This document shows, in pieces, positions 1-47,265 of a stretch of DNA of 47,265 nt (position 1 is its first letter; each line of letters starts with the position of its first letter). The position numbers were made by a program, and so were the translations under genes. Below the pieces are notes generated by a model. The model had not been told where the DNA came from. It was given only the letters and a program-made list of their open reading frames with translations, and did no database searches. Source of the stretch: Bacteroidota bacterium (GTDB lineage: Bacteria; Bacteroidota; Bacteroidia; B-17B0; Aurantibacillaceae); the NCBI GenBank assembly GCA_025362395.1, contig JANYGK010000089.1, forward strand, positions 1 to 47,265, written 5' to 3'.

Positions 1-32
1 TTATAAAATAGTTTTGTATTTAAAAATTTTAT

Positions 33-40
33 TATATTTG
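33..40 (+). promoter_or_regulatory. Bacteroidota-type -7 element for tRNA-Pro
   Basis: The bases TATATTTG match the Bacteroidota TAnnTTTG -7 consensus exactly and lie 26 bases before the tRNA. A TTTG at 13-16 could act as the -33 element, although the 16-base spacer is a little short. The assignment is by motif only. Confidence 0.5.
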
Positions 41-66
41 CACTCTCAAAATTTATTTGAGAAGTT

Positions 67-140
67 CGGGGTGTAGCGTAGCCCGGTATCGCGCCACGTT
101 TGGGACGTGGAGGCCGTCAGTTCGAATCTGGCCACCCCGA
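67..140 (+). tRNA. tRNA-Pro (anticodon TGG)
   Basis: The sequence folds as a 74-base cloverleaf. The 7-bp acceptor stem pairs CGGGGTG (67-73) with CACCCCG (133-139), and the discriminator base is A140. The anticodon stem pairs CCACG with CGTGG around a TTTGGGA loop, giving anticodon TGG at 101-103. The T loop TTCGAAT is canonical. CCA is not encoded, as is usual in this phylum. A strong hairpin terminator follows directly. Confidence 0.97.
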
Positions 141-150
141 CAAAAAATAA

Positions 151-179
151 AAAAACCACTTAATTTAAGTGGTTTTTTT
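151..179 (+). terminator. Rho-independent terminator after tRNA-Pro
   Basis: AACCACTT and AAGTGGTT form a stem around AATT, with a T run after it and an A run before it. It could work in both directions, so it may also end transcripts of the minus-strand ligase gene. Confidence 0.85.
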
Positions 180-256
180 ATTTTTACCGAATCTATATGA
201 ACTATTGTTTTTATTATTATTTAAAGCTTATTACAAGTAATAGTATTTATTGAGAA

Positions 257-2104
257 TTATTCCTTTATCATTAGCTCAACAATTTTTTGATACGCTGTTC
301 TTCGTTCGGAATTATGAAACAGTAATTTTAACCGGGCTGAAGCCGCTTTATAATTATCTTCCTTAATATATATGGCAACTAAGTTTAATTTAGGATCATC
401 GAACCTAGGGCTTATCCTGGCAGCTTCTTCGTAATATTTTTTTGCTGAATCTATATTATTTTCAAATGCATAAGAGGAGGCAAGGTCATTTATAACATTT
501 CGGTTGTAAGGGTTTAGTTGATACGCATTTTTAAAATCTGCCAGTGCCTGCTTATAATTGCCGACAGAGGCATTTGCATTTCCGCTATACCAACTTATTG
601 GAACAGATGTAGGGTCGATGGTGTATACAAAACTTGAGGCTGATTTACAGAGGTCAATTACTTTCCCTGCAACTTTCCCGGTTTTATAAGTGTACATTTC
701 TCTTAAGCATAATTCGCCTTTATAACGTAATATACCAATACACACCATAATACTCAATGAACCGGAAATTATTAAACAGGCTGTTTTATCAACACTAATA
801 TGTTTTAAAGATACAATCGGAACGGTTTTTTTAATATGATAATAGGAAATCCCTAATAGGATGTTTATCCAAATTAAATGTTCGATCCGCTCTTTCGGAA
901 AATCAAAAAAAGAGATGGTAAAAAAGCCGGTAATGGCTGTGCAACATAACATAAGCTCTACTCTTACTTGTTTGTGAGCTGTAATAGATGTTATACATTT
1001 AATTAAAAAAAGAATAATGCCGACTAAAAAAAATAAAAAAAGATTAAACCCGATGATACCGGTTTCCGATAGAATCCATAAAAAATCGTTATGCGGCCTT
1101 TGAAAAGTGACATTCAAATCTTCACATCTCCACAAACCGGTTAATGCAGCGTCAGGATAATAAATCTGCCAGTTTCCCATACCAACGCCCATTAAGGGAT
1201 GTTCTTTAAATACATGGTAGGTTTTATCCCATATAATCAAACGCTCATCATCTAATTCTTTTTTTTCTATTTTGTTTTTTCTAACCTCTAAACCGGTTTT
1301 CGAGGTATAGGTAATATGATCACGAATAACAGGTTGTAACACAAACAGAAAAAACACATTTGTAAGTATAACTAAACTAATTATTGCTGCATATATATTT
1401 AATTTAAGGTTTATTTTGTTACTAATTAACAGGTAAGCAGATATAGCAAAGTAAACGATCATTGATGTTGCTAAGCCCATCCACACAGCCTTTGTTTTAA
1501 GAACGAATAGAATCATCACGCAAAGAATTATAGAAGTAAACGCCAGCCCTTTCCATAATTTGGTTAACCGTAAAAAAGCCATAATTAAAAAGAGCAGGTT
1601 TAGAAATAAGAAGCCGGAGTATAAATTTTTATGTCCGTTAATTGCTGTTATATTATATAAAGCTTCTTTGCTTAAGTTACCCGCTTCACAAAACTGAGAT
1701 ATACCTACGGCTAATTCAATAAAAAAAAGAATAATGGCAAATTTGAGAAGATTATTTATAAAATAGTGCTGATGCCTTTTCATTGAAAACAGGGTAAGCA
1801 TAAATACAAGTAATGCAAGAAACAATTTGCAGCCTTCAAAAATAGCTTCGGAGGTGTTTTTAGCCCATAATAAGGATGAGCTGCAAAACAGCGTGTAAGC
1901 TACATAAACCAACAAAAGAAGGTCCATGTCTACTTTTAGCGTTACGTTTGTTCTGTAAAATATAAAAAATATAACACCAAGAAATAATGCTAACGTTATA
2001 AACCTCGTTGTTAACGTAAAATCAAGTACAAAAGGAGAGAGGATCAGTGAGGAAAGAATAATTGCCCATAAAAAAAATCCGGTAATAATGAGGTCTCTTT
2101 TCAT
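257..2104 (-). CDS. O-antigen ligase-like (Wzy_C) membrane protein with C-terminal TPRs
   Basis: The protein is about 615 residues from the ATG at 2104. The reading frame stays open 10 codons further upstream, to a TTG at 2134, but the ATG is the more likely start. It has around ten or more hydrophobic helices over the first 460 residues. A large loop carries the Wzy_C hallmark with RPHNDF near residues 336-341, preceded by the GVGMGNW motif. Family members join or polymerise lipid-linked glycans at the periplasmic face of the inner membrane. The last about 110 residues contain at least two TPR units, with motifs such as SWYSGNA and NDLASSYAFEN. O-antigen ligase, polysaccharide polymerase and protein O-glycosylation ligase cannot be told apart here. 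The gene has no obvious operon partner. Confidence 0.85.
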   Translation of the reverse strand: MKRDLIITGFFLWAIILSSLILSPFVLDFTLTTRFITLALFLGVIFFIFYRTNVTLKVDMDLLLLVYVAYTLFCSSSLLWAKNTSEAIFEGCKLFLALLVFMLTLFSMKRHQHYFINNLLKFAIILFFIELAVGISQFCEAGNLSKEALYNITAINGHKNLYSGFLFLNLLFLIMAFLRLTKLWKGLAFTSIILCVMILFVLKTKAVWMGLATSMIVYFAISAYLLISNKINLKLNIYAAIISLVILTNVFFLFVLQPVIRDHITYTSKTGLEVRKNKIEKKELDDERLIIWDKTYHVFKEHPLMGVGMGNWQIYYPDAALTGLWRCEDLNVTFQRPHNDFLWILSETGIIGFNLFLFFLVGIILFLIKCITSITAHKQVRVELMLCCTAITGFFTISFFDFPKERIEHLIWINILLGISYYHIKKTVPIVSLKHISVDKTACLIISGSLSIMVCIGILRYKGELCLREMYTYKTGKVAGKVIDLCKSASSFVYTIDPTSVPISWYSGNANASVGNYKQALADFKNAYQLNPYNRNVINDLASSYAFENNIDSAKKYYEEAARISPRFDDPKLNLVAIYIKEDNYKAASARLKLLFHNSERRTAYQKIVELMIKE

Positions 2105-2174
2105 TTTATAAAAGATATAAAAGCGGAAAACCAAATAGTTGAAAGTATGTGAAAATAAATTGCAGCCCTGGAAT

Positions 2175-3737
2175 TTATTTTTGTACCACTATTTTTTTAC
2201 GGATAGCTCCGGCCTTATTACCTGAAACAGTAATAAAATAAACACCGGTTGCAAGTGTGCTAAGGTCCAGTTGATATGTAGTACCTGAAGCTTTTTCACT
2301 TAACAATAATGTACCTGTCACATTAAACAGCTCTATTTTATCAAGCATATTTGTACTTGATAAAGTAACGTATTGATTGGCCGGGTTAGGATAAACAGAA
2401 ATGTTGCCCGCCTCTTCCAATTCATATATACCTGTTATTAATGCGTTAACACTTGCCGAACCGCTTGTTACCGTTGCTAATGCACCACTTGCGTTTGATT
2501 GTATCGCTTGTACTAAGCCTAAAGTTAATACACCGTTATTTGTGAGGTTAGGATTTATCCTATAATGAATAATTGCTATTTTTCCTGAGCCGGATACATT
2601 GCTATTATTGGTATGTGTTACTGCCGTATATAACATACCGCTGCTATAATCTGCTTTTCCGAATTTTAAGTTTTGATTCGAGGCGTTTAAAAATGAAACG
2701 GGATATTCTACATACATGCCGTTTGCAGCAATCATTGCCGGGTCAAACATCAAAGAAAACACTAAACCATTAATAGAACTAATTGTGCTGGACGCATCTC
2801 CTAAATAAACAGAAGCAGTTCCCCATGCTCCTTTATTGACAGAGGCTTGATCAGGAACAATGGTTAAAAGGGGGTTTACGCTATATGAAGTATTTGGCCT
2901 CGAATGCATAAAGCCGTAATTATAAAAAATAGCGGCAGTATCGTTGCTGTTTATAATACCGTCACCATTACAGTCGCTGTAACTTAAATTTTGTGCGTTG
3001 CTTAACATTCCCGACCAAATATTAACATAAAAAGGAAACCAGTTATTACTTTGAGTTGCCCTGCCGGGTCCTGTTTGGTTAAAATGTAATCCCAGTTCTA
3101 ACACATCAAGGTTGTTGGCAATACCATCATTATTCACATCACCGGGCCATACATTTCTGCAAGTGTTATCAATCGTTACAGGAAACTGTACAGCGTTAGT
3201 ACACGTGCCAATAGCTAATGAAAGTGTATATGTGGTGTTTGCAGCAGGGTTTGCGGAAACATTTAAATTATTGGTTGAGCTTAATCCTGTTGAAGGAGAC
3301 CAATTATAAGATAAGGTTGAGCTTGCAGATACAATAGTAGGGCTTGCCGAAATATTTGTAGAAGACCCTTGGCAAAAGCTGTTAGAGCCTGAAAAAGTAA
3401 CTGTAGGCGTTTCAAAAACAGAAACTACAAAGGTACTGTCGTAGCTTGTACCTACACTGTTTGTTGCGGAACATGATATTGTATAGGCAGTACTTGTATT
3501 TGGGAAAGAAATGGTTGTTATATTGGCCGTGGCGTTGCCTATTACCACACCCGCAGCAGGAGAAACCGCCCATGAAAAATACAGTGGAGAATTAGTGGCT
3601 GAAGTGGAATATGTTTTTGCAACAGGCGCAGAGCATACAGCCGCAGGGCCGGAAATAGTACTCATAAAAGGTACCTGTGCAATTGTATTTACAAAAAAAG
3701 CGAGATTGAAGATTAGAAAAGAATAAAATGTTTTCAT
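2175..3737 (-). CDS. Secreted Ig-like/dockerin-repeat protein with T9SS type A sorting domain
   Basis: The 520-residue protein starts with a signal peptide (about residues 1-20, ending NTIAQ). Ser/Thr/Asn-rich Ig- or PKD-like segments follow over residues 25-190. Two dockerin-like calcium loops come next: DVNNDGIANNLD near residue 200 and DCNGDGIINSND near residue 255. A cohesin-like beta region with a GLVFSLMFDPAM core lies at about 300-430. The C-terminus is a type A T9SS sorting domain, with VYPNPANQYV followed by GVYFITV and a basic end. It should be exported by Sec, then across the outer membrane by the T9SS and fixed to the surface or released. The ligand is unknown. Confidence 0.9.
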   Translation of the reverse strand: MKTFYSFLIFNLAFFVNTIAQVPFMSTISGPAAVCSAPVAKTYSTSATNSPLYFSWAVSPAAGVVIGNATANITTISFPNTSTAYTISCSATNSVGTSYDSTFVVSVFETPTVTFSGSNSFCQGSSTNISASPTIVSASSTLSYNWSPSTGLSSTNNLNVSANPAANTTYTLSLAIGTCTNAVQFPVTIDNTCRNVWPGDVNNDGIANNLDVLELGLHFNQTGPGRATQSNNWFPFYVNIWSGMLSNAQNLSYSDCNGDGIINSNDTAAIFYNYGFMHSRPNTSYSVNPLLTIVPDQASVNKGAWGTASVYLGDASSTISSINGLVFSLMFDPAMIAANGMYVEYPVSFLNASNQNLKFGKADYSSGMLYTAVTHTNNSNVSGSGKIAIIHYRINPNLTNNGVLTLGLVQAIQSNASGALATVTSGSASVNALITGIYELEEAGNISVYPNPANQYVTLSSTNMLDKIELFNVTGTLLLSEKASGTTYQLDLSTLATGVYFITVSGNKAGAIRKKIVVQK

Positions 3738-3756
3738 ATAATAAGTTTTTGGTAAT

Positions 3757-3764
3757 CAAATATA
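3757..3764 (-). promoter_or_regulatory. TAnnTTTG -7 element for the 520-residue T9SS protein
   Basis: Read on the minus strand these bases are TATATTTG, an exact match to the Bacteroidota -7 consensus. It lies 19 bases before the start codon at 3737, leaving a plausible short leader. The assignment is by motif only. Confidence 0.5.
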
Positions 3765-3942
3765 TATATAATTTTTCTTACACAATTCTAAAAGGAAACT
3801 AAAACGTTAAAATACTCATTGATGAGTACGATAAATGTAAGGAAAAAATATTTCAGAATAGTGAGGATTTTATTACCCAATCGCCGGTTTAGCGTATGGC
3901 ATTATATTGTTAATACATAACTGTTTTCATTAAAAACCGTTT

Positions 3943-4737
3943 ATGATTGACCAACAACCGAAACAATTTTTAGTCTCAAAAAATGTCGATGACTATTTTA
4001 TTGGTGTAAATAAAGCCTACAGGTTTATCGGTCGTTTTTTTAAAGAAGCATTTAAAACCCCCTTTCATTTTCGTGAAATTATTAATCAATGTTTTGAAGT
4101 AGGATTAAAATCATTGCCTTTGATTACATTAACCGGTTTTATCACCGGGATGGTATTTACAAAACAATCACGTCCTTCCTTAGAAGTGTTTGGTGCCACA
4201 TCCTGGCTTCCTTCCTTAATTTCCATTGCCATTGTAAGAGCTTTGGGTTCACTGGTAACTGCATTAATTTGTGCGGGAAAAATAGGCTCAAGCATTGGCG
4301 CGGAATTAGGTTCTATGAGAGTTACCGAGCAGATTGATGCCATGGAAGTATCAGCCATTAATCCTTTTAAATATTTAGTGGTAACACGTGTATTGGCTAC
4401 CACTATAACGGTTCCTGTATTGGCTTTGTATTGCAGCTTTGTTGCATTGCTTGGTTCTTATGTAAATGTGAACGGGCATGAAGCCGTAAGCTTCATCAGT
4501 TTTTTTGAACACGGCTTTGAAAGCATTACTTTTTTAGATGTATTTACGTCCGTTACCAAATCTATCTTCTTTGGCTTTACTATTGGTATGGTAGGTTGTT
4601 ACAAAGGCTTTAATGCCTCGCAAGGTACGCAGGGCGTAGGTAAGGCTGCTAACCAAGCAGTGGTACTGTCTATGTTTTTGGTTTTTATTGAAGAAGTGGT
4701 AATAGTACAGGTAAGTAACTGGATCCGTTATTTTTAA
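3943..4737 (+). CDS. mlaE: MlaE-family ABC transporter permease
   Basis: This 264-residue inner membrane protein belongs to the MlaE/YrbE permease family (DUF140). It shows the family core GKIGSSIGAELGSMRV followed by EQIDAMEVSAINP, and five to six hydrophobic helices. With the ATPase and MCE protein encoded next, it should move phospholipid between the inner membrane and periplasm and help keep the outer membrane asymmetric. The next gene starts 3 bases after its stop, so the three genes form one operon. mlaB and mlaC are absent here, which is common in Bacteroidota. The upstream 205 bases to the divergent T9SS gene show no clear TAnnTTTG motif on this strand. Confidence 0.93.
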   Translation: MIDQQPKQFLVSKNVDDYFIGVNKAYRFIGRFFKEAFKTPFHFREIINQCFEVGLKSLPLITLTGFITGMVFTKQSRPSLEVFGATSWLPSLISIAIVRALGSLVTALICAGKIGSSIGAELGSMRVTEQIDAMEVSAINPFKYLVVTRVLATTITVPVLALYCSFVALLGSYVNVNGHEAVSFISFFEHGFESITFLDVFTSVTKSIFFGFTIGMVGCYKGFNASQGTQGVGKAANQAVVLSMFLVFIEEVVIVQVSNWIRYF

Positions 4738-4740
4738 ATT

Positions 4741-5517
4741 ATGGAACATCGCAACGATCATATAAATACATCAGGTGAGCCTGTTATTTCCATCAGGGGA
4801 TTATATAAATCTTTTGGTGATTTACATGTATTGCGAGGTATTGACCTGGATGTGTTTAAAGGAGAGAACGTTGTGGTATTAGGACGTTCGGGCACAGGTA
4901 AATCAGTACTCATAAAAATATTAGTAGGTTTATTAATTCCCGATAAAGGAAAAGTAAATGTGCTCGGGCAGGAAGTAGAATTATTAAAAGGAAAACAATT
5001 GGATGCGTTGCGTTTAAAAATCGGGTTTTCTTTTCAAAACAGCGCGCTGTACGATAGTATGAATGTGAGGCAAAACCTGGAGTTTCCATTAATAATGAAT
5101 TTTAAACACCTTACTAAAACAGAAATCGACAACCGTGTAGAAGAAGTTTTAGAAGCCGTGGGGTTAAAGGATAAAATCAATCAACTGCCTTCTGACCTGT
5201 CAGGAGGACAACGCAAACGCATCGGAATTGCACGAACATTGATTTTAAAACCCGAGATCATGTTATATGATGAACCTACTTCCGGATTAGACCCTATTAC
5301 TTCCATTGAAATAAACGAACTGATAAATGATGTTCAACAACAATATAAGACAAGTTCTATTATTATTACGCACGATCTTACCTGTGCAAAGGCTACAGGC
5401 AACAGGGTTGCCATGTTACTTGACGGAACCTTTTTAAAAGTAGGATCGTTTGAAGACGTTTTTAATGTAAACGATGCACGGGTACAAAGTTTTTATAATT
5501 ACAATTTTATACAATAG
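4741..5517 (+). CDS. mlaF: MlaF-family ABC transporter ATP-binding protein
   Basis: The 258-residue ATPase has all the expected ABC motifs: Walker A GRSGTGKS near residue 52, the signature LSGGQRKRIGIAR near residue 150, Walker B IMLYDEPTSGLD right after, and the switch His in IIITHD. It powers lipid transport with the MlaE permease encoded 3 bases upstream. The MCE gene begins 2 bases downstream, so translation of the three subunits is probably coupled. Confidence 0.93.
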   Translation: MEHRNDHINTSGEPVISIRGLYKSFGDLHVLRGIDLDVFKGENVVVLGRSGTGKSVLIKILVGLLIPDKGKVNVLGQEVELLKGKQLDALRLKIGFSFQNSALYDSMNVRQNLEFPLIMNFKHLTKTEIDNRVEEVLEAVGLKDKINQLPSDLSGGQRKRIGIARTLILKPEIMLYDEPTSGLDPITSIEINELINDVQQQYKTSSIIITHDLTCAKATGNRVAMLLDGTFLKVGSFEDVFNVNDARVQSFYNYNFIQ

Positions 5518-5519
5518 CT

Positions 5520-6497
5520 ATGAATACAACATCACCAAATAAGAGAGCCGTAATAGTTGGCGCTTTCGTAATACTAGGCTTGACATTTTTAATTGCCGGT
5601 ATTTTAGTCATCGGTAATATACATCAAACATTTTCCAAAAAAATGCGGGTCACCACCTTGTTTGATGATGTGAATGGATTGCAAAAAGGCAGTAACATCT
5701 GGTTTTCGGGCGTAAAAATAGGAACCGTTAAAAAGGTTGATTTTTATGGCGCTTCGCAAGTAAAAGTAATTATGAATATTGATCAGAACGCCCAACAATA
5801 CATTCGTAAAGATGCTAAAGTAAAGATCAGCTCGGATGGGTTGATCGGAAATAAAATTATTGTGATTTATGGCGGTACTTCCAAGGCAGGCCCTGTAACA
5901 GAAGATGATACACTGAGTGTTGAGAAAACATTTTCAACCGAAGACATGATGAATACCTTGCAGGAAAATAATGTGAATTTAGTTTCTATTACAAGTGACT
6001 TTAAAACGATTAGTAAAAAACTAGCCGCGGGTGAAGGCACAATTGGGCGGTTATTAAAGGATGAATCGGTTTATAAAAATATTGAAGCAACAACTATGTC
6101 TCTCAAAAATGCTTCTGACAGAGCCCAACAGCTTATGTCTTCACTAACTGTTTTTACAACTAAATTAAATAAAAAAGGAACTTTTGCTAATGATTTAGTT
6201 ACGGATACCGTTATGTTTAATTCGCTTAAATCAACCGTAAAAGAATTAAATCAAATAGCGGATACGGCGTCAGGATTTATTTCAGGATTAAAACAAGCGA
6301 GCAACAATCCTAAAACTACCATTGGTCTTTTATTGCATGATGAGGAAACAGGCGCTAATATGAAAGCCACTATAAAAAATTTAGAAACCGGTTCTCAAAA
6401 ATTGGATAAAGATTTGGAAGCCTTGCAGCATAACTTTTTATTAAGAAGGTTCTTTAAAAAGGAAGCTAAAAAAGAAGCAAAAAAAGAAAAGAAATAG
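5520..6497 (+). CDS. mlaD: MCE-domain protein (MlaD-like)
   Basis: The 325-residue protein has one N-terminal transmembrane helix (about residues 10-30). An MCE/MlaD domain follows (about 38-125), with FDDVNGLQKGSNIWFSGVKIGTVKKV as its recognisable region in two parts. The rest is a long predicted helical segment ending in a KKEAKKEAKKEKK tail. MCE proteins form periplasmic hexameric rings that carry lipid. It is longer than E. coli MlaD (about 183 residues), because of the helical C-terminal extension usual in Bacteroidota. It is the last gene of the operon and a terminator follows. Confidence 0.9.
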   Translation: MNTTSPNKRAVIVGAFVILGLTFLIAGILVIGNIHQTFSKKMRVTTLFDDVNGLQKGSNIWFSGVKIGTVKKVDFYGASQVKVIMNIDQNAQQYIRKDAKVKISSDGLIGNKIIVIYGGTSKAGPVTEDDTLSVEKTFSTEDMMNTLQENNVNLVSITSDFKTISKKLAAGEGTIGRLLKDESVYKNIEATTMSLKNASDRAQQLMSSLTVFTTKLNKKGTFANDLVTDTVMFNSLKSTVKELNQIADTASGFISGLKQASNNPKTTIGLLLHDEETGANMKATIKNLETGSQKLDKDLEALQHNFLLRRFFKKEAKKEAKKEKK

Positions 6498-6527
6498 TCA
6501 AAATTATTTATACTATTTATTGCTTAT

Positions 6528-6560
6528 GCCGTCCGGGTAATTATCCTGACGGCATTTTTA
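6528..6560 (+). terminator. Terminator of the mla operon
   Basis: GCCGTC (6528-6533) pairs with GACGGC (6548-6553), and the stem continues inward by GGGT/ATCC around AATT. An ATTTTTAAT tract follows. It lies 30 bases after the MCE stop codon. Confidence 0.8.
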
Positions 6561-6693
6561 ATGGATTTAGATCAAGTTAAAAAACAGCAGCGGCTCATTT
6601 TCTTAAAATAATTTTAGCCTTTGTAACTATTGATTTAATTGATATTTTTAGTAATGCTACAATTTATAGCAACAACTTGCTTCGTTTTTGTTT

Positions 6694-6701
6694 TAGATTT
6701 G
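6694..6701 (+). promoter_or_regulatory. Putative recA promoter -7 element
   Basis: TAGATTTG matches TAnnTTTG 79 bases before the recA start. No clear LexA-type palindrome is visible nearby, and the -33 element is not obvious (a TTG lies at 6677-6679). This rests on the motif alone. Confidence 0.4.
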
Positions 6702-6779
6702 TAGAAGAATTTGAAAGGTGTTATAAATTTGTTAATAGCTCTCAAAATTTAAATTGTAACTTAAAACTAAATATATATC

Positions 6780-7829
6780 ATGGCAAAAAAAACAGACGAG
6801 GCGGTTGACACTTTAGAAAAGAAAACCGTTGGCAGCGAAAAATTAAAAGCATTACAATTAACCTTGGATAAGTTGGAAAAAACTTATGGAAAAGGAACAG
6901 TAATGAAATTAGGAGATACACAGGTAGAACCTATGGATTCAATTTCTACAGGTTCATTAGGCCTTGATATAGCTTTAGGGATCGGTGGTTTGCCGAGAGG
7001 CCGTGTGGTTGAGATCTACGGGCCGGAATCTTCCGGTAAAACAACATTAGCAATACATGCTATTGCCAATGTGCAAAAAGCAGGCGGAATAGCCGCTATA
7101 ATTGATGCGGAGCATGCGTTCGATCGGTTTTATGCACAAAAACTGGGAGTCGATGTTAAGAGCTTATTAATATCACAACCCGATAATGGCGAACAAGCCT
7201 TAGAGATTGCGGATAACCTGATTCGTTCAGGCGCTGTTGATTTAGTGGTAATAGATTCAGTAGCAGCGTTAACGCCTAAAGCGGAAATAGAAGGTGAAAT
7301 GGGCGACAGCAGAATGGGTCTGCAAGCTCGTTTAATGAGCCAAGCATTACGTAAATTAACGGGTACTATTAATAAAACGGGCTGTTGCTGTATTTTTATT
7401 AATCAGTTACGTGAAAAAATTGGTGTGATGTTCGGTAATCCTGAAACCACTACCGGTGGAAACGCCTTAAAATTTTATGCAACCATTCGTTTAGATATTC
7501 GCAGAATAAGCCAGATAAAAGACGGAGATGTGGTAACCGGAAACAGGACTCGTGTAAAAGTGGTTAAAAATAAACTGGCTCCTCCTTTCCGTATGGCTGA
7601 ATTTGACATTGTGTTTGGCGAAGGGATCAGCAGAGTAGGCGAGATCATTGATATTGGTGTGGAAAAAAACATCATTAAAAAAAGCGGATCATGGTTTAGT
7701 TATGAAGAAACTAAATTGGGACAAGGAAAAGATTCGGTAAAAGCGATTTTTGCGGAAAATCCGGACCTTGCCCAAGAAATAGAAAGTAAAATCATTAATG
7801 CTTTAGCGGAAGAAGCTGCGGCCCTATAA
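6780..7829 (+). CDS. recA: Recombinase RecA
   Basis: The 349-residue protein aligns along its whole length with RecA (E. coli: 353 residues). Walker [10 protein letters not shown] is at residues 81-89, the [15 protein letters not shown] Walker B region is near 155, and the DNA-binding loop L2 with [15 protein letters not shown] is near 220. It forms filaments on single-stranded DNA, drives strand exchange, and would activate LexA-type self-cleavage where that exists. The gene is a single transcription unit with its own promoter candidate and a strong terminator. The run of three cysteines in GCCCIF is a small local variation. Confidence 0.98.
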
Positions 7830-7854
7830 CGTTTAATTTTTAAGGTTTTTGTTG

Positions 7855-7890
7855 AAAGGCTTATCTGTTGCGACAGATAAGCCTTTTTTA
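7855..7890 (+). terminator. recA terminator
   Basis: AAAGGCTTATCTGT pairs with ACAGATAAGCCTTT around a TGCG tetraloop, followed by a T run. This is one of the strongest hairpins in the window and starts 26 bases after the recA stop codon. Confidence 0.93.
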
Positions 7891-7961
7891 TTAAAAAAAC
7901 ACATTCGGTGTGTATATAACCTATCCTTATAAATTTTGGATTAAAAAACAACAAAATAATG

Positions 7962-7969
7962 TAACTTTG
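7962..7969 (+). promoter_or_regulatory. TAnnTTTG -7 element for the MORN-like repeat gene
   Basis: TAACTTTG matches the Bacteroidota -7 consensus, with TTTG at 7935-7938 as a possible -33 element. The spacer of 26 bases is long. The ATG follows 34 bases downstream. Confidence 0.5.
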
Positions 7970-8003
7970 CGGCCTGAAACGGTTATAGTTAAAAACCAAT
8001 TTT

Positions 8004-8798
8004 ATGATCAAAACCATTCTTATTATTTCCATGATTTTGCTTTGTGTGTGGGGCTATGCTCAAACTTTAGATGCTTCGGGTAAAAAACAAGGGTATTGGA
8101 AAAAGAAAGACGATAAAACAAATAAGCTTATTTATGAAGGGTTGTTTAAAGATGATAAGCCGCAGGGAATATTTAAATACTATTACCCGTTTGACAGTGT
8201 GAAGGTGATCATGAGTTTTAAGCAAGATGGGAAAGTAGCTTATTCAACCATGTTTCATCCAACAGGTAAAAAAATGGCTTACGGAAAATATATTAATGAG
8301 CAAAAAGATTCGGTATGGACCTATTTTGATGATAAAGGCGTATTGTTATCAAGAGAAATATTTGTAATGGGTAAAAAGAACGGAAAAGAAGTAGTGTATT
8401 TTCCGGATGGTGTAGTAAGTGAAGAACGGAATTATAAGATGGATGTGCAAGACGGACCTTTTAAATTGTACTTTGATAAAAGTACGGTAAAAGGAGAAGG
8501 TACTTATATAAACGGGCAAATGGACGGTAAAAACGCCTATTATTTCCCTAATGGTATTGCAGCAGCCGTTGGATATTATAAGAACGGAAAAAAAACCGGG
8601 CCTTGGATTTATAGAACATCTACAGGTAAAGTAAGTGAAAAAGAATTATACAAAGCAGGAGAGTTGGCAAACAAAACGGAAACAGATGCTTTTTTTAATA
8701 AAAATAAAGTGGCGGATGAAAAACCGAAAACTGCACCGAAAGGAACCGTAAATCAAAAACCTAAACCAACTAAACCTGCACCTAAAGCAACTAAATAA
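8004..8798 (+). CDS. Secreted MORN-like (YwqK-type) repeat protein
   Basis: The 264-residue protein begins with a signal peptide ending near CVWGYAQ (residue 20). The body is about eight repeats of the pattern G-x-x-x-G-x-W/F-x-x-Y/F, such as GKKQGYWKKK, DDKPQGIFKYY, GKKNGKEVVYFPDG and GKKTGPWIY. This pattern is the YwqK/MORN_2 family, often annotated as toxin-antitoxin 'antitoxin YwqK' although no toxin gene is next to it. The last about 40 residues are Lys/Pro/Thr rich and likely unstructured. The protein is likely periplasmic or surface-exposed. Its function is unknown. Confidence 0.8.
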   Translation: MIKTILIISMILLCVWGYAQTLDASGKKQGYWKKKDDKTNKLIYEGLFKDDKPQGIFKYYYPFDSVKVIMSFKQDGKVAYSTMFHPTGKKMAYGKYINEQKDSVWTYFDDKGVLLSREIFVMGKKNGKEVVYFPDGVVSEERNYKMDVQDGPFKLYFDKSTVKGEGTYINGQMDGKNAYYFPNGIAAAVGYYKNGKKTGPWIYRTSTGKVSEKELYKAGELANKTETDAFFNKNKVADEKPKTAPKGTVNQKPKPTKPAPKATK

Positions 8799-8849
8799 AT
8801 TTATTAAATAAACATTAAGTAATAATGGCTGTTTAAAAGATTACTATTA

Positions 8850-8876
8850 AAAAACTATATACTCCTATGTGGTTTA
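8850..8876 (+). repeat. Copy of a CTATGTG-containing intergenic repeat
   Basis: An AAAAAACTATATA stretch followed by CTATGTGGTTT sits just before mnmA. The same arrangement, with one or two CTATGTG units, occurs at 15167-15201 before the kinase gene and as an inverted pair at 25586-25703. Confidence 0.6.
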
Positions 8877-8888
8877 AAAAAGAAAGAA

Positions 8889-9998
8889 ATGAGCAAACAC
8901 GGAAAAGTACTGGTGGCAATGAGTGGTGGGATAGATAGTTCCGTTGCAGCCATGATGTTACATGAACAAGGATATGAAGTGATCGGCATTACTATGAAAA
9001 CATGGGATTACGAAACGTCGGGCAGCAGTAAAAAAGAGACAGGTTGTTGTAGCCTGGACAGTATTAATGATGCGCGTTCCATGGCAGTAACATTTGGTTT
9101 TCCGCATTATATATTAGATATACGCGCCGAATTCGGAGATCATATCATCAATAATTTCGTAGAAGAATATTTAGCGGGCCGTACGCCCAACCCTTGTGTA
9201 TTATGTAATACGCACATTAAATGGGAGGCGCTTTTAAAGCGAGCGGATATGTTGGATTGCGAATTTATTGCAACCGGTCATTATGCGCAGGTAAGAGAAG
9301 AAAATAACCGTAAAGTTATTTTTAAGGGATTGGATCAAACTAAAGATCAAACTTATGTATTGTGGGGGTTGGGGCAAGAGAGTTTACAACGCACCATGTT
9401 TCCGTTAGGCAAATATAAAAAACCCGAAATAAAACAAATGGCTAAAGATGCCGGCTTCATTGACCTTGCCAACAAAAGCGAGAGCTATGATATTTGTTTT
9501 GTACCTGATAATGATTACCGTTCTTTTTTGAAACACCGTTTACCAAACCTTGAAGCAAGTGTAGAAGGCGGAGATTATGTATATAAAGGAAAAAAAGTAG
9601 GGACCCATCGCGGTTATCCTTTCTATACCATTGGTCAACGTAAAGGTTTGGATTTGGCAATGGGCGAACCTGTTTTTGTAAAAGAAATTATTCCGGAAAC
9701 AAACACGGTTGTGTTAGGTGATTTAGAAGATCTGAAAGAACAGGAAATTAATGTGCGAGATTTTAATTTAATTAAATACGATACTCTGCCACAGGATTTT
9801 GTTGCTTTAACAAAAATCCGTTACAAGGATGTAGGGCGTTTAAGCACGATCAACACTATTGACAATAAATTAAACATTGTATTTCACGAATCGGCTACAG
9901 GCATTGCTCCCGGGCAAAGTGCCGTTATTTATGAAGGCGATGATTTAATTGGCGGCGGCTTTATTGACAGGAAACCCTTATTGAGTCTTCTTCAATAA
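8889..9998 (+). CDS. mnmA: tRNA-specific 2-thiouridylase MnmA
   Basis: The 369-residue enzyme activates U34 of tRNA-Lys, Glu and Gln with ATP and inserts sulfur at position 2. The PP-loop SGGIDSS lies at residues 12-18. Candidate catalytic cysteines are C103 (in NPCVLCN) and C203 (in YDICFVPD), where E. coli uses C102 and C199. The length matches the family. It stands alone between a dispersed repeat and a terminator. Confidence 0.96.
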   Translation: MSKHGKVLVAMSGGIDSSVAAMMLHEQGYEVIGITMKTWDYETSGSSKKETGCCSLDSINDARSMAVTFGFPHYILDIRAEFGDHIINNFVEEYLAGRTPNPCVLCNTHIKWEALLKRADMLDCEFIATGHYAQVREENNRKVIFKGLDQTKDQTYVLWGLGQESLQRTMFPLGKYKKPEIKQMAKDAGFIDLANKSESYDICFVPDNDYRSFLKHRLPNLEASVEGGDYVYKGKKVGTHRGYPFYTIGQRKGLDLAMGEPVFVKEIIPETNTVVLGDLEDLKEQEINVRDFNLIKYDTLPQDFVALTKIRYKDVGRLSTINTIDNKLNIVFHESATGIAPGQSAVIYEGDDLIGGGFIDRKPLLSLLQ

Positions 9999-10014
9999 TT
10001 GATAGAAATTAATG

Positions 10015-10052
10015 CAAAGCCCTTTCAGAATATAAACTGGAAAGGGCTTTTT
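10015..10052 (+). terminator. mnmA terminator
   Basis: AAAGCCCTTTC pairs with GGAAAGGGCTTT around a 10-12 base loop, followed by TTAATT. It starts 17 bases after the mnmA stop. Confidence 0.85.
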
Positions 10053-10177
10053 AATTAAACCGTATTAAACCGACCACTTATTTTAAAAACACAGCCACTT
10101 ATATATTACCCTGAACTTTTAGGAAACGACGTATGTATAATCATTTAGAATTGTCTAACACTCTAAATATATACGTT

Positions 10178-10288
10178 ATGAATACTATTATTTCTTCCAT
10201 CGATTACCAGTTTGCGTTACCGGTTGTATGTGTGTTTGTTTTAGGTTTTTTTCTTTTCACTTTATTTTTAAAGCAAAAAAATCATTAG
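10178..10288 (+). CDS. Small single-span membrane protein, 36 residues
   Basis: The ATG at 10178 opens a 36-codon frame. It has a polar N-terminus (MNTIISSIDYQ), a hydrophobic helix of about 20 residues (residues 13-32) and a basic end KQKNH, consistent with an N-out or N-in single-span protein. It sits alone in a 350-base gap, with the mnmA terminator before it and its own hairpin terminator 21 bases after. That isolation is the main reason to believe it. I recognise no family. Confidence 0.5.
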   Translation: MNTIISSIDYQFALPVVCVFVLGFFLFTLFLKQKNH

Positions 10289-10308
10289 GGCTGTTGTTTT
10301 GTTTAGGA

Positions 10309-10342
10309 ATCTGGTAAGAACGACGCCTTATCAGGTTTTTTT
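10309..10342 (+). terminator. Terminator after the small membrane protein
   Basis: CTGGTAAG (10311-10318) pairs with CTTATCAG (10327-10334) with one G-T pair, followed by a run of seven Ts. The T run is on the plus strand only, so it ends a plus-strand transcript rather than the convergent peptidase gene. Confidence 0.75.
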
Positions 10343-10347
10343 AATGC

Positions 10348-11739
10348 CTATTTTTGATAGAAGAGAAGCAAATCTTCATATACCTTAATCCCTTGTTCTA
10401 TAGCTATTACAGGGATTTTCTCATTATTGCCGTGAACACTTTCAACCATGCCTTGATTTAGTTCAAAAGGCAAAACGCCAAAAGCAGGCACTAATACATT
10501 TCTAAAATAACTGTTATCTGTTGTTGCCGGAAATAACAAAGGAATAATGTGTGCAGTAGGGAAAGTGTTTTGTAAAGATTGTTTTAGCCGCTCATAATGA
10601 ATATCTAATTTAGATGTTTCAGCTTCGGGCGACTCGTCAAGAATGGTAATCTTTATCCTTGGATCAACAATCCGAAATAATAATTTCATCAAAAAAGGTT
10701 TTTCCGACTTATTAGGTAATAGCCTGCAGTCGTAGTAAGCAGTGGCAGTCTGTGATACCTGGTTGACAGCGCCCTGTGGATTTAGAATCTGTGTTAACTG
10801 ATAGGAGTTGGTTGCCAGGGTTTGCAATGCTTCGTTCGAGTGAATTACTTTCCTACGCAGAGGTTTAAAAAGCCACCAGTTAATATGTTTTAAAATAAAG
10901 CCTTTGTAGCCACCTATAATACTACCCAAGGCTTTAAACGTTTGCTCTGCATTTTTATCAATGATAATACGCTCTTCGGTATTTTCAATTTTTTGAATAG
11001 CTTTTAATAATAAACGGTTAGCTGTTTTAGAAGAAGGCACGGAGCCATGTCCATGAGATTTAACGGTTGCTTCCAGCTTTATCCACAGGCTTTTTTTCTC
11101 GGCATTTGAAACAAAAAAACACAGTTCGTTTTCTTTGCCATCAATCACACCTTTTAATCCACCGCCGCCTTCGCCAAATACAACTAAGGGGTTTAATTGA
11201 TTTAAAATATCGGGCTTAATCATTTTGGCTGCACCATTTTGGCCGCCGGTTTCTTCGCCCGATAAAAACAAAATAATACTATTTGTTTTTAATGAATCGG
11301 AGACGCCTCTTTCTTTCATTTTTTTTAATGCAAATAACTGAATTACCGCTAAACCTTTCATGTCAATCGCTCCGCGGCCATATAAGGTGTCTTTATCTAC
11401 CGTTCCGGAAAAAGCGGGATGTTTCCAATTTCCGTTTTCATCAACAGGCACTACATCCAAATGATTGATCAAAAGAACAGAAGGATAGTTTTTTTCTAAA
11501 GGTAAAAGAGAGGCGCAAAAATTATAAGAAGAATCTGTATCAGAAAAAACGGTTGTATATAAACCAAAATCTTCACACAATTTTTTCATGTATTGTCCGG
11601 CAGCTTTTTCGTTGCCGGAAACACTTTTTATTTTAATGTACTTTGATAAAACCTGAATAGGATTGGTTTGGGAGACAGCAGTATTGGCAAAGCATAGAAT
11701 GATAAAGTATATATAGATTTTGCAAGATATTTTTATCAT
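10348..11739 (-). CDS. M20 family zinc metallopeptidase (carboxypeptidase S-like)
   Basis: The 463-residue protein starts with a signal peptide ending around residue 23 (ANTAVSQ). The M20 zinc-site residues are visible: H93 and D95 in INHLDVVPVD, D126 in GRGAIDMKG, and the catalytic pair E162-E163 in SGEETGG. A dimerisation insert and the second catalytic half follow, with a final His in ESVHGNNE. It should cleave peptides or N-acyl amino acids in the periplasm. The phosphoesterase gene upstream ends 1 base before its start, so the two are likely cotranscribed, although the functions are not obviously linked. Confidence 0.88.
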   Translation of the reverse strand: MIKISCKIYIYFIILCFANTAVSQTNPIQVLSKYIKIKSVSGNEKAAGQYMKKLCEDFGLYTTVFSDTDSSYNFCASLLPLEKNYPSVLLINHLDVVPVDENGNWKHPAFSGTVDKDTLYGRGAIDMKGLAVIQLFALKKMKERGVSDSLKTNSIILFLSGEETGGQNGAAKMIKPDILNQLNPLVVFGEGGGGLKGVIDGKENELCFFVSNAEKKSLWIKLEATVKSHGHGSVPSSKTANRLLLKAIQKIENTEERIIIDKNAEQTFKALGSIIGGYKGFILKHINWWLFKPLRRKVIHSNEALQTLATNSYQLTQILNPQGAVNQVSQTATAYYDCRLLPNKSEKPFLMKLLFRIVDPRIKITILDESPEAETSKLDIHYERLKQSLQNTFPTAHIIPLLFPATTDNSYFRNVLVPAFGVLPFELNQGMVESVHGNNEKIPVIAIEQGIKVYEDLLLFYQK

Positions 11740-11740
11740 A

Positions 11741-12766
11741 TTAGCTTTTTGAATTTAATTTCTTGTGGCATTCTTGACCTAAAAAATCAGTTTGAGTAGA
11801 AACCGGTATGTGAATATTAAATCTATTTTCCTTGCATTTTATTTTTAGTTCATCAGAAATATTTGATGTAGCTTTAAAATCAGATTTTATTTTTAATAAT
11901 AGAGGAATACAGCTTTCAAATGCTTTTGAATAACCGAACGAATTAAAATATTTAACAACTTCAAAATGTTGTTTCCATATAGTTTGAAGATCAGACCCCG
12001 ATGTAGTTTTCTTATTTTTAAATACCGAGATAGGAATATTACTATCAGATTTCCATACTATATTTTCGTTTTTTAATACGGCTTTCCAAATATTGGGATT
12101 AGAGTCGAAAAATTTGTCATTAGTTTTATTTTCATATAAATTAATATTATTACTTTTCTTTTTGAATTCAATAATACTATAAGATTCGCTACCTTGAAAA
12201 GAGATAAAAACTTTATTTTCGATATAGTAAAATTGCCGATCGAAATGCCCGGTAATAATATATTTTGTGTCAAATTCAAATAAAAAAGGTCTTCTTCCAT
12301 TTTGGCAATGACATAAAAGAATATCTATCTTGTTTTTTTGAGAAATAATTTTTTTTAATTTCGTTTTATTCTCAGTATCAAAGAAAGAAAGACCTAATAT
12401 TTTTAACCCATTATAATTTATTAATTTTCCGGAAATATCTTTAACGTAATTGTTGTTATCTGTTGATTTTGAGAGTTTTAGGTAGCTCTCGTCGATGTCA
12501 TGATTTCCTTGGATGTAATATGTGGTTACCTCATTTTCCTCTAAATATTCAACCAACCAACTAAATGCACCAAAGAAAACATCTTTGCCTAAATCACCCA
12601 TTACATCTCCTGCAAGAAGTACCAACTCAATTTTAGAAGATTTAATAAAGGTTGTGAGGTTTTTTAATTCGTTATTTTCTTTTAAAAAATACTTTTTTTC
12701 CGATTCTTTATTTTTCTTAAATAATACAGAAGGGAAATGTATGTCAGAAAATGCGAGTATTTTCAT
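11741..12766 (-). CDS. Calcineurin-like metallophosphoesterase
   Basis: This 341-residue protein starts at the ATG at 12766, 1 base after the upstream stop. A longer frame uses a TTG and overlaps that stop, so I did not choose it. The metallophosphoesterase motifs are in order: DIHF near residue 8, GDVMGD near 54, GNHDID near 87, a CHCQNG His near 150 and ITGHFDRQ near 170. The C-terminal half has no recognised domain. The gene is visibly richer in A and T than its neighbours, with many AAA/AAT codons, so recent acquisition is possible. The substrate is unknown. Confidence 0.82.
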   Translation of the reverse strand: MKILAFSDIHFPSVLFKKNKESEKKYFLKENNELKNLTTFIKSSKIELVLLAGDVMGDLGKDVFFGAFSWLVEYLEENEVTTYYIQGNHDIDESYLKLSKSTDNNNYVKDISGKLINYNGLKILGLSFFDTENKTKLKKIISQKNKIDILLCHCQNGRRPFLFEFDTKYIITGHFDRQFYYIENKVFISFQGSESYSIIEFKKKSNNINLYENKTNDKFFDSNPNIWKAVLKNENIVWKSDSNIPISVFKNKKTTSGSDLQTIWKQHFEVVKYFNSFGYSKAFESCIPLLLKIKSDFKATSNISDELKIKCKENRFNIHIPVSTQTDFLGQECHKKLNSKS

Positions 12767-12767
12767 G

Positions 12768-13292
12768 TTAATCAATCGCGTCCTGGATCTTATCCATTTT
12801 ATCTTCGCTGAATTTTCCGGATACTACTTCCACTATTTTTCCGTTGGTATCAATTACATAAAAATAAGGCAGGCCTTCGTCTGCAGGCTTTAGTTGCTCT
12901 TTTAATAATTTAATATCGGTGTCGCAATCAATTACATTTTTCCAAAGGTCTTTTTGAGTAGCCGCTTTAAAATCGGCTGCCGCTTTTTTGAACCCGCTGA
13001 TCAAAGGAATAAAATAATAATTAACATCGTAATAATTTGCCACATCAAAATAATCGGTGCCTTTGGCTTTTGCTACAAATGTATCGTACATAGGTTGAAT
13101 CCATGTTTTTAAATTTTCTTCCGCGCTTCGTTTAAAGCAAATACCTACCACCGTAAATTTTTTAGTTCCCGCTAAAGGCAGGCTTATCACGCTTCCCTCC
13201 AACGTGTGACCTGCAAGCGCCGGGAAAGGCCCTTTTTGCGCAAAAAATGACATAGATAGACATAGTGCTAATGCTGTTGTGATCTTTTTCAT
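12768..13292 (-). CDS. Secreted thioredoxin-fold-like protein without CxxC
   Basis: The 174-residue protein has a signal peptide ending SFFAQ near residue 19. The pattern PALAGHTLEGSVISLPL followed by KFTVVGICFKRSAEENLKTW resembles redoxin/TlpA or ATP10-like folds. The late segment GLPYFYVIDTNGKIVEVVSG matches the cis-Pro strand and following strands of that fold. The usual CxxC is replaced by CFKR with one Cys, so it is not a standard disulfide oxidoreductase. It precedes the phosphoesterase with 1 base between. The family assignment is inference. Confidence 0.6.
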   Translation of the reverse strand: MKKITTALALCLSMSFFAQKGPFPALAGHTLEGSVISLPLAGTKKFTVVGICFKRSAEENLKTWIQPMYDTFVAKAKGTDYFDVANYYDVNYYFIPLISGFKKAAADFKAATQKDLWKNVIDCDTDIKLLKEQLKPADEGLPYFYVIDTNGKIVEVVSGKFSEDKMDKIQDAID

Positions 13293-13340
13293 AAAATTTA
13301 GTTTAGTGTTTTTATTGTTTCAAATTGCAGTATATTAAAA

Positions 13341-13751
13341 TTAGCCTAATCCTCCAAGCATACAGATCCTATCAAATTCTTCCGGCTTCACAATACCTAC
13401 CGATAAACGGGACAGCTTTACCAACTGCATCTCTTTTAAGTGTTCATCTTCTTTAATCTGCACTAAAGTAACCGATTTTTTTAAAGTTTTAAACGGGGCA
13501 AAATCTACCGCGAGCCATGCTTCTTCTTTGGTTGTGGGGTCTTGGTAATGTTCCTTTACAACCTTTGCAATCCCTACTATACAAAGTCCCTCATTACTGT
13601 GATAAAAAAAAGCAAGATCGCCTTTTTTCATATCCCTGAGATTGTTGCGTGCCGCGTAATTTCTGACACCATCCCAATGCGTAATTTTATCTTTTTTAAA
13701 TTGCTCCCAACTGTATTTAAAAGGTTCTGATTTTATTAGCCAATAGTTCAT
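13341..13751 (-). CDS. EVE domain protein
   Basis: The 136-residue protein is a complete single EVE domain, a PUA-like fold. It opens with MNYWLIKSEPFKYSWEQF, followed by WDGVRNYAARNNLRDMKKGD and FYHSNEGLCIVGIAKV. EVE domains bind modified bases in DNA or RNA. Stand-alone copies of this length are common in Bacteroidota and Proteobacteria, and the physiological target is not known from sequence. It has a 49-base gap to the next gene on the same strand. Confidence 0.92.
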   Translation of the reverse strand: MNYWLIKSEPFKYSWEQFKKDKITHWDGVRNYAARNNLRDMKKGDLAFFYHSNEGLCIVGIAKVVKEHYQDPTTKEEAWLAVDFAPFKTLKKSVTLVQIKEDEHLKEMQLVKLSRLSVGIVKPEEFDRICMLGGLG

Positions 13752-13872
13752 ATAAAATGGATGGTTTGATAGTTTGAAAATTAGCTAATCCGGCACATAA
13801 TTACAAATGAATTTGATAACATTTTACTCAATAAATTAATAGAAATTAAGTGTGACATGTTGTTCAAATTGT

Positions 13873-13880
13873 TAGATTTG
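13873..13880 (+). promoter_or_regulatory. TAnnTTTG -7 element for the aminotransferase
   Basis: TAGATTTG lies 23 bases before the ATG at 13904 and matches the -7 consensus exactly. No -33 element at the right distance is clear. Confidence 0.5.
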
Positions 13881-13903
13881 TTACGCATTTTAAAACCCGG
13901 TTA

Positions 13904-15097
13904 ATGACACATTTATCAGATAGAGTAAATCTTATTTCAGAATCACAAACCATTGCTATGGCCCGTAAAAGCCGCGAATTAAAAGCAGAGGGTATAGATA
14001 TTATAAGCCTTAGTTTAGGTGAGCCTGATTTTGCCACACCGGAAGTGATAAAGCAAGCAGCGATTAAAGCAATAAACGATAACTTTAGTTACTATACACA
14101 TGTGAGCGGGTATGTAGAATTACGCGGGGCTATTGCGCAAAAATTTAAACGCGATAATAATTTGGATTATTCTCCCGATGATATTGTGGTTTCAACAGGT
14201 GCTAAACAAAGTATTGCCAATGCCGTATTATGTTTAATAAACCCCGGCGATGAAGTAATTATTCCTGCGCCTTTTTGGGTAAGTTATTTAGAGATATTAA
14301 AATTGGCGGGAGGTGTACCTATTATTATTAATACAACACTTGAAAATGATTTTAAAATTACAGCGGAAGAGTTAAAAGCACACATTACTCCAAAAACACG
14401 AATGATGATGTTCAGCACCCCATGTAATCCTACCGGTTCCGTTTACAGCAAAAAAGAATTAAGAGCAATAGCCGATGTGGTTAAACAGCACGAAGAGCTT
14501 TACATTATGAGCGATGAAATTTATGAGCACATTAATTTTATCGGCGGACATGAAAGTATGGCCCAGTTTCCTGAGATCAAAGAAAGAGTGATTACTATAA
14601 ATGGCGTTTCTAAAGGCTTTGCGATGACGGGGTGGAGAGGCGGAATTATGGCTGCTCCAAAATGGATAGCACAAGCATGCGATAAAATGCAGGGCCAGTT
14701 TACCTCTGCAACATGCAGCATTACTCAAAAAGCGATGCACGCCGCAATGGAACTGCCGGCAGAAAGCACCCATTACATGCGGGATGCATTTTTGAAAAGA
14801 AGAAATTTAGTGTTGGAGTTAATGAAAGAAATTCCCGGATTTAAAACAAATACACCGCAAGGCGCGTTTTATGTGTATCCTGAAGTATCAGCTTTATTCG
14901 GTAAATCATATAACGGGTTTACGGTTAATAATGCAACCGATCTTTCCATGTTTTTATTGGATGTAGCGCATGTGGCATTGGTGCCGGGAGCTGCTTTCGG
15001 TGACGATAAATACATTCGGTTTTCGTATGCAACCTCAGAAGATAAATTAACGGAAGCATTGAAACGAATGAAAGAAGCAATTGAGAAACTTAAGTAA
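13904..15097 (+). CDS. Class I/II PLP-dependent aminotransferase (aspartate aminotransferase type Ib)
   Basis: The 397-residue protein has the fold-type I aminotransferase motifs. The substrate loop is SLSLGEPDFATP, the cofactor contacts are in TGAKQSI and TPCNPTGSVY, and the Schiff-base lysine is in NGVSKGFAMTGWRGG near residue 235. The C-terminal arginine is in DKYIRFSYA. It is most like bacterial aspartate or prephenate aminotransferases of the AspC/AspB type. It is monocistronic by spacing. Confidence 0.93.
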   Translation: MTHLSDRVNLISESQTIAMARKSRELKAEGIDIISLSLGEPDFATPEVIKQAAIKAINDNFSYYTHVSGYVELRGAIAQKFKRDNNLDYSPDDIVVSTGAKQSIANAVLCLINPGDEVIIPAPFWVSYLEILKLAGGVPIIINTTLENDFKITAEELKAHITPKTRMMMFSTPCNPTGSVYSKKELRAIADVVKQHEELYIMSDEIYEHINFIGGHESMAQFPEIKERVITINGVSKGFAMTGWRGGIMAAPKWIAQACDKMQGQFTSATCSITQKAMHAAMELPAESTHYMRDAFLKRRNLVLELMKEIPGFKTNTPQGAFYVYPEVSALFGKSYNGFTVNNATDLSMFLLDVAHVALVPGAAFGDDKYIRFSYATSEDKLTEALKRMKEAIEKLK

Positions 15098-15166
15098 AGA
15101 TTTAAAAGACTTAAGGGAGTGAAGAGATAAAGACTAATCTAAGCTATAAACTTAGTCTATTGAAAT

Positions 15167-15201
15167 AAAAAACTATATAATTCTATGTGACTATGTGGTT
15201 T
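15167..15201 (+). repeat. Second copy of the CTATGTG intergenic repeat
   Basis: AAAAAACTATATAA is followed by TTCTATGTG, a second CTATGTG and GTTT. Upstream, GAAGAGATAAA at 15121-15131 is also shared with the copy at 25586-25703. An internal pair, AGACTAA and TTAGTCT, could form a hairpin. The element ends 18 bases before the kinase start. Confidence 0.6.
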
Positions 15202-15219
15202 CAAAATTATAAAGAGTAA

Positions 15220-16236
15220 ATGAAAAAATTATCCGTAAAAAAAGAACACATCCGCGAAATATTCAGGTCGTTTAGTAATTTAAATGTTCTTATTATTGGC
15301 GATGTTATGATTGACAGTTACATGTGGGGAAAAGTAAACCGCATTTCCCCGGAGGCACCTGTTCCAATCATTGCGATCCAGAAAAAAGAAAAACGTTTGG
15401 GAGGCGCCGCTAATGTGGCATTGAACATACAAGCTATGGGAGCTAACCCGGTGTTATGCTCCGTTATAGGAATTGATTTTGAAGGCCAAGCTTTTTTAGA
15501 CCTGTTGAAAAAACAAAAATTAAGTCAAAAAGGAATTTTAAAATCACGTGACCGTATTACTACCGAAAAAACCCGTGTTATAGGAAACAATCACCAGTTA
15601 CTGCGTATTGATGAAGAGATTGAAGAAGATATTACGCCGGCTGAAACTCAACAACTCATTACACTGATCTCGTATATTATTCAGCACGACAAAATTGACG
15701 TTATTTTATTTGAAGATTATAACAAAGGATTAATTACGCCAAAGCTCATCAGCAAAGTAGTAGAATTAGCAAAGAGTAAAGGAATACCAACTTGTGTAGA
15801 CCCTAAAACCAGGAATTTTAATTCATATAAAGGTGTTACTTTATTTAAACCGAATTTAAAGGAATTACGTGAGGGTTTAAAAATGGACATCAGTTCTGAT
15901 AATATAAATGAACTGCAACGTGCTATCAGCAGCTTTCGTGTAAAACAAAAATTTGATACAGCATTGGTAACGTTAGCCGAAAAAGGTGTAATCACTAACT
16001 CACGTTCGATTAAAGAACACATTCCTGCCCACATTCGCAGCATTGCTGATGTAAGCGGCGCGGGAGATACAGTGATTAGCGTAGCGGCACTATTAATGGC
16101 CTTGCATGTTAACCCGGTTGTTATGGCATCCATATCAAATTTGGCAGGCGGCTTGGTGTGCGAACAGATAGGAGTGGTGCCTATCAATAAAGAACAGTTG
16201 TTGGAAGAGTGCTTGAAGCTTGACTTTGTGAAGTAA
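15220..16236 (+). CDS. PfkB-family kinase, RfaE/HldE kinase domain type
   Basis: The 338-residue protein is a ribokinase-fold sugar kinase. It shows IIGDVMIDSYMWGKVNRISPE and RLGGAANVALNIQAMGANP, the signature that groups with the D-glycero-beta-D-manno-heptose-7-phosphate kinase domain of HldE/RfaE. The catalytic base is in DVSGAGDTV near residue 280. The nucleotidyltransferase half of HldE is absent, so it would need a separate partner. The likely role is ADP-heptose supply for lipopolysaccharide, but another sugar is possible. Confidence 0.82.
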   Translation: MKKLSVKKEHIREIFRSFSNLNVLIIGDVMIDSYMWGKVNRISPEAPVPIIAIQKKEKRLGGAANVALNIQAMGANPVLCSVIGIDFEGQAFLDLLKKQKLSQKGILKSRDRITTEKTRVIGNNHQLLRIDEEIEEDITPAETQQLITLISYIIQHDKIDVILFEDYNKGLITPKLISKVVELAKSKGIPTCVDPKTRNFNSYKGVTLFKPNLKELREGLKMDISSDNINELQRAISSFRVKQKFDTALVTLAEKGVITNSRSIKEHIPAHIRSIADVSGAGDTVISVAALLMALHVNPVVMASISNLAGGLVCEQIGVVPINKEQLLEECLKLDFVK

Positions 16237-16241
16237 TTTAT

Positions 16242-16320
16242 CCCGCAGACCTCGCAAATCTGCGCTGATAATTCAAAAATAGTTTTTTATAAATATGCGA
16301 AAATCCGCGAGATCTGCGAG
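16242..16320. repeat. Imperfect inverted-repeat element rich in CGCAGA/TCTGCG
   Basis: A left arm at 16242-16264 (CGCAGACCTCGCA then TCTGCG) and a right arm at 16296-16320 (CCGCGAGATCTGCGAG) are near reverse complements. They flank an AT-rich centre. The whole gap between the kinase and ubiE genes is made of this element. Confidence 0.65.
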
Positions 16321-16328
16321 AAACAAAA

Positions 16329-17051
16329 ATGGAACCAATAACCCCTTACAATACTACTGAATCAAAAAAAGAGCAGGTAGCTCAGATGTTTGATAACATC
16401 GCCTTTCGTTACGATTTTTTAAATTCGTTATTATCCTTGGGCATTCATAAGGGGTGGAGAAGAAAATGTATTAAACGCATCGCTTCTAAAAATCCAAAAT
16501 ATATTTTAGACGTGGCTACAGGAACCGCTGATTTCGCTATTGAGGCCATAACATTGAGTCCTGTTTCTGTTATCGGCATTGATATCAGCGAAGGAATGAT
16601 GAAGTTTGGGAGGGAAAAAATTACGAAGCTAAGCCTCGATAAAAAAATTACATTAAAGTACGGGGATGCCGAAACTTGCGATCTGCCAAGTAATTCAATG
16701 GATGCCATTACCATTGGCTTTGGTGTACGAAATTTTGAGAATTTGGAAAAAGGATTAACAAATATACTCCGTATCTTAAAGCCGGGCGGCCAACTTTGTA
16801 TCCTCGAGTTTTCCTCGCCTCGCAAATTTCCGGTTAAGCAATTTTATAATTTTCATTTTAAATACATTACCCCTACGTTAGGTAAATTATTTTCTAAAGA
16901 TACAAGAGCGTATACTTACTTACCGGAGTCTATCAAAGCATTCCCGGATAACGAACGCTTTACGGCCATACTACAAAAAGTAGGATATAAAAATGCAAGT
17001 TTTAGCCCTGTGGGAATGGGCCTGGCGTCTATTTATTTAGCGGAAAAGTAA
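16329..17051 (+). CDS. ubiE: Demethylmenaquinone methyltransferase
   Basis: The 240-residue class I SAM methyltransferase has the UbiE/MenG signatures: AFRYDFLNSLLSLGIHKGWR at the start, the SAM loop ILDVATGTADFA near residue 58, and the conserved GFGVRNFENLEKGL. The end region is LKPGGQLCILEFS. It methylates demethylmenaquinone to menaquinone, the expected quinone in this phylum. Its stop codon directly abuts the stop of the convergent ppx gene with no spacer and no terminator. Confidence 0.95.
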   Translation: MEPITPYNTTESKKEQVAQMFDNIAFRYDFLNSLLSLGIHKGWRRKCIKRIASKNPKYILDVATGTADFAIEAITLSPVSVIGIDISEGMMKFGREKITKLSLDKKITLKYGDAETCDLPSNSMDAITIGFGVRNFENLEKGLTNILRILKPGGQLCILEFSSPRKFPVKQFYNFHFKYITPTLGKLFSKDTRAYTYLPESIKAFPDNERFTAILQKVGYKNASFSPVGMGLASIYLAEK

Positions 17052-17954
17052 TTATTTACTAAAATTACCGGCCTTATTACTCGCTTTTGCCTTATCGTAT
17101 AAGTCATGTACAATACCGTCCGACAAACCAATTTGCGGTACAAATATATTTTCTATATCAGCCGTTTTCATGATCGTGATAAATATTTTCGAAGCGTGTA
17201 TAATTACATCGGCCCTGTCAGGTTTTAAACCTAATACTTCCACACGTTCATTATAGGTATAAGAATTAAGCATGTCGTTAATGCCTTTCAGTTTATTATA
17301 ACTAAGACTTTTATTATCTTTCTTAGTCATTTTAAAGATCTTATTAATATTACCGCCCGAACCAATCGCATTTAAGGGTCGAACGCCGAACGTGGTTGTT
17401 TTGATCCAGTCTTTCATGCGGTCCCATTCATCTTTCTCAACCTTATCCAACAACATTCTCACAGTACCGATATTAAAGGATTTAGAGGCCATTACTTTGT
17501 GATTGTAATAAAGTGTAAGCTCTGTACTGCCACCGCCTACATCAATGTACAAGTACGCATGCTTAGGGTTAAGCATTTCTTCTATATGATTAGAGAACAC
17601 TAACTGTGCTTCTAACTTTCCGTCAATAATTTCAACGGTAAGAGCTGCCTCATTTTTAATGCGTTCAATAACTTCCAACCCATTTGATGCATCACGCATG
17701 GCACTTGTAGCTACAGCCCTGTAAGCATTTACCTCGTACACTTTAATAAGCTCGCTGAAAGCACGCATGGCAGTAATTAATTTTTCCGCTTTTCTTTCCG
17801 AAATTTTTCCGTTCAAAAATACATCTTCTCCTAAACGTATTGGTACGCGTATTAACTCTTCTTTACTAAAAACAGGCTTACCGTTTACTTCATAAGCTCT
17901 GCAAAACAATAAGCGCATGGCGTTACTTCCAATATCTACAGCTGCGAATATCAT
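17052..17954 (-). CDS. Ppx/GppA family exopolyphosphatase
   Basis: The 300-residue protein is the short two-lobe form of the Ppx/GppA family, lacking the C-terminal HD domain. The actin-like ATPase motifs are FAAVDIGSNAMRLL at the start and LYIDVGGGSTELTLY near residue 143. It should hydrolyse polyphosphate or the guanosine pentaphosphate pppGpp. The start overlaps the ppk1 stop in an ATGA arrangement, which places polyphosphate synthesis and breakdown in one operon. Confidence 0.93.
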   Translation of the reverse strand: MIFAAVDIGSNAMRLLFCRAYEVNGKPVFSKEELIRVPIRLGEDVFLNGKISERKAEKLITAMRAFSELIKVYEVNAYRAVATSAMRDASNGLEVIERIKNEAALTVEIIDGKLEAQLVFSNHIEEMLNPKHAYLYIDVGGGSTELTLYYNHKVMASKSFNIGTVRMLLDKVEKDEWDRMKDWIKTTTFGVRPLNAIGSGGNINKIFKMTKKDNKSLSYNKLKGINDMLNSYTYNERVEVLGLKPDRADVIIHASKIFITIMKTADIENIFVPQIGLSDGIVHDLYDKAKASNKAGNFSK

Positions 17955-20065
17955 AATGAGGGCAGGTGTTTTTTTGAAAGAGTCAGCGTTTTAGCATAAG
18001 CTTCTTTATCTTTTTTTAAATAATTATAAATTTCATCCTGAACCCTTACTTTTTTCTCCCCCAACTGAGGAGTAATGTAAAAGTTTTGTTGAAGCCTGTC
18101 TAATATACGTACTTTGGTATTTCCTGATAATTGTATATCAATAATATCTTTTATTTGTTTCTTAACTTCGGGGCTGTATATGGGCACTGCTACTTCGCTT
18201 CTGCTGTCCAAGTTCCGGCTCATCCAATCTGCCGAAGTAATGTATATTTTTTCGTCGCCGTTATTCCCGAAAATAAAAACCCGCGCGTGCTCTAAATATT
18301 TATCTACAATGCTGTATGCTTTAATATTATCACTAAACCCCTGTATTTCCGTCACCAACGAACAGATACCGCGTACGATCAACGTAATTTTAACGCCTGC
18401 CTGTGAAGCCTCATACAGCTTGGTGATCATGTCTTTGTCAACGAGGCTGTTCATTTTAAGGATCATATAAGCGTTCTTTTTTGCCTTTGCATTTTCTATT
18501 TCCTTATTAATAAGGTTAACAAATGTATGGCGCATAAAAAAGGGCGCTACTGCTAAATGCTTGTATGCACCCGTTTTAAAGTTATTGGTGTAAAAGTCAA
18601 ACACATGCGTTACTTCTTCCGTAATATTTTTATCGGCTGTCAACAATGTAAAATCAGTATAAATCCTTGCTGTTTTTTCATTAAAATTTCCGGTACCGAT
18701 ATGAGCGTATTTTATCTCTTTACCGTTTACACGGGTCGTAATTAAAAATAATTTACTGTGCACTTTTAAGCCCGGCACCCCATAAATAACCGTAGCACCT
18801 TCTTCCTGGAGCTTGTTGGCCCAGTAAATATTATTTTCTTCATCAAAGCGGGCTTGTAATTCTACCAGTACAGTTACTTTTTTTCCGTTTTTAATGGCAT
18901 TAATTAGGGCATTGGCAATTTTAGAAGAATCGGCAACACGGTAAAACGTTATTTTTATGGATTCAACCGTAGGATCAATAGAAGCCTCTCGCAGTAAGGT
19001 AATAATATGATCGAATGTATGGTAAGGGTAATGCAGTAAAATATCTTTTTGCTTAACTACCTGTAAAATGCTTGTATGTATGTCGGTTAAGTATTTATGA
19101 TCAAGCGGTGTAGGATGGTCATAAACTAATTTCTTTTCACCTACTGTAGGGAACCGTATAAAATCTTTAAAATTATGGTAACGTCCCCCCGGAATGGCAT
19201 TGTCTTTTTTATCCATTCCCAACTTTTTCATAATAAAACCGAGCATTTCACGGCTCATATTACTGTCGTATACAAAACGCACAGGCTGGCCTTTTTTGCG
19301 GTCTTTCACACTTTTAGAAATTTTTTCCAGCATGCTTTTGCTCACATCCTGGTCAATATCTAATTCAGCATCGCGGGTTAATTTTATATTAATGGCTTCT
19401 TTTACAGTGTAACCGAATACGGAAAACATTTCATTAGCATTAAACCTTATAATATCATCGAGCAGAATAATGTATTTTTTGTTTTTTTCCTGGGGTAAGA
19501 TAATAAAACGGGATGTTGTTTTAGAAGGAATCTCAATAAGCGCATATTTGTTTTTATTCCTACTGCTGTTAGCGATCAGTCTTACAAATAAATAGCCCGA
19601 TTTATCTTTCATATATGGAAAAGCTTTATTCTCATCTACCATAATAGGGAACAAAGTAGATACTACCTCGTTATGAAAATAATCTTTTACAAATACTTGT
19701 TGTTCTTTATTAAGTTGTTTTTCATTAATAATAAATACATTTTCTTTTGCAAGCTCATGCAGCAGTTCTTGGTAAATGGCTTCAAAGCGTTGTTGCTGTT
19801 CAATTACTTTGCGTTGCATTTTTTGCAGAAGCTCTTTCGGATCGTCACCGTAAACGGCAATTGCTTTTTTACCGAGCTTTGATAAACGGTTGATCGTAGC
19901 AACTCTCACGCGATAAAATTCATCACGGTTATTGCTGAATATTCCTAAAAATTTAAGACGTTCAATAAGGGGAGTTGTAGAATCGGATGCTTCTTGTAAT
20001 ACGCGATCGTTAAATGAAAGCCAGCTTATTTCTCTGTTTATGTATGGGATTTTTTGTTTTTGCAT
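17951..20065 (-). CDS. ppk1: Polyphosphate kinase 1
   Basis: The protein is 704 residues from the ATG at 20065, where homology begins with IPYINREISWLSFNDRVLQEA in two parts. A longer frame adds 16 residues that do not fit the family. PPK1 domains are in order: N-terminal, head, and two phospholipase-D-like catalytic domains. The autophosphorylated His is probably the one in GLKVHSKLFLI, and a second key His is in YLEHARVFIFGN. It makes polyphosphate from ATP. A TAnnTTTG element lies 25 bases upstream. Confidence 0.96.
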   Translation of the reverse strand: MQKQKIPYINREISWLSFNDRVLQEASDSTTPLIERLKFLGIFSNNRDEFYRVRVATINRLSKLGKKAIAVYGDDPKELLQKMQRKVIEQQQRFEAIYQELLHELAKENVFIINEKQLNKEQQVFVKDYFHNEVVSTLFPIMVDENKAFPYMKDKSGYLFVRLIANSSRNKNKYALIEIPSKTTSRFIILPQEKNKKYIILLDDIIRFNANEMFSVFGYTVKEAINIKLTRDAELDIDQDVSKSMLEKISKSVKDRKKGQPVRFVYDSNMSREMLGFIMKKLGMDKKDNAIPGGRYHNFKDFIRFPTVGEKKLVYDHPTPLDHKYLTDIHTSILQVVKQKDILLHYPYHTFDHIITLLREASIDPTVESIKITFYRVADSSKIANALINAIKNGKKVTVLVELQARFDEENNIYWANKLQEEGATVIYGVPGLKVHSKLFLITTRVNGKEIKYAHIGTGNFNEKTARIYTDFTLLTADKNITEEVTHVFDFYTNNFKTGAYKHLAVAPFFMRHTFVNLINKEIENAKAKKNAYMILKMNSLVDKDMITKLYEASQAGVKITLIVRGICSLVTEIQGFSDNIKAYSIVDKYLEHARVFIFGNNGDEKIYITSADWMSRNLDSRSEVAVPIYSPEVKKQIKDIIDIQLSGNTKVRILDRLQQNFYITPQLGEKKVRVQDEIYNYLKKDKEAYAKTLTLSKKHLPSL

Positions 20066-20090
20066 GGTATTGGAGTTCGCAATAATCAAC

Positions 20091-20098
20091 CAAATATA
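20091..20098 (-). promoter_or_regulatory. TAnnTTTG -7 element for ppk1-ppx
   Basis: On the minus strand these bases read TATATTTG, an exact consensus match 25 bases before the ppk1 ATG. This position supports the start at 20065, since the longer frame would begin upstream of the promoter. Confidence 0.55.
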
Positions 20099-20193
20099 AT
20101 AATTATGCGCCAATAGTTTTTTATAATTTATAAGGTAAAAAAACTAAATTTATTCTCTTTTAATTTTAGTTTAGTATTATTTAATTGTTACGA

Positions 20194-20826
20194 ATGACGT
20201 TTCTTAAAAAGCATATAACTCTTACCATTATTGCCGTTTTTCATGTAGTGGGCTTTATTGGCTTTTTGATCAACCCACATTTTTTTAACGCGCTTACCCC
20301 GGTTAACCTCTTGCTGTCCGCGTTTTTAATAGTATTAATGAGCAATCAAACAAAATCTAAGTTTTACGCAACCTTATTGGTTATTGGCGTAGCCGGATAT
20401 TTTATTGAAGTGATCGGTGTTAAAACAGGGTTTATATTTGGCCGCTATTATTACGGATCAGCTCTTGGCTATAAATTTTTGTCGGTTCCCTTATTGATAG
20501 GCCTTAATTGGATGTTGCTAAGCTATTCTACTTCTTTGTTTTTTAGATCTGCCAATATAGTTATTAATGCCTTATGCGGCGCGGCATTAATGGTAGGACT
20601 TGATTTTTTAATGGAACAAAGTGCCGCAAAATTTAATTTTTGGTATTGGGTTAACGGGTCGATTCCTTTGCAAAATTACATTGCCTGGTTTTGTATTTCT
20701 TTTTTAATTCATTTGTTGGCAGACAAAGAGCTTTCTAAAAAACCTAATCTAACTGCAAAAGGGTTTTATATAATACAGATCATTTTTTTTGCGGCTTTAT
20801 ACTTTTTTACCCGCTATAAAAAATAG
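20194..20826 (+). CDS. Carotenoid biosynthesis membrane protein (DUF422/CruF-like)
   Basis: The protein is 210 residues from the ATG at 20194. The frame is open 3 codons earlier to a TTG. It has six to seven hydrophobic helices and matches the CruF/DUF422 family in GYFIEVIGVKTGFIFGRYYYG, in two parts, and in VGLDFLMEQSAAKFNFWYW. CruF members hydrate carotenoid ends (1',2'-hydratase), while Bacteroidota members are poorly characterised. The next gene encodes a lycopene cyclase-type protein, and this supports a carotenoid role. No phytoene synthase or desaturase is in the window. Confidence 0.8.
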   Translation: MTFLKKHITLTIIAVFHVVGFIGFLINPHFFNALTPVNLLLSAFLIVLMSNQTKSKFYATLLVIGVAGYFIEVIGVKTGFIFGRYYYGSALGYKFLSVPLLIGLNWMLLSYSTSLFFRSANIVINALCGAALMVGLDFLMEQSAAKFNFWYWVNGSIPLQNYIAWFCISFLIHLLADKELSKKPNLTAKGFYIIQIIFFAALYFFTRYKK

Positions 20827-20834
20827 TATATTTG
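20827..20834 (+). promoter_or_regulatory. TAnnTTTG element close to the lycopene cyclase start
   Basis: TATATTTG matches the -7 consensus but is only 10 bases before the ATG at 20845. If active it would give a nearly leaderless mRNA. It could also be chance in AT-rich DNA. Confidence 0.35.
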
Positions 20835-20844
20835 AGTGTACATC

Positions 20845-21537
20845 ATGAATTCTCATTATACATACCTGCTGCTCGATTTCTTTAGCGTTATTTTTCCTTT
20901 AGCGCTGAGCTTTGATAAAAAAGTTGCATTTTATAAACTATGGAAATACCTGCTGCCGGCCATTATAATTAATTCGGTACTGTTTATGTTGTGGGATATG
21001 TATTTTACTGAGCATGGCGTATGGAGCTTCAACCCCAAGTATATAACCGGTATATATGTGTTTAATTTACCGGTTGAAGAAGTCTTGTTTTTTGTGGTAG
21101 TGCCTTATTCCTGCGCCTTTATTTATGAATGTTTAAATACTTATGTAGGAAAAGAAATAGTAACCAAACCAAAGCTTGTCACTATCATTGTATTGGTGTT
21201 ATCGTTAGCATCCTGCATCTTATTTTATAATAAAATTTATACCGTTGTTAATGCGGGTATATGCTTTATAGTTGTTTTTATAGCGGCTTTTTTTTATAAG
21301 TTCAACCAACCGGGTCGCTTTTACTTTTCCTTTTTTGTAGCCCTAATTCCCTTTTTAATATTCGATGGCTTCATTACAGGTTTACCGATAGTGCATTATA
21401 ACGGTAATGAAAATATGGGGATCCGTTTTTTCTCTATTCCTTTAGAAGATTTTTTTTATTGTTTGAGTATGCTTTTAAATACCGTTTTAATTATGGATTT
21501 TTTTAAGACGCGCCGCCCGACACATTCAATTTTTTAA
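20845..21537 (+). CDS. Heterodimer-type lycopene cyclase domain protein
   Basis: The protein is about 230 residues from the ATG at 20845. A GTG three codons upstream is the other option. It contains two copies of the lycopene cyclase (CrtYc/CrtYd) repeat, each ending in the LPVEE or IPLEDFFY motif: FNLPVEEVLFFVVVP near residue 75 and FFSIPLEDFFYCLSML near residue 200. Seven helices are predicted by hydropathy. It should cyclise lycopene ends to beta-rings in the membrane. The gap to the CruF-like gene is 18 bases. Confidence 0.88.
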   Translation: MNSHYTYLLLDFFSVIFPLALSFDKKVAFYKLWKYLLPAIIINSVLFMLWDMYFTEHGVWSFNPKYITGIYVFNLPVEEVLFFVVVPYSCAFIYECLNTYVGKEIVTKPKLVTIIVLVLSLASCILFYNKIYTVVNAGICFIVVFIAAFFYKFNQPGRFYFSFFVALIPFLIFDGFITGLPIVHYNGNENMGIRFFSIPLEDFFYCLSMLLNTVLIMDFFKTRRPTHSIF

Positions 21538-21550
21538 TGTTATATACTAT

Positions 21551-22204
21551 ATGGAAACTATCCTGAAATTTTTAAAACAACTGGCAAATAATAATCGCAA
21601 AGAATGGTTTGACGAAAACCGTAAAACCTATGAAATTGCTAAAGGGGAATTTGAAACCATACTGACATCTGTTATTGAAAAATCGATCCTCAATGATAAA
21701 TTATTGATGGGGTTGGAAGCTAAAAAATGCATGTTCCGCATTAATAAAGATGTGCGTTTCAGCAAAGATAAATCTCCCTATAAATTAAATATGGGCGCAA
21801 GCATTAACCCCGGCGGAAAAAAATCAATGATTCCCGGGTATTACATCCATATTGAACCCGGAAAAAGCTTTTTAGCAGGTGGTACCTGGCAGCCAATGCC
21901 TGAAGTACTTGCCGCCATCAGGCAAGAGATTGATTATAACAGCAAAGAATTCAGAAAGATTTTGGCGGCGAAGGAGTTTAAAACCTATTTTAAAACTTTG
22001 TCGGATGATGATAAATTAAAAACATCACCAAAGGGTTACGAAAAAACACATCCTGACATTGACCTTCTTCAGCATAAAAGCTTTATTGTAGTACACGATT
22101 TAACGGATGAACAGGTAATGAATAAAAACTTCCCTTCCTACGCGGCTAAAATGTTTAAAGCCATGTTGCCGTTGAATAGTTTTTTAAGAAATTGCATGGA
22201 ATAA
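21551..22204 (+). CDS. DUF2461 domain protein
   Basis: The 217-residue protein matches the DUF2461 (TIGR02453) family throughout. It opens with LKFLKQLANNNRKEWFDENR and contains KCMFRINKDVRFSKDKSPYK and PGYYIHIEPGKSFLAGG. The family is widespread, cytosolic and of unknown function. It starts 13 bases after the lycopene cyclase stop, so it may be cotranscribed with the carotenoid pair by position only. Confidence 0.88.
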   Translation: METILKFLKQLANNNRKEWFDENRKTYEIAKGEFETILTSVIEKSILNDKLLMGLEAKKCMFRINKDVRFSKDKSPYKLNMGASINPGGKKSMIPGYYIHIEPGKSFLAGGTWQPMPEVLAAIRQEIDYNSKEFRKILAAKEFKTYFKTLSDDDKLKTSPKGYEKTHPDIDLLQHKSFIVVHDLTDEQVMNKNFPSYAAKMFKAMLPLNSFLRNCME

Positions 22205-22284
22205 ATTAGTATGTAAAGTAATAACATTCTCCCTCCTGCATTCATTTTTGAATAATAAATCATAGTATATTATACGGGTTTCAC

Positions 22285-22301
22285 ACGTTGGTAATAGTGC
22301 A
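22285..22301 (+). repeat. 17-base motif shared with 38257-38273
   Basis: ACGTTGGTAATAGTGCA differs by one base from the sequence at 38257-38273 and some surrounding bases also agree. It is part of a noncoding segment (22205-22440) that also includes a GCGTGAGTTGGCGTTCGCGC stretch. A 78-codon frame over this segment is not convincing as a gene. Confidence 0.45.
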
Positions 22302-22440
22302 ATGGGTATAGGACAAAGAAAGGGAACTGCCGTTTTTGGAGTTAGACTTTTTGAGTACATAAGCGTGAGTTGGCGTTCGCGCTTGACTTTTGTTTCTTTT
22401 GTAAAGAATAAAGAATACAAAATTCTAGAAATTGTATAAG

Positions 22441-22466
22441 AGATTGCTTCGTGCCTCGCAATGACG
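22441..22466 (+). repeat. Short hairpin repeat (ATTGCTTCG...CGCAATGACG type)
   Basis: AGATTGC and GCAATGACG enclose TTCGTGCCTC, with ATTGC/GCAAT able to pair. I recall this sequence type as a dispersed intergenic element in many bacterial genomes. Only one copy is seen here, between DUF2461 and the HAD gene. Confidence 0.5.
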
Positions 22467-22471
22467 TAACA

Positions 22472-23113
22472 TTAAATCAGCTCTTCTAACGACTCCAACC
22501 TATAATCTGCCAAAACAAACTTAGGATTATGTTTGCTTTCTTCATCCGGAATGGCAATCACCTTCATTTGCGCGGCTTTAGCGGCAACAATACCATTAAT
22601 GGAATCTTCAATTACAAGGCATTCTTTAGGGTCGATGCCCATGTGATCAGCACAATTCAAAAATACTTGGGGGTGCGGTTTGCCGAAACTCAAAAATTCC
22701 GCCGAACATAGCGCGTCAAAATAATTACGAATATTCAGTGTGTCAATTACCGTGTTCATAAAGGCAGTGTTTGAGGAAGTTCCAATAGCTATTTTATATT
22801 TTTTCTGCTTTAAAAACTCTAAGGCCGCGTTAACACCTTTCATAGCAACCCCCTCTTTTATGATCAATTCGGAAAGGCGACCAATCACTAACAGGTCAAA
22901 TTCAGGTATTTGAATATGCGTTATGTTATGCCTGTTAAACCAATAAGCTGCCACTTCCTTAAAACGTAAACCCGTGGTAATTCTACAGTCATTTTCAGTA
23001 AATGGAATACCCGCTTCCGTAAAGCTTTGCACCATAACCCGGCGCCACAGTGGTTCCGAATCAATAATTACCCCGTCCATATCAAAAATAACCGCTTTTA
23101 TTCCCTTTAGCAT
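22472..23113 (-). CDS. HAD-superfamily phosphatase (beta-phosphoglucomutase/HxpB-like)
   Basis: The 213-residue protein is a HAD hydrolase with a type C1 cap. The nucleophile motif is VIFDMDGVIIDSEPLW near residue 10, motif II is GTSSNT near 115, the Lys is in FGKPHPQVF near 147, and the acidic motif is VIEDSINGI near 168. The DMDGVIIDSEPLW form and length fit hexitol phosphatase (HxpB/YniC) or beta-phosphoglucomutase-like enzymes. The substrate cannot be assigned. It is divergent from the glycosyltransferase gene. Confidence 0.87.
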   Translation of the reverse strand: MLKGIKAVIFDMDGVIIDSEPLWRRVMVQSFTEAGIPFTENDCRITTGLRFKEVAAYWFNRHNITHIQIPEFDLLVIGRLSELIIKEGVAMKGVNAALEFLKQKKYKIAIGTSSNTAFMNTVIDTLNIRNYFDALCSAEFLSFGKPHPQVFLNCADHMGIDPKECLVIEDSINGIVAAKAAQMKVIAIPDEESKHNPKFVLADYRLESLEELI

Positions 23114-23172
23114 TGTTAATTTCTTTGTTTAATAAATACAAATATACATTTATTAGTAAGCCTCCGGCATGC

Positions 23173-23180
23173 TATTTTTG
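23173..23180 (+). promoter_or_regulatory. TAnnTTTG element immediately before the GT2 start
   Basis: TATTTTTG matches the -7 consensus and ends 4 bases before the ATG at 23185. Use of this promoter would make the transcript leaderless or nearly so. It argues for the ATG at 23185 over the longer frame from 23113. Confidence 0.35.
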
Positions 23181-23184
23181 CTAC

Positions 23185-24321
23185 ATGTATTTTCCCGGTT
23201 TTGTTGAGGTTGGAGCAAGCGAGCTCTTGTTAATTGCTTTTGGATTGTCTTTTATTGGCATCATGATTCATTATATCATTAATGTTTTTCCTTTAGCTAA
23301 TAAAAAAGAAACTGAAAGGTCCATTAAACAAGAACCTGTTTCGGTTATTATTTGCGCACGTAATGAAGATGATAACCTCACCGAGTTTTTACCGAAATTT
23401 TTAGTGCAGGATTATCCTGTGTTTGAAGTTATCGTAGTAAACGATTGCTCTATCGATAATACCGAAAATGTAATTGATGAATTCGCTAAAATATTTCCAA
23501 ACCTAAAAAAAGTAAACATTAAAGAGGACGATTATTATAAGCACGGTAAAAAGTTTGCTGTATTGATTGGTATAAAAGGCGCTCAGTATAATAACCTGCT
23601 GTTTACCGATGCTGATTGCTTTCCTGCCGACGAATATTGGATCAGGGATATGTCTGCCGGTTTTACTTCCGAAAAAGACATTGTATTAGGTTATGGTGCT
23701 TATAAAAAAGAAACGGGATTTTTAAATAAACTCATTCGGTTCGATGCATTTTTAATAGCTTCTAATTACCTGTCTGCCGCTTTAAAAGGAAAAGGATATA
23801 TGGGCGTGGGTCGCAACTTAGCCTATAAAAAAGATCTTTTCTATAAACAAAAAGGATTTTCAAAACATTACCATATTCAATCAGGCGACGACGACCTGTT
23901 TATTAATGAAGCCTGTACAAGCACTAATACAGCGGTTGTTGTGTCATCCAGTGCAGTAACTTATTCTCTAGCCAAAAAAACATTTATCGATTGGAAGCGT
24001 CAAAAGCAACGTCATTTAACCACCGCGCCGCATTATAATGCAACGAGTAAAACAAAAATAACACTTGGTTATGCATTACAATATGCTTTCCATATTTTCT
24101 TTTTTACCCTATTATGTTTCCGTGAAACTGCGGTGTCTGCATTGATAGGAATGGTTTTGAAAATGTCCCTGCAAATGATTATCTTTAGGAAAGCGTCGAA
24201 GAAATTGAACGAAACTGACATGTGGGGATTGGCGTTTTTTTATGAATTTATATTATTGATTGTTTACCCGATTTTTCACATCAGCAAATTATTTCATAAG
24301 CCTAATAAATGGAAGAATTAG
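23185..24321 (+). CDS. Membrane glycosyltransferase family 2
   Basis: The protein is about 378 residues from the ATG at 23185. The open frame extends upstream to 23113, but those 24 residues overlap the promoter region of the divergent gene. One N-terminal helix (about 12-36) precedes a GT-A domain with VSVIICARNEDDNL near 52, the DxD-like TDADCF near 141 and GDDDLFINEA. A QKQRH motif and two to three C-terminal helices follow. It is a processive-type or lipid-linked GT2, with unknown acceptor. It overlaps the sigma factor gene by 13 bases. Confidence 0.87.
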   Translation: MYFPGFVEVGASELLLIAFGLSFIGIMIHYIINVFPLANKKETERSIKQEPVSVIICARNEDDNLTEFLPKFLVQDYPVFEVIVVNDCSIDNTENVIDEFAKIFPNLKKVNIKEDDYYKHGKKFAVLIGIKGAQYNNLLFTDADCFPADEYWIRDMSAGFTSEKDIVLGYGAYKKETGFLNKLIRFDAFLIASNYLSAALKGKGYMGVGRNLAYKKDLFYKQKGFSKHYHIQSGDDDLFINEACTSTNTAVVVSSSAVTYSLAKKTFIDWKRQKQRHLTTAPHYNATSKTKITLGYALQYAFHIFFFTLLCFRETAVSALIGMVLKMSLQMIIFRKASKKLNETDMWGLAFFYEFILLIVYPIFHISKLFHKPNKWKN

Positions 24322-24938
24322 AGCCACAGGACCCAACTGATAAATTAACAACCAAAGCCGTTTATGATTATAAGCTCATACAACTGGCTTTACACAAGCG
24401 CGACCAAAAGGCCTATGCGGAATTATTACACCGTTACCGCGAATCGGTTTATTTTACTATGTTGCGAATGTGTAATAATAAAGATGATGCAGAAGACCTT
24501 ACCATTGAAGCCTTTGGCAGGGCTTTTAAACGATTAGAGCAATACACGCCTACTTATGCTTTTAGCACATGGCTGTTTAAAATTGCCAGTAATAATGCCA
24601 TCGATTTTTTAAGAAATAAGAAAAAAAATACAGCGCTTTCTCTTGATACTAAAATGGAAAACGACGAAGGTCAGGAATTTTCTAAAAACATTAAATCACA
24701 AACTCCCGATCCGGAAGAACACATTATTAAAAAACAAAAGGTTGAATTGTTGAGGGATGTTGTGGATAAATTAAAACCTCGATATAAGGAACTTGTGCAA
24801 ATGCGTTATTATGAAGAACTGAGCTATGAAGAAATTGCCGGCAAACTCGAGCTGCCTGTTGGCACTGTAAAAGCACAGTTATTCAGAGCAAGAGAGTTTT
24901 TATACAACATTCTTAAAAATCAAGAAAATAAAATTTAG
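24309..24938 (+). CDS. ECF-type RNA polymerase sigma factor
   Basis: The 209-residue protein carries sigma-70 region 2 (about residues 30-98, with NNKDDAEDLTIEAFGRAF and FSTWLFKIASNNAIDFLR). Region 4 (about 150-200) includes YYEELSYEEIAGKLELPVG followed by TVKAQLFRAREFL. No anti-sigma factor gene lies beside it. It overlaps the glycosyltransferase gene and is followed 5 bases later by rsmG, so all three look cotranscribed. The regulon is unknown. Confidence 0.93.
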   Translation: MEELEPQDPTDKLTTKAVYDYKLIQLALHKRDQKAYAELLHRYRESVYFTMLRMCNNKDDAEDLTIEAFGRAFKRLEQYTPTYAFSTWLFKIASNNAIDFLRNKKKNTALSLDTKMENDEGQEFSKNIKSQTPDPEEHIIKKQKVELLRDVVDKLKPRYKELVQMRYYEELSYEEIAGKLELPVGTVKAQLFRAREFLYNILKNQENKI

Positions 24939-24943
24939 TTATT

Positions 24944-25579
24944 TTGAAACCCGATATCATTCTTAAATACTTTCCCGACCTTACAGCACATCAGCAGCAG
25001 CAATTTGAAAAAATGTACGAGCTGTACCTGTATTGGAATGCGCAGATCAATGTTGTATCCCGTAAAGATATTGATCTTTTGTTTGAGCGTCACATTTTAC
25101 ATTCTTTAGGGATTGCGAAGGTGATCCAATTTAAACCCGGCACTAGGATCCTTGATGTAGGCACAGGCGGCGGTTTCCCGGGAATTCCTTTAGCAGTTAT
25201 GTTTCCGGAATCCACCTTTCATTTAGTAGACTCGATCGGGAAAAAAATAAAAGTAGTGCAGGAAGTGGCAGCCGGTTTGGGTTTAACTAATGTAACTGCG
25301 CAACACGAGCGTGCAGAAAAAATCAACGATCGGTATCATTTTATTGTAAGCCGTGCGGTGACTGAGTTCCCTGAATTTTATAACTGGATTTACCGTAAAG
25401 TTTTAAAAGAAAATTTTAATGACCTGCCAAACGGAATTTTATATTTAAAAGGCGGAGATCTTAAAGAAGAGTTTGGCCCTCATTATGCTAAAGCTGCGTT
25501 TTATGATCTTAAAAATTATTTTGCGGAAGAGTTTTTCGAAATGAAAAAGGTGGTGCATTACAAGTTGGGGTTTGTATAA
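24944..25579 (+). CDS. rsmG: 16S rRNA (guanine-527-N7) methyltransferase RsmG
   Basis: The 211-residue protein begins at a TTG at 24944, the only start that gives the family N-terminus LKYFPDLTAHQQQQFEKMYE. RsmG motifs are LYLYWNAQINVVSRKD, the SAM loop ILDVGTGGGFPGIPLAVMFP and IVSRAVTEFPEF. It methylates G527 of 16S rRNA, and loss of it gives low-level streptomycin resistance in other bacteria. The TTG start may keep expression low. Confidence 0.94.
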   Translation: MKPDIILKYFPDLTAHQQQQFEKMYELYLYWNAQINVVSRKDIDLLFERHILHSLGIAKVIQFKPGTRILDVGTGGGFPGIPLAVMFPESTFHLVDSIGKKIKVVQEVAAGLGLTNVTAQHERAEKINDRYHFIVSRAVTEFPEFYNWIYRKVLKENFNDLPNGILYLKGGDLKEEFGPHYAKAAFYDLKNYFAEEFFEMKKVVHYKLGFV

Positions 25580-25585
25580 GGGTTT

Positions 25586-25703
25586 AAGCACATAGGCACA
25601 TAGAAGAGATAAAAAGCTACTAATAGTAAGGTTATAAAGTTGGATCTACCATTTCTTTTCTTAAACTTTTAAAAATCTATGGTTTCTATGTACCTATGTG
25701 GTT
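25586..25703. repeat. 118-base palindromic intergenic element with CACATAG/CTATGTG arms
   Basis: The left arm at 25586-25606 contains CACATAG twice and the right arm at 25683-25703 contains CTATGT and CTATGTGGTT. The arms are reverse complements at about 17 of 21 positions. GAAGAGATAAA after the left arm recurs at 15121-15131. This looks like the complete form of the family seen in part at 8850 and 15167. Confidence 0.7.
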
Positions 25704-25708
25704 AAATA

Positions 25709-25737
25709 AAAAAAGCTCCACATAAGCGAAGCTTTTC
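25709..25737. terminator. Bidirectional terminator between rsmG and the aldolase
   Basis: AAAAGCT and AGCTTTT (read as AAGCTTTT on the right) form a stem across CCACATAAGCGA, with A/T runs on both sides. It serves two convergent transcription units. Confidence 0.75.
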
Positions 25738-25758
25738 TTATCAATTTAAAACTAAAAA

Positions 25759-26406
25759 TTATTTCTTTGCATCTGCTAAAAACTGCGCTAAACCTTTATC
25801 CGTTAAAGGGTGGTTTAATAAAGCAGCAATAGCCGAAAGTGGTGCTGTAATAACATCTGCGCCTAATTTAGCACATTGTATAATGTGTAACGGATGACGC
25901 ACAGAAGCTGCTAAAATTTCTGTTTGGTAATTGTAGTTATCAAAAATTAAACGAATATCTGCAATTAATTCCATTCCGTCCTGGCTTATATCATCTAAGC
26001 GGCCAACAAATGGAGAAACATACGTAGCACCTGCTTTAGCCGCTAATAAAGCTTGCCCTGCAGAAAACACCAATGTACAGTTTGTTTTAATACCTTTTTC
26101 GCTGAAATATTTAATGGCTTTTAAGCCCTCTTTTATCATCGGTATTTTTACCACAATACGCTCATGTAGTTCTGCCAAAGCTTCACCTTCACGCACCATG
26201 CCTTCAAAATCAGTGGCAATAACCTCTGCGCTTACGTCGCCGGTGGTTATTTTACAAATATCTACATAATGCTTTAAAATATTATCCTGCTCTTTAATGC
26301 CTTCCTTAGCCATTAAGGATGGATTAGTCGTTACCCCGTCTAATACGCCAAGTTCTTGCGCTTCTTTGATCTGTCCTAAATTTGCCGTATCAATAAAAAA
26401 TTTCAT
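25759..26406 (-). CDS. Fructose-6-phosphate aldolase / small transaldolase
   Basis: The 215-residue protein belongs to the TalC/FSA family, shorter than classical transaldolase. It has [20 protein letters not shown] at the start, [13 protein letters not shown], and the Schiff-base lysine in [16 protein letters not shown] near residue 86. The later motif is [19 protein letters not shown]. It either moves dihydroxyacetone units in the pentose phosphate pathway or cleaves fructose-6-phosphate, and sequence alone does not separate these. It is a single transcription unit. Confidence 0.92.
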
Positions 26407-26572
26407 AAGTGGTTTGAGTTTAAGTGTAATTAAATTATTCGGTTTTTAAATATTTAGTGTTTGGAAAACACATAATTAGTAATGAATTATATATTTTTGT
26501 GTAAATTTAAAATAAGCTAAAACATAATCTATACAATGTTTGTAGATTGTTTAAAGTTTATTTGTTACGGAA

Positions 26573-27268
26573 ATGAAGAAAAAAAAGATAGTTGTTTTTA
26601 GCGGTGCGGGAATGAGTGCGGAAAGCGGGATCAAAACATTCAGAGATGCCGGCGGACTATGGGAAGAATTTAAAATAGAAGAAGTTGCCACTTACGATGC
26701 ATGGACTAAAAATCAAAAATTAGTATTAGACTTTTATAACCAACGCCGTAAACAGGTAATGGAAGCGGCTCCCAATGAGGCCCACAAACTTGTTGCAGAA
26801 TTGCAAAAGAAATTTGATGTGCAGGTAATTACCCAAAATATAGATGATCTGCATGAACGCGCCGGCAGTAAAAAAGTATTACACCTTCACGGCGAAATTA
26901 TGAAAAGCCGCAGCAGTATTTCTAATCATTTAATATATGATCTTAAAGAGTGGGAAATAAAGCAGGGCGATCTTAGCGAGGACGGCTCCCAACTTCGTCC
27001 GCATATTGTATGGTTTGGAGAAGCGGTTCCTGAAATGGATACAGCAACAGCCCTTACAGAGCAAGCGGATATTTTTATTACTATAGGAACTTCTTTAAAT
27101 GTATACCCGGCCGCCAACCTTATTCATGTGGTAGACAGCTCTACACCCAAATTTTTAATTGACCCGGGAGATTTTAATTTAGATTACATTAAAAATTTGA
27201 CGGTTATAAAAGCGAAAGCAGTTGAAGGAATGGACATTTTAATAAAGAAACTCAACGAGTATATTTAA
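26573..27268 (+). CDS. Sirtuin-type NAD-dependent protein deacylase without zinc cysteines
   Basis: The 231-residue sirtuin has the NAD loop SGAGMSAESGIKTFRDAGG (residues 10-28), TQNIDDLHERAGS near 87, and the catalytic His106 in LHLHGEI. It carries Tyr55 and Arg58 in DFYNQRRKQ, the YxxR pair that binds succinyl or malonyl groups in CobB/SIRT5. The four zinc-binding cysteines usual in sirtuins are missing, since the segment after HGEI has none. It likely removes acyl groups from lysines. It is divergent from the aldolase gene. Confidence 0.9.
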   Translation: MKKKKIVVFSGAGMSAESGIKTFRDAGGLWEEFKIEEVATYDAWTKNQKLVLDFYNQRRKQVMEAAPNEAHKLVAELQKKFDVQVITQNIDDLHERAGSKKVLHLHGEIMKSRSSISNHLIYDLKEWEIKQGDLSEDGSQLRPHIVWFGEAVPEMDTATALTEQADIFITIGTSLNVYPAANLIHVVDSSTPKFLIDPGDFNLDYIKNLTVIKAKAVEGMDILIKKLNEYI

Positions 27269-27348
27269 TTTTGTCTTCAATACGTCTTGTGCAATTTTTC
27301 TTTTTCCCGGGAATTTCAACTAATTTAGTTTAAAATTATTATCTGATC

Positions 27349-28599
27349 ATGAGTACGCTATCCACCGTTAAATGCCCCAATTGCAAACATGAATTTCAGC
27401 CGGGAGACGCTATTTCCGCTGAGATAGAAGGTAAAATAAAAGCGCGATATGTTGAGCGTTTTAATAAAGATCAAAAAGACTTAGCAGATAAAGAACGCCT
27501 TTTAGAAAAGCAACTAGAGCTTGTAAAAAAGCAACAGGAAGATCAGGAAAGCATTATTGCAGATAAAGTCAAGCTTCAAAAGTCAGTATTAGAACAGGAA
27601 GCTATTAAAAAAGCGGCTTCTGAAATGCAAATGCAAATGGAGCTGTTAAATAAGGAGCTAACCGAAAAATCACTAAAATTAAAAGAGAGTCAAGGCAAAG
27701 AATTAGAATTTTTGTTAAAAGAAAAAGAGATAAAAAATAAAGAAGCGGAACTTGAAATTACAATTCAAAAAAAACTACTACAAGAGCGGGAGCAATTTAC
27801 AGAACAAATTAAGAGGCAGGAGAATGAACGTAATTCCTTAAAAGAAAAAGAACATCAGATGCAGATGCTGGAATTAAAAAAGCAGCTTGATGATCAAAAA
27901 AAATTAACCGAAGAAATGGTGCGAAAACAGGGGCAAGGATCTATGCAGCTGCAGGGCGAAGTACATGAATTGGCCTTAGAAGATTTGTTACGGAGCACAT
28001 TTCCGTTTGATACAGTTGAAGAAGTAGGAAAGGGAGTTAAAGGGGCGGACGCTATTCATATTATTAAAAATTCGTTAGGGCAAACCTGCGGAAAAATAAT
28101 TTACGAAAGTAAGCGTACCAAAGCTTTCAGTAACGAATGGATAGATAAGTTAAAACACGATATGCGAAACTCCCAGGCCGATCTTGCCGTAATTGTTACG
28201 GAAACAATGCCTAAGGATATGGATCGCTTTGGGATGAGAGAAGGAGTTTGGATCTGCAGCTTTTCGGAAGCGAAATCACTATCGTTTGTATTAAGAGACA
28301 GCTTAATTAAAATTTACGCGGCACAAGCCAGCCAAGAAAATAAAGGAGATAAAATGAGCATGCTGTATTCATACCTTACAGGTGTTGAATTTAAGCAACA
28401 GATAGAAGCCATTGTAGAAGGTTTTACAGAGCTTCAGGAAGGAATTGCCAAAGAAAAAAACGCGATGGCGAAAATCTGGAAAGAAAGAGAAAAACAACTT
28501 GAAAAAGTATTATTAAACACAACTAATTTTTACGGTTCGGTAAAAGGAATAGCGGGTAATGCTATATCCGATATTAAAAAACTGGAGTTGGGAGAGTAG
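27349..28599 (+). CDS. DUF2130 coiled-coil protein
   Basis: The 416-residue protein starts with a half zinc ribbon (CPNCKHEF, residues 9-16). A long coiled coil rich in Lys, Glu and Gln follows (about 30-200). The DUF2130 domain comes next (about 200-380), with EDLLRSTFPFDTVEEVGKGV and GADAIHII. The sequence D-AIHII with IIYESKRTKAF resembles the D-ExK core of PD-(D/E)xK nucleases; that is my inference. The family is widespread and its function is not established. It has an independent position with an 80-base upstream gap. Confidence 0.88.
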   Translation: MSTLSTVKCPNCKHEFQPGDAISAEIEGKIKARYVERFNKDQKDLADKERLLEKQLELVKKQQEDQESIIADKVKLQKSVLEQEAIKKAASEMQMQMELLNKELTEKSLKLKESQGKELEFLLKEKEIKNKEAELEITIQKKLLQEREQFTEQIKRQENERNSLKEKEHQMQMLELKKQLDDQKKLTEEMVRKQGQGSMQLQGEVHELALEDLLRSTFPFDTVEEVGKGVKGADAIHIIKNSLGQTCGKIIYESKRTKAFSNEWIDKLKHDMRNSQADLAVIVTETMPKDMDRFGMREGVWICSFSEAKSLSFVLRDSLIKIYAAQASQENKGDKMSMLYSYLTGVEFKQQIEAIVEGFTELQEGIAKEKNAMAKIWKEREKQLEKVLLNTTNFYGSVKGIAGNAISDIKKLELGE

Positions 28600-28632
28600 G
28601 CTTTCAATTTATAAAATAAACTAGGATAGAAG

Positions 28633-28700
28633 TTGTCACCCTGAATTTGTTTAAAGGAGTTTTTATGAGATACTGAAACTAGTTCCGCATAACGTGATCA
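28633..28700. repeat. REP-like element of the GTCACCCTGAA...GCATAACGTGA type
   Basis: A CACCCTGAATTTGTTTA half and a GAAACTAGTTCCGCATAACG half are related as imperfect reverse complements. They match in style a class of intergenic palindromes often seen in Bacteroidota. Only one copy is visible here. Confidence 0.5.
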
Positions 28701-28714
28701 ATTAAAATCATAAC

Positions 28715-29221
28715 TTACTTTTTCCAAACTACCTCATACCAGTCATTACTGCCATTTACTGAAAGCTCAAAAGCGGGGTGAGTATGTAATTTCACGATCT
28801 TATTAAAAGCATATTCACCTGCTTCTTTCAAAGCAGGGACTAAAACTTCCCAGCATTCACCATCCGAATTTTCCTCCCATTCTTTAGGCATGTTTTGATT
28901 AGTAATGGTTTTAAAATCGGTTAATTCAAAGTCGGCCGGGTTACAATTCCTGCTTACAGGCTCAAACAAATTAGCTTGTGCAATATCTCCTTCGGCTGTA
29001 AAATACTCGTGTTGTTTTTTACTCCATGTATTTGCTTCTTCCACTATAATATCCGAATTTTCTTTACTGTCAAAGCTTATAGAGCTGATAGCCCCGTTTG
29101 GGTCTGTCCATATACTTGTCGTATAAATTTCAAATTCAGGATAGCTTTCCGCTAATTCTTTTATGGCTTTATCAACCATTGCAGTCATTTCTTTAAAAAA
29201 TATATCTTGCTTAAATTTCAT
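28715..29221 (-). CDS. Hypothetical protein, 168 residues
   Basis: This acidic soluble protein has no signal peptide. The N-terminal half resembles a DUF4303-like pattern (MVDKAIKELAESYPEFEIYT, then SIWTDPNGAISSISFDSKEN) but I am not sure of the family. The C-terminal part has HTHPAFELSVNGSNDWYEV. Proteins of this kind are often immunity or contact-system related, but no toxin gene is nearby. Coding quality looks real, as the frame is complete and has normal composition. Confidence 0.7.
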   Translation of the reverse strand: MKFKQDIFFKEMTAMVDKAIKELAESYPEFEIYTTSIWTDPNGAISSISFDSKENSDIIVEEANTWSKKQHEYFTAEGDIAQANLFEPVSRNCNPADFELTDFKTITNQNMPKEWEENSDGECWEVLVPALKEAGEYAFNKIVKLHTHPAFELSVNGSNDWYEVVWKK

Positions 29222-29505
29222 ATAATAAGGGATTAAGTTAGTAAGGTGTGACGTGTTATTTATAGAAAGAAATACTACCGGATCTTTTATAAGATAATCA
29301 AAGCAAAGCTAAATGTTTCAACGACATTTACAAAGTTCAAATACCCTATGTTTTAATTGACAATATTTCAACATATACAATATGTGCGGGTTTTATATTT
29401 TGTCTCTTTATATTTATTAAACAGAGAGCCTTTGTTTTCGCAAGCATTATTAGGCATAACCCGGCAAAAAAATATTTTCTTAATTAACCCATACTGTTAA
29501 GACAC

Positions 29506-29919
29506 ATGAAAATTTTAGCTCTCGATAAAAGAGTTGAGATCATTGCAACAGAAGTGTGCGAGCCTTTTATGGTTAAGCTTCGCAGCGATGGTATTATTCA
29601 TTTACACACATCAAGCAATTTAGAATTTAATATTGAATCGCTAAAGCAATTTAATAGTGTTATGGGCAAAATGCTCAATTATAAACAGACTCCTTTATTA
29701 ATAACACTCGACGAATTTGCGATCCCTCTTGTAGAGACCCGCGTATTTTGGGCAAAAAAAGAATCCTGTCCCTATGCATTAGCCGATGCTTATGTGGCAA
29801 CTAATTTCGGACATAAATTTATCGGTAATTTTTATTTAAAGTTTAATAAGCAGGGTCGGCCTACTAAAATATTTGCAACAGAGCAGGAAGCTGTCAGTTG
29901 GCTCAGAACTTTTTTATGA
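29506..29919 (+). CDS. STAS/SEC14-like domain protein (DUF7793-type)
   Basis: The 137-residue protein has the pattern LRSDGIIHLHTSSNLEFNIE, then TPLLITLDEFAIPLVETRVF and WAKKESCPYALADAYVATN, then GNFYLKFNKQGRPTKIFATE, ending in AVSWLRTFL. I recognise this order from a conserved small-protein family of Bacteroidota that adopts a STAS/SpoIIAA-like fold. Its role is unknown. A strong bidirectional hairpin starts 4 bases after the stop. Confidence 0.72.
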   Translation: MKILALDKRVEIIATEVCEPFMVKLRSDGIIHLHTSSNLEFNIESLKQFNSVMGKMLNYKQTPLLITLDEFAIPLVETRVFWAKKESCPYALADAYVATNFGHKFIGNFYLKFNKQGRPTKIFATEQEAVSWLRTFL

Positions 29920-29922
29920 ACG

Positions 29923-29950
29923 AAAATCCGGAGATGCTCCCCGGATTTTT
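29923..29950. terminator. Bidirectional terminator between convergent genes
   Basis: AAAATCCGG (29923-29931) pairs with CCGGATTTT (29941-29949) around AGATGCTCC, with a T-rich flank after it. It separates the convergent genes at 29506-29919 and 29959-30465. Confidence 0.88.
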
Positions 29951-29958
29951 GTTTTATA

Positions 29959-30465
29959 TTATCTATGATGTCCGTAATGTCCGCCACCGCCCCCATGATA
30001 ACCTCCGTGATAACCATGATAACCTCCATAAGACCTATAACCGCCTCCCCAGCCCCAACCACGACTCCAACCCCAAGGATTGTACCCGAAGTATGGCGAA
30101 CCACCTACCCTCACATTTACTATAGGACGAGGAGTAACATAAACAGTATTACCGCTTTGTGAATAGTTAGGGTTATTATTGTTGTTATTAATGGCCTGAC
30201 TTTGAGTGTTCGCATCGTTAGTATTAGCAGGTTTAGAAAAAACATCTTTTGCCCCGTTTTTATATTCTATCACCACAACATCCGACTTGCTGATAACATA
30301 CATAGGCCCATCAGGATTTGAGGCTCTTTTGTATTTTATGTCATCTTTAGTTATTTCCATAACTTTGCCCGTTAACACATTTCCTTCTATAGTATATAAA
30401 GTATCTTGTGAAAATAAACGGGTGCTGAATAAAAAAGCGATAATTAAACATTGAATAGTTTTCAT
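29959..30465 (-). CDS. Secreted protein with Gly/His/Tyr-rich tail
   Basis: The 168-residue protein has a signal peptide ending STRLFSQ (residue 19). A small conserved domain follows (about 20-75), with LTGKVMEITKDDIKYKRASN and SDVVVIEYKNGAKDVF, a pattern common in Bacteroidota periplasmic proteins. An Asn-rich linker leads to about 45 residues of G, Y, H and W repeats such as GYHGYHGGYHGGGGGHYGHH. The tail could bind metal or aid surface adhesion, which is speculation. The function is unknown. Confidence 0.78.
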   Translation of the reverse strand: MKTIQCLIIAFLFSTRLFSQDTLYTIEGNVLTGKVMEITKDDIKYKRASNPDGPMYVISKSDVVVIEYKNGAKDVFSKPANTNDANTQSQAINNNNNNPNYSQSGNTVYVTPRPIVNVRVGGSPYFGYNPWGWSRGWGWGGGYRSYGGYHGYHGGYHGGGGGHYGHHR

Positions 30466-30640
30466 GACTTTAATTTTACTTGAAGTTACAGAGTTATACG
30501 CATCTATTAAGTTTTCGAATGTTAAAAATCTGAAATTATAAGTTATTTAACGGTATCTTTTTGAAAGTCTTGTAAGCATTCACACTCATTTTGTGAATTG
30601 TTTTATTCTTTTATAAATAAAAGATACCATTAAAGCATAT

Positions 30641-31222
30641 TTAATCGTAGGTTTTATTCAGTATCTTAAGGCTGTTAAAACAGTTGTCTGTGCCAATATC
30701 AATTTTAGTTACAGAAGAGTAATCTACCGGAATTTTAAAGGCATTTTTAAGTGGGATTTCTAATATTGCTATAATAAAAGAGCGGATTACACCGGCATGC
30801 GTAACAATGGCTACTTTTTTATAATTTTTTTTAACTAGTTCAATAATGAAATGATTGACACGATTATTCAGTTCAATGAAGCTTTCGCCATTAGGCATTT
30901 TAACAGTTACAAAATCCTGCATCCACTTGTTTAAATCTTGTTGCTCTATGGCATCCCATTTTTTCATTTCCCAATCACCAAAGTTTAATTCAAGTAATCT
31001 TTTATCAGGAATAACCATCGGCTCTTTAGTTTTAATAAGCTCTGCCAATTGATGACATCTGCTTAACGGGCTTGAGTAAACAACATCAATGTCCTTAGGA
31101 AGATAATGCAGTAACTTTTCTGATTCAGTATTGAACAAGTCAGCCAAAGGAATATCGGATTGCCCATAGCAAATTCCTTTTTCAATTTTTGGTGTAGTAT
31201 GTCGGATTAAATAAACTTCCAT
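30641..31222 (-). CDS. cobC: Alpha-ribazole phosphatase-like histidine phosphatase
   Basis: The 193-residue protein is a histidine phosphatase. The phosphohistidine motif is LIRHTTPKIEKGICYGQSDI (His8), Arg is in SSPLSRC, Glu is in LLELNFGDWE, and the second His is in VTHAGVI. It overlaps cobS by 16 bases, and this supports assignment to removing phosphate from alpha-ribazole-5'-phosphate or adenosylcobalamin-phosphate. It is the last gene of a three-gene cobalamin operon. Confidence 0.88.
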   Translation of the reverse strand: MEVYLIRHTTPKIEKGICYGQSDIPLADLFNTESEKLLHYLPKDIDVVYSSPLSRCHQLAELIKTKEPMVIPDKRLLELNFGDWEMKKWDAIEQQDLNKWMQDFVTVKMPNGESFIELNNRVNHFIIELVKKNYKKVAIVTHAGVIRSFIIAILEIPLKNAFKIPVDYSSVTKIDIGTDNCFNSLKILNKTYD

Positions 31223-31968
31223 AAAATTATAAAAAATAAATAAAAACCAACTTCACATACCTGTTGTGTTGCTCCAAGACAGTCGCCTGTGTAGCCACCA
31301 ATCCATTTGGTAAAATATCGTCCGAGAAATACTTTAATAAAATAAACAGGAATTAAAAGAAGAAAAACATATTGGCTTTTAAAAACGAGAAGAGCTGTAA
31401 CCCCAAATAATAGAGCAATCACAAAGTTACTCGAGCTTAAAGATTTAGCAACCGGTTTTGCCTTACTGTCTTCATTTTCTCTCACATAATGATGCGTTAA
31501 AATAAATGATGCCGCACAAAAACGACTGTAGGCATGAGCCGAAAAGATAACTAGCGGAATAAACTTACTGTCTATACTTAATAACAGATAAAACTTAAAC
31601 AGAAAAATAAAAATTAATCCAATAGCGCCATAGGCTCCAACACGGCTATCTTTCATAATATCCAGAATTTTTTCCTTAGTCCATCCGCCTCCAAAGCCAT
31701 CGCATACATCAGCAAATCCATCTTCGTGAAAAGCCCCGGTAATTAAGATCCCGGAAACAAAAGATAGGATTAGGGAAACTTCTTTACTTAAATAAAATGA
31801 AGCTAAATAGAATACTAAAGCGCAAGCGCCACCAACTATCCAACCAATTAAAGGAAAATAACGGGTTGCTTTATTTAAATATTCCGCATCATGGTTTATC
31901 CATTTAGGGCAAGGGATACGGGTATAAAACATCAAAGCGGTAAAAAATATTTTTATTTCTTTTTTCAT
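31207..31968 (-). CDS. cobS: Adenosylcobinamide-GDP ribazoletransferase
   Basis: The protein is 253 residues from the ATG at 31968. The longer frame adds 16 residues overlapping the upstream gene. CobS signatures are FYTRIPCPKW near the start and the acidic GAFHEDGFADVCDGFGGG, then MKDSRVGAYGAIG. Six or so hydrophobic helices fit an inner membrane enzyme. It joins adenosylcobinamide-GDP and alpha-ribazole phosphate. The upstream BluB-CobT stop is 1 base before its start. Confidence 0.93.
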   Translation of the reverse strand: MKKEIKIFFTALMFYTRIPCPKWINHDAEYLNKATRYFPLIGWIVGGACALVFYLASFYLSKEVSLILSFVSGILITGAFHEDGFADVCDGFGGGWTKEKILDIMKDSRVGAYGAIGLIFIFLFKFYLLLSIDSKFIPLVIFSAHAYSRFCAASFILTHHYVRENEDSKAKPVAKSLSSSNFVIALLFGVTALLVFKSQYVFLLLIPVYFIKVFLGRYFTKWIGGYTGDCLGATQQVCEVGFYLFFIILWKFI

Positions 31969-31969
31969 A

Positions 31970-33652
31970 TTAATTTTTATTTGATACTTCCGCACTTTCA
32001 AAACTTGACATTTCATTTAGGAAAACAACTGCCGATTGAATAATCGGAAACGCTATTGCACACCCGGTTCCTTCTCCAAGTCGCATATCCAATTGTAATA
32101 TTTCTTTTACTTCTAAGTAGTTTAAAAGTATTCTATGTCCCTTCTCTGCGGAACAATGGCAGAAAATTGCATTCCGTTTTATAGCAGGGTTAATTTTATA
32201 GGCAATCAAAAACGCGACACTGCTAATGAAGCCATCCACGAGGATTATCATATTGTTGTTATACGCTTCCAACATTCCCCCTGCCATCTGTAAAATTTCA
32301 AACCCCCCGAAATAAGATAGGATGCTGTACAATTCCTTATCACTTTTATAATTGCTAAGAGCTTGTTTGAGTATACCATGTTTTTTTGAAAACCTCTTTT
32401 CACTTATACCCGTTCCGTTTCCAATACATTGCTCAATTGGAATATTACACAATAAGCTCATTAAAACAGACGCGCTTGATGTATTTCCGATGCCCATCTC
32501 ACCAAAACCAATAGTGTTGCATTCTGTGCCAATTATTTTAGTTACAACTTCAGCCCCTTTATTTAAGCATTCATGCACTTGGCTTAAACTCATAGCAGGA
32601 TCATACAAAAACGATTGTGTTCCTTTTCCAATCTTATTATTTATTAATGATGCATTGAATGGAAAATCGTAATTCACTCCTGCATCAACTATGACCAGTT
32701 CTATACTATGTTGTTTACAAAAGACATTAATAGCTGCACCGCCTGATGAAAAATTATCAACCATTTGCCGGGTTACGTCCTGTGGATAAGCGCTTACCCC
32801 ATGTTGTGCAATACCATGATCGGCGGCAAATACAACTATATGAGGCCTGTTTATTTTAGGTTCTTTACTGCTGAATACTTTTCCGATTTGTAACGCAATT
32901 TTCTCTAAAACACCTAAAGAACCAAGTGGTTTTGTTTTATTATCAATGATAAATTGCAACTCTTCGCTAATTGATTTGTTATTATTTTGGAAATAATTTT
33001 TACTATTCTGATTGCAATCCAATATTTCCTTATTCAAACAATTAATTTCTGAAACCATTGGCTCCTTCAATTTGTCTTTCCATTTTAATTGTTGCAACAT
33101 GGGTTGATTCTCATAATCAGTTGCGGGTTTCCCTATACAAAAATATCCGAGGGGCTCCATCTCTTCCGGTAATCCAAGTATTTTTTTAAATTGATAATAG
33201 TTGAGTATGGATACCCAACCCATAGAATAACCTTGTTCAGTTAATGACAACCAAATATTTTGTACTGCACAAACTGAACTAAATTTCAATGTTTCATTAC
33301 TTGCGATAGTACCGATAGAAAAATTATTCAATACTGATCTGTCATAGCATATTACTAATCCAACCGGAGCATCAATAATGGCTTCCAACTTTAAGGACGA
33401 GTATGCTGTTTTTTGAGACTCGTTATTAATTTTCCGATAAGCCTTTTGATTGTATTCTTCAAATAATTTTTTAATCTCCTGTTTTATTTCTGCTGATTTG
33501 ATAATGTAGTATCGCGTAGCATCTGTTAGCCCAACGGATGGAGCACTATGTCCTGCTTGCAAAGCTTTCTTTATAACATTATCGGGTACGACTTCACTTT
33601 TAAAATGTCGAGTATCACGTCTTAATATAAATATTTCTTCCAGCGTTGCCAT
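31970..33652 (-). CDS. Fused BluB-CobT: DMB synthase and DMB phosphoribosyltransferase
   Basis: The 560-residue protein joins two cobalamin enzymes. Residues 1 to about 200 are BluB, a flavin nitroreductase-fold enzyme that makes 5,6-dimethylbenzimidazole from FMN (RRDTRHFKSE, GHSAPSVGLTDATRYY, and the end GYFCIGKPATDYENQP). Residues about 222-560 are CobT: KPLGSLG near 241, ADHGIAQHGVSAYPQDVTRQ near 277, GEMGIGNT near 384, and the catalytic Glu in RLGEGTGCA. The product of the first domain is the substrate of the second. No cobU or corrin-ring genes are in the window, so this organism may salvage cobinamide. I saw no cobalamin riboswitch upstream. Confidence 0.92.
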   Translation of the reverse strand: MATLEEIFILRRDTRHFKSEVVPDNVIKKALQAGHSAPSVGLTDATRYYIIKSAEIKQEIKKLFEEYNQKAYRKINNESQKTAYSSLKLEAIIDAPVGLVICYDRSVLNNFSIGTIASNETLKFSSVCAVQNIWLSLTEQGYSMGWVSILNYYQFKKILGLPEEMEPLGYFCIGKPATDYENQPMLQQLKWKDKLKEPMVSEINCLNKEILDCNQNSKNYFQNNNKSISEELQFIIDNKTKPLGSLGVLEKIALQIGKVFSSKEPKINRPHIVVFAADHGIAQHGVSAYPQDVTRQMVDNFSSGGAAINVFCKQHSIELVIVDAGVNYDFPFNASLINNKIGKGTQSFLYDPAMSLSQVHECLNKGAEVVTKIIGTECNTIGFGEMGIGNTSSASVLMSLLCNIPIEQCIGNGTGISEKRFSKKHGILKQALSNYKSDKELYSILSYFGGFEILQMAGGMLEAYNNNMIILVDGFISSVAFLIAYKINPAIKRNAIFCHCSAEKGHRILLNYLEVKEILQLDMRLGEGTGCAIAFPIIQSAVVFLNEMSSFESAEVSNKN

Positions 33653-33864
33653 AAATGTTAGAATTGTTGTTTTATAAAGGTATTAAATCGCAGAAATAAA
33701 AATATAATCCTTTTCATCTATACAAATGGAATTATAATAGTCATTTTTTGAGCCCTTAGATTTAGGATATTCAAGATACACTATTTTTTACATTTTCGCT
33801 ACATACGTCTACGGTGTCAGGCAAATCCTTATAAAGGATTGGTCAATAATTCTTCCTAAAAAAT

Positions 33865-34053
33865 TTATTCAAAAACGTACCGTTGACCACCGGGATTTTG
33901 AACTGTACCTGCAACATAAATTCTTTCTTGTTAAGGGAGTACTTCCATAATACCGGTTGCTCCCGAATTTTTAATTTGTTCATTTGGAAATAACGAAGAT
34001 ACTCCTGTAAATGTCCATTGTTGGAGCTTTCCAAGTATAACTTGCGCTTTCAT
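33865..34053 (-). pseudogene. Possible degraded small ORF interrupted by one stop
   Basis: An ATG at 34053 opens 40 codons (MKAQVILGKLQQW...), which end at a TAA at 33931-33933. The same frame continues for 20 more codons with a credible segment, IYVAGTVQNPGGQRYVFE, and ends at 33865. A single C-to-T change (CAA to TAA) would explain the break. No family is recognised, and chance is possible. Confidence 0.28.
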
Positions 34054-34134
34054 TAAATTAATTTTACTAGTTTTTTAATGGTTTATAATGTAAATGTAGG
34101 TAAAAGTAAGCATTTGCATAAACTCTATTTAAGC

Positions 34135-34158
34135 AAAAAACCCCTCTAATGGCGGGGC
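34135..34158 (-). terminator. Minus-strand terminator next to the distal att repeat
   Basis: On the minus strand, CCCC and GGGG form a short stem across a nine-base loop, followed by six Ts. It lies about 38 bases downstream (in minus-strand sense) of the att copy at 34196-34215. I infer that it was the original terminator of the tRNA-Arg gene before the element was inserted. Confidence 0.6.
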
Positions 34159-34195
34159 TTCTCTGTGTTTTCGGTACTTTGTAATTTCTGTTATT

Positions 34196-34215
34196 GTGAC
34201 CCCGATTTTATCGAA
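34196..34215 (-). repeat. Distal attachment-site copy (tRNA-Arg 3' end)
   Basis: Twelve bases match the tRNA-Arg 3' end exactly, and TTCGA (minus sense) is retained at a shift of one base. It is in the same orientation as the tRNA and is followed on the minus strand by a terminator. Confidence 0.7.
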
Positions 34216-34275
34216 ATTGGAAAAAAGCGGTACATTGAAAATATAAAGCATAGCCCGTAAGCTGTATTTATATTT

Positions 34276-34306
34276 ATCCCGAACCTGAATGCTTCGGGAT
34301 TTTTTT
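34276..34306 (+). terminator. Orphan plus-strand terminator
   Basis: ATCCCGAA (34276-34283) pairs with TTCGGGAT (34293-34300), followed by seven Ts. No plus-strand gene precedes it. It may be left from a deleted cargo gene of the element, or it may end an unannotated small RNA. Confidence 0.75.
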
Positions 34307-34473
34307 ACATTTTTTTTGGCAGGAGTAATAATAAATAATTTTGACTTTGATACACGTAATTTTACGTGATATTCAAAAATAAATTTTAAAGTTGCAATAC
34401 TAAAATATACCGGAAAGTCTACTTTTTCCTACAATACAAATAATTTCATATTTTTATACTAAAATTAAGTAAC

Positions 34474-34662
34474 ATGAAACTTTTACAAATGAGATACTCA
34501 CCAATTTACTTCTTTATTACAGCTTCAATCTTTATTTTTTTGTATGCTTTCCTCGTTGCAGGATATAGCAATAAAGTGCCTTCTTTAGCTTTAATCGGAA
34601 TAGCAAATTTTGTTTTAGGCATAATTTCTTTTTTCTTAAAAAGTAAACGAAAAACTATTTAA
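34474..34662 (+). CDS. Small two-helix membrane protein, 62 residues
   Basis: The frame encodes two hydrophobic helices (about residues 10-30 and 37-55) and a basic end KSKRKTI. An internal ATG at codon 6 is an alternative start. A terminator follows 16 bases after the stop, which supports expression. It lies inside the remnant element, so it may be its last surviving cargo gene. No family is recognised. Confidence 0.55.
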   Translation: MKLLQMRYSPIYFFITASIFIFLYAFLVAGYSNKVPSLALIGIANFVLGIISFFLKSKRKTI

Positions 34663-34678
34663 AATTAGATTATCATTT

Positions 34679-34707
34679 AAAGGGCTGTTAACAAGCGGCC
34701 CTTTTTT
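34679..34707 (+). terminator. Terminator after the 62-residue membrane protein
   Basis: AAAGGGC (34679-34685) pairs with GCCCTTT (34698-34704), and an inner TGTTAACA palindrome lies in the loop. A T run follows. Confidence 0.8.
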
Positions 34708-34747
34708 GTTTCAAGATTTTTTACTAACTATTGGTAATAGTAAATCT

Positions 34748-35917
34748 TCAATTTTGTAATAGAATGTTTCTTTGCTTCATTTCGTTTACTAAAGAATTTA
34801 TATTTTTTTCTACGTAATATAGTTCTGTTGTTCTTACGGTTAATGTCCGAGCATTAATGAAACATTTAGAAGCGTCCATCCTTCTGATATTTTAAGAGTT
34901 GCAAATGTTTTCCGAGCCAACGTGTATGAACCCATTTTTTAAACCTATTAAAGCCGCAATTTTCTCTAATAAACTGTTATAAGTACTGTTACAGTACTTT
35001 GGAAGGTTAAAGCTGTATTTAGTTAGAATAACATCCCCCATTTCGTCGTAAGGCACAAAAAACGGATTCCCTCACCCTTTGCTTCGTTTACCTTTTATTA
35101 CTTTCCCTTCGGAAGTATTTTCAATACTAAAGTCGCCCCAAATATCACTGTAGCTTAAGCCTGTGGCAACTTGAAATAAAAATAAATCCCTTACTTTACT
35201 AAGCATCGGACTTTTGAAATCAAAAATAATAAGATCCGGCAATTCATTTTCCACAATCGGAACGGGCTTTTTAATTTTGTCGCGCTCACCTTCAAAATAT
35301 AATAAGCAGTGAGCTTTAATAACTCCGTTTTTAACACCCCATTGCATGGCGTTACGGTAAAAACTAACATGCCTGTTTGCAGCTGTTTTATTTCGAGTAC
35401 CTCTGCTTAATTTAAACCACTCGATAAACTTTTGAGCTTCAACTTCGTTAAAGTCACTTACATAAGTTTTTTTATTTACAAAATATTCTTTGAGGTGTTT
35501 TAAAAATCGCTCATGTATGGCAATTGTTTTATTGTCTAATACCTCTTCGATAATTTCCCACTCAATAAACTTGTCTATTACCTTGTATATTGTAACCGGT
35601 GCTTCCTTAACTATTGGTGTGTGATAGGTTTGTATTACTTTCTGTGCATTTAGATCTTGATCCTCGTATAATAATGCAATTGTTTTGATTTTATATTTAA
35701 TCCGCTCACACAATAAATTGATATAATTAGTTTTTTCGTCTGTTTGACCGTTATAAATTTGTGAATTTTGGTTCCATTCAGAAGGGTTAATCTTTTCTTT
35801 AGTACTAAATTCACTTTGATTTTTATTTATGTAAACCCTGCAATACAGGCTGTAGCTGTTAGCTTTATCGTTGTTATTTCTTGGGAAAAATGTTACTTCC
35901 GGCATGTTGTTAATCAT
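34748..35917 (-). pseudogene. Tyrosine recombinase (site-specific integrase) pseudogene
   Basis: Read as a whole this is a full-length integrase of about 390 codons of the Bacteroidota tyrosine recombinase type. The first 281 codons are intact: an Arm-type N-terminus, a SAM-like core-binding domain, and FLFQVATGLSYSDIWGDF at the start of the catalytic domain. A TGA at 35072-35074 interrupts it. The same frame then continues as GNPFFVPYDEMGDVIL and FNLPKYCNSTYNSLLEKIA. A shift near 34930-34945 gives TLARKTFATLKISEGWTLL and SLMLGH. A further one-base loss near 34840 restores VRTTELYYVEKN, which includes the catalytic Tyr region at 34814-34819. It is therefore inactive by at least three lesions. 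Confidence 0.9.
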
Positions 35918-35921
35918 AGGG

Positions 35922-35956
35922 CGTGAGTGTAGGAGAGCTTTCCTATTATACTCACG
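35922..35956. repeat. Inverted repeat just upstream of the integrase pseudogene
   Basis: CGTGAGT at 35922-35928 and ACTCACG at 35950-35956 are perfect inverted repeats. TAGGA/TCCTA pairs continue inward. It could be an integrase or excisionase binding site or an operator, though the sequence alone does not show which. Confidence 0.5.
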
Positions 35957-36009
35957 TTAAGGGTAGGTAATTGTGTCTATTTTTAGGGTTTATGAACATC
36001 CGTAAACTC

Positions 36010-36034
36010 AAAACCCCCTGTTTAAAGGGGGTTT
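36010..36034. terminator. Hairpin downstream of tRNA-Arg
   Basis: AAACCCCC and GGGGGTTT pair across TGTTTAAA, with a TTTT run on the minus strand. It would now end the tRNA-Arg transcript. It lies on the element side of the att site, so it was probably brought in by the element. Confidence 0.72.
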
Positions 36035-36054
36035 ATAAGGGAGAGTTAACTACG

Positions 36055-36128
36055 TGACCCCGATTGGATTCGAACCAATGGCCCACAGCTTAGAAGGCTG
36101 TTGCTCTATCCAGCTGAGCTACGGGACC
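36055..36128 (-). tRNA. tRNA-Arg (anticodon TCT)
   Basis: The minus strand folds as a 74-base tRNA. The acceptor GGTCCCG pairs with CGGGGTC (two G-U pairs). The anticodon stem ACAGC/GCTGT holds the loop CTTCTAA, so the anticodon is TCT. The T loop TTCGAAT is canonical. Its 3' end is duplicated at 34196-34207, so it served as an integration target and remains intact. Confidence 0.96.
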
Positions 36129-36245
36129 AATACTGCCTCATACGTGAGACAAATTTGGAATGCGAATTTAAGGATTTTTTTCAATCTCACGGTTACTTTT
36201 TTAAATACTTTATTTCCGGCAATATTTTGGTATTTTTAACGCTTT

Positions 36246-38204
36246 ATGCCCGTGGTTAAACTATCCGTTGTTATTGTAAACTATAATGTAAAGCACTTTA
36301 TTGAGCAGTGCCTGTTTTCTGTATTAAAGGCGGCCCGGCATGTAAGCTGTGAAGTATTTGTGGTAGACAATAACTCTGTAGACGGCTCTGTGGTGCTTAT
36401 TAAGGCCAAATTCCCACAAATCAATTTAATTGAAAATAAGACCAATACAGGATTTTCCGTGGCTAATAACCAAGCCATAAAGCAGGCTAAGGGTGAATAT
36501 GTTTTGCTGCTTAACCCTGATACGGTTGTACAAGAAGATACCTTTTTAAAAACTATTATTTTTATGGATAAGCACCCCGAAGCGGGAGGGCTCGGTGTAA
36601 AAATGCTTGACGGGCAGGGAAACTTTGCCCCTGAATCGAAAAGAGGATTGCCAACGCCTTCAGTGGCATTTTATAAAATGTTCGGCCTCTCAAAACTATT
36701 TCCGCGTTCCAAAAAATTCGGTGTCTATCATTTAACGTATTTGCCGGAAAATGAGATTAACGAAATGGATGTGATTAGCGGGGCTTTTATGCTGATGCGG
36801 AGAAGCGTGCTTGATAAGATCGGATTGCTCGACGAAACATTTTTTATGTATGGCGAAGATATTGATCTCTCTTATCGCATTACGAAGGCAGGTTATAAAA
36901 ATTATTATTTTCCGCTTACTCAAATTATTCATTACAAAGGTGAAAGCACTAAACGCAGCAGCTTAAATTATGTGGTGATCTTTTACAGGGCCATGGCTAT
37001 CTTCTCGAAAAAGCATTTCAGCGACTCTCATGCCATGTGGTTTACTCTTTTAATAAATATTGCAATTATATTAAAAGCAGGTATTGCTTTTTTGAACCGG
37101 TTCTTTAAAGCATTTACGGTTCCGTTAATTGATTTTGTGTTTCTTACGGCAGGGTTATTTATTATTAAAGACCTTTATCTTTCAAAAACAGGCTTAAGTG
37201 TTGATGTCTATTCTCAAAAACTTTTGATGATAGCCTTTCCTGCTTACGCACTTACCTGGATGATTATGGTATATTTTAACGGCGGTTATGATAAACCCGT
37301 AAAGCTTCTTAAAATTGTTAGAGGCATAGTGATCGGAACCGTTTTTATTTTATTGGGGTATTCTCTTTTACCTGAATCCTTAAGGTTTTCGAGGGCTTTT
37401 ATTTTATTTGGGACCGGCTGGGCAATTAGCAGTTTTTTATTATTAAGACTTGCCCTGCATTTTCTAAAAATAAAAAGTTATACGTTAACCGCTACAAAAA
37501 CTAAGCGCATTGCTATTATTGGCACAGAAGCAGAATTTAACCGCGTATGGCAGCTCATTAAAGATACACATGTAAATCCTTCATTTGTGGGTTTTGTAAG
37601 CACAGAGCAAAGTGAAAGTCCGCAGCCCGATTATGTAGGTAACATAAATAACATTGATGAAATTATTGAAGTACATCAACTCAACGAAATTATTTTTTGT
37701 GCTAAAAACATCAGCTCCCGGGATATTATCAGCTACATGCTTATGATGGTTTCGAGCGGTGTAGATTTTAAAATCGCTTCCCCTGACAGCCTGTCAATAA
37801 TAGGAAGCAATAATGTTGAAACTGCCGGCGATCTGTATATGATAGATGTAAACAGCATTACAAAACCGGGTAACCGCCGTAACAAACGCCTTTTGGATGT
37901 AGCGGTAAGCTTGCTTGCTTTTATTCTTAGCCCTGTATTACTTTTTATGCAGGAACATAAATCACGTTATTTTTCTAATTGCGTTCGTGTTCTGTTTGGT
38001 TTTTATTCTTGGGTTGGTTACGGCAAGCGGCTCGATAAATCGTTGCCTCGCATAAAGCCTTCTGTACTTACACCTGCAATGCTGTCCCATGCAATGTTAG
38101 AGGTGGATAAGGAAAAATTTCTGAACCTGAGTTATGCCAAAGATTATAGGCTTGAAAAAGATATCATCATTATCTGGAAGTGTATTAAAAGATTAGGTGA
38201 TTAA
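36246..38204 (+). CDS. Glycosyltransferase family 2 fused to a membrane/Rossmann-like tail
   Basis: The 652-residue protein has a rhamnosyltransferase-like GT2 domain (about residues 5-235, with LSVVIVNYNVKHFIEQCLFS, NPDT near 90 and EDIDLSYRI near 204). Four to five membrane helices follow (about 265-400). The tail (about 418-560) has RIAIIGTEAEFNRVW and matches the CoA-binding-like Rossmann region (PF13727 type) of polyprenyl-phosphate sugar transferases. The catalytic transferase domain that should come next is missing, replaced by a short helical end. It likely acts in surface polysaccharide assembly. It is a single transcription unit. Confidence 0.82.
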   Translation: MPVVKLSVVIVNYNVKHFIEQCLFSVLKAARHVSCEVFVVDNNSVDGSVVLIKAKFPQINLIENKTNTGFSVANNQAIKQAKGEYVLLLNPDTVVQEDTFLKTIIFMDKHPEAGGLGVKMLDGQGNFAPESKRGLPTPSVAFYKMFGLSKLFPRSKKFGVYHLTYLPENEINEMDVISGAFMLMRRSVLDKIGLLDETFFMYGEDIDLSYRITKAGYKNYYFPLTQIIHYKGESTKRSSLNYVVIFYRAMAIFSKKHFSDSHAMWFTLLINIAIILKAGIAFLNRFFKAFTVPLIDFVFLTAGLFIIKDLYLSKTGLSVDVYSQKLLMIAFPAYALTWMIMVYFNGGYDKPVKLLKIVRGIVIGTVFILLGYSLLPESLRFSRAFILFGTGWAISSFLLLRLALHFLKIKSYTLTATKTKRIAIIGTEAEFNRVWQLIKDTHVNPSFVGFVSTEQSESPQPDYVGNINNIDEIIEVHQLNEIIFCAKNISSRDIISYMLMMVSSGVDFKIASPDSLSIIGSNNVETAGDLYMIDVNSITKPGNRRNKRLLDVAVSLLAFILSPVLLFMQEHKSRYFSNCVRVLFGFYSWVGYGKRLDKSLPRIKPSVLTPAMLSHAMLEVDKEKFLNLSYAKDYRLEKDIIIIWKCIKRLGD

Positions 38205-38256
38205 TTTTTTTGCAAGTAATAGAGAATTATTCTTGTTGCGTTAATACGTCTCTTAT

Positions 38257-38273
38257 ACGTTAGTAATAGTGCA
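38257..38273 (+). repeat. 17-base motif shared with 22285-22301
   Basis: ACGTTAGTAATAGTGCA matches the other copy at 16 of 17 positions. It lies in the convergent gap between the GT2-fusion gene and the T9SS gene. Confidence 0.45.
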
Positions 38274-38305
38274 TAAAGGTTACCTAAAAGTTATGTAAAA
38301 CTTTC

Positions 38306-39502
38306 TTACTTTACAATAGTAAACATACCGGTAACGGACCTATGCTCTGCATCCGTTACATGTAAAATGTAAGTTCCTTCCGCAAGCACATTTGTATTTA
38401 GTTGCAGTTCGTTTAATCCTTCAGTTGTTTGATTATGTGTAGTCATAATGGTTCTTCCCACCATGTCTTTAATATCAATAATTACAGCACCTGAGTTAAC
38501 AGCATTAAACTTTGCCATTACAAAAGCGTTTGCGGGATTAGGATAAAGAGAAAAGGATTTTAAAAGTGTTGATTGATTAATCTCTTTAATCCCTACGGTT
38601 ACGCAATTGTTCATACAGGTGCAAAACGTTGTAGTAGCAGCTACCCCTCCTGAGCTTGCATCGAAGCCTGAGGCAGGGTGCCCTGCATCGCAAATATCTA
38701 TAAATGTATTTGAAGACCCTATTGTTCCGGAGTTTAAAGAATTACCGGCGATATTAAATCCCCCGCAGCTCGAAGTAGGGCCTGTAATGCTTGCTGAGTT
38801 ATACCAGTCGCGGCCTATAGTTACCATGCAATGCGTAGTGAAGTTAGAAGTAGGGCCGTTATAAAAATCACGGTGTACCACCATATTTTTATTATTTATA
38901 AAATTACTGTTGTTGCCGTTTGCAAAATCATTGGTAACTGTAACATTTCCGTTATTCTCAAAGTAGCTGTTGTAAGCGGTGCCAAAACCGTTTGTTACAA
39001 AAATATTACCGTTGTTTATAAATGAACCTATCGAATCGTATAATACAATGGTAGTAATGGTGCCTGTGTTTGACGCGCTTGCGTGATCAGCTATGGCAAA
39101 GGCTTTGTTGGTTTGCGTCCCGAAGTTATAATAAGCAGCCGAATTGTTTTCCACCAGAAAGCTATCGGCGTTAAGGCTTGCATAGTTGGTAAAGGTACCT
39201 GCCGATGAAACGTATAAGTTGTTAAGCGTCATTGTTCCGTAATTACTGAGCGTGCCGCCTGCTACCCAAATGTTGGTTGAGTTAACCAAACCTTGGTTAC
39301 ATAATTTACCGCCGGCTAATATGGTTATCTGTCCGCTCAAGGTTCCCGTGGATGTAACACAAAGTGTTTGCCCCGATGAAACAACCTGGTTGCCGGAATT
39401 GCTGTTTGAAATAGTGGTACTGCAAGAACCGCATTGTGCCTGTAATGCAGAGGATGCAAACATAAAGGTTGCCAATACTAAAAGTAGATAGTTTTTTTTC
39501 AT
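38306..39502 (-). CDS. Secreted Asn/Thr-rich repeat protein with T9SS type A sorting domain
   Basis: The 398-residue protein has a signal peptide (ending SSALQAQ near residue 23). The body (about 30-290) is a series of short beta-strand repeats with N-G-x-I/V patterns such as GTLSNYGTMTLNNLYVSSAG and NNGNVTVTNDFANGNNS, suggesting a beta-solenoid. The C-terminal type A sorting domain begins at FSLYPNPANAF near residue 325 and ends in GMFTIVK. It should be secreted and surface-anchored by the T9SS. It follows trpS by only 16 bases, so it may share its transcript. Confidence 0.9.
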   Translation of the reverse strand: MKKNYLLLVLATFMFASSALQAQCGSCSTTISNSNSGNQVVSSGQTLCVTSTGTLSGQITILAGGKLCNQGLVNSTNIWVAGGTLSNYGTMTLNNLYVSSAGTFTNYASLNADSFLVENNSAAYYNFGTQTNKAFAIADHASASNTGTITTIVLYDSIGSFINNGNIFVTNGFGTAYNSYFENNGNVTVTNDFANGNNSNFINNKNMVVHRDFYNGPTSNFTTHCMVTIGRDWYNSASITGPTSSCGGFNIAGNSLNSGTIGSSNTFIDICDAGHPASGFDASSGGVAATTTFCTCMNNCVTVGIKEINQSTLLKSFSLYPNPANAFVMAKFNAVNSGAVIIDIKDMVGRTIMTTHNQTTEGLNELQLNTNVLAEGTYILHVTDAEHRSVTGMFTIVK

Positions 39503-39518
39503 AAGTAAAATAGTTTAT

Positions 39519-40490
39519 TTAAAATCCAAGTACACTTCTTACAAGCTTAAGTTTATCTCGTGCTATTATGCGCGCTTTGTTTTCACCGATTTGTAATTCT
39601 TTTTCAATAATGTGTGTATCACTCATTAATTCGTTGTAACGGTTACGGGCTTTTGCAAATTTAGAGAGGATCAATTCATACAATTCGGTTTTAGCATGGC
39701 CATAGCCATAGCTCCCTTTTATAAAATTTGAGCGCATTTCGACGCTTTGGTCAGGTGATGCCAGTAAGCGGTAAATATTAAAAACATTGCTGGTATCAGG
39801 ATTTTTAGACTCCTCCAATGTTTTAGCATCTGTTACAATACTCATCACTACTTTTTTCAATTCTTTTTCCGGTAAAAATATATTGATAAAGTTATTGTAA
39901 GATTTACTCATTTTCTGTCCATCAATTCCCGGAACGATCATTACATTTTCATCCGTCTTGGCTTGCGGTAAAATAAAAACATCTTGCTCGTAATGCGCAT
40001 TAAATTTAGAAGCAATATCTCTTGCGATTTCTAAATGCTGAACCTGGTCTTTACCGACAGGTACTATTTCGGCATCATATAACATAATATCCGCCGCCAT
40101 TAGTACAGGGTAAGTAAATAAGCCAGCGTTTACATCGCTTAACCTGTCCGACTTATCTTTAAATGAATGCGCGTTGGCAAGCATCGGAAAAGGTGTAAAA
40201 CAGTTAAGGTACCAGGTAAGCTCACATACTTCAGGTATGCGGCTTTGGCGATACAATAAATTTTTTTCGGTATTAAAATCAAATGCCAGCCATGTAGCTG
40301 CTACAGAATTTACACTGTTAATACGTTGCTGCGCTTCTTTTTGTGTGGTGAGTGAATGAAGATCGGCTATGAAAAAAAATGAGTCGTTTTTTGGATCTTC
40401 ACTGAGTTGTATAGCGGGTAATACAGCACCTAAAATATTACCTAAATGCGGTATATTGGTACTTTGTATGCCTGTAAGGATGCGTGACAT
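39519..40490 (-). CDS. trpS: Tryptophan-tRNA ligase
   Basis: The 323-residue class I synthetase has the HIGH-type motif PHLGNILGA near residue 15 and the KMSKS motif in GQKMSKSYNNF near residue 195, and opens with SRILTGIQSTN. The length matches bacterial TrpRS. It charges tRNA-Trp. It lies at the end of the lpx gene run, 82 bases after lpxA, and precedes the T9SS gene on the same strand. Confidence 0.96.
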   Translation of the reverse strand: MSRILTGIQSTNIPHLGNILGAVLPAIQLSEDPKNDSFFFIADLHSLTTQKEAQQRINSVNSVAATWLAFDFNTEKNLLYRQSRIPEVCELTWYLNCFTPFPMLANAHSFKDKSDRLSDVNAGLFTYPVLMAADIMLYDAEIVPVGKDQVQHLEIARDIASKFNAHYEQDVFILPQAKTDENVMIVPGIDGQKMSKSYNNFINIFLPEKELKKVVMSIVTDAKTLEESKNPDTSNVFNIYRLLASPDQSVEMRSNFIKGSYGYGHAKTELYELILSKFAKARNRYNELMSDTHIIEKELQIGENKARIIARDKLKLVRSVLGF

Positions 40491-40572
40491 GTTGTGTTTG
40501 GAAAATTTTAAATTTAGAAATTTTTGAGAAAGTAAATCAAATTATATACCGAAATGTATTTAGAATGTGTCA

Positions 40573-41346
40573 TTATATTCCTTTGATGATTCCTTCTTTT
40601 TTTGTCCTGATAAAATTAAGGATCTGGTTCCTGATTTCTGTGTTTTCAATTTCCTGTTCTACAATTTCTAAAGCATTGGTCATGTTATGGCCGCGTACAA
40701 ATATCAATCTATAAATATCTTCTACCTGGCGTATCGCTTCTTTATCAAATCCTCTGCGTGCCATACCTATTGTATTAACGCCTATAAATTGCATGGGTTC
40801 GCGCGCGCATCTTACGAAAGGCGGAACGCTTTTACGAATTTGTGAAAAACCCGCAACAAAACTGTGCGCGCCAATGGTAATAAACTGTTGGGTGCCGCAC
40901 ATGCCTTCAATAATAGCATAATCTTCAATGGTTATATGGCCCGATAAACCAACACTGTTGGCAATAATTACATTGTTGCCGATCACACAATCATGCGCTA
41001 CATGTACGTATGCCATTAGCATGCAATTATTTCCTATACTGGTGATCATACGATCCGCGGTACCTTTATGGATTGTAACGTACTCACGAATAATGGTATT
41101 GTTACCAACCGTGGTAACAGCTTTTTCACCTTTATATTTTAAATCCTGCGAAACAATACCGATCACAGCCCCCGGAAATATTTGGCAACCGCTGCCAATC
41201 GTAGTATCCGGGTAAATAAGCGCATTGGAATGAATAAAAGTGTTGTCTCCTATTTCAGCGTTTCCTAATACCGATGCAAACGCTTCAATGGTTACGTTTT
41301 TACCAATTTTAGCGTCTTTACTTATGTTTGCAAGAGGTGAGATCAT
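40573..41346 (-). CDS. lpxA: Acyl-ACP--UDP-N-acetylglucosamine O-acyltransferase
   Basis: The 257-residue left-handed beta-helix protein has regular hexapeptide repeats (about residues 1-185) and a short C-terminal helical region. The catalytic His is in AYVHVAHDCVIGNN near residue 120. It adds the first hydroxyacyl chain in lipid A synthesis. The gene is 22 bases after the lpxC/fabZ stop, so the order lpxD, lpxC/fabZ, lpxA is that of a standard Bacteroidota lipid A operon. Confidence 0.96.
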   Translation of the reverse strand: MISPLANISKDAKIGKNVTIEAFASVLGNAEIGDNTFIHSNALIYPDTTIGSGCQIFPGAVIGIVSQDLKYKGEKAVTTVGNNTIIREYVTIHKGTADRMITSIGNNCMLMAYVHVAHDCVIGNNVIIANSVGLSGHITIEDYAIIEGMCGTQQFITIGAHSFVAGFSQIRKSVPPFVRCAREPMQFIGVNTIGMARRGFDKEAIRQVEDIYRLIFVRGHNMTNALEIVEQEIENTEIRNQILNFIRTKKEGIIKGI

Positions 41347-41368
41347 ATTGTATTTTCGGAGTTAAATA

Positions 41369-42799
41369 TTAAGATAATTGAGGCTCCTGAACTTTAACTT
41401 CAACGCCTTTCACTTTTACAATCTGTGCCATCATTTCAGCTTCCATTACCGGTTTGTTATTTACATAAGCAACACCCTTCATGTGGCAAATACCGCGGCG
41501 AATAGGCGTAACCAGGTTAAGACTGAATACAACGGTATCGCCCGGTATAACTTGTTGTCTGAATTTTACACCGTCAATTTTAATAAAATACGTCAGGTAA
41601 TTTTCAGGATCAGGCACTGTTTTTAAAACTAATACACCGCCGCATTGTGCCATGGCTTCAATTAATAAAACGCCCGGCATAACAGGATTTTCAGGAAAAT
41701 GCCCTTTAAAAAATTCTTCGTTCAGGGTTACATTTTTTACGCCTATCACATGGTTATCAGAATATTCCATAATCTTATCCACTAACAGCATCGGCTGGCG
41801 GTGCGGTAATAATTTCATGATATCCATAATATTTAAAACCGGCGGTTTATTCATATCAATTTTCGGGTAATCTTTTTCGGTTTTTTGTGTTTTAGCCAAC
41901 GCTTTTATTTTCTTGGCAAAGTCAACGTTTCCGGCATGCCCGGGGCGTGCAGCCAATACGTGTATTTTAAGCGGCTTACCTACTAATGCCAAATCCCCAA
42001 CAATATCAAGCAATTTATGACGGGCAGGCTCGTTAAAAAAACGAAGCTTGGTATTATTTAAAACACCTCTGCCTTTTACTTCAACATCGGGCTTGTTAAA
42101 TACTTTACGTAAATGGTCTAATTTATCTTTGGGCAATTCACTGTCAACTAAAACAATGGCATTATCCATATCGCCGCCTTTAATAAGGTTGTGGGCCAGT
42201 AATGCTTCCAATTCTCTTAAAAAAACAAAGGTTCTGCAGGGTGCTATTTCGTTTTTAAATTCTCCTAAATGGTACATGGAAGCATGTTGTGTACCTAACA
42301 CTTCACTCCCATAATCTACCATTACCGTTACTCGAAATTCATCCTGAGGTACAGCAAGCATTTCTACTTTTTTTACGGAGTCTTCGTAAGTAAGATTTTC
42401 CGTCAACACAAAATAATCGCGTTCAGCCTCCTGTTCTAAAATACCGGCTGTTTCCAACAGTTCAATAAATTTTAATGAGCTGCCGTCCATTATAGGCATT
42501 TCGGGGCCTGTTACCTGTATCAAGCAATTATCAATTCCTAAGCCAACTAACGATGCCAACACATGTTCGGTAGTGTGTACACGCACGCCGTTTTTTTCAA
42601 GAGTGGTTCCTCTTGATGTATCTACTACCAAATCGCAATCCGCTTCAATAATCGGGTGCCCTTCTATGTCGGTTCGTTGAAATTTATACCAATGGTTTTC
42701 AGGTGCCGGGTTAAAGGTTAATGTTACGGGAGCACCTGTGTGCAAGCCTTTTCCGGTAATGGATACCGATTTTTTTATCGTTCTTTGTTTATCACTCAT
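41369..42799 (-). CDS. lpxC/fabZ: Bifunctional LpxC deacetylase and FabZ dehydratase
   Basis: The 476-residue protein joins two enzymes. Residues 1 to about 305 are LpxC, the zinc deacetylase that commits UDP-acyl-GlcNAc to lipid A. Zinc residues are H79 (in HTTEH), H261 and D265 (in HKLLDIVGD), and H288 is in PGHAG. Residues about 322-476 are FabZ, the 3-hydroxyacyl-ACP dehydratase, with LPHRQP at 331-336, HFPENPVMPG from 367, and the catalytic Glu at about 381. The fusion is typical of Bacteroidota. Fusing them may balance the shared hydroxyacyl-ACP supply between lipid A and fatty acids. Confidence 0.97.
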   Translation of the reverse strand: MSDKQRTIKKSVSITGKGLHTGAPVTLTFNPAPENHWYKFQRTDIEGHPIIEADCDLVVDTSRGTTLEKNGVRVHTTEHVLASLVGLGIDNCLIQVTGPEMPIMDGSSLKFIELLETAGILEQEAERDYFVLTENLTYEDSVKKVEMLAVPQDEFRVTVMVDYGSEVLGTQHASMYHLGEFKNEIAPCRTFVFLRELEALLAHNLIKGGDMDNAIVLVDSELPKDKLDHLRKVFNKPDVEVKGRGVLNNTKLRFFNEPARHKLLDIVGDLALVGKPLKIHVLAARPGHAGNVDFAKKIKALAKTQKTEKDYPKIDMNKPPVLNIMDIMKLLPHRQPMLLVDKIMEYSDNHVIGVKNVTLNEEFFKGHFPENPVMPGVLLIEAMAQCGGVLVLKTVPDPENYLTYFIKIDGVKFRQQVIPGDTVVFSLNLVTPIRRGICHMKGVAYVNNKPVMEAEMMAQIVKVKGVEVKVQEPQLS

Positions 42800-42894
42800 G
42801 TTCTTTGTGTTTGTGGGTCCTGCGGAGTCAAATACTTATTTTGTTTATTGTCATGCCACACTTCAACTCCCGCCCGGTGTGACAAATTATTCTT

Positions 42895-43926
42895 TTATTC
42901 TTTTAATTTTTTTTCAAGTTCTTTTATTCTATCATTTAGCTTCGGCAGGTTTCTAAACAGTACATAGCTTCTTCTAAAATCACCTAAAGGAAATGAAGGT
43001 GAACCTTGTACAATTTCATTCTCTTTTTCAATAGCGTTTCCAACTCCCGCCTGACCTGCAATTTTAACACCGTCGGCAATTTTAATATGTCCTACAATAC
43101 CGACCTGTGCGGCGATCATTACATTTTTACCAACTTTGGTAGATCCTGCAACACCCGATAATCCTGCAATAACGGTGTTTTCACCAATCTCTACATTATG
43201 CGCTATCTGTACAAGATTATCTAACTTAACACCCTTGCGCAATATGGTAGAACCAAGTGTTGCCCTGTCAATAGAGCAGTTTGAGCCTATTTCAATATTA
43301 TCTTCAATAACCACATTACCGATTTGCGGTACTTTGGCAAACTCTTTACCGTCTTGCGGAGCAAAGCCAAAACCGTCGCTGCCTATTACGGTACTTGAAT
43401 GTACAATTACATGAGAGCCTAAATGACAATCGTGATATATTTTTACGCCCGAAAATAAAGTAGTATTGTCCCCAATGGTGCAATTATCGCCAATATACAC
43501 ATGAGGATAAATCTTAACATTATTGCCAATTTTTACATTCAAACCAATATAAGCAAACGCGCCAATGTAACAATCTGTGCCGTATTTGGCATTCTCACTA
43601 ATAAAAGACGGTTGCTCAATGCCTGTTTTAGCGCCTTTTACCTGCTCATACATTTCAAGCAGCTTTGCAAAACAGGCGTAAGAATCGTCTACTCGAATTA
43701 GTGTACAACCTGATTTTACAGGCTTTTCCAAGCTCAAGGTTTTATTAACGATCACAATACTCGCGTTAGTATCGTATATAAAGTTAGTATATTTAGGATT
43801 AGCCAAAAACGATAACGTTCCCGGTAAACCTTCCTCTATTTTAGATAAGTTTGAAACAGTCGTTGTTTCATCGCCTTCTACTGTTCCGCCTAATAAGGCT
43901 GCTATTTGAGCTGCAGAAAATTCCAT
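42895..43926 (-). CDS. lpxD: UDP-3-O-(3-hydroxyacyl)glucosamine N-acyltransferase
   Basis: The 343-residue protein has the N-terminal uridine-binding domain (about 1-95), a left-handed beta-helix of hexapeptide repeats (about 100-290) and a C-terminal helix. The catalytic His is in [10 protein letters not shown] near residue 245. It adds the second acyl chain in lipid A synthesis. It is the first gene of the lpx run, 95 bases before lpxC/fabZ. The gap holds a GTCATGCC...GGTGTGACA partial palindrome. Confidence 0.96.
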
Positions 43927-43930
43927 CTCT

Positions 43931-43938
43931 CAAATATA
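43931..43938 (-). promoter_or_regulatory. TAnnTTTG element immediately before lpxD
   Basis: The minus strand reads TATATTTG ending 4 bases before the lpxD ATG. If it is the true -7 element the lpxD mRNA would be nearly leaderless. Confidence 0.4.
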
Positions 43939-44044
43939 ATATTTTTATTGCAGCCGGAGGGACACTATCCGTAATTTATTGACATACTTTTTAACTAAAA
44001 AAGAAAGATTGAAATAAGTCATACGCTTAGAATAAAGCTTAAAA

Positions 44045-44950
44045 TTAAATCGTAAATCTAAGTCCCCAACCATGCAAAATTCCAAGGCTTCCAAAGTCTC
44101 TTATGCCCGGAACCTTTAAGGCATTGTAACACGGTTTAATTTCATAATACACATGTGCATTTCTCCAGAATCGGCGCTTTCTTCCTAAAATTAGGTCTGC
44201 TCCAAGCGGTATGTAAACAGCAATTCCGTAGTCGTTTTTATTTTTAAATTCTTCATTGGTATAAGTGCCTGTTCCATGTGCGTAATTTGTATACTGCTCC
44301 CCTTGCCCGCTAATTTTTAATTGTGAATAAGAACCGTAATTAACGGAAGTGGTGCTGTTAAACGAAATGCCGGCCGAAATACCTAAACCTGTATAAAATG
44401 CCATGCGATGCTTGTCCTGATTGGTACTCCATAAAAAAGCAACATCAAGCCTTATTTGATGTGACGAATAGGTCATATTATATGATTTATAAATAACAGA
44501 ATCCAATGTAACCACATTGCCTGTAGCGCTTGATGTTAGAACATCATAGGGTTTTGTTTGTGTGTAGTTATACTCAGCCAATACCTGTTGGTTATACAAA
44601 GTAAATCCTGCTTTAAGGCGGATATTTTTCCGATACCCTGTTTTGCTTTTATTTGAAAATTTAAAACCGGCAACTATAGATAAAACAGGATCAGAACTAA
44701 TATCAGAAAACATACTTTGGCCGGTGTGAGATTTATATCTTGAAAAATCATCTTTTAAAAGAATGGATTGCGGGGCCATAGCTCTGAAATCAGTAAGATC
44801 CGTATAGTTTTGAGCCCCGGTAAATAAATTTAGCTGTGCGCCAATGTCGTTTATCCTAATGCGTTTTACGGCTTTTAAAGAATCCTGAGCATAAAACCCG
44901 GCGCTTATAAATAAAAAGAAACTAAGTGAGCATACCCATTTCATATTCAT
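44045..44950 (-). CDS. Predicted outer membrane protein
   Basis: The 301-residue protein has a signal peptide ending SAGFYAQ near residue 21. The rest is rich in alternating polar and aromatic strands (RKNIRLKAGFTLYNQQVLAE, HRMAFYTGLGISAGISFNST, YGIAVYIPLGADLILGRKRR), ending GWGLRFTI with a terminal aromatic-hydrophobic strand. This is the look of a small beta-barrel. Two ATGs at 44950 and 44944 are possible starts. No specific family is recognised. Confidence 0.7.
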   Translation of the reverse strand: MNMKWVCSLSFFLFISAGFYAQDSLKAVKRIRINDIGAQLNLFTGAQNYTDLTDFRAMAPQSILLKDDFSRYKSHTGQSMFSDISSDPVLSIVAGFKFSNKSKTGYRKNIRLKAGFTLYNQQVLAEYNYTQTKPYDVLTSSATGNVVTLDSVIYKSYNMTYSSHQIRLDVAFLWSTNQDKHRMAFYTGLGISAGISFNSTTSVNYGSYSQLKISGQGEQYTNYAHGTGTYTNEEFKNKNDYGIAVYIPLGADLILGRKRRFWRNAHVYYEIKPCYNALKVPGIRDFGSLGILHGWGLRFTI

Positions 44951-45010
44951 AAAAATTAAGAAGTTTAATGAATAACGACGGTTTGCCTGTTATATTGTTT
45001 TGAGCTTAGT

Positions 45011-45709
45011 TTAAAGGCTGTTTAATGCATAATATTTGGCATCAAATTCTTTAATAATAAGGTCTTGTTTGCGGATAGAGGCTTTAAGCCATTCAATATA
45101 AATGTCTTCTTTTTCAAGAGCCGTTAATCCATAATTCGGCACTTCGTTTCGTATTTTAGTACTGAGGTTATACATGCACAAAGCCGCGCAAACACTAATG
45201 TTAAAGCTCTCCGTAAAACCGTACATGGGTAATTTTACAAACTCATCCGCCATTGCTTCCACATCTTCCGTAATTCCCGTAAGCTCTGTTCCAAACACCA
45301 GCGCAAAAGGTTGCGACACATCTATTTCCTCTAACGATACACTGTTTTTGTGAAGGGAGGTAGCTACTATTTTATAGCCTTTGGCCTTTAGTTCAATTAA
45401 ACAGGCCTTGGTATTATTTTCAAATTTTTGATAGCGGTTCAGCGTAAGCCATTGTGTAGAACCCATCGACACATCTTCACTGATCTTATATTTATTTTTG
45501 TTCTCAATAAAATGAATGTTTTGTATGCCGAAAATATCGGCGCTGCGTAACACCGCGCTAAAGTTATGCGATTGGTAAACGTCTTCCAGAACCAATGTTA
45601 TGTGGTTGGTGCGTTCTTCTAAAACTTCATTCAAACGGCCTCTGCGGCGCTCACTTACAAATCCTTCAAGGTATTCGGTTAACGCTTTTTTATAGGCTGT
45701 TTCAGGCAT
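45011..45709 (-). CDS. SpoU (TrmH) family RNA 2'-O-methyltransferase
   Basis: The 232-residue protein has SPOUT motifs: HITLVLEDVYQSHNFSAVLR near residue 33 (motif 1), VFGTELTGI near 137 (motif 2), and LPMYGFTESFNISVCAALCM near 158 (motif 3). TrmH, which 2'-O-methylates G18 of tRNAs, is the best fit by length and by the extra N-terminal helix, but a related rRNA target is possible. Confidence 0.9.
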   Translation of the reverse strand: MPETAYKKALTEYLEGFVSERRRGRLNEVLEERTNHITLVLEDVYQSHNFSAVLRSADIFGIQNIHFIENKNKYKISEDVSMGSTQWLTLNRYQKFENNTKACLIELKAKGYKIVATSLHKNSVSLEEIDVSQPFALVFGTELTGITEDVEAMADEFVKLPMYGFTESFNISVCAALCMYNLSTKIRNEVPNYGLTALEKEDIYIEWLKASIRKQDLIIKEFDAKYYALNSL

Positions 45710-45795
45710 CCGGCAAAGATAACCTTTTTGATTAACTCAACCAATGTGCGCTTTACTAATCATGAATAACTAGCCGATAATCGCTAAATATTGCG

Positions 45796-45803
45796 TACAT
45801 TTG
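45796..45803 (+). promoter_or_regulatory. TAnnTTTG -7 element for the pseudouridine synthase
   Basis: TACATTTG is an exact consensus match ending 18 bases before the ATG at 45822. The -33 element is not clear. Confidence 0.55.
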
Positions 45804-45821
45804 CAAAAAAATAACCGTAAA

Positions 45822-47265
45822 ATGACCAGAGACAGCCAGGGCCCAAGAAAAACATTTTCAAAAGGAGGCTCATCGGATTTTAATAAACGTAAATCCTTTT
45901 CAAGTTCAGAAAAACCAAAAAGAACATACAAATCAGCAGGTTCCGAAGGTTCTTCGTTTAAAAAACGAGATGGCGACTCTACCGAAAAACGCACCTACAC
46001 TAAACGCGACGGCTCAGAAAGCAGGCCACGAAAGAGTTTTGATGATAAAGAGAAAACATCTTTTTCAGGCGAAAAAAGAACATTCGGTAAACGCCAGGAC
46101 GGAAGCTTTAAGTCAAAATCAAGCGGAAGTTTTGGAGCAGGAGAAAAACGCTCTTATACAAAACGAGAGGATTCTGCCGGGCCCCGTAAAAGTTTCGGTG
46201 ACGGCGAAAAACGCTCTTATACAAAACGAGAGGATTCGGACAGACCCCGTAAGAGCTTTGGCGACGGTGAAAGAAAACCGTTTGTAAAAAGAGAAGACGG
46301 TAAGTATGAAAGTGCAGGACCGCGTAAAAGCTTTGGTGATGGTGAAAAGCGTTCTTATACAAAAAGAGAAGACAGTTCGGATAGGCCGCGCAGAAATTTT
46401 GACGGGGATGATAAAAAACCATTTGTAAAACGCGCAGACGGTAAATATGAAAGCGCCGGGCCTCGCAAAAGCTTTGACGGCGAAGAAAAACGCTCTTACA
46501 CAAAACGGGAAGATTCGGACAGCAAACCGCGCGGAAATTTTGATGACGGCGAAAAAAGACCCTATACAAAAAGAGAAGCAGGTTCTGAAAAACCGCGCAG
46601 AAGTTTTGACGACGGAGAAAAAAGACCCTATATAAAAAGAGAGGATTCGGACAAAAAGCCTTACGCAAAGCGTGATGATGATAACAAAAGCTATGGTGAT
46701 AAGAAACCTTATGAGCCTAAATTATCAAAATCAGAACGTGTTGTAGAAAAATCAAAAAAGGCAGGCCCTTCAAAAACATCTACTCAGCAAAATGTATCGG
46801 ACGATGCGGTACGCCTTAACCGTTATGTTGCTAATTCAGGTGTTTGCTCACGCAGAGAGGCGGATGTGCTTATTGCGACGGGTGTTGTAACGGTTAATGG
46901 GAAAATTGTAACCGAAATGGGTTACAAAGTAAACCCTACAGATGTGGTTAATTATGGAGGAGTGCCTATTAAAAACGAAACAAAAAAATATTTATTATTA
47001 AACAAACCTAAGGATTACATTACTACAATGGATGATCCGGAGGAACGCCGTACAGTAATGGAATTAACAAGAAAGGCATGTAAGGAAAGGTTATATCCTG
47101 TGGGGAGACTGGACAGGAACACCACCGGTATTTTGCTATTTACCAACGATGGTGATATGACTGCTAAATTAACGCATCCGAAATTTGATGTTCGTAAAGT
47201 ATACCACGTAAGTTTAGATAAAAAAGTATCTACTGATGATTATAGAACTCTAAGCGAAGGCTTTG
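45822..47265 (+). CDS. Pseudouridine synthase (RsuA/RluB type) with long repetitive basic N-terminus; partial
   Basis: The frame runs from the ATG at 45822 to the window edge without a stop (481 codons seen), so the C-terminus is missing. The first about 325 residues are low complexity, made of near-repeats of 20-28 residues built on R-K-S-F-G/D-D-G-E-K-R-S-Y-T-K-R-E-D. An S4 RNA-binding domain follows (about 328-390, RLNRYVANSGVCSRREADVL). The synthase domain then begins, with LLLNKPKDYITTMDDPEERR and the catalytic Asp in VGRLDRNTTGILLFTND. It isomerises a uridine in rRNA, probably 23S U2605 or a similar site. The extension is typical of Bacteroidota homologues but unusually long here. Confidence 0.9.
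   Translation, partial: MTRDSQGPRKTFSKGGSSDFNKRKSFSSSEKPKRTYKSAGSEGSSFKKRDGDSTEKRTYTKRDGSESRPRKSFDDKEKTSFSGEKRTFGKRQDGSFKSKSSGSFGAGEKRSYTKREDSAGPRKSFGDGEKRSYTKREDSDRPRKSFGDGERKPFVKREDGKYESAGPRKSFGDGEKRSYTKREDSSDRPRRNFDGDDKKPFVKRADGKYESAGPRKSFDGEEKRSYTKREDSDSKPRGNFDDGEKRPYTKREAGSEKPRRSFDDGEKRPYIKREDSDKKPYAKRDDDNKSYGDKKPYEPKLSKSERVVEKSKKAGPSKTSTQQNVSDDAVRLNRYVANSGVCSRREADVLIATGVVTVNGKIVTEMGYKVNPTDVVNYGGVPIKNETKKYLLLNKPKDYITTMDDPEERRTVMELTRKACKERLYPVGRLDRNTTGILLFTNDGDMTAKLTHPKFDVRKVYHVSLDKKVSTDDYRTLSEGF

Follow-up and report, generated by a model that had tools for sequence, protein, structure and literature searches.

Probable tandem accretion and decay of two tyrosine-integrase elements at a tRNA-Arg gene of a Bacteroidota bacterium

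Results

The tRNA-Arg gene and its terminal repeat

The window analyzed here is a stretch of 47,265 nucleotides from a Bacteroidota bacterium (assembly GCA_025362395.1, contig JANYGK010000089.1), and the locus under study borders a tRNA-Arg (TCT) gene on the minus strand, placed at 36054-36128 by ARAGORN and at 36055-36128 by Rfam (RF00005), whose only hits in the window at gathering scores were two tRNAs. The last 12 nucleotides of this gene, GTGACCCCGATT, are present on the plus strand both at 36054-36065 and at 34196-34207, confirming the exact repeat that a first-pass annotation of this DNA had reported. That annotation also placed the pentamer TCGAA behind both copies; the pentamer occurs 3' of each, at differing offsets of +3 and +4 after the 12 nucleotides, and the exact repeat is therefore 12 nucleotides long. 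The same length is the longest exact match between the last 30 nucleotides of the tRNA gene and 33901-36053. It was reached in 2 of 2000 dinucleotide shuffles of this segment, and in 2 of 500 for 28601-36053, figures that leave aside both the exact start of the repeat at the last base of the tRNA and its spacing to the integrase start. A repeat of this kind is unlikely to have arisen by chance. When up to two mismatches are allowed, the 12-mer has two more matches in the window, at 5642 and 14019, where 1.7 are expected by chance.

Elements mobilized by tyrosine integrases and carrying a copy of a tRNA end recombine at that end, restore the tRNA, and leave a repeat at their far boundary. The restored end is then open to another element, whose insertion generates tandem elements that share a repeat. 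We infer that the copy at 34196-34207 acted as an attachment site.

An integrase pseudogene beside the tRNA defines element A

An integrase pseudogene on the minus strand (34748-35917) reads away from the tRNA, as the first-pass annotation had it, with 136 rather than 137 nucleotides separating the tRNA from its start codon. Its main frame, which begins at 35917 and ends with a stop at 34750-34748, comprises 389 codons, equal to an intact integrase encoded on contig C55 of the same genome; a further stop lies within it at 35074-35072. The open reading frame upstream of this stop (35072-35917) contains the Arm-DNA-bind_5 and Phage_int_SAM_5 domains above Pfam cut-offs, and the main frame is matched at E 8e-24 by a profile of five integrases from the genus, in a search of three sequences. 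We take these two domains to mark the IntCTnDOT group of integrases, to which integrase A would accordingly belong. The conserved ARKTFAT...LGH box, which presumably carries the second catalytic arginine together with the LGH motif, falls outside the main frame, near 34930-34843, while TTELYYVEK, which we take to be a tyrosine-box-like motif, is back in the main frame after the out-of-frame segment. Since the frame is left and then regained, at least three lesions are needed; an assembly error is conceivable and would need to have happened more than once. Box I reads TGLSYSD, without the usual arginine, a residue that is described as more weakly conserved and not always present in the IntCTnDOT group (PMC8138268). 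With its stop and its out-of-frame segment the gene is not intact, and element A is accordingly a remnant rather than an active element.

Element A thus combines an integrase gene beside a tRNA 3' end, reading away from it, with a tRNA-end repeat at its far boundary, and for 34208-36053 it is well supported that a tyrosine-integrase element entered at the 3' end of tRNA-Arg and then decayed. The copy of the repeat within the tRNA marks the integrase end of element A and the copy at 34196-34207 its distal end; no k-mer of 9 or more nucleotides is common to the two ends of the element. Two terminator-like hairpins were recognized as inverted repeats, one just past the tRNA (36011-36034, minus strand, folding energy -16.5 kcal/mol) and one near the distal end (34276-34300, plus strand, -11.0 kcal/mol). 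Between the distal hairpin and the integrase lies a 62-codon open reading frame (34474-34662, plus strand), which matches no Pfam or PHROG family and, judged by eye from its hydrophobicity, likely encodes a small membrane protein. Homologues were found in two of the 87 genomes of the order, as a copy on contig C61 of the same genome (69% amino acid identity) and as one in the genus relative G019 (47%). The DNA flanking this reading frame and the C61 copy (L006:4106-4303) is also alike, with 71% identity over about 320 nucleotides. The reading frame may be cargo of the element or a later arrival. It is plausible that element A has lost nearly all of its cargo, leaving a remnant that is now about 1.85 kb.

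Five matches to integrase A (E <=0.001) were found in four of the 19 genus relatives, at 21-26% identity, and all five adjoin tRNA genes (Ser, Pro, and Asp three times), start 161-299 nucleotides past the tRNA 3' end, and read away from it. The relative in G006 and one of the two in G007 look near-identical, sharing their first 50 residues and having flanks that are almost alike, so that the five tRNA-linked genes do not amount to five independent cases. In the 1.7-5.6 kb searched past these genes, no tRNA-end repeat of 10 or more nucleotides was found. Closer relatives of integrase A were absent at E 1e-15 from the other 86 genomes of the order, and pattern-based scans of genome contigs and viral contigs, which reach close relatives only, gave no match.

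The left flank resembles the integrase end of a prophage in the same genome

A search of the organism's own genome revealed that the sequence to the left of the distal repeat (34028-34157) is 77% identical over 130 nucleotides (E 1e-17) to the stretch of contig C55 lying between the 3' end of a tRNA-Lys gene and the intact 389-residue integrase. The alignment spans a terminator, the leader, and the first integrase codons. On the window side it includes a terminator-like hairpin (34135-34158, minus strand, folding energy -13.0 kcal/mol), a tandem arm-like repeat (34063-34084, minus strand), and, by nucleotide homology to the C55 gene, the start codon and first approximately nine codons of an integrase, integrase B, which is then cut off (34028-34053, minus strand). 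The arm-like repeat differs at 2 of 22 positions from AAACTATTAAAAAACTATTAAA, a 22-nucleotide repeat found in tandem at both ends of the C55 element; these repeats probably represent arm-type integrase sites. The distance from the tRNA-end sequence to the integrase start is likewise similar, being 142 nucleotides for the flank, which we call element B, 140 for the C55 element, and 136 for element A. Additionally, in our own reading of the acceptor stems, the window repeat and the C55 repeat both end at tRNA base C74.

The C55 element is a prophage of about 49 kb (C55:12591-61537), in which 16 nucleotides of the tRNA-Lys end recur at C55:61522-61537 and mark the far end. The genes behind its integrase, read in the first 20 kb, include a gpA-type terminase and a minor tail protein. 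This prophage (L051, L052, L115) is apparently intact, and by eye a terminator lies beyond its far end. Its integrase has one viral relative at 54% identity, and all 62 matching phage records are below 60%.

On the strength of the leader homology and the spacing, the repeat at 34196 most probably marks the integrase end of an older element, B, and now also serves as the far end of element A, and position 34196 looks, from sequence comparison, like the junction of the two. The hairpin at 34135-34158, which the first-pass annotation had assigned to the host side of an empty site, is correspondingly best regarded as part of a C55-like integrase-end leader. Two elements, each with an integrase remnant of its own, would thus share one tRNA-end repeat, element B being recognized by leader homology and approximately nine codons. 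By protein comparison alone integrase B does not match the C55 integrase significantly (E 7.7), so its identification rests on these codons together with the homologous leader. The integrases of element A and of the C55/B type are distantly related, and the two integrase leaders differ.

Within the 87 genomes of the order the element B leader matched only C55, apart from three matches of 32-36 nucleotides, and viral contigs contained no match to a degenerate pattern built from the B arm and leader. Neither a third tRNA-end copy at the outer boundary of element B nor a second arm repeat marking its far end was found; the best other match to the tRNA end between positions 26 and 36 kb of the window has three mismatches and occurs at several places, a level expected by chance. 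A deletion into the adjoining btuB-like gene may have removed the outer repeat.

The tRNA-Arg site varies among genus relatives

The tRNA-Arg gene and the glycosyltransferase gene to its right are present together in 16 of the 19 genus relatives, with matches whose limit falls no more than three bases from the tRNA 3' end. The match is in two pieces in G007, and G003, G005, and G010 gave no such match or only other tRNA-like hits. The left flanks of these 16 relatives, in which open reading frames were compared up to 9 kb out (71 nucleotides in G014, 313 in G001, 556 in G016, and at least 2.5 kb in the rest), showed none of the genes that lie left of the locus in the window. The same flanks contain no tRNA-end repeat of 12 or more nucleotides, the longest being 11. 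No true empty site of this tRNA-Arg was found among the genus relatives, and a tRNA end next to a terminator of the 34135-34158 type was seen only as the paralogue at tRNA-Lys on C55.

The left flanks of G002 and G017 are 77% identical over 385 nucleotides and carry a DUF1801 gene directly beside the tRNA (identified by Pfam in G002), an arrangement that may represent the ancestral site. In G009 tRNA-Arg lies about 7.6 kb away from a gene resembling this DUF1801 gene, and G009 and G012 have in common 202 nucleotides beside the tRNA at 93.6% identity. The DUF1801-like gene of the window's genome lies on contig C19, away from tRNA-Arg, indicating that rearrangement as well as insertion has happened. 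The G002 gene block on the tRNA side is scattered in this genome over contigs C36, C109, and C19, with weaker hits elsewhere, and the sequence beyond position 28599 of the window varies among the relatives examined (an anchor gene was found at 10 of 12 loci). As a result, synteny cannot date the insertion.

Several other genes were observed at this site. Beside tRNA-Arg, G009 carries Couple_hipA and HipA_C domains on separate open reading frames (L038:13199-14575), G015 has a HipA_C reading frame (L048:1093-2112), and G019 (L049) has a HipA-type gene recognized by sequence likeness only. G006 encodes a large serine recombinase (L037:1832-3427) whose reading frame runs 83 nucleotides into the tRNA, similar to the overlap of dsiB with ssrA reported for Dehalococcoides (PMC3146451). 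A short sequence at 28633-28693 of the window recurs at several places across the genomes of the genus as a dispersed repeat.

The probable element B ends against a truncated vitamin B12 gene cluster

To the left of the cut-off integrase B lies a btuB-like scrap of 43 codons with one stop (33871-33999, minus strand), which is 44% identical (E 1e-6) to part of a TonB receptor gene at L137:259-387 and resembles its plug region. The L137 gene carries the Pfam Plug and beta-barrel domains; by itself, the scrap matched nothing in Pfam, even at E 1, or in PHROG. The scrap is followed on the same strand by three intact open reading frames identified by NCBIfam: a bluB-cobT fusion (31970-33652, BluB and CobT equivalogs), cobS (31207-32016), and cobC, encoding alpha-ribazole phosphatase (30641-31222). 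No cobalamin riboswitch was detected in 33500-36200 in an Rfam search at E up to 1.

L137, a contig of a named Bacteroidetes metagenome-assembled genome (JABDFU010000004.1), holds the closest bluB-cobT fusion found (70%) within the gene order TonB receptor, DUF6580, periplasmic binding protein, cobU, bluB-cobT, cobS, and cobC-like, the last three assigned by similarity to the window genes. The window retains the plug scrap, bluB-cobT, cobS, and cobC of an order of this type. A search for CobU family members found none in the genome that contains the window but gave hits in 6 of 14 control genomes, and the B12 lower-ligand pathway of this genome therefore looks incomplete. The missing genes and the missing outer end of element B would both be accounted for by a deletion that ran from early in integrase B into the btuB-like gene.

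The distribution of these genes is uneven. Apart from a single weak and partial match in G016, a protein search with bluB-cobT was negative in the 19 genus relatives. CobT occurs in 5 of the 87 genomes of the order including this one, and the fusion only here, the other four being without a BluB part; in Flavobacterium, by contrast, such fusions are common. In four genomes from a different genus of the family (L133-L136), cobT, cobS, and cobC follow the same order as in the window, with cobS 72-89% identical to the window gene and the adjoining cobT parts only 53-60%. From these comparisons the B12 cluster may be a patchwork of different ages, part of which may be old in the family. The proposal that the whole cluster is absent from the genus was dropped: bluB-cobT alone was searched for in all 19 relatives, and one of them, G004, has a piece of cobS at a contig edge (68% over 38 residues).

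We considered whether element B, or a mobile element beside it, brought the cobalamin uptake and lower-ligand cluster, or at least bluB-cobT, into this lineage through the tRNA-Arg site, decay then stranding a part of it, so that bluB-cobT, cobS, and cobC would remain while cobU and most of the btuB-like gene were lost. The near absence of the fusion from the 19 genus relatives and the presence of CobT in only 4 of the 86 other genomes of the order count in favor of such cargo, a proposal weakened by a cobS that is 72-89% identical in another genus and partly present in G004. On balance we consider this origin of the cluster doubtful. A profile search at E 1e-6 found no integrase near bluB-cobT in 80 named loci, a second search at E 1 found none in the same loci (the C55 integrase, also a row of the profile, served as positive control), and no tRNA gene was found in the 8 of these 80 loci that were scanned.

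Discussion

The arrangement at this locus is best accounted for by tandem accretion at tRNA-Arg, in which at least two tyrosine-integrase elements, the older B and then A, inserted and decayed; we give this reading a probability of roughly 0.8. Element B, whose integrase leader resembles the one in the C55 tRNA-Lys prophage, would have inserted first at the 3' end of tRNA-Arg. Element A, whose integrase is of a distantly related type, would then have inserted at the restored tRNA end and displaced element B, giving the order tRNA, element A, tRNA-end repeat, element B. Decay of element A would have left its two 12-nucleotide ends, a broken full-length integrase gene, one small open reading frame, and terminators, whereas that of element B would have left the terminator, the arm-like sites, and the first approximately nine integrase codons, which a deletion would have joined to the btuB-like fragment upstream of bluB-cobT. 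Both the order of insertion, B before A, and the deletion are deduced from the present arrangement and are probable rather than observed.

The first-pass annotation had described one decayed element, a description that holds for 34208-36053 and is best revised at the left flank, where a second element's leader appears to lie. A history in which element A alone inserted into a plain host site, everything left of 34196 being host DNA, agrees with the repeat, the tRNA, and the broken integrase, and with the metabolic genes that follow leftwards from 33652; this flank, however, matches a prophage integrase leader down to its start codon and tandem repeat, lies at the distance from a tRNA end that such a leader should have, and was seen in 0 of the 16 relatives with the same tRNA. 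An insertion of element A alone is therefore already disfavored and, in our estimate, improbable. Alternatively, one composite element with two integrase genes could have arrived in a single insertion, with the 34196 repeat internal to it. The two integrases do face the same way, and a review of such elements regards the arrival of a tandem formed beforehand as possible (PMC5704250), but the tandem must then have formed elsewhere first and the two integrase leaders differ, which makes this course of events decidedly improbable. That the left repeat is instead the leftover of a duplicated tRNA-Arg gene is hardly credible, for although similarity extends loosely into the T-loop, where TCGAA is found in both copies, no anticodon or D-arm sequence is seen beyond the left repeat, a single tRNA is called there, and the distance between the repeat and an integrase start is that of an attachment site, as it is for the C55 prophage.

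Tandem accretion with decay is a known kind of structure, and the locus described here is a new instance of it, an ordinary genome fossil. It illustrates that more history may lie behind a short repeat and a broken integrase than is apparent, in this case two insertions at one tRNA followed by a deletion into metabolic genes, and how an intact prophage in the same genome can be the key to reading an older scar. Because the 3' neighbors of tRNA-Arg vary across the genus, this gene is also a useful site at which to follow mobile-element turnover in a little-studied group.

The closest counterpart of element B is the C55 prophage, to which it corresponds in leader, terminator, tandem repeat, start codon, and spacing, and from which it differs in that the prophage occupies tRNA-Lys, has a 16-nucleotide core, and retains a complete integrase and phage genes. 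Integrase A resembles the integrases of NBU1 and the IntCTnDOT group in its arm-binding and SAM-like domains and in its use of a tRNA 3' end (PMC8138268), the target of NBU1 being the 3' end of tRNA-Leu (PMC5704250). In contrast to those elements, element A has no remaining mobilization genes, and its integrase is only 21-26% identical to the genus relatives. The tandem islands at ssrA of Dehalococcoides are, like those in the window, stacked behind one RNA gene and bounded by short repeats of its 3' end, and some of them are without any integration module; they comprise many islands with serine-type (Ccr-like) integrases and 20-nucleotide repeats (PMC3146451), whereas the window holds two remnants with tyrosine integrases and a 12-nucleotide repeat. 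Finally, element A is a candidate CIME (cis-mobilizable element), with no working integrase or transfer genes and both ends kept. In CIME tandems a first element decays and another then inserts, so that, as in the window, a decayed element keeping both ends adjoins another element at the same gene end (PMC5704250); the window differs in that both elements have decayed.
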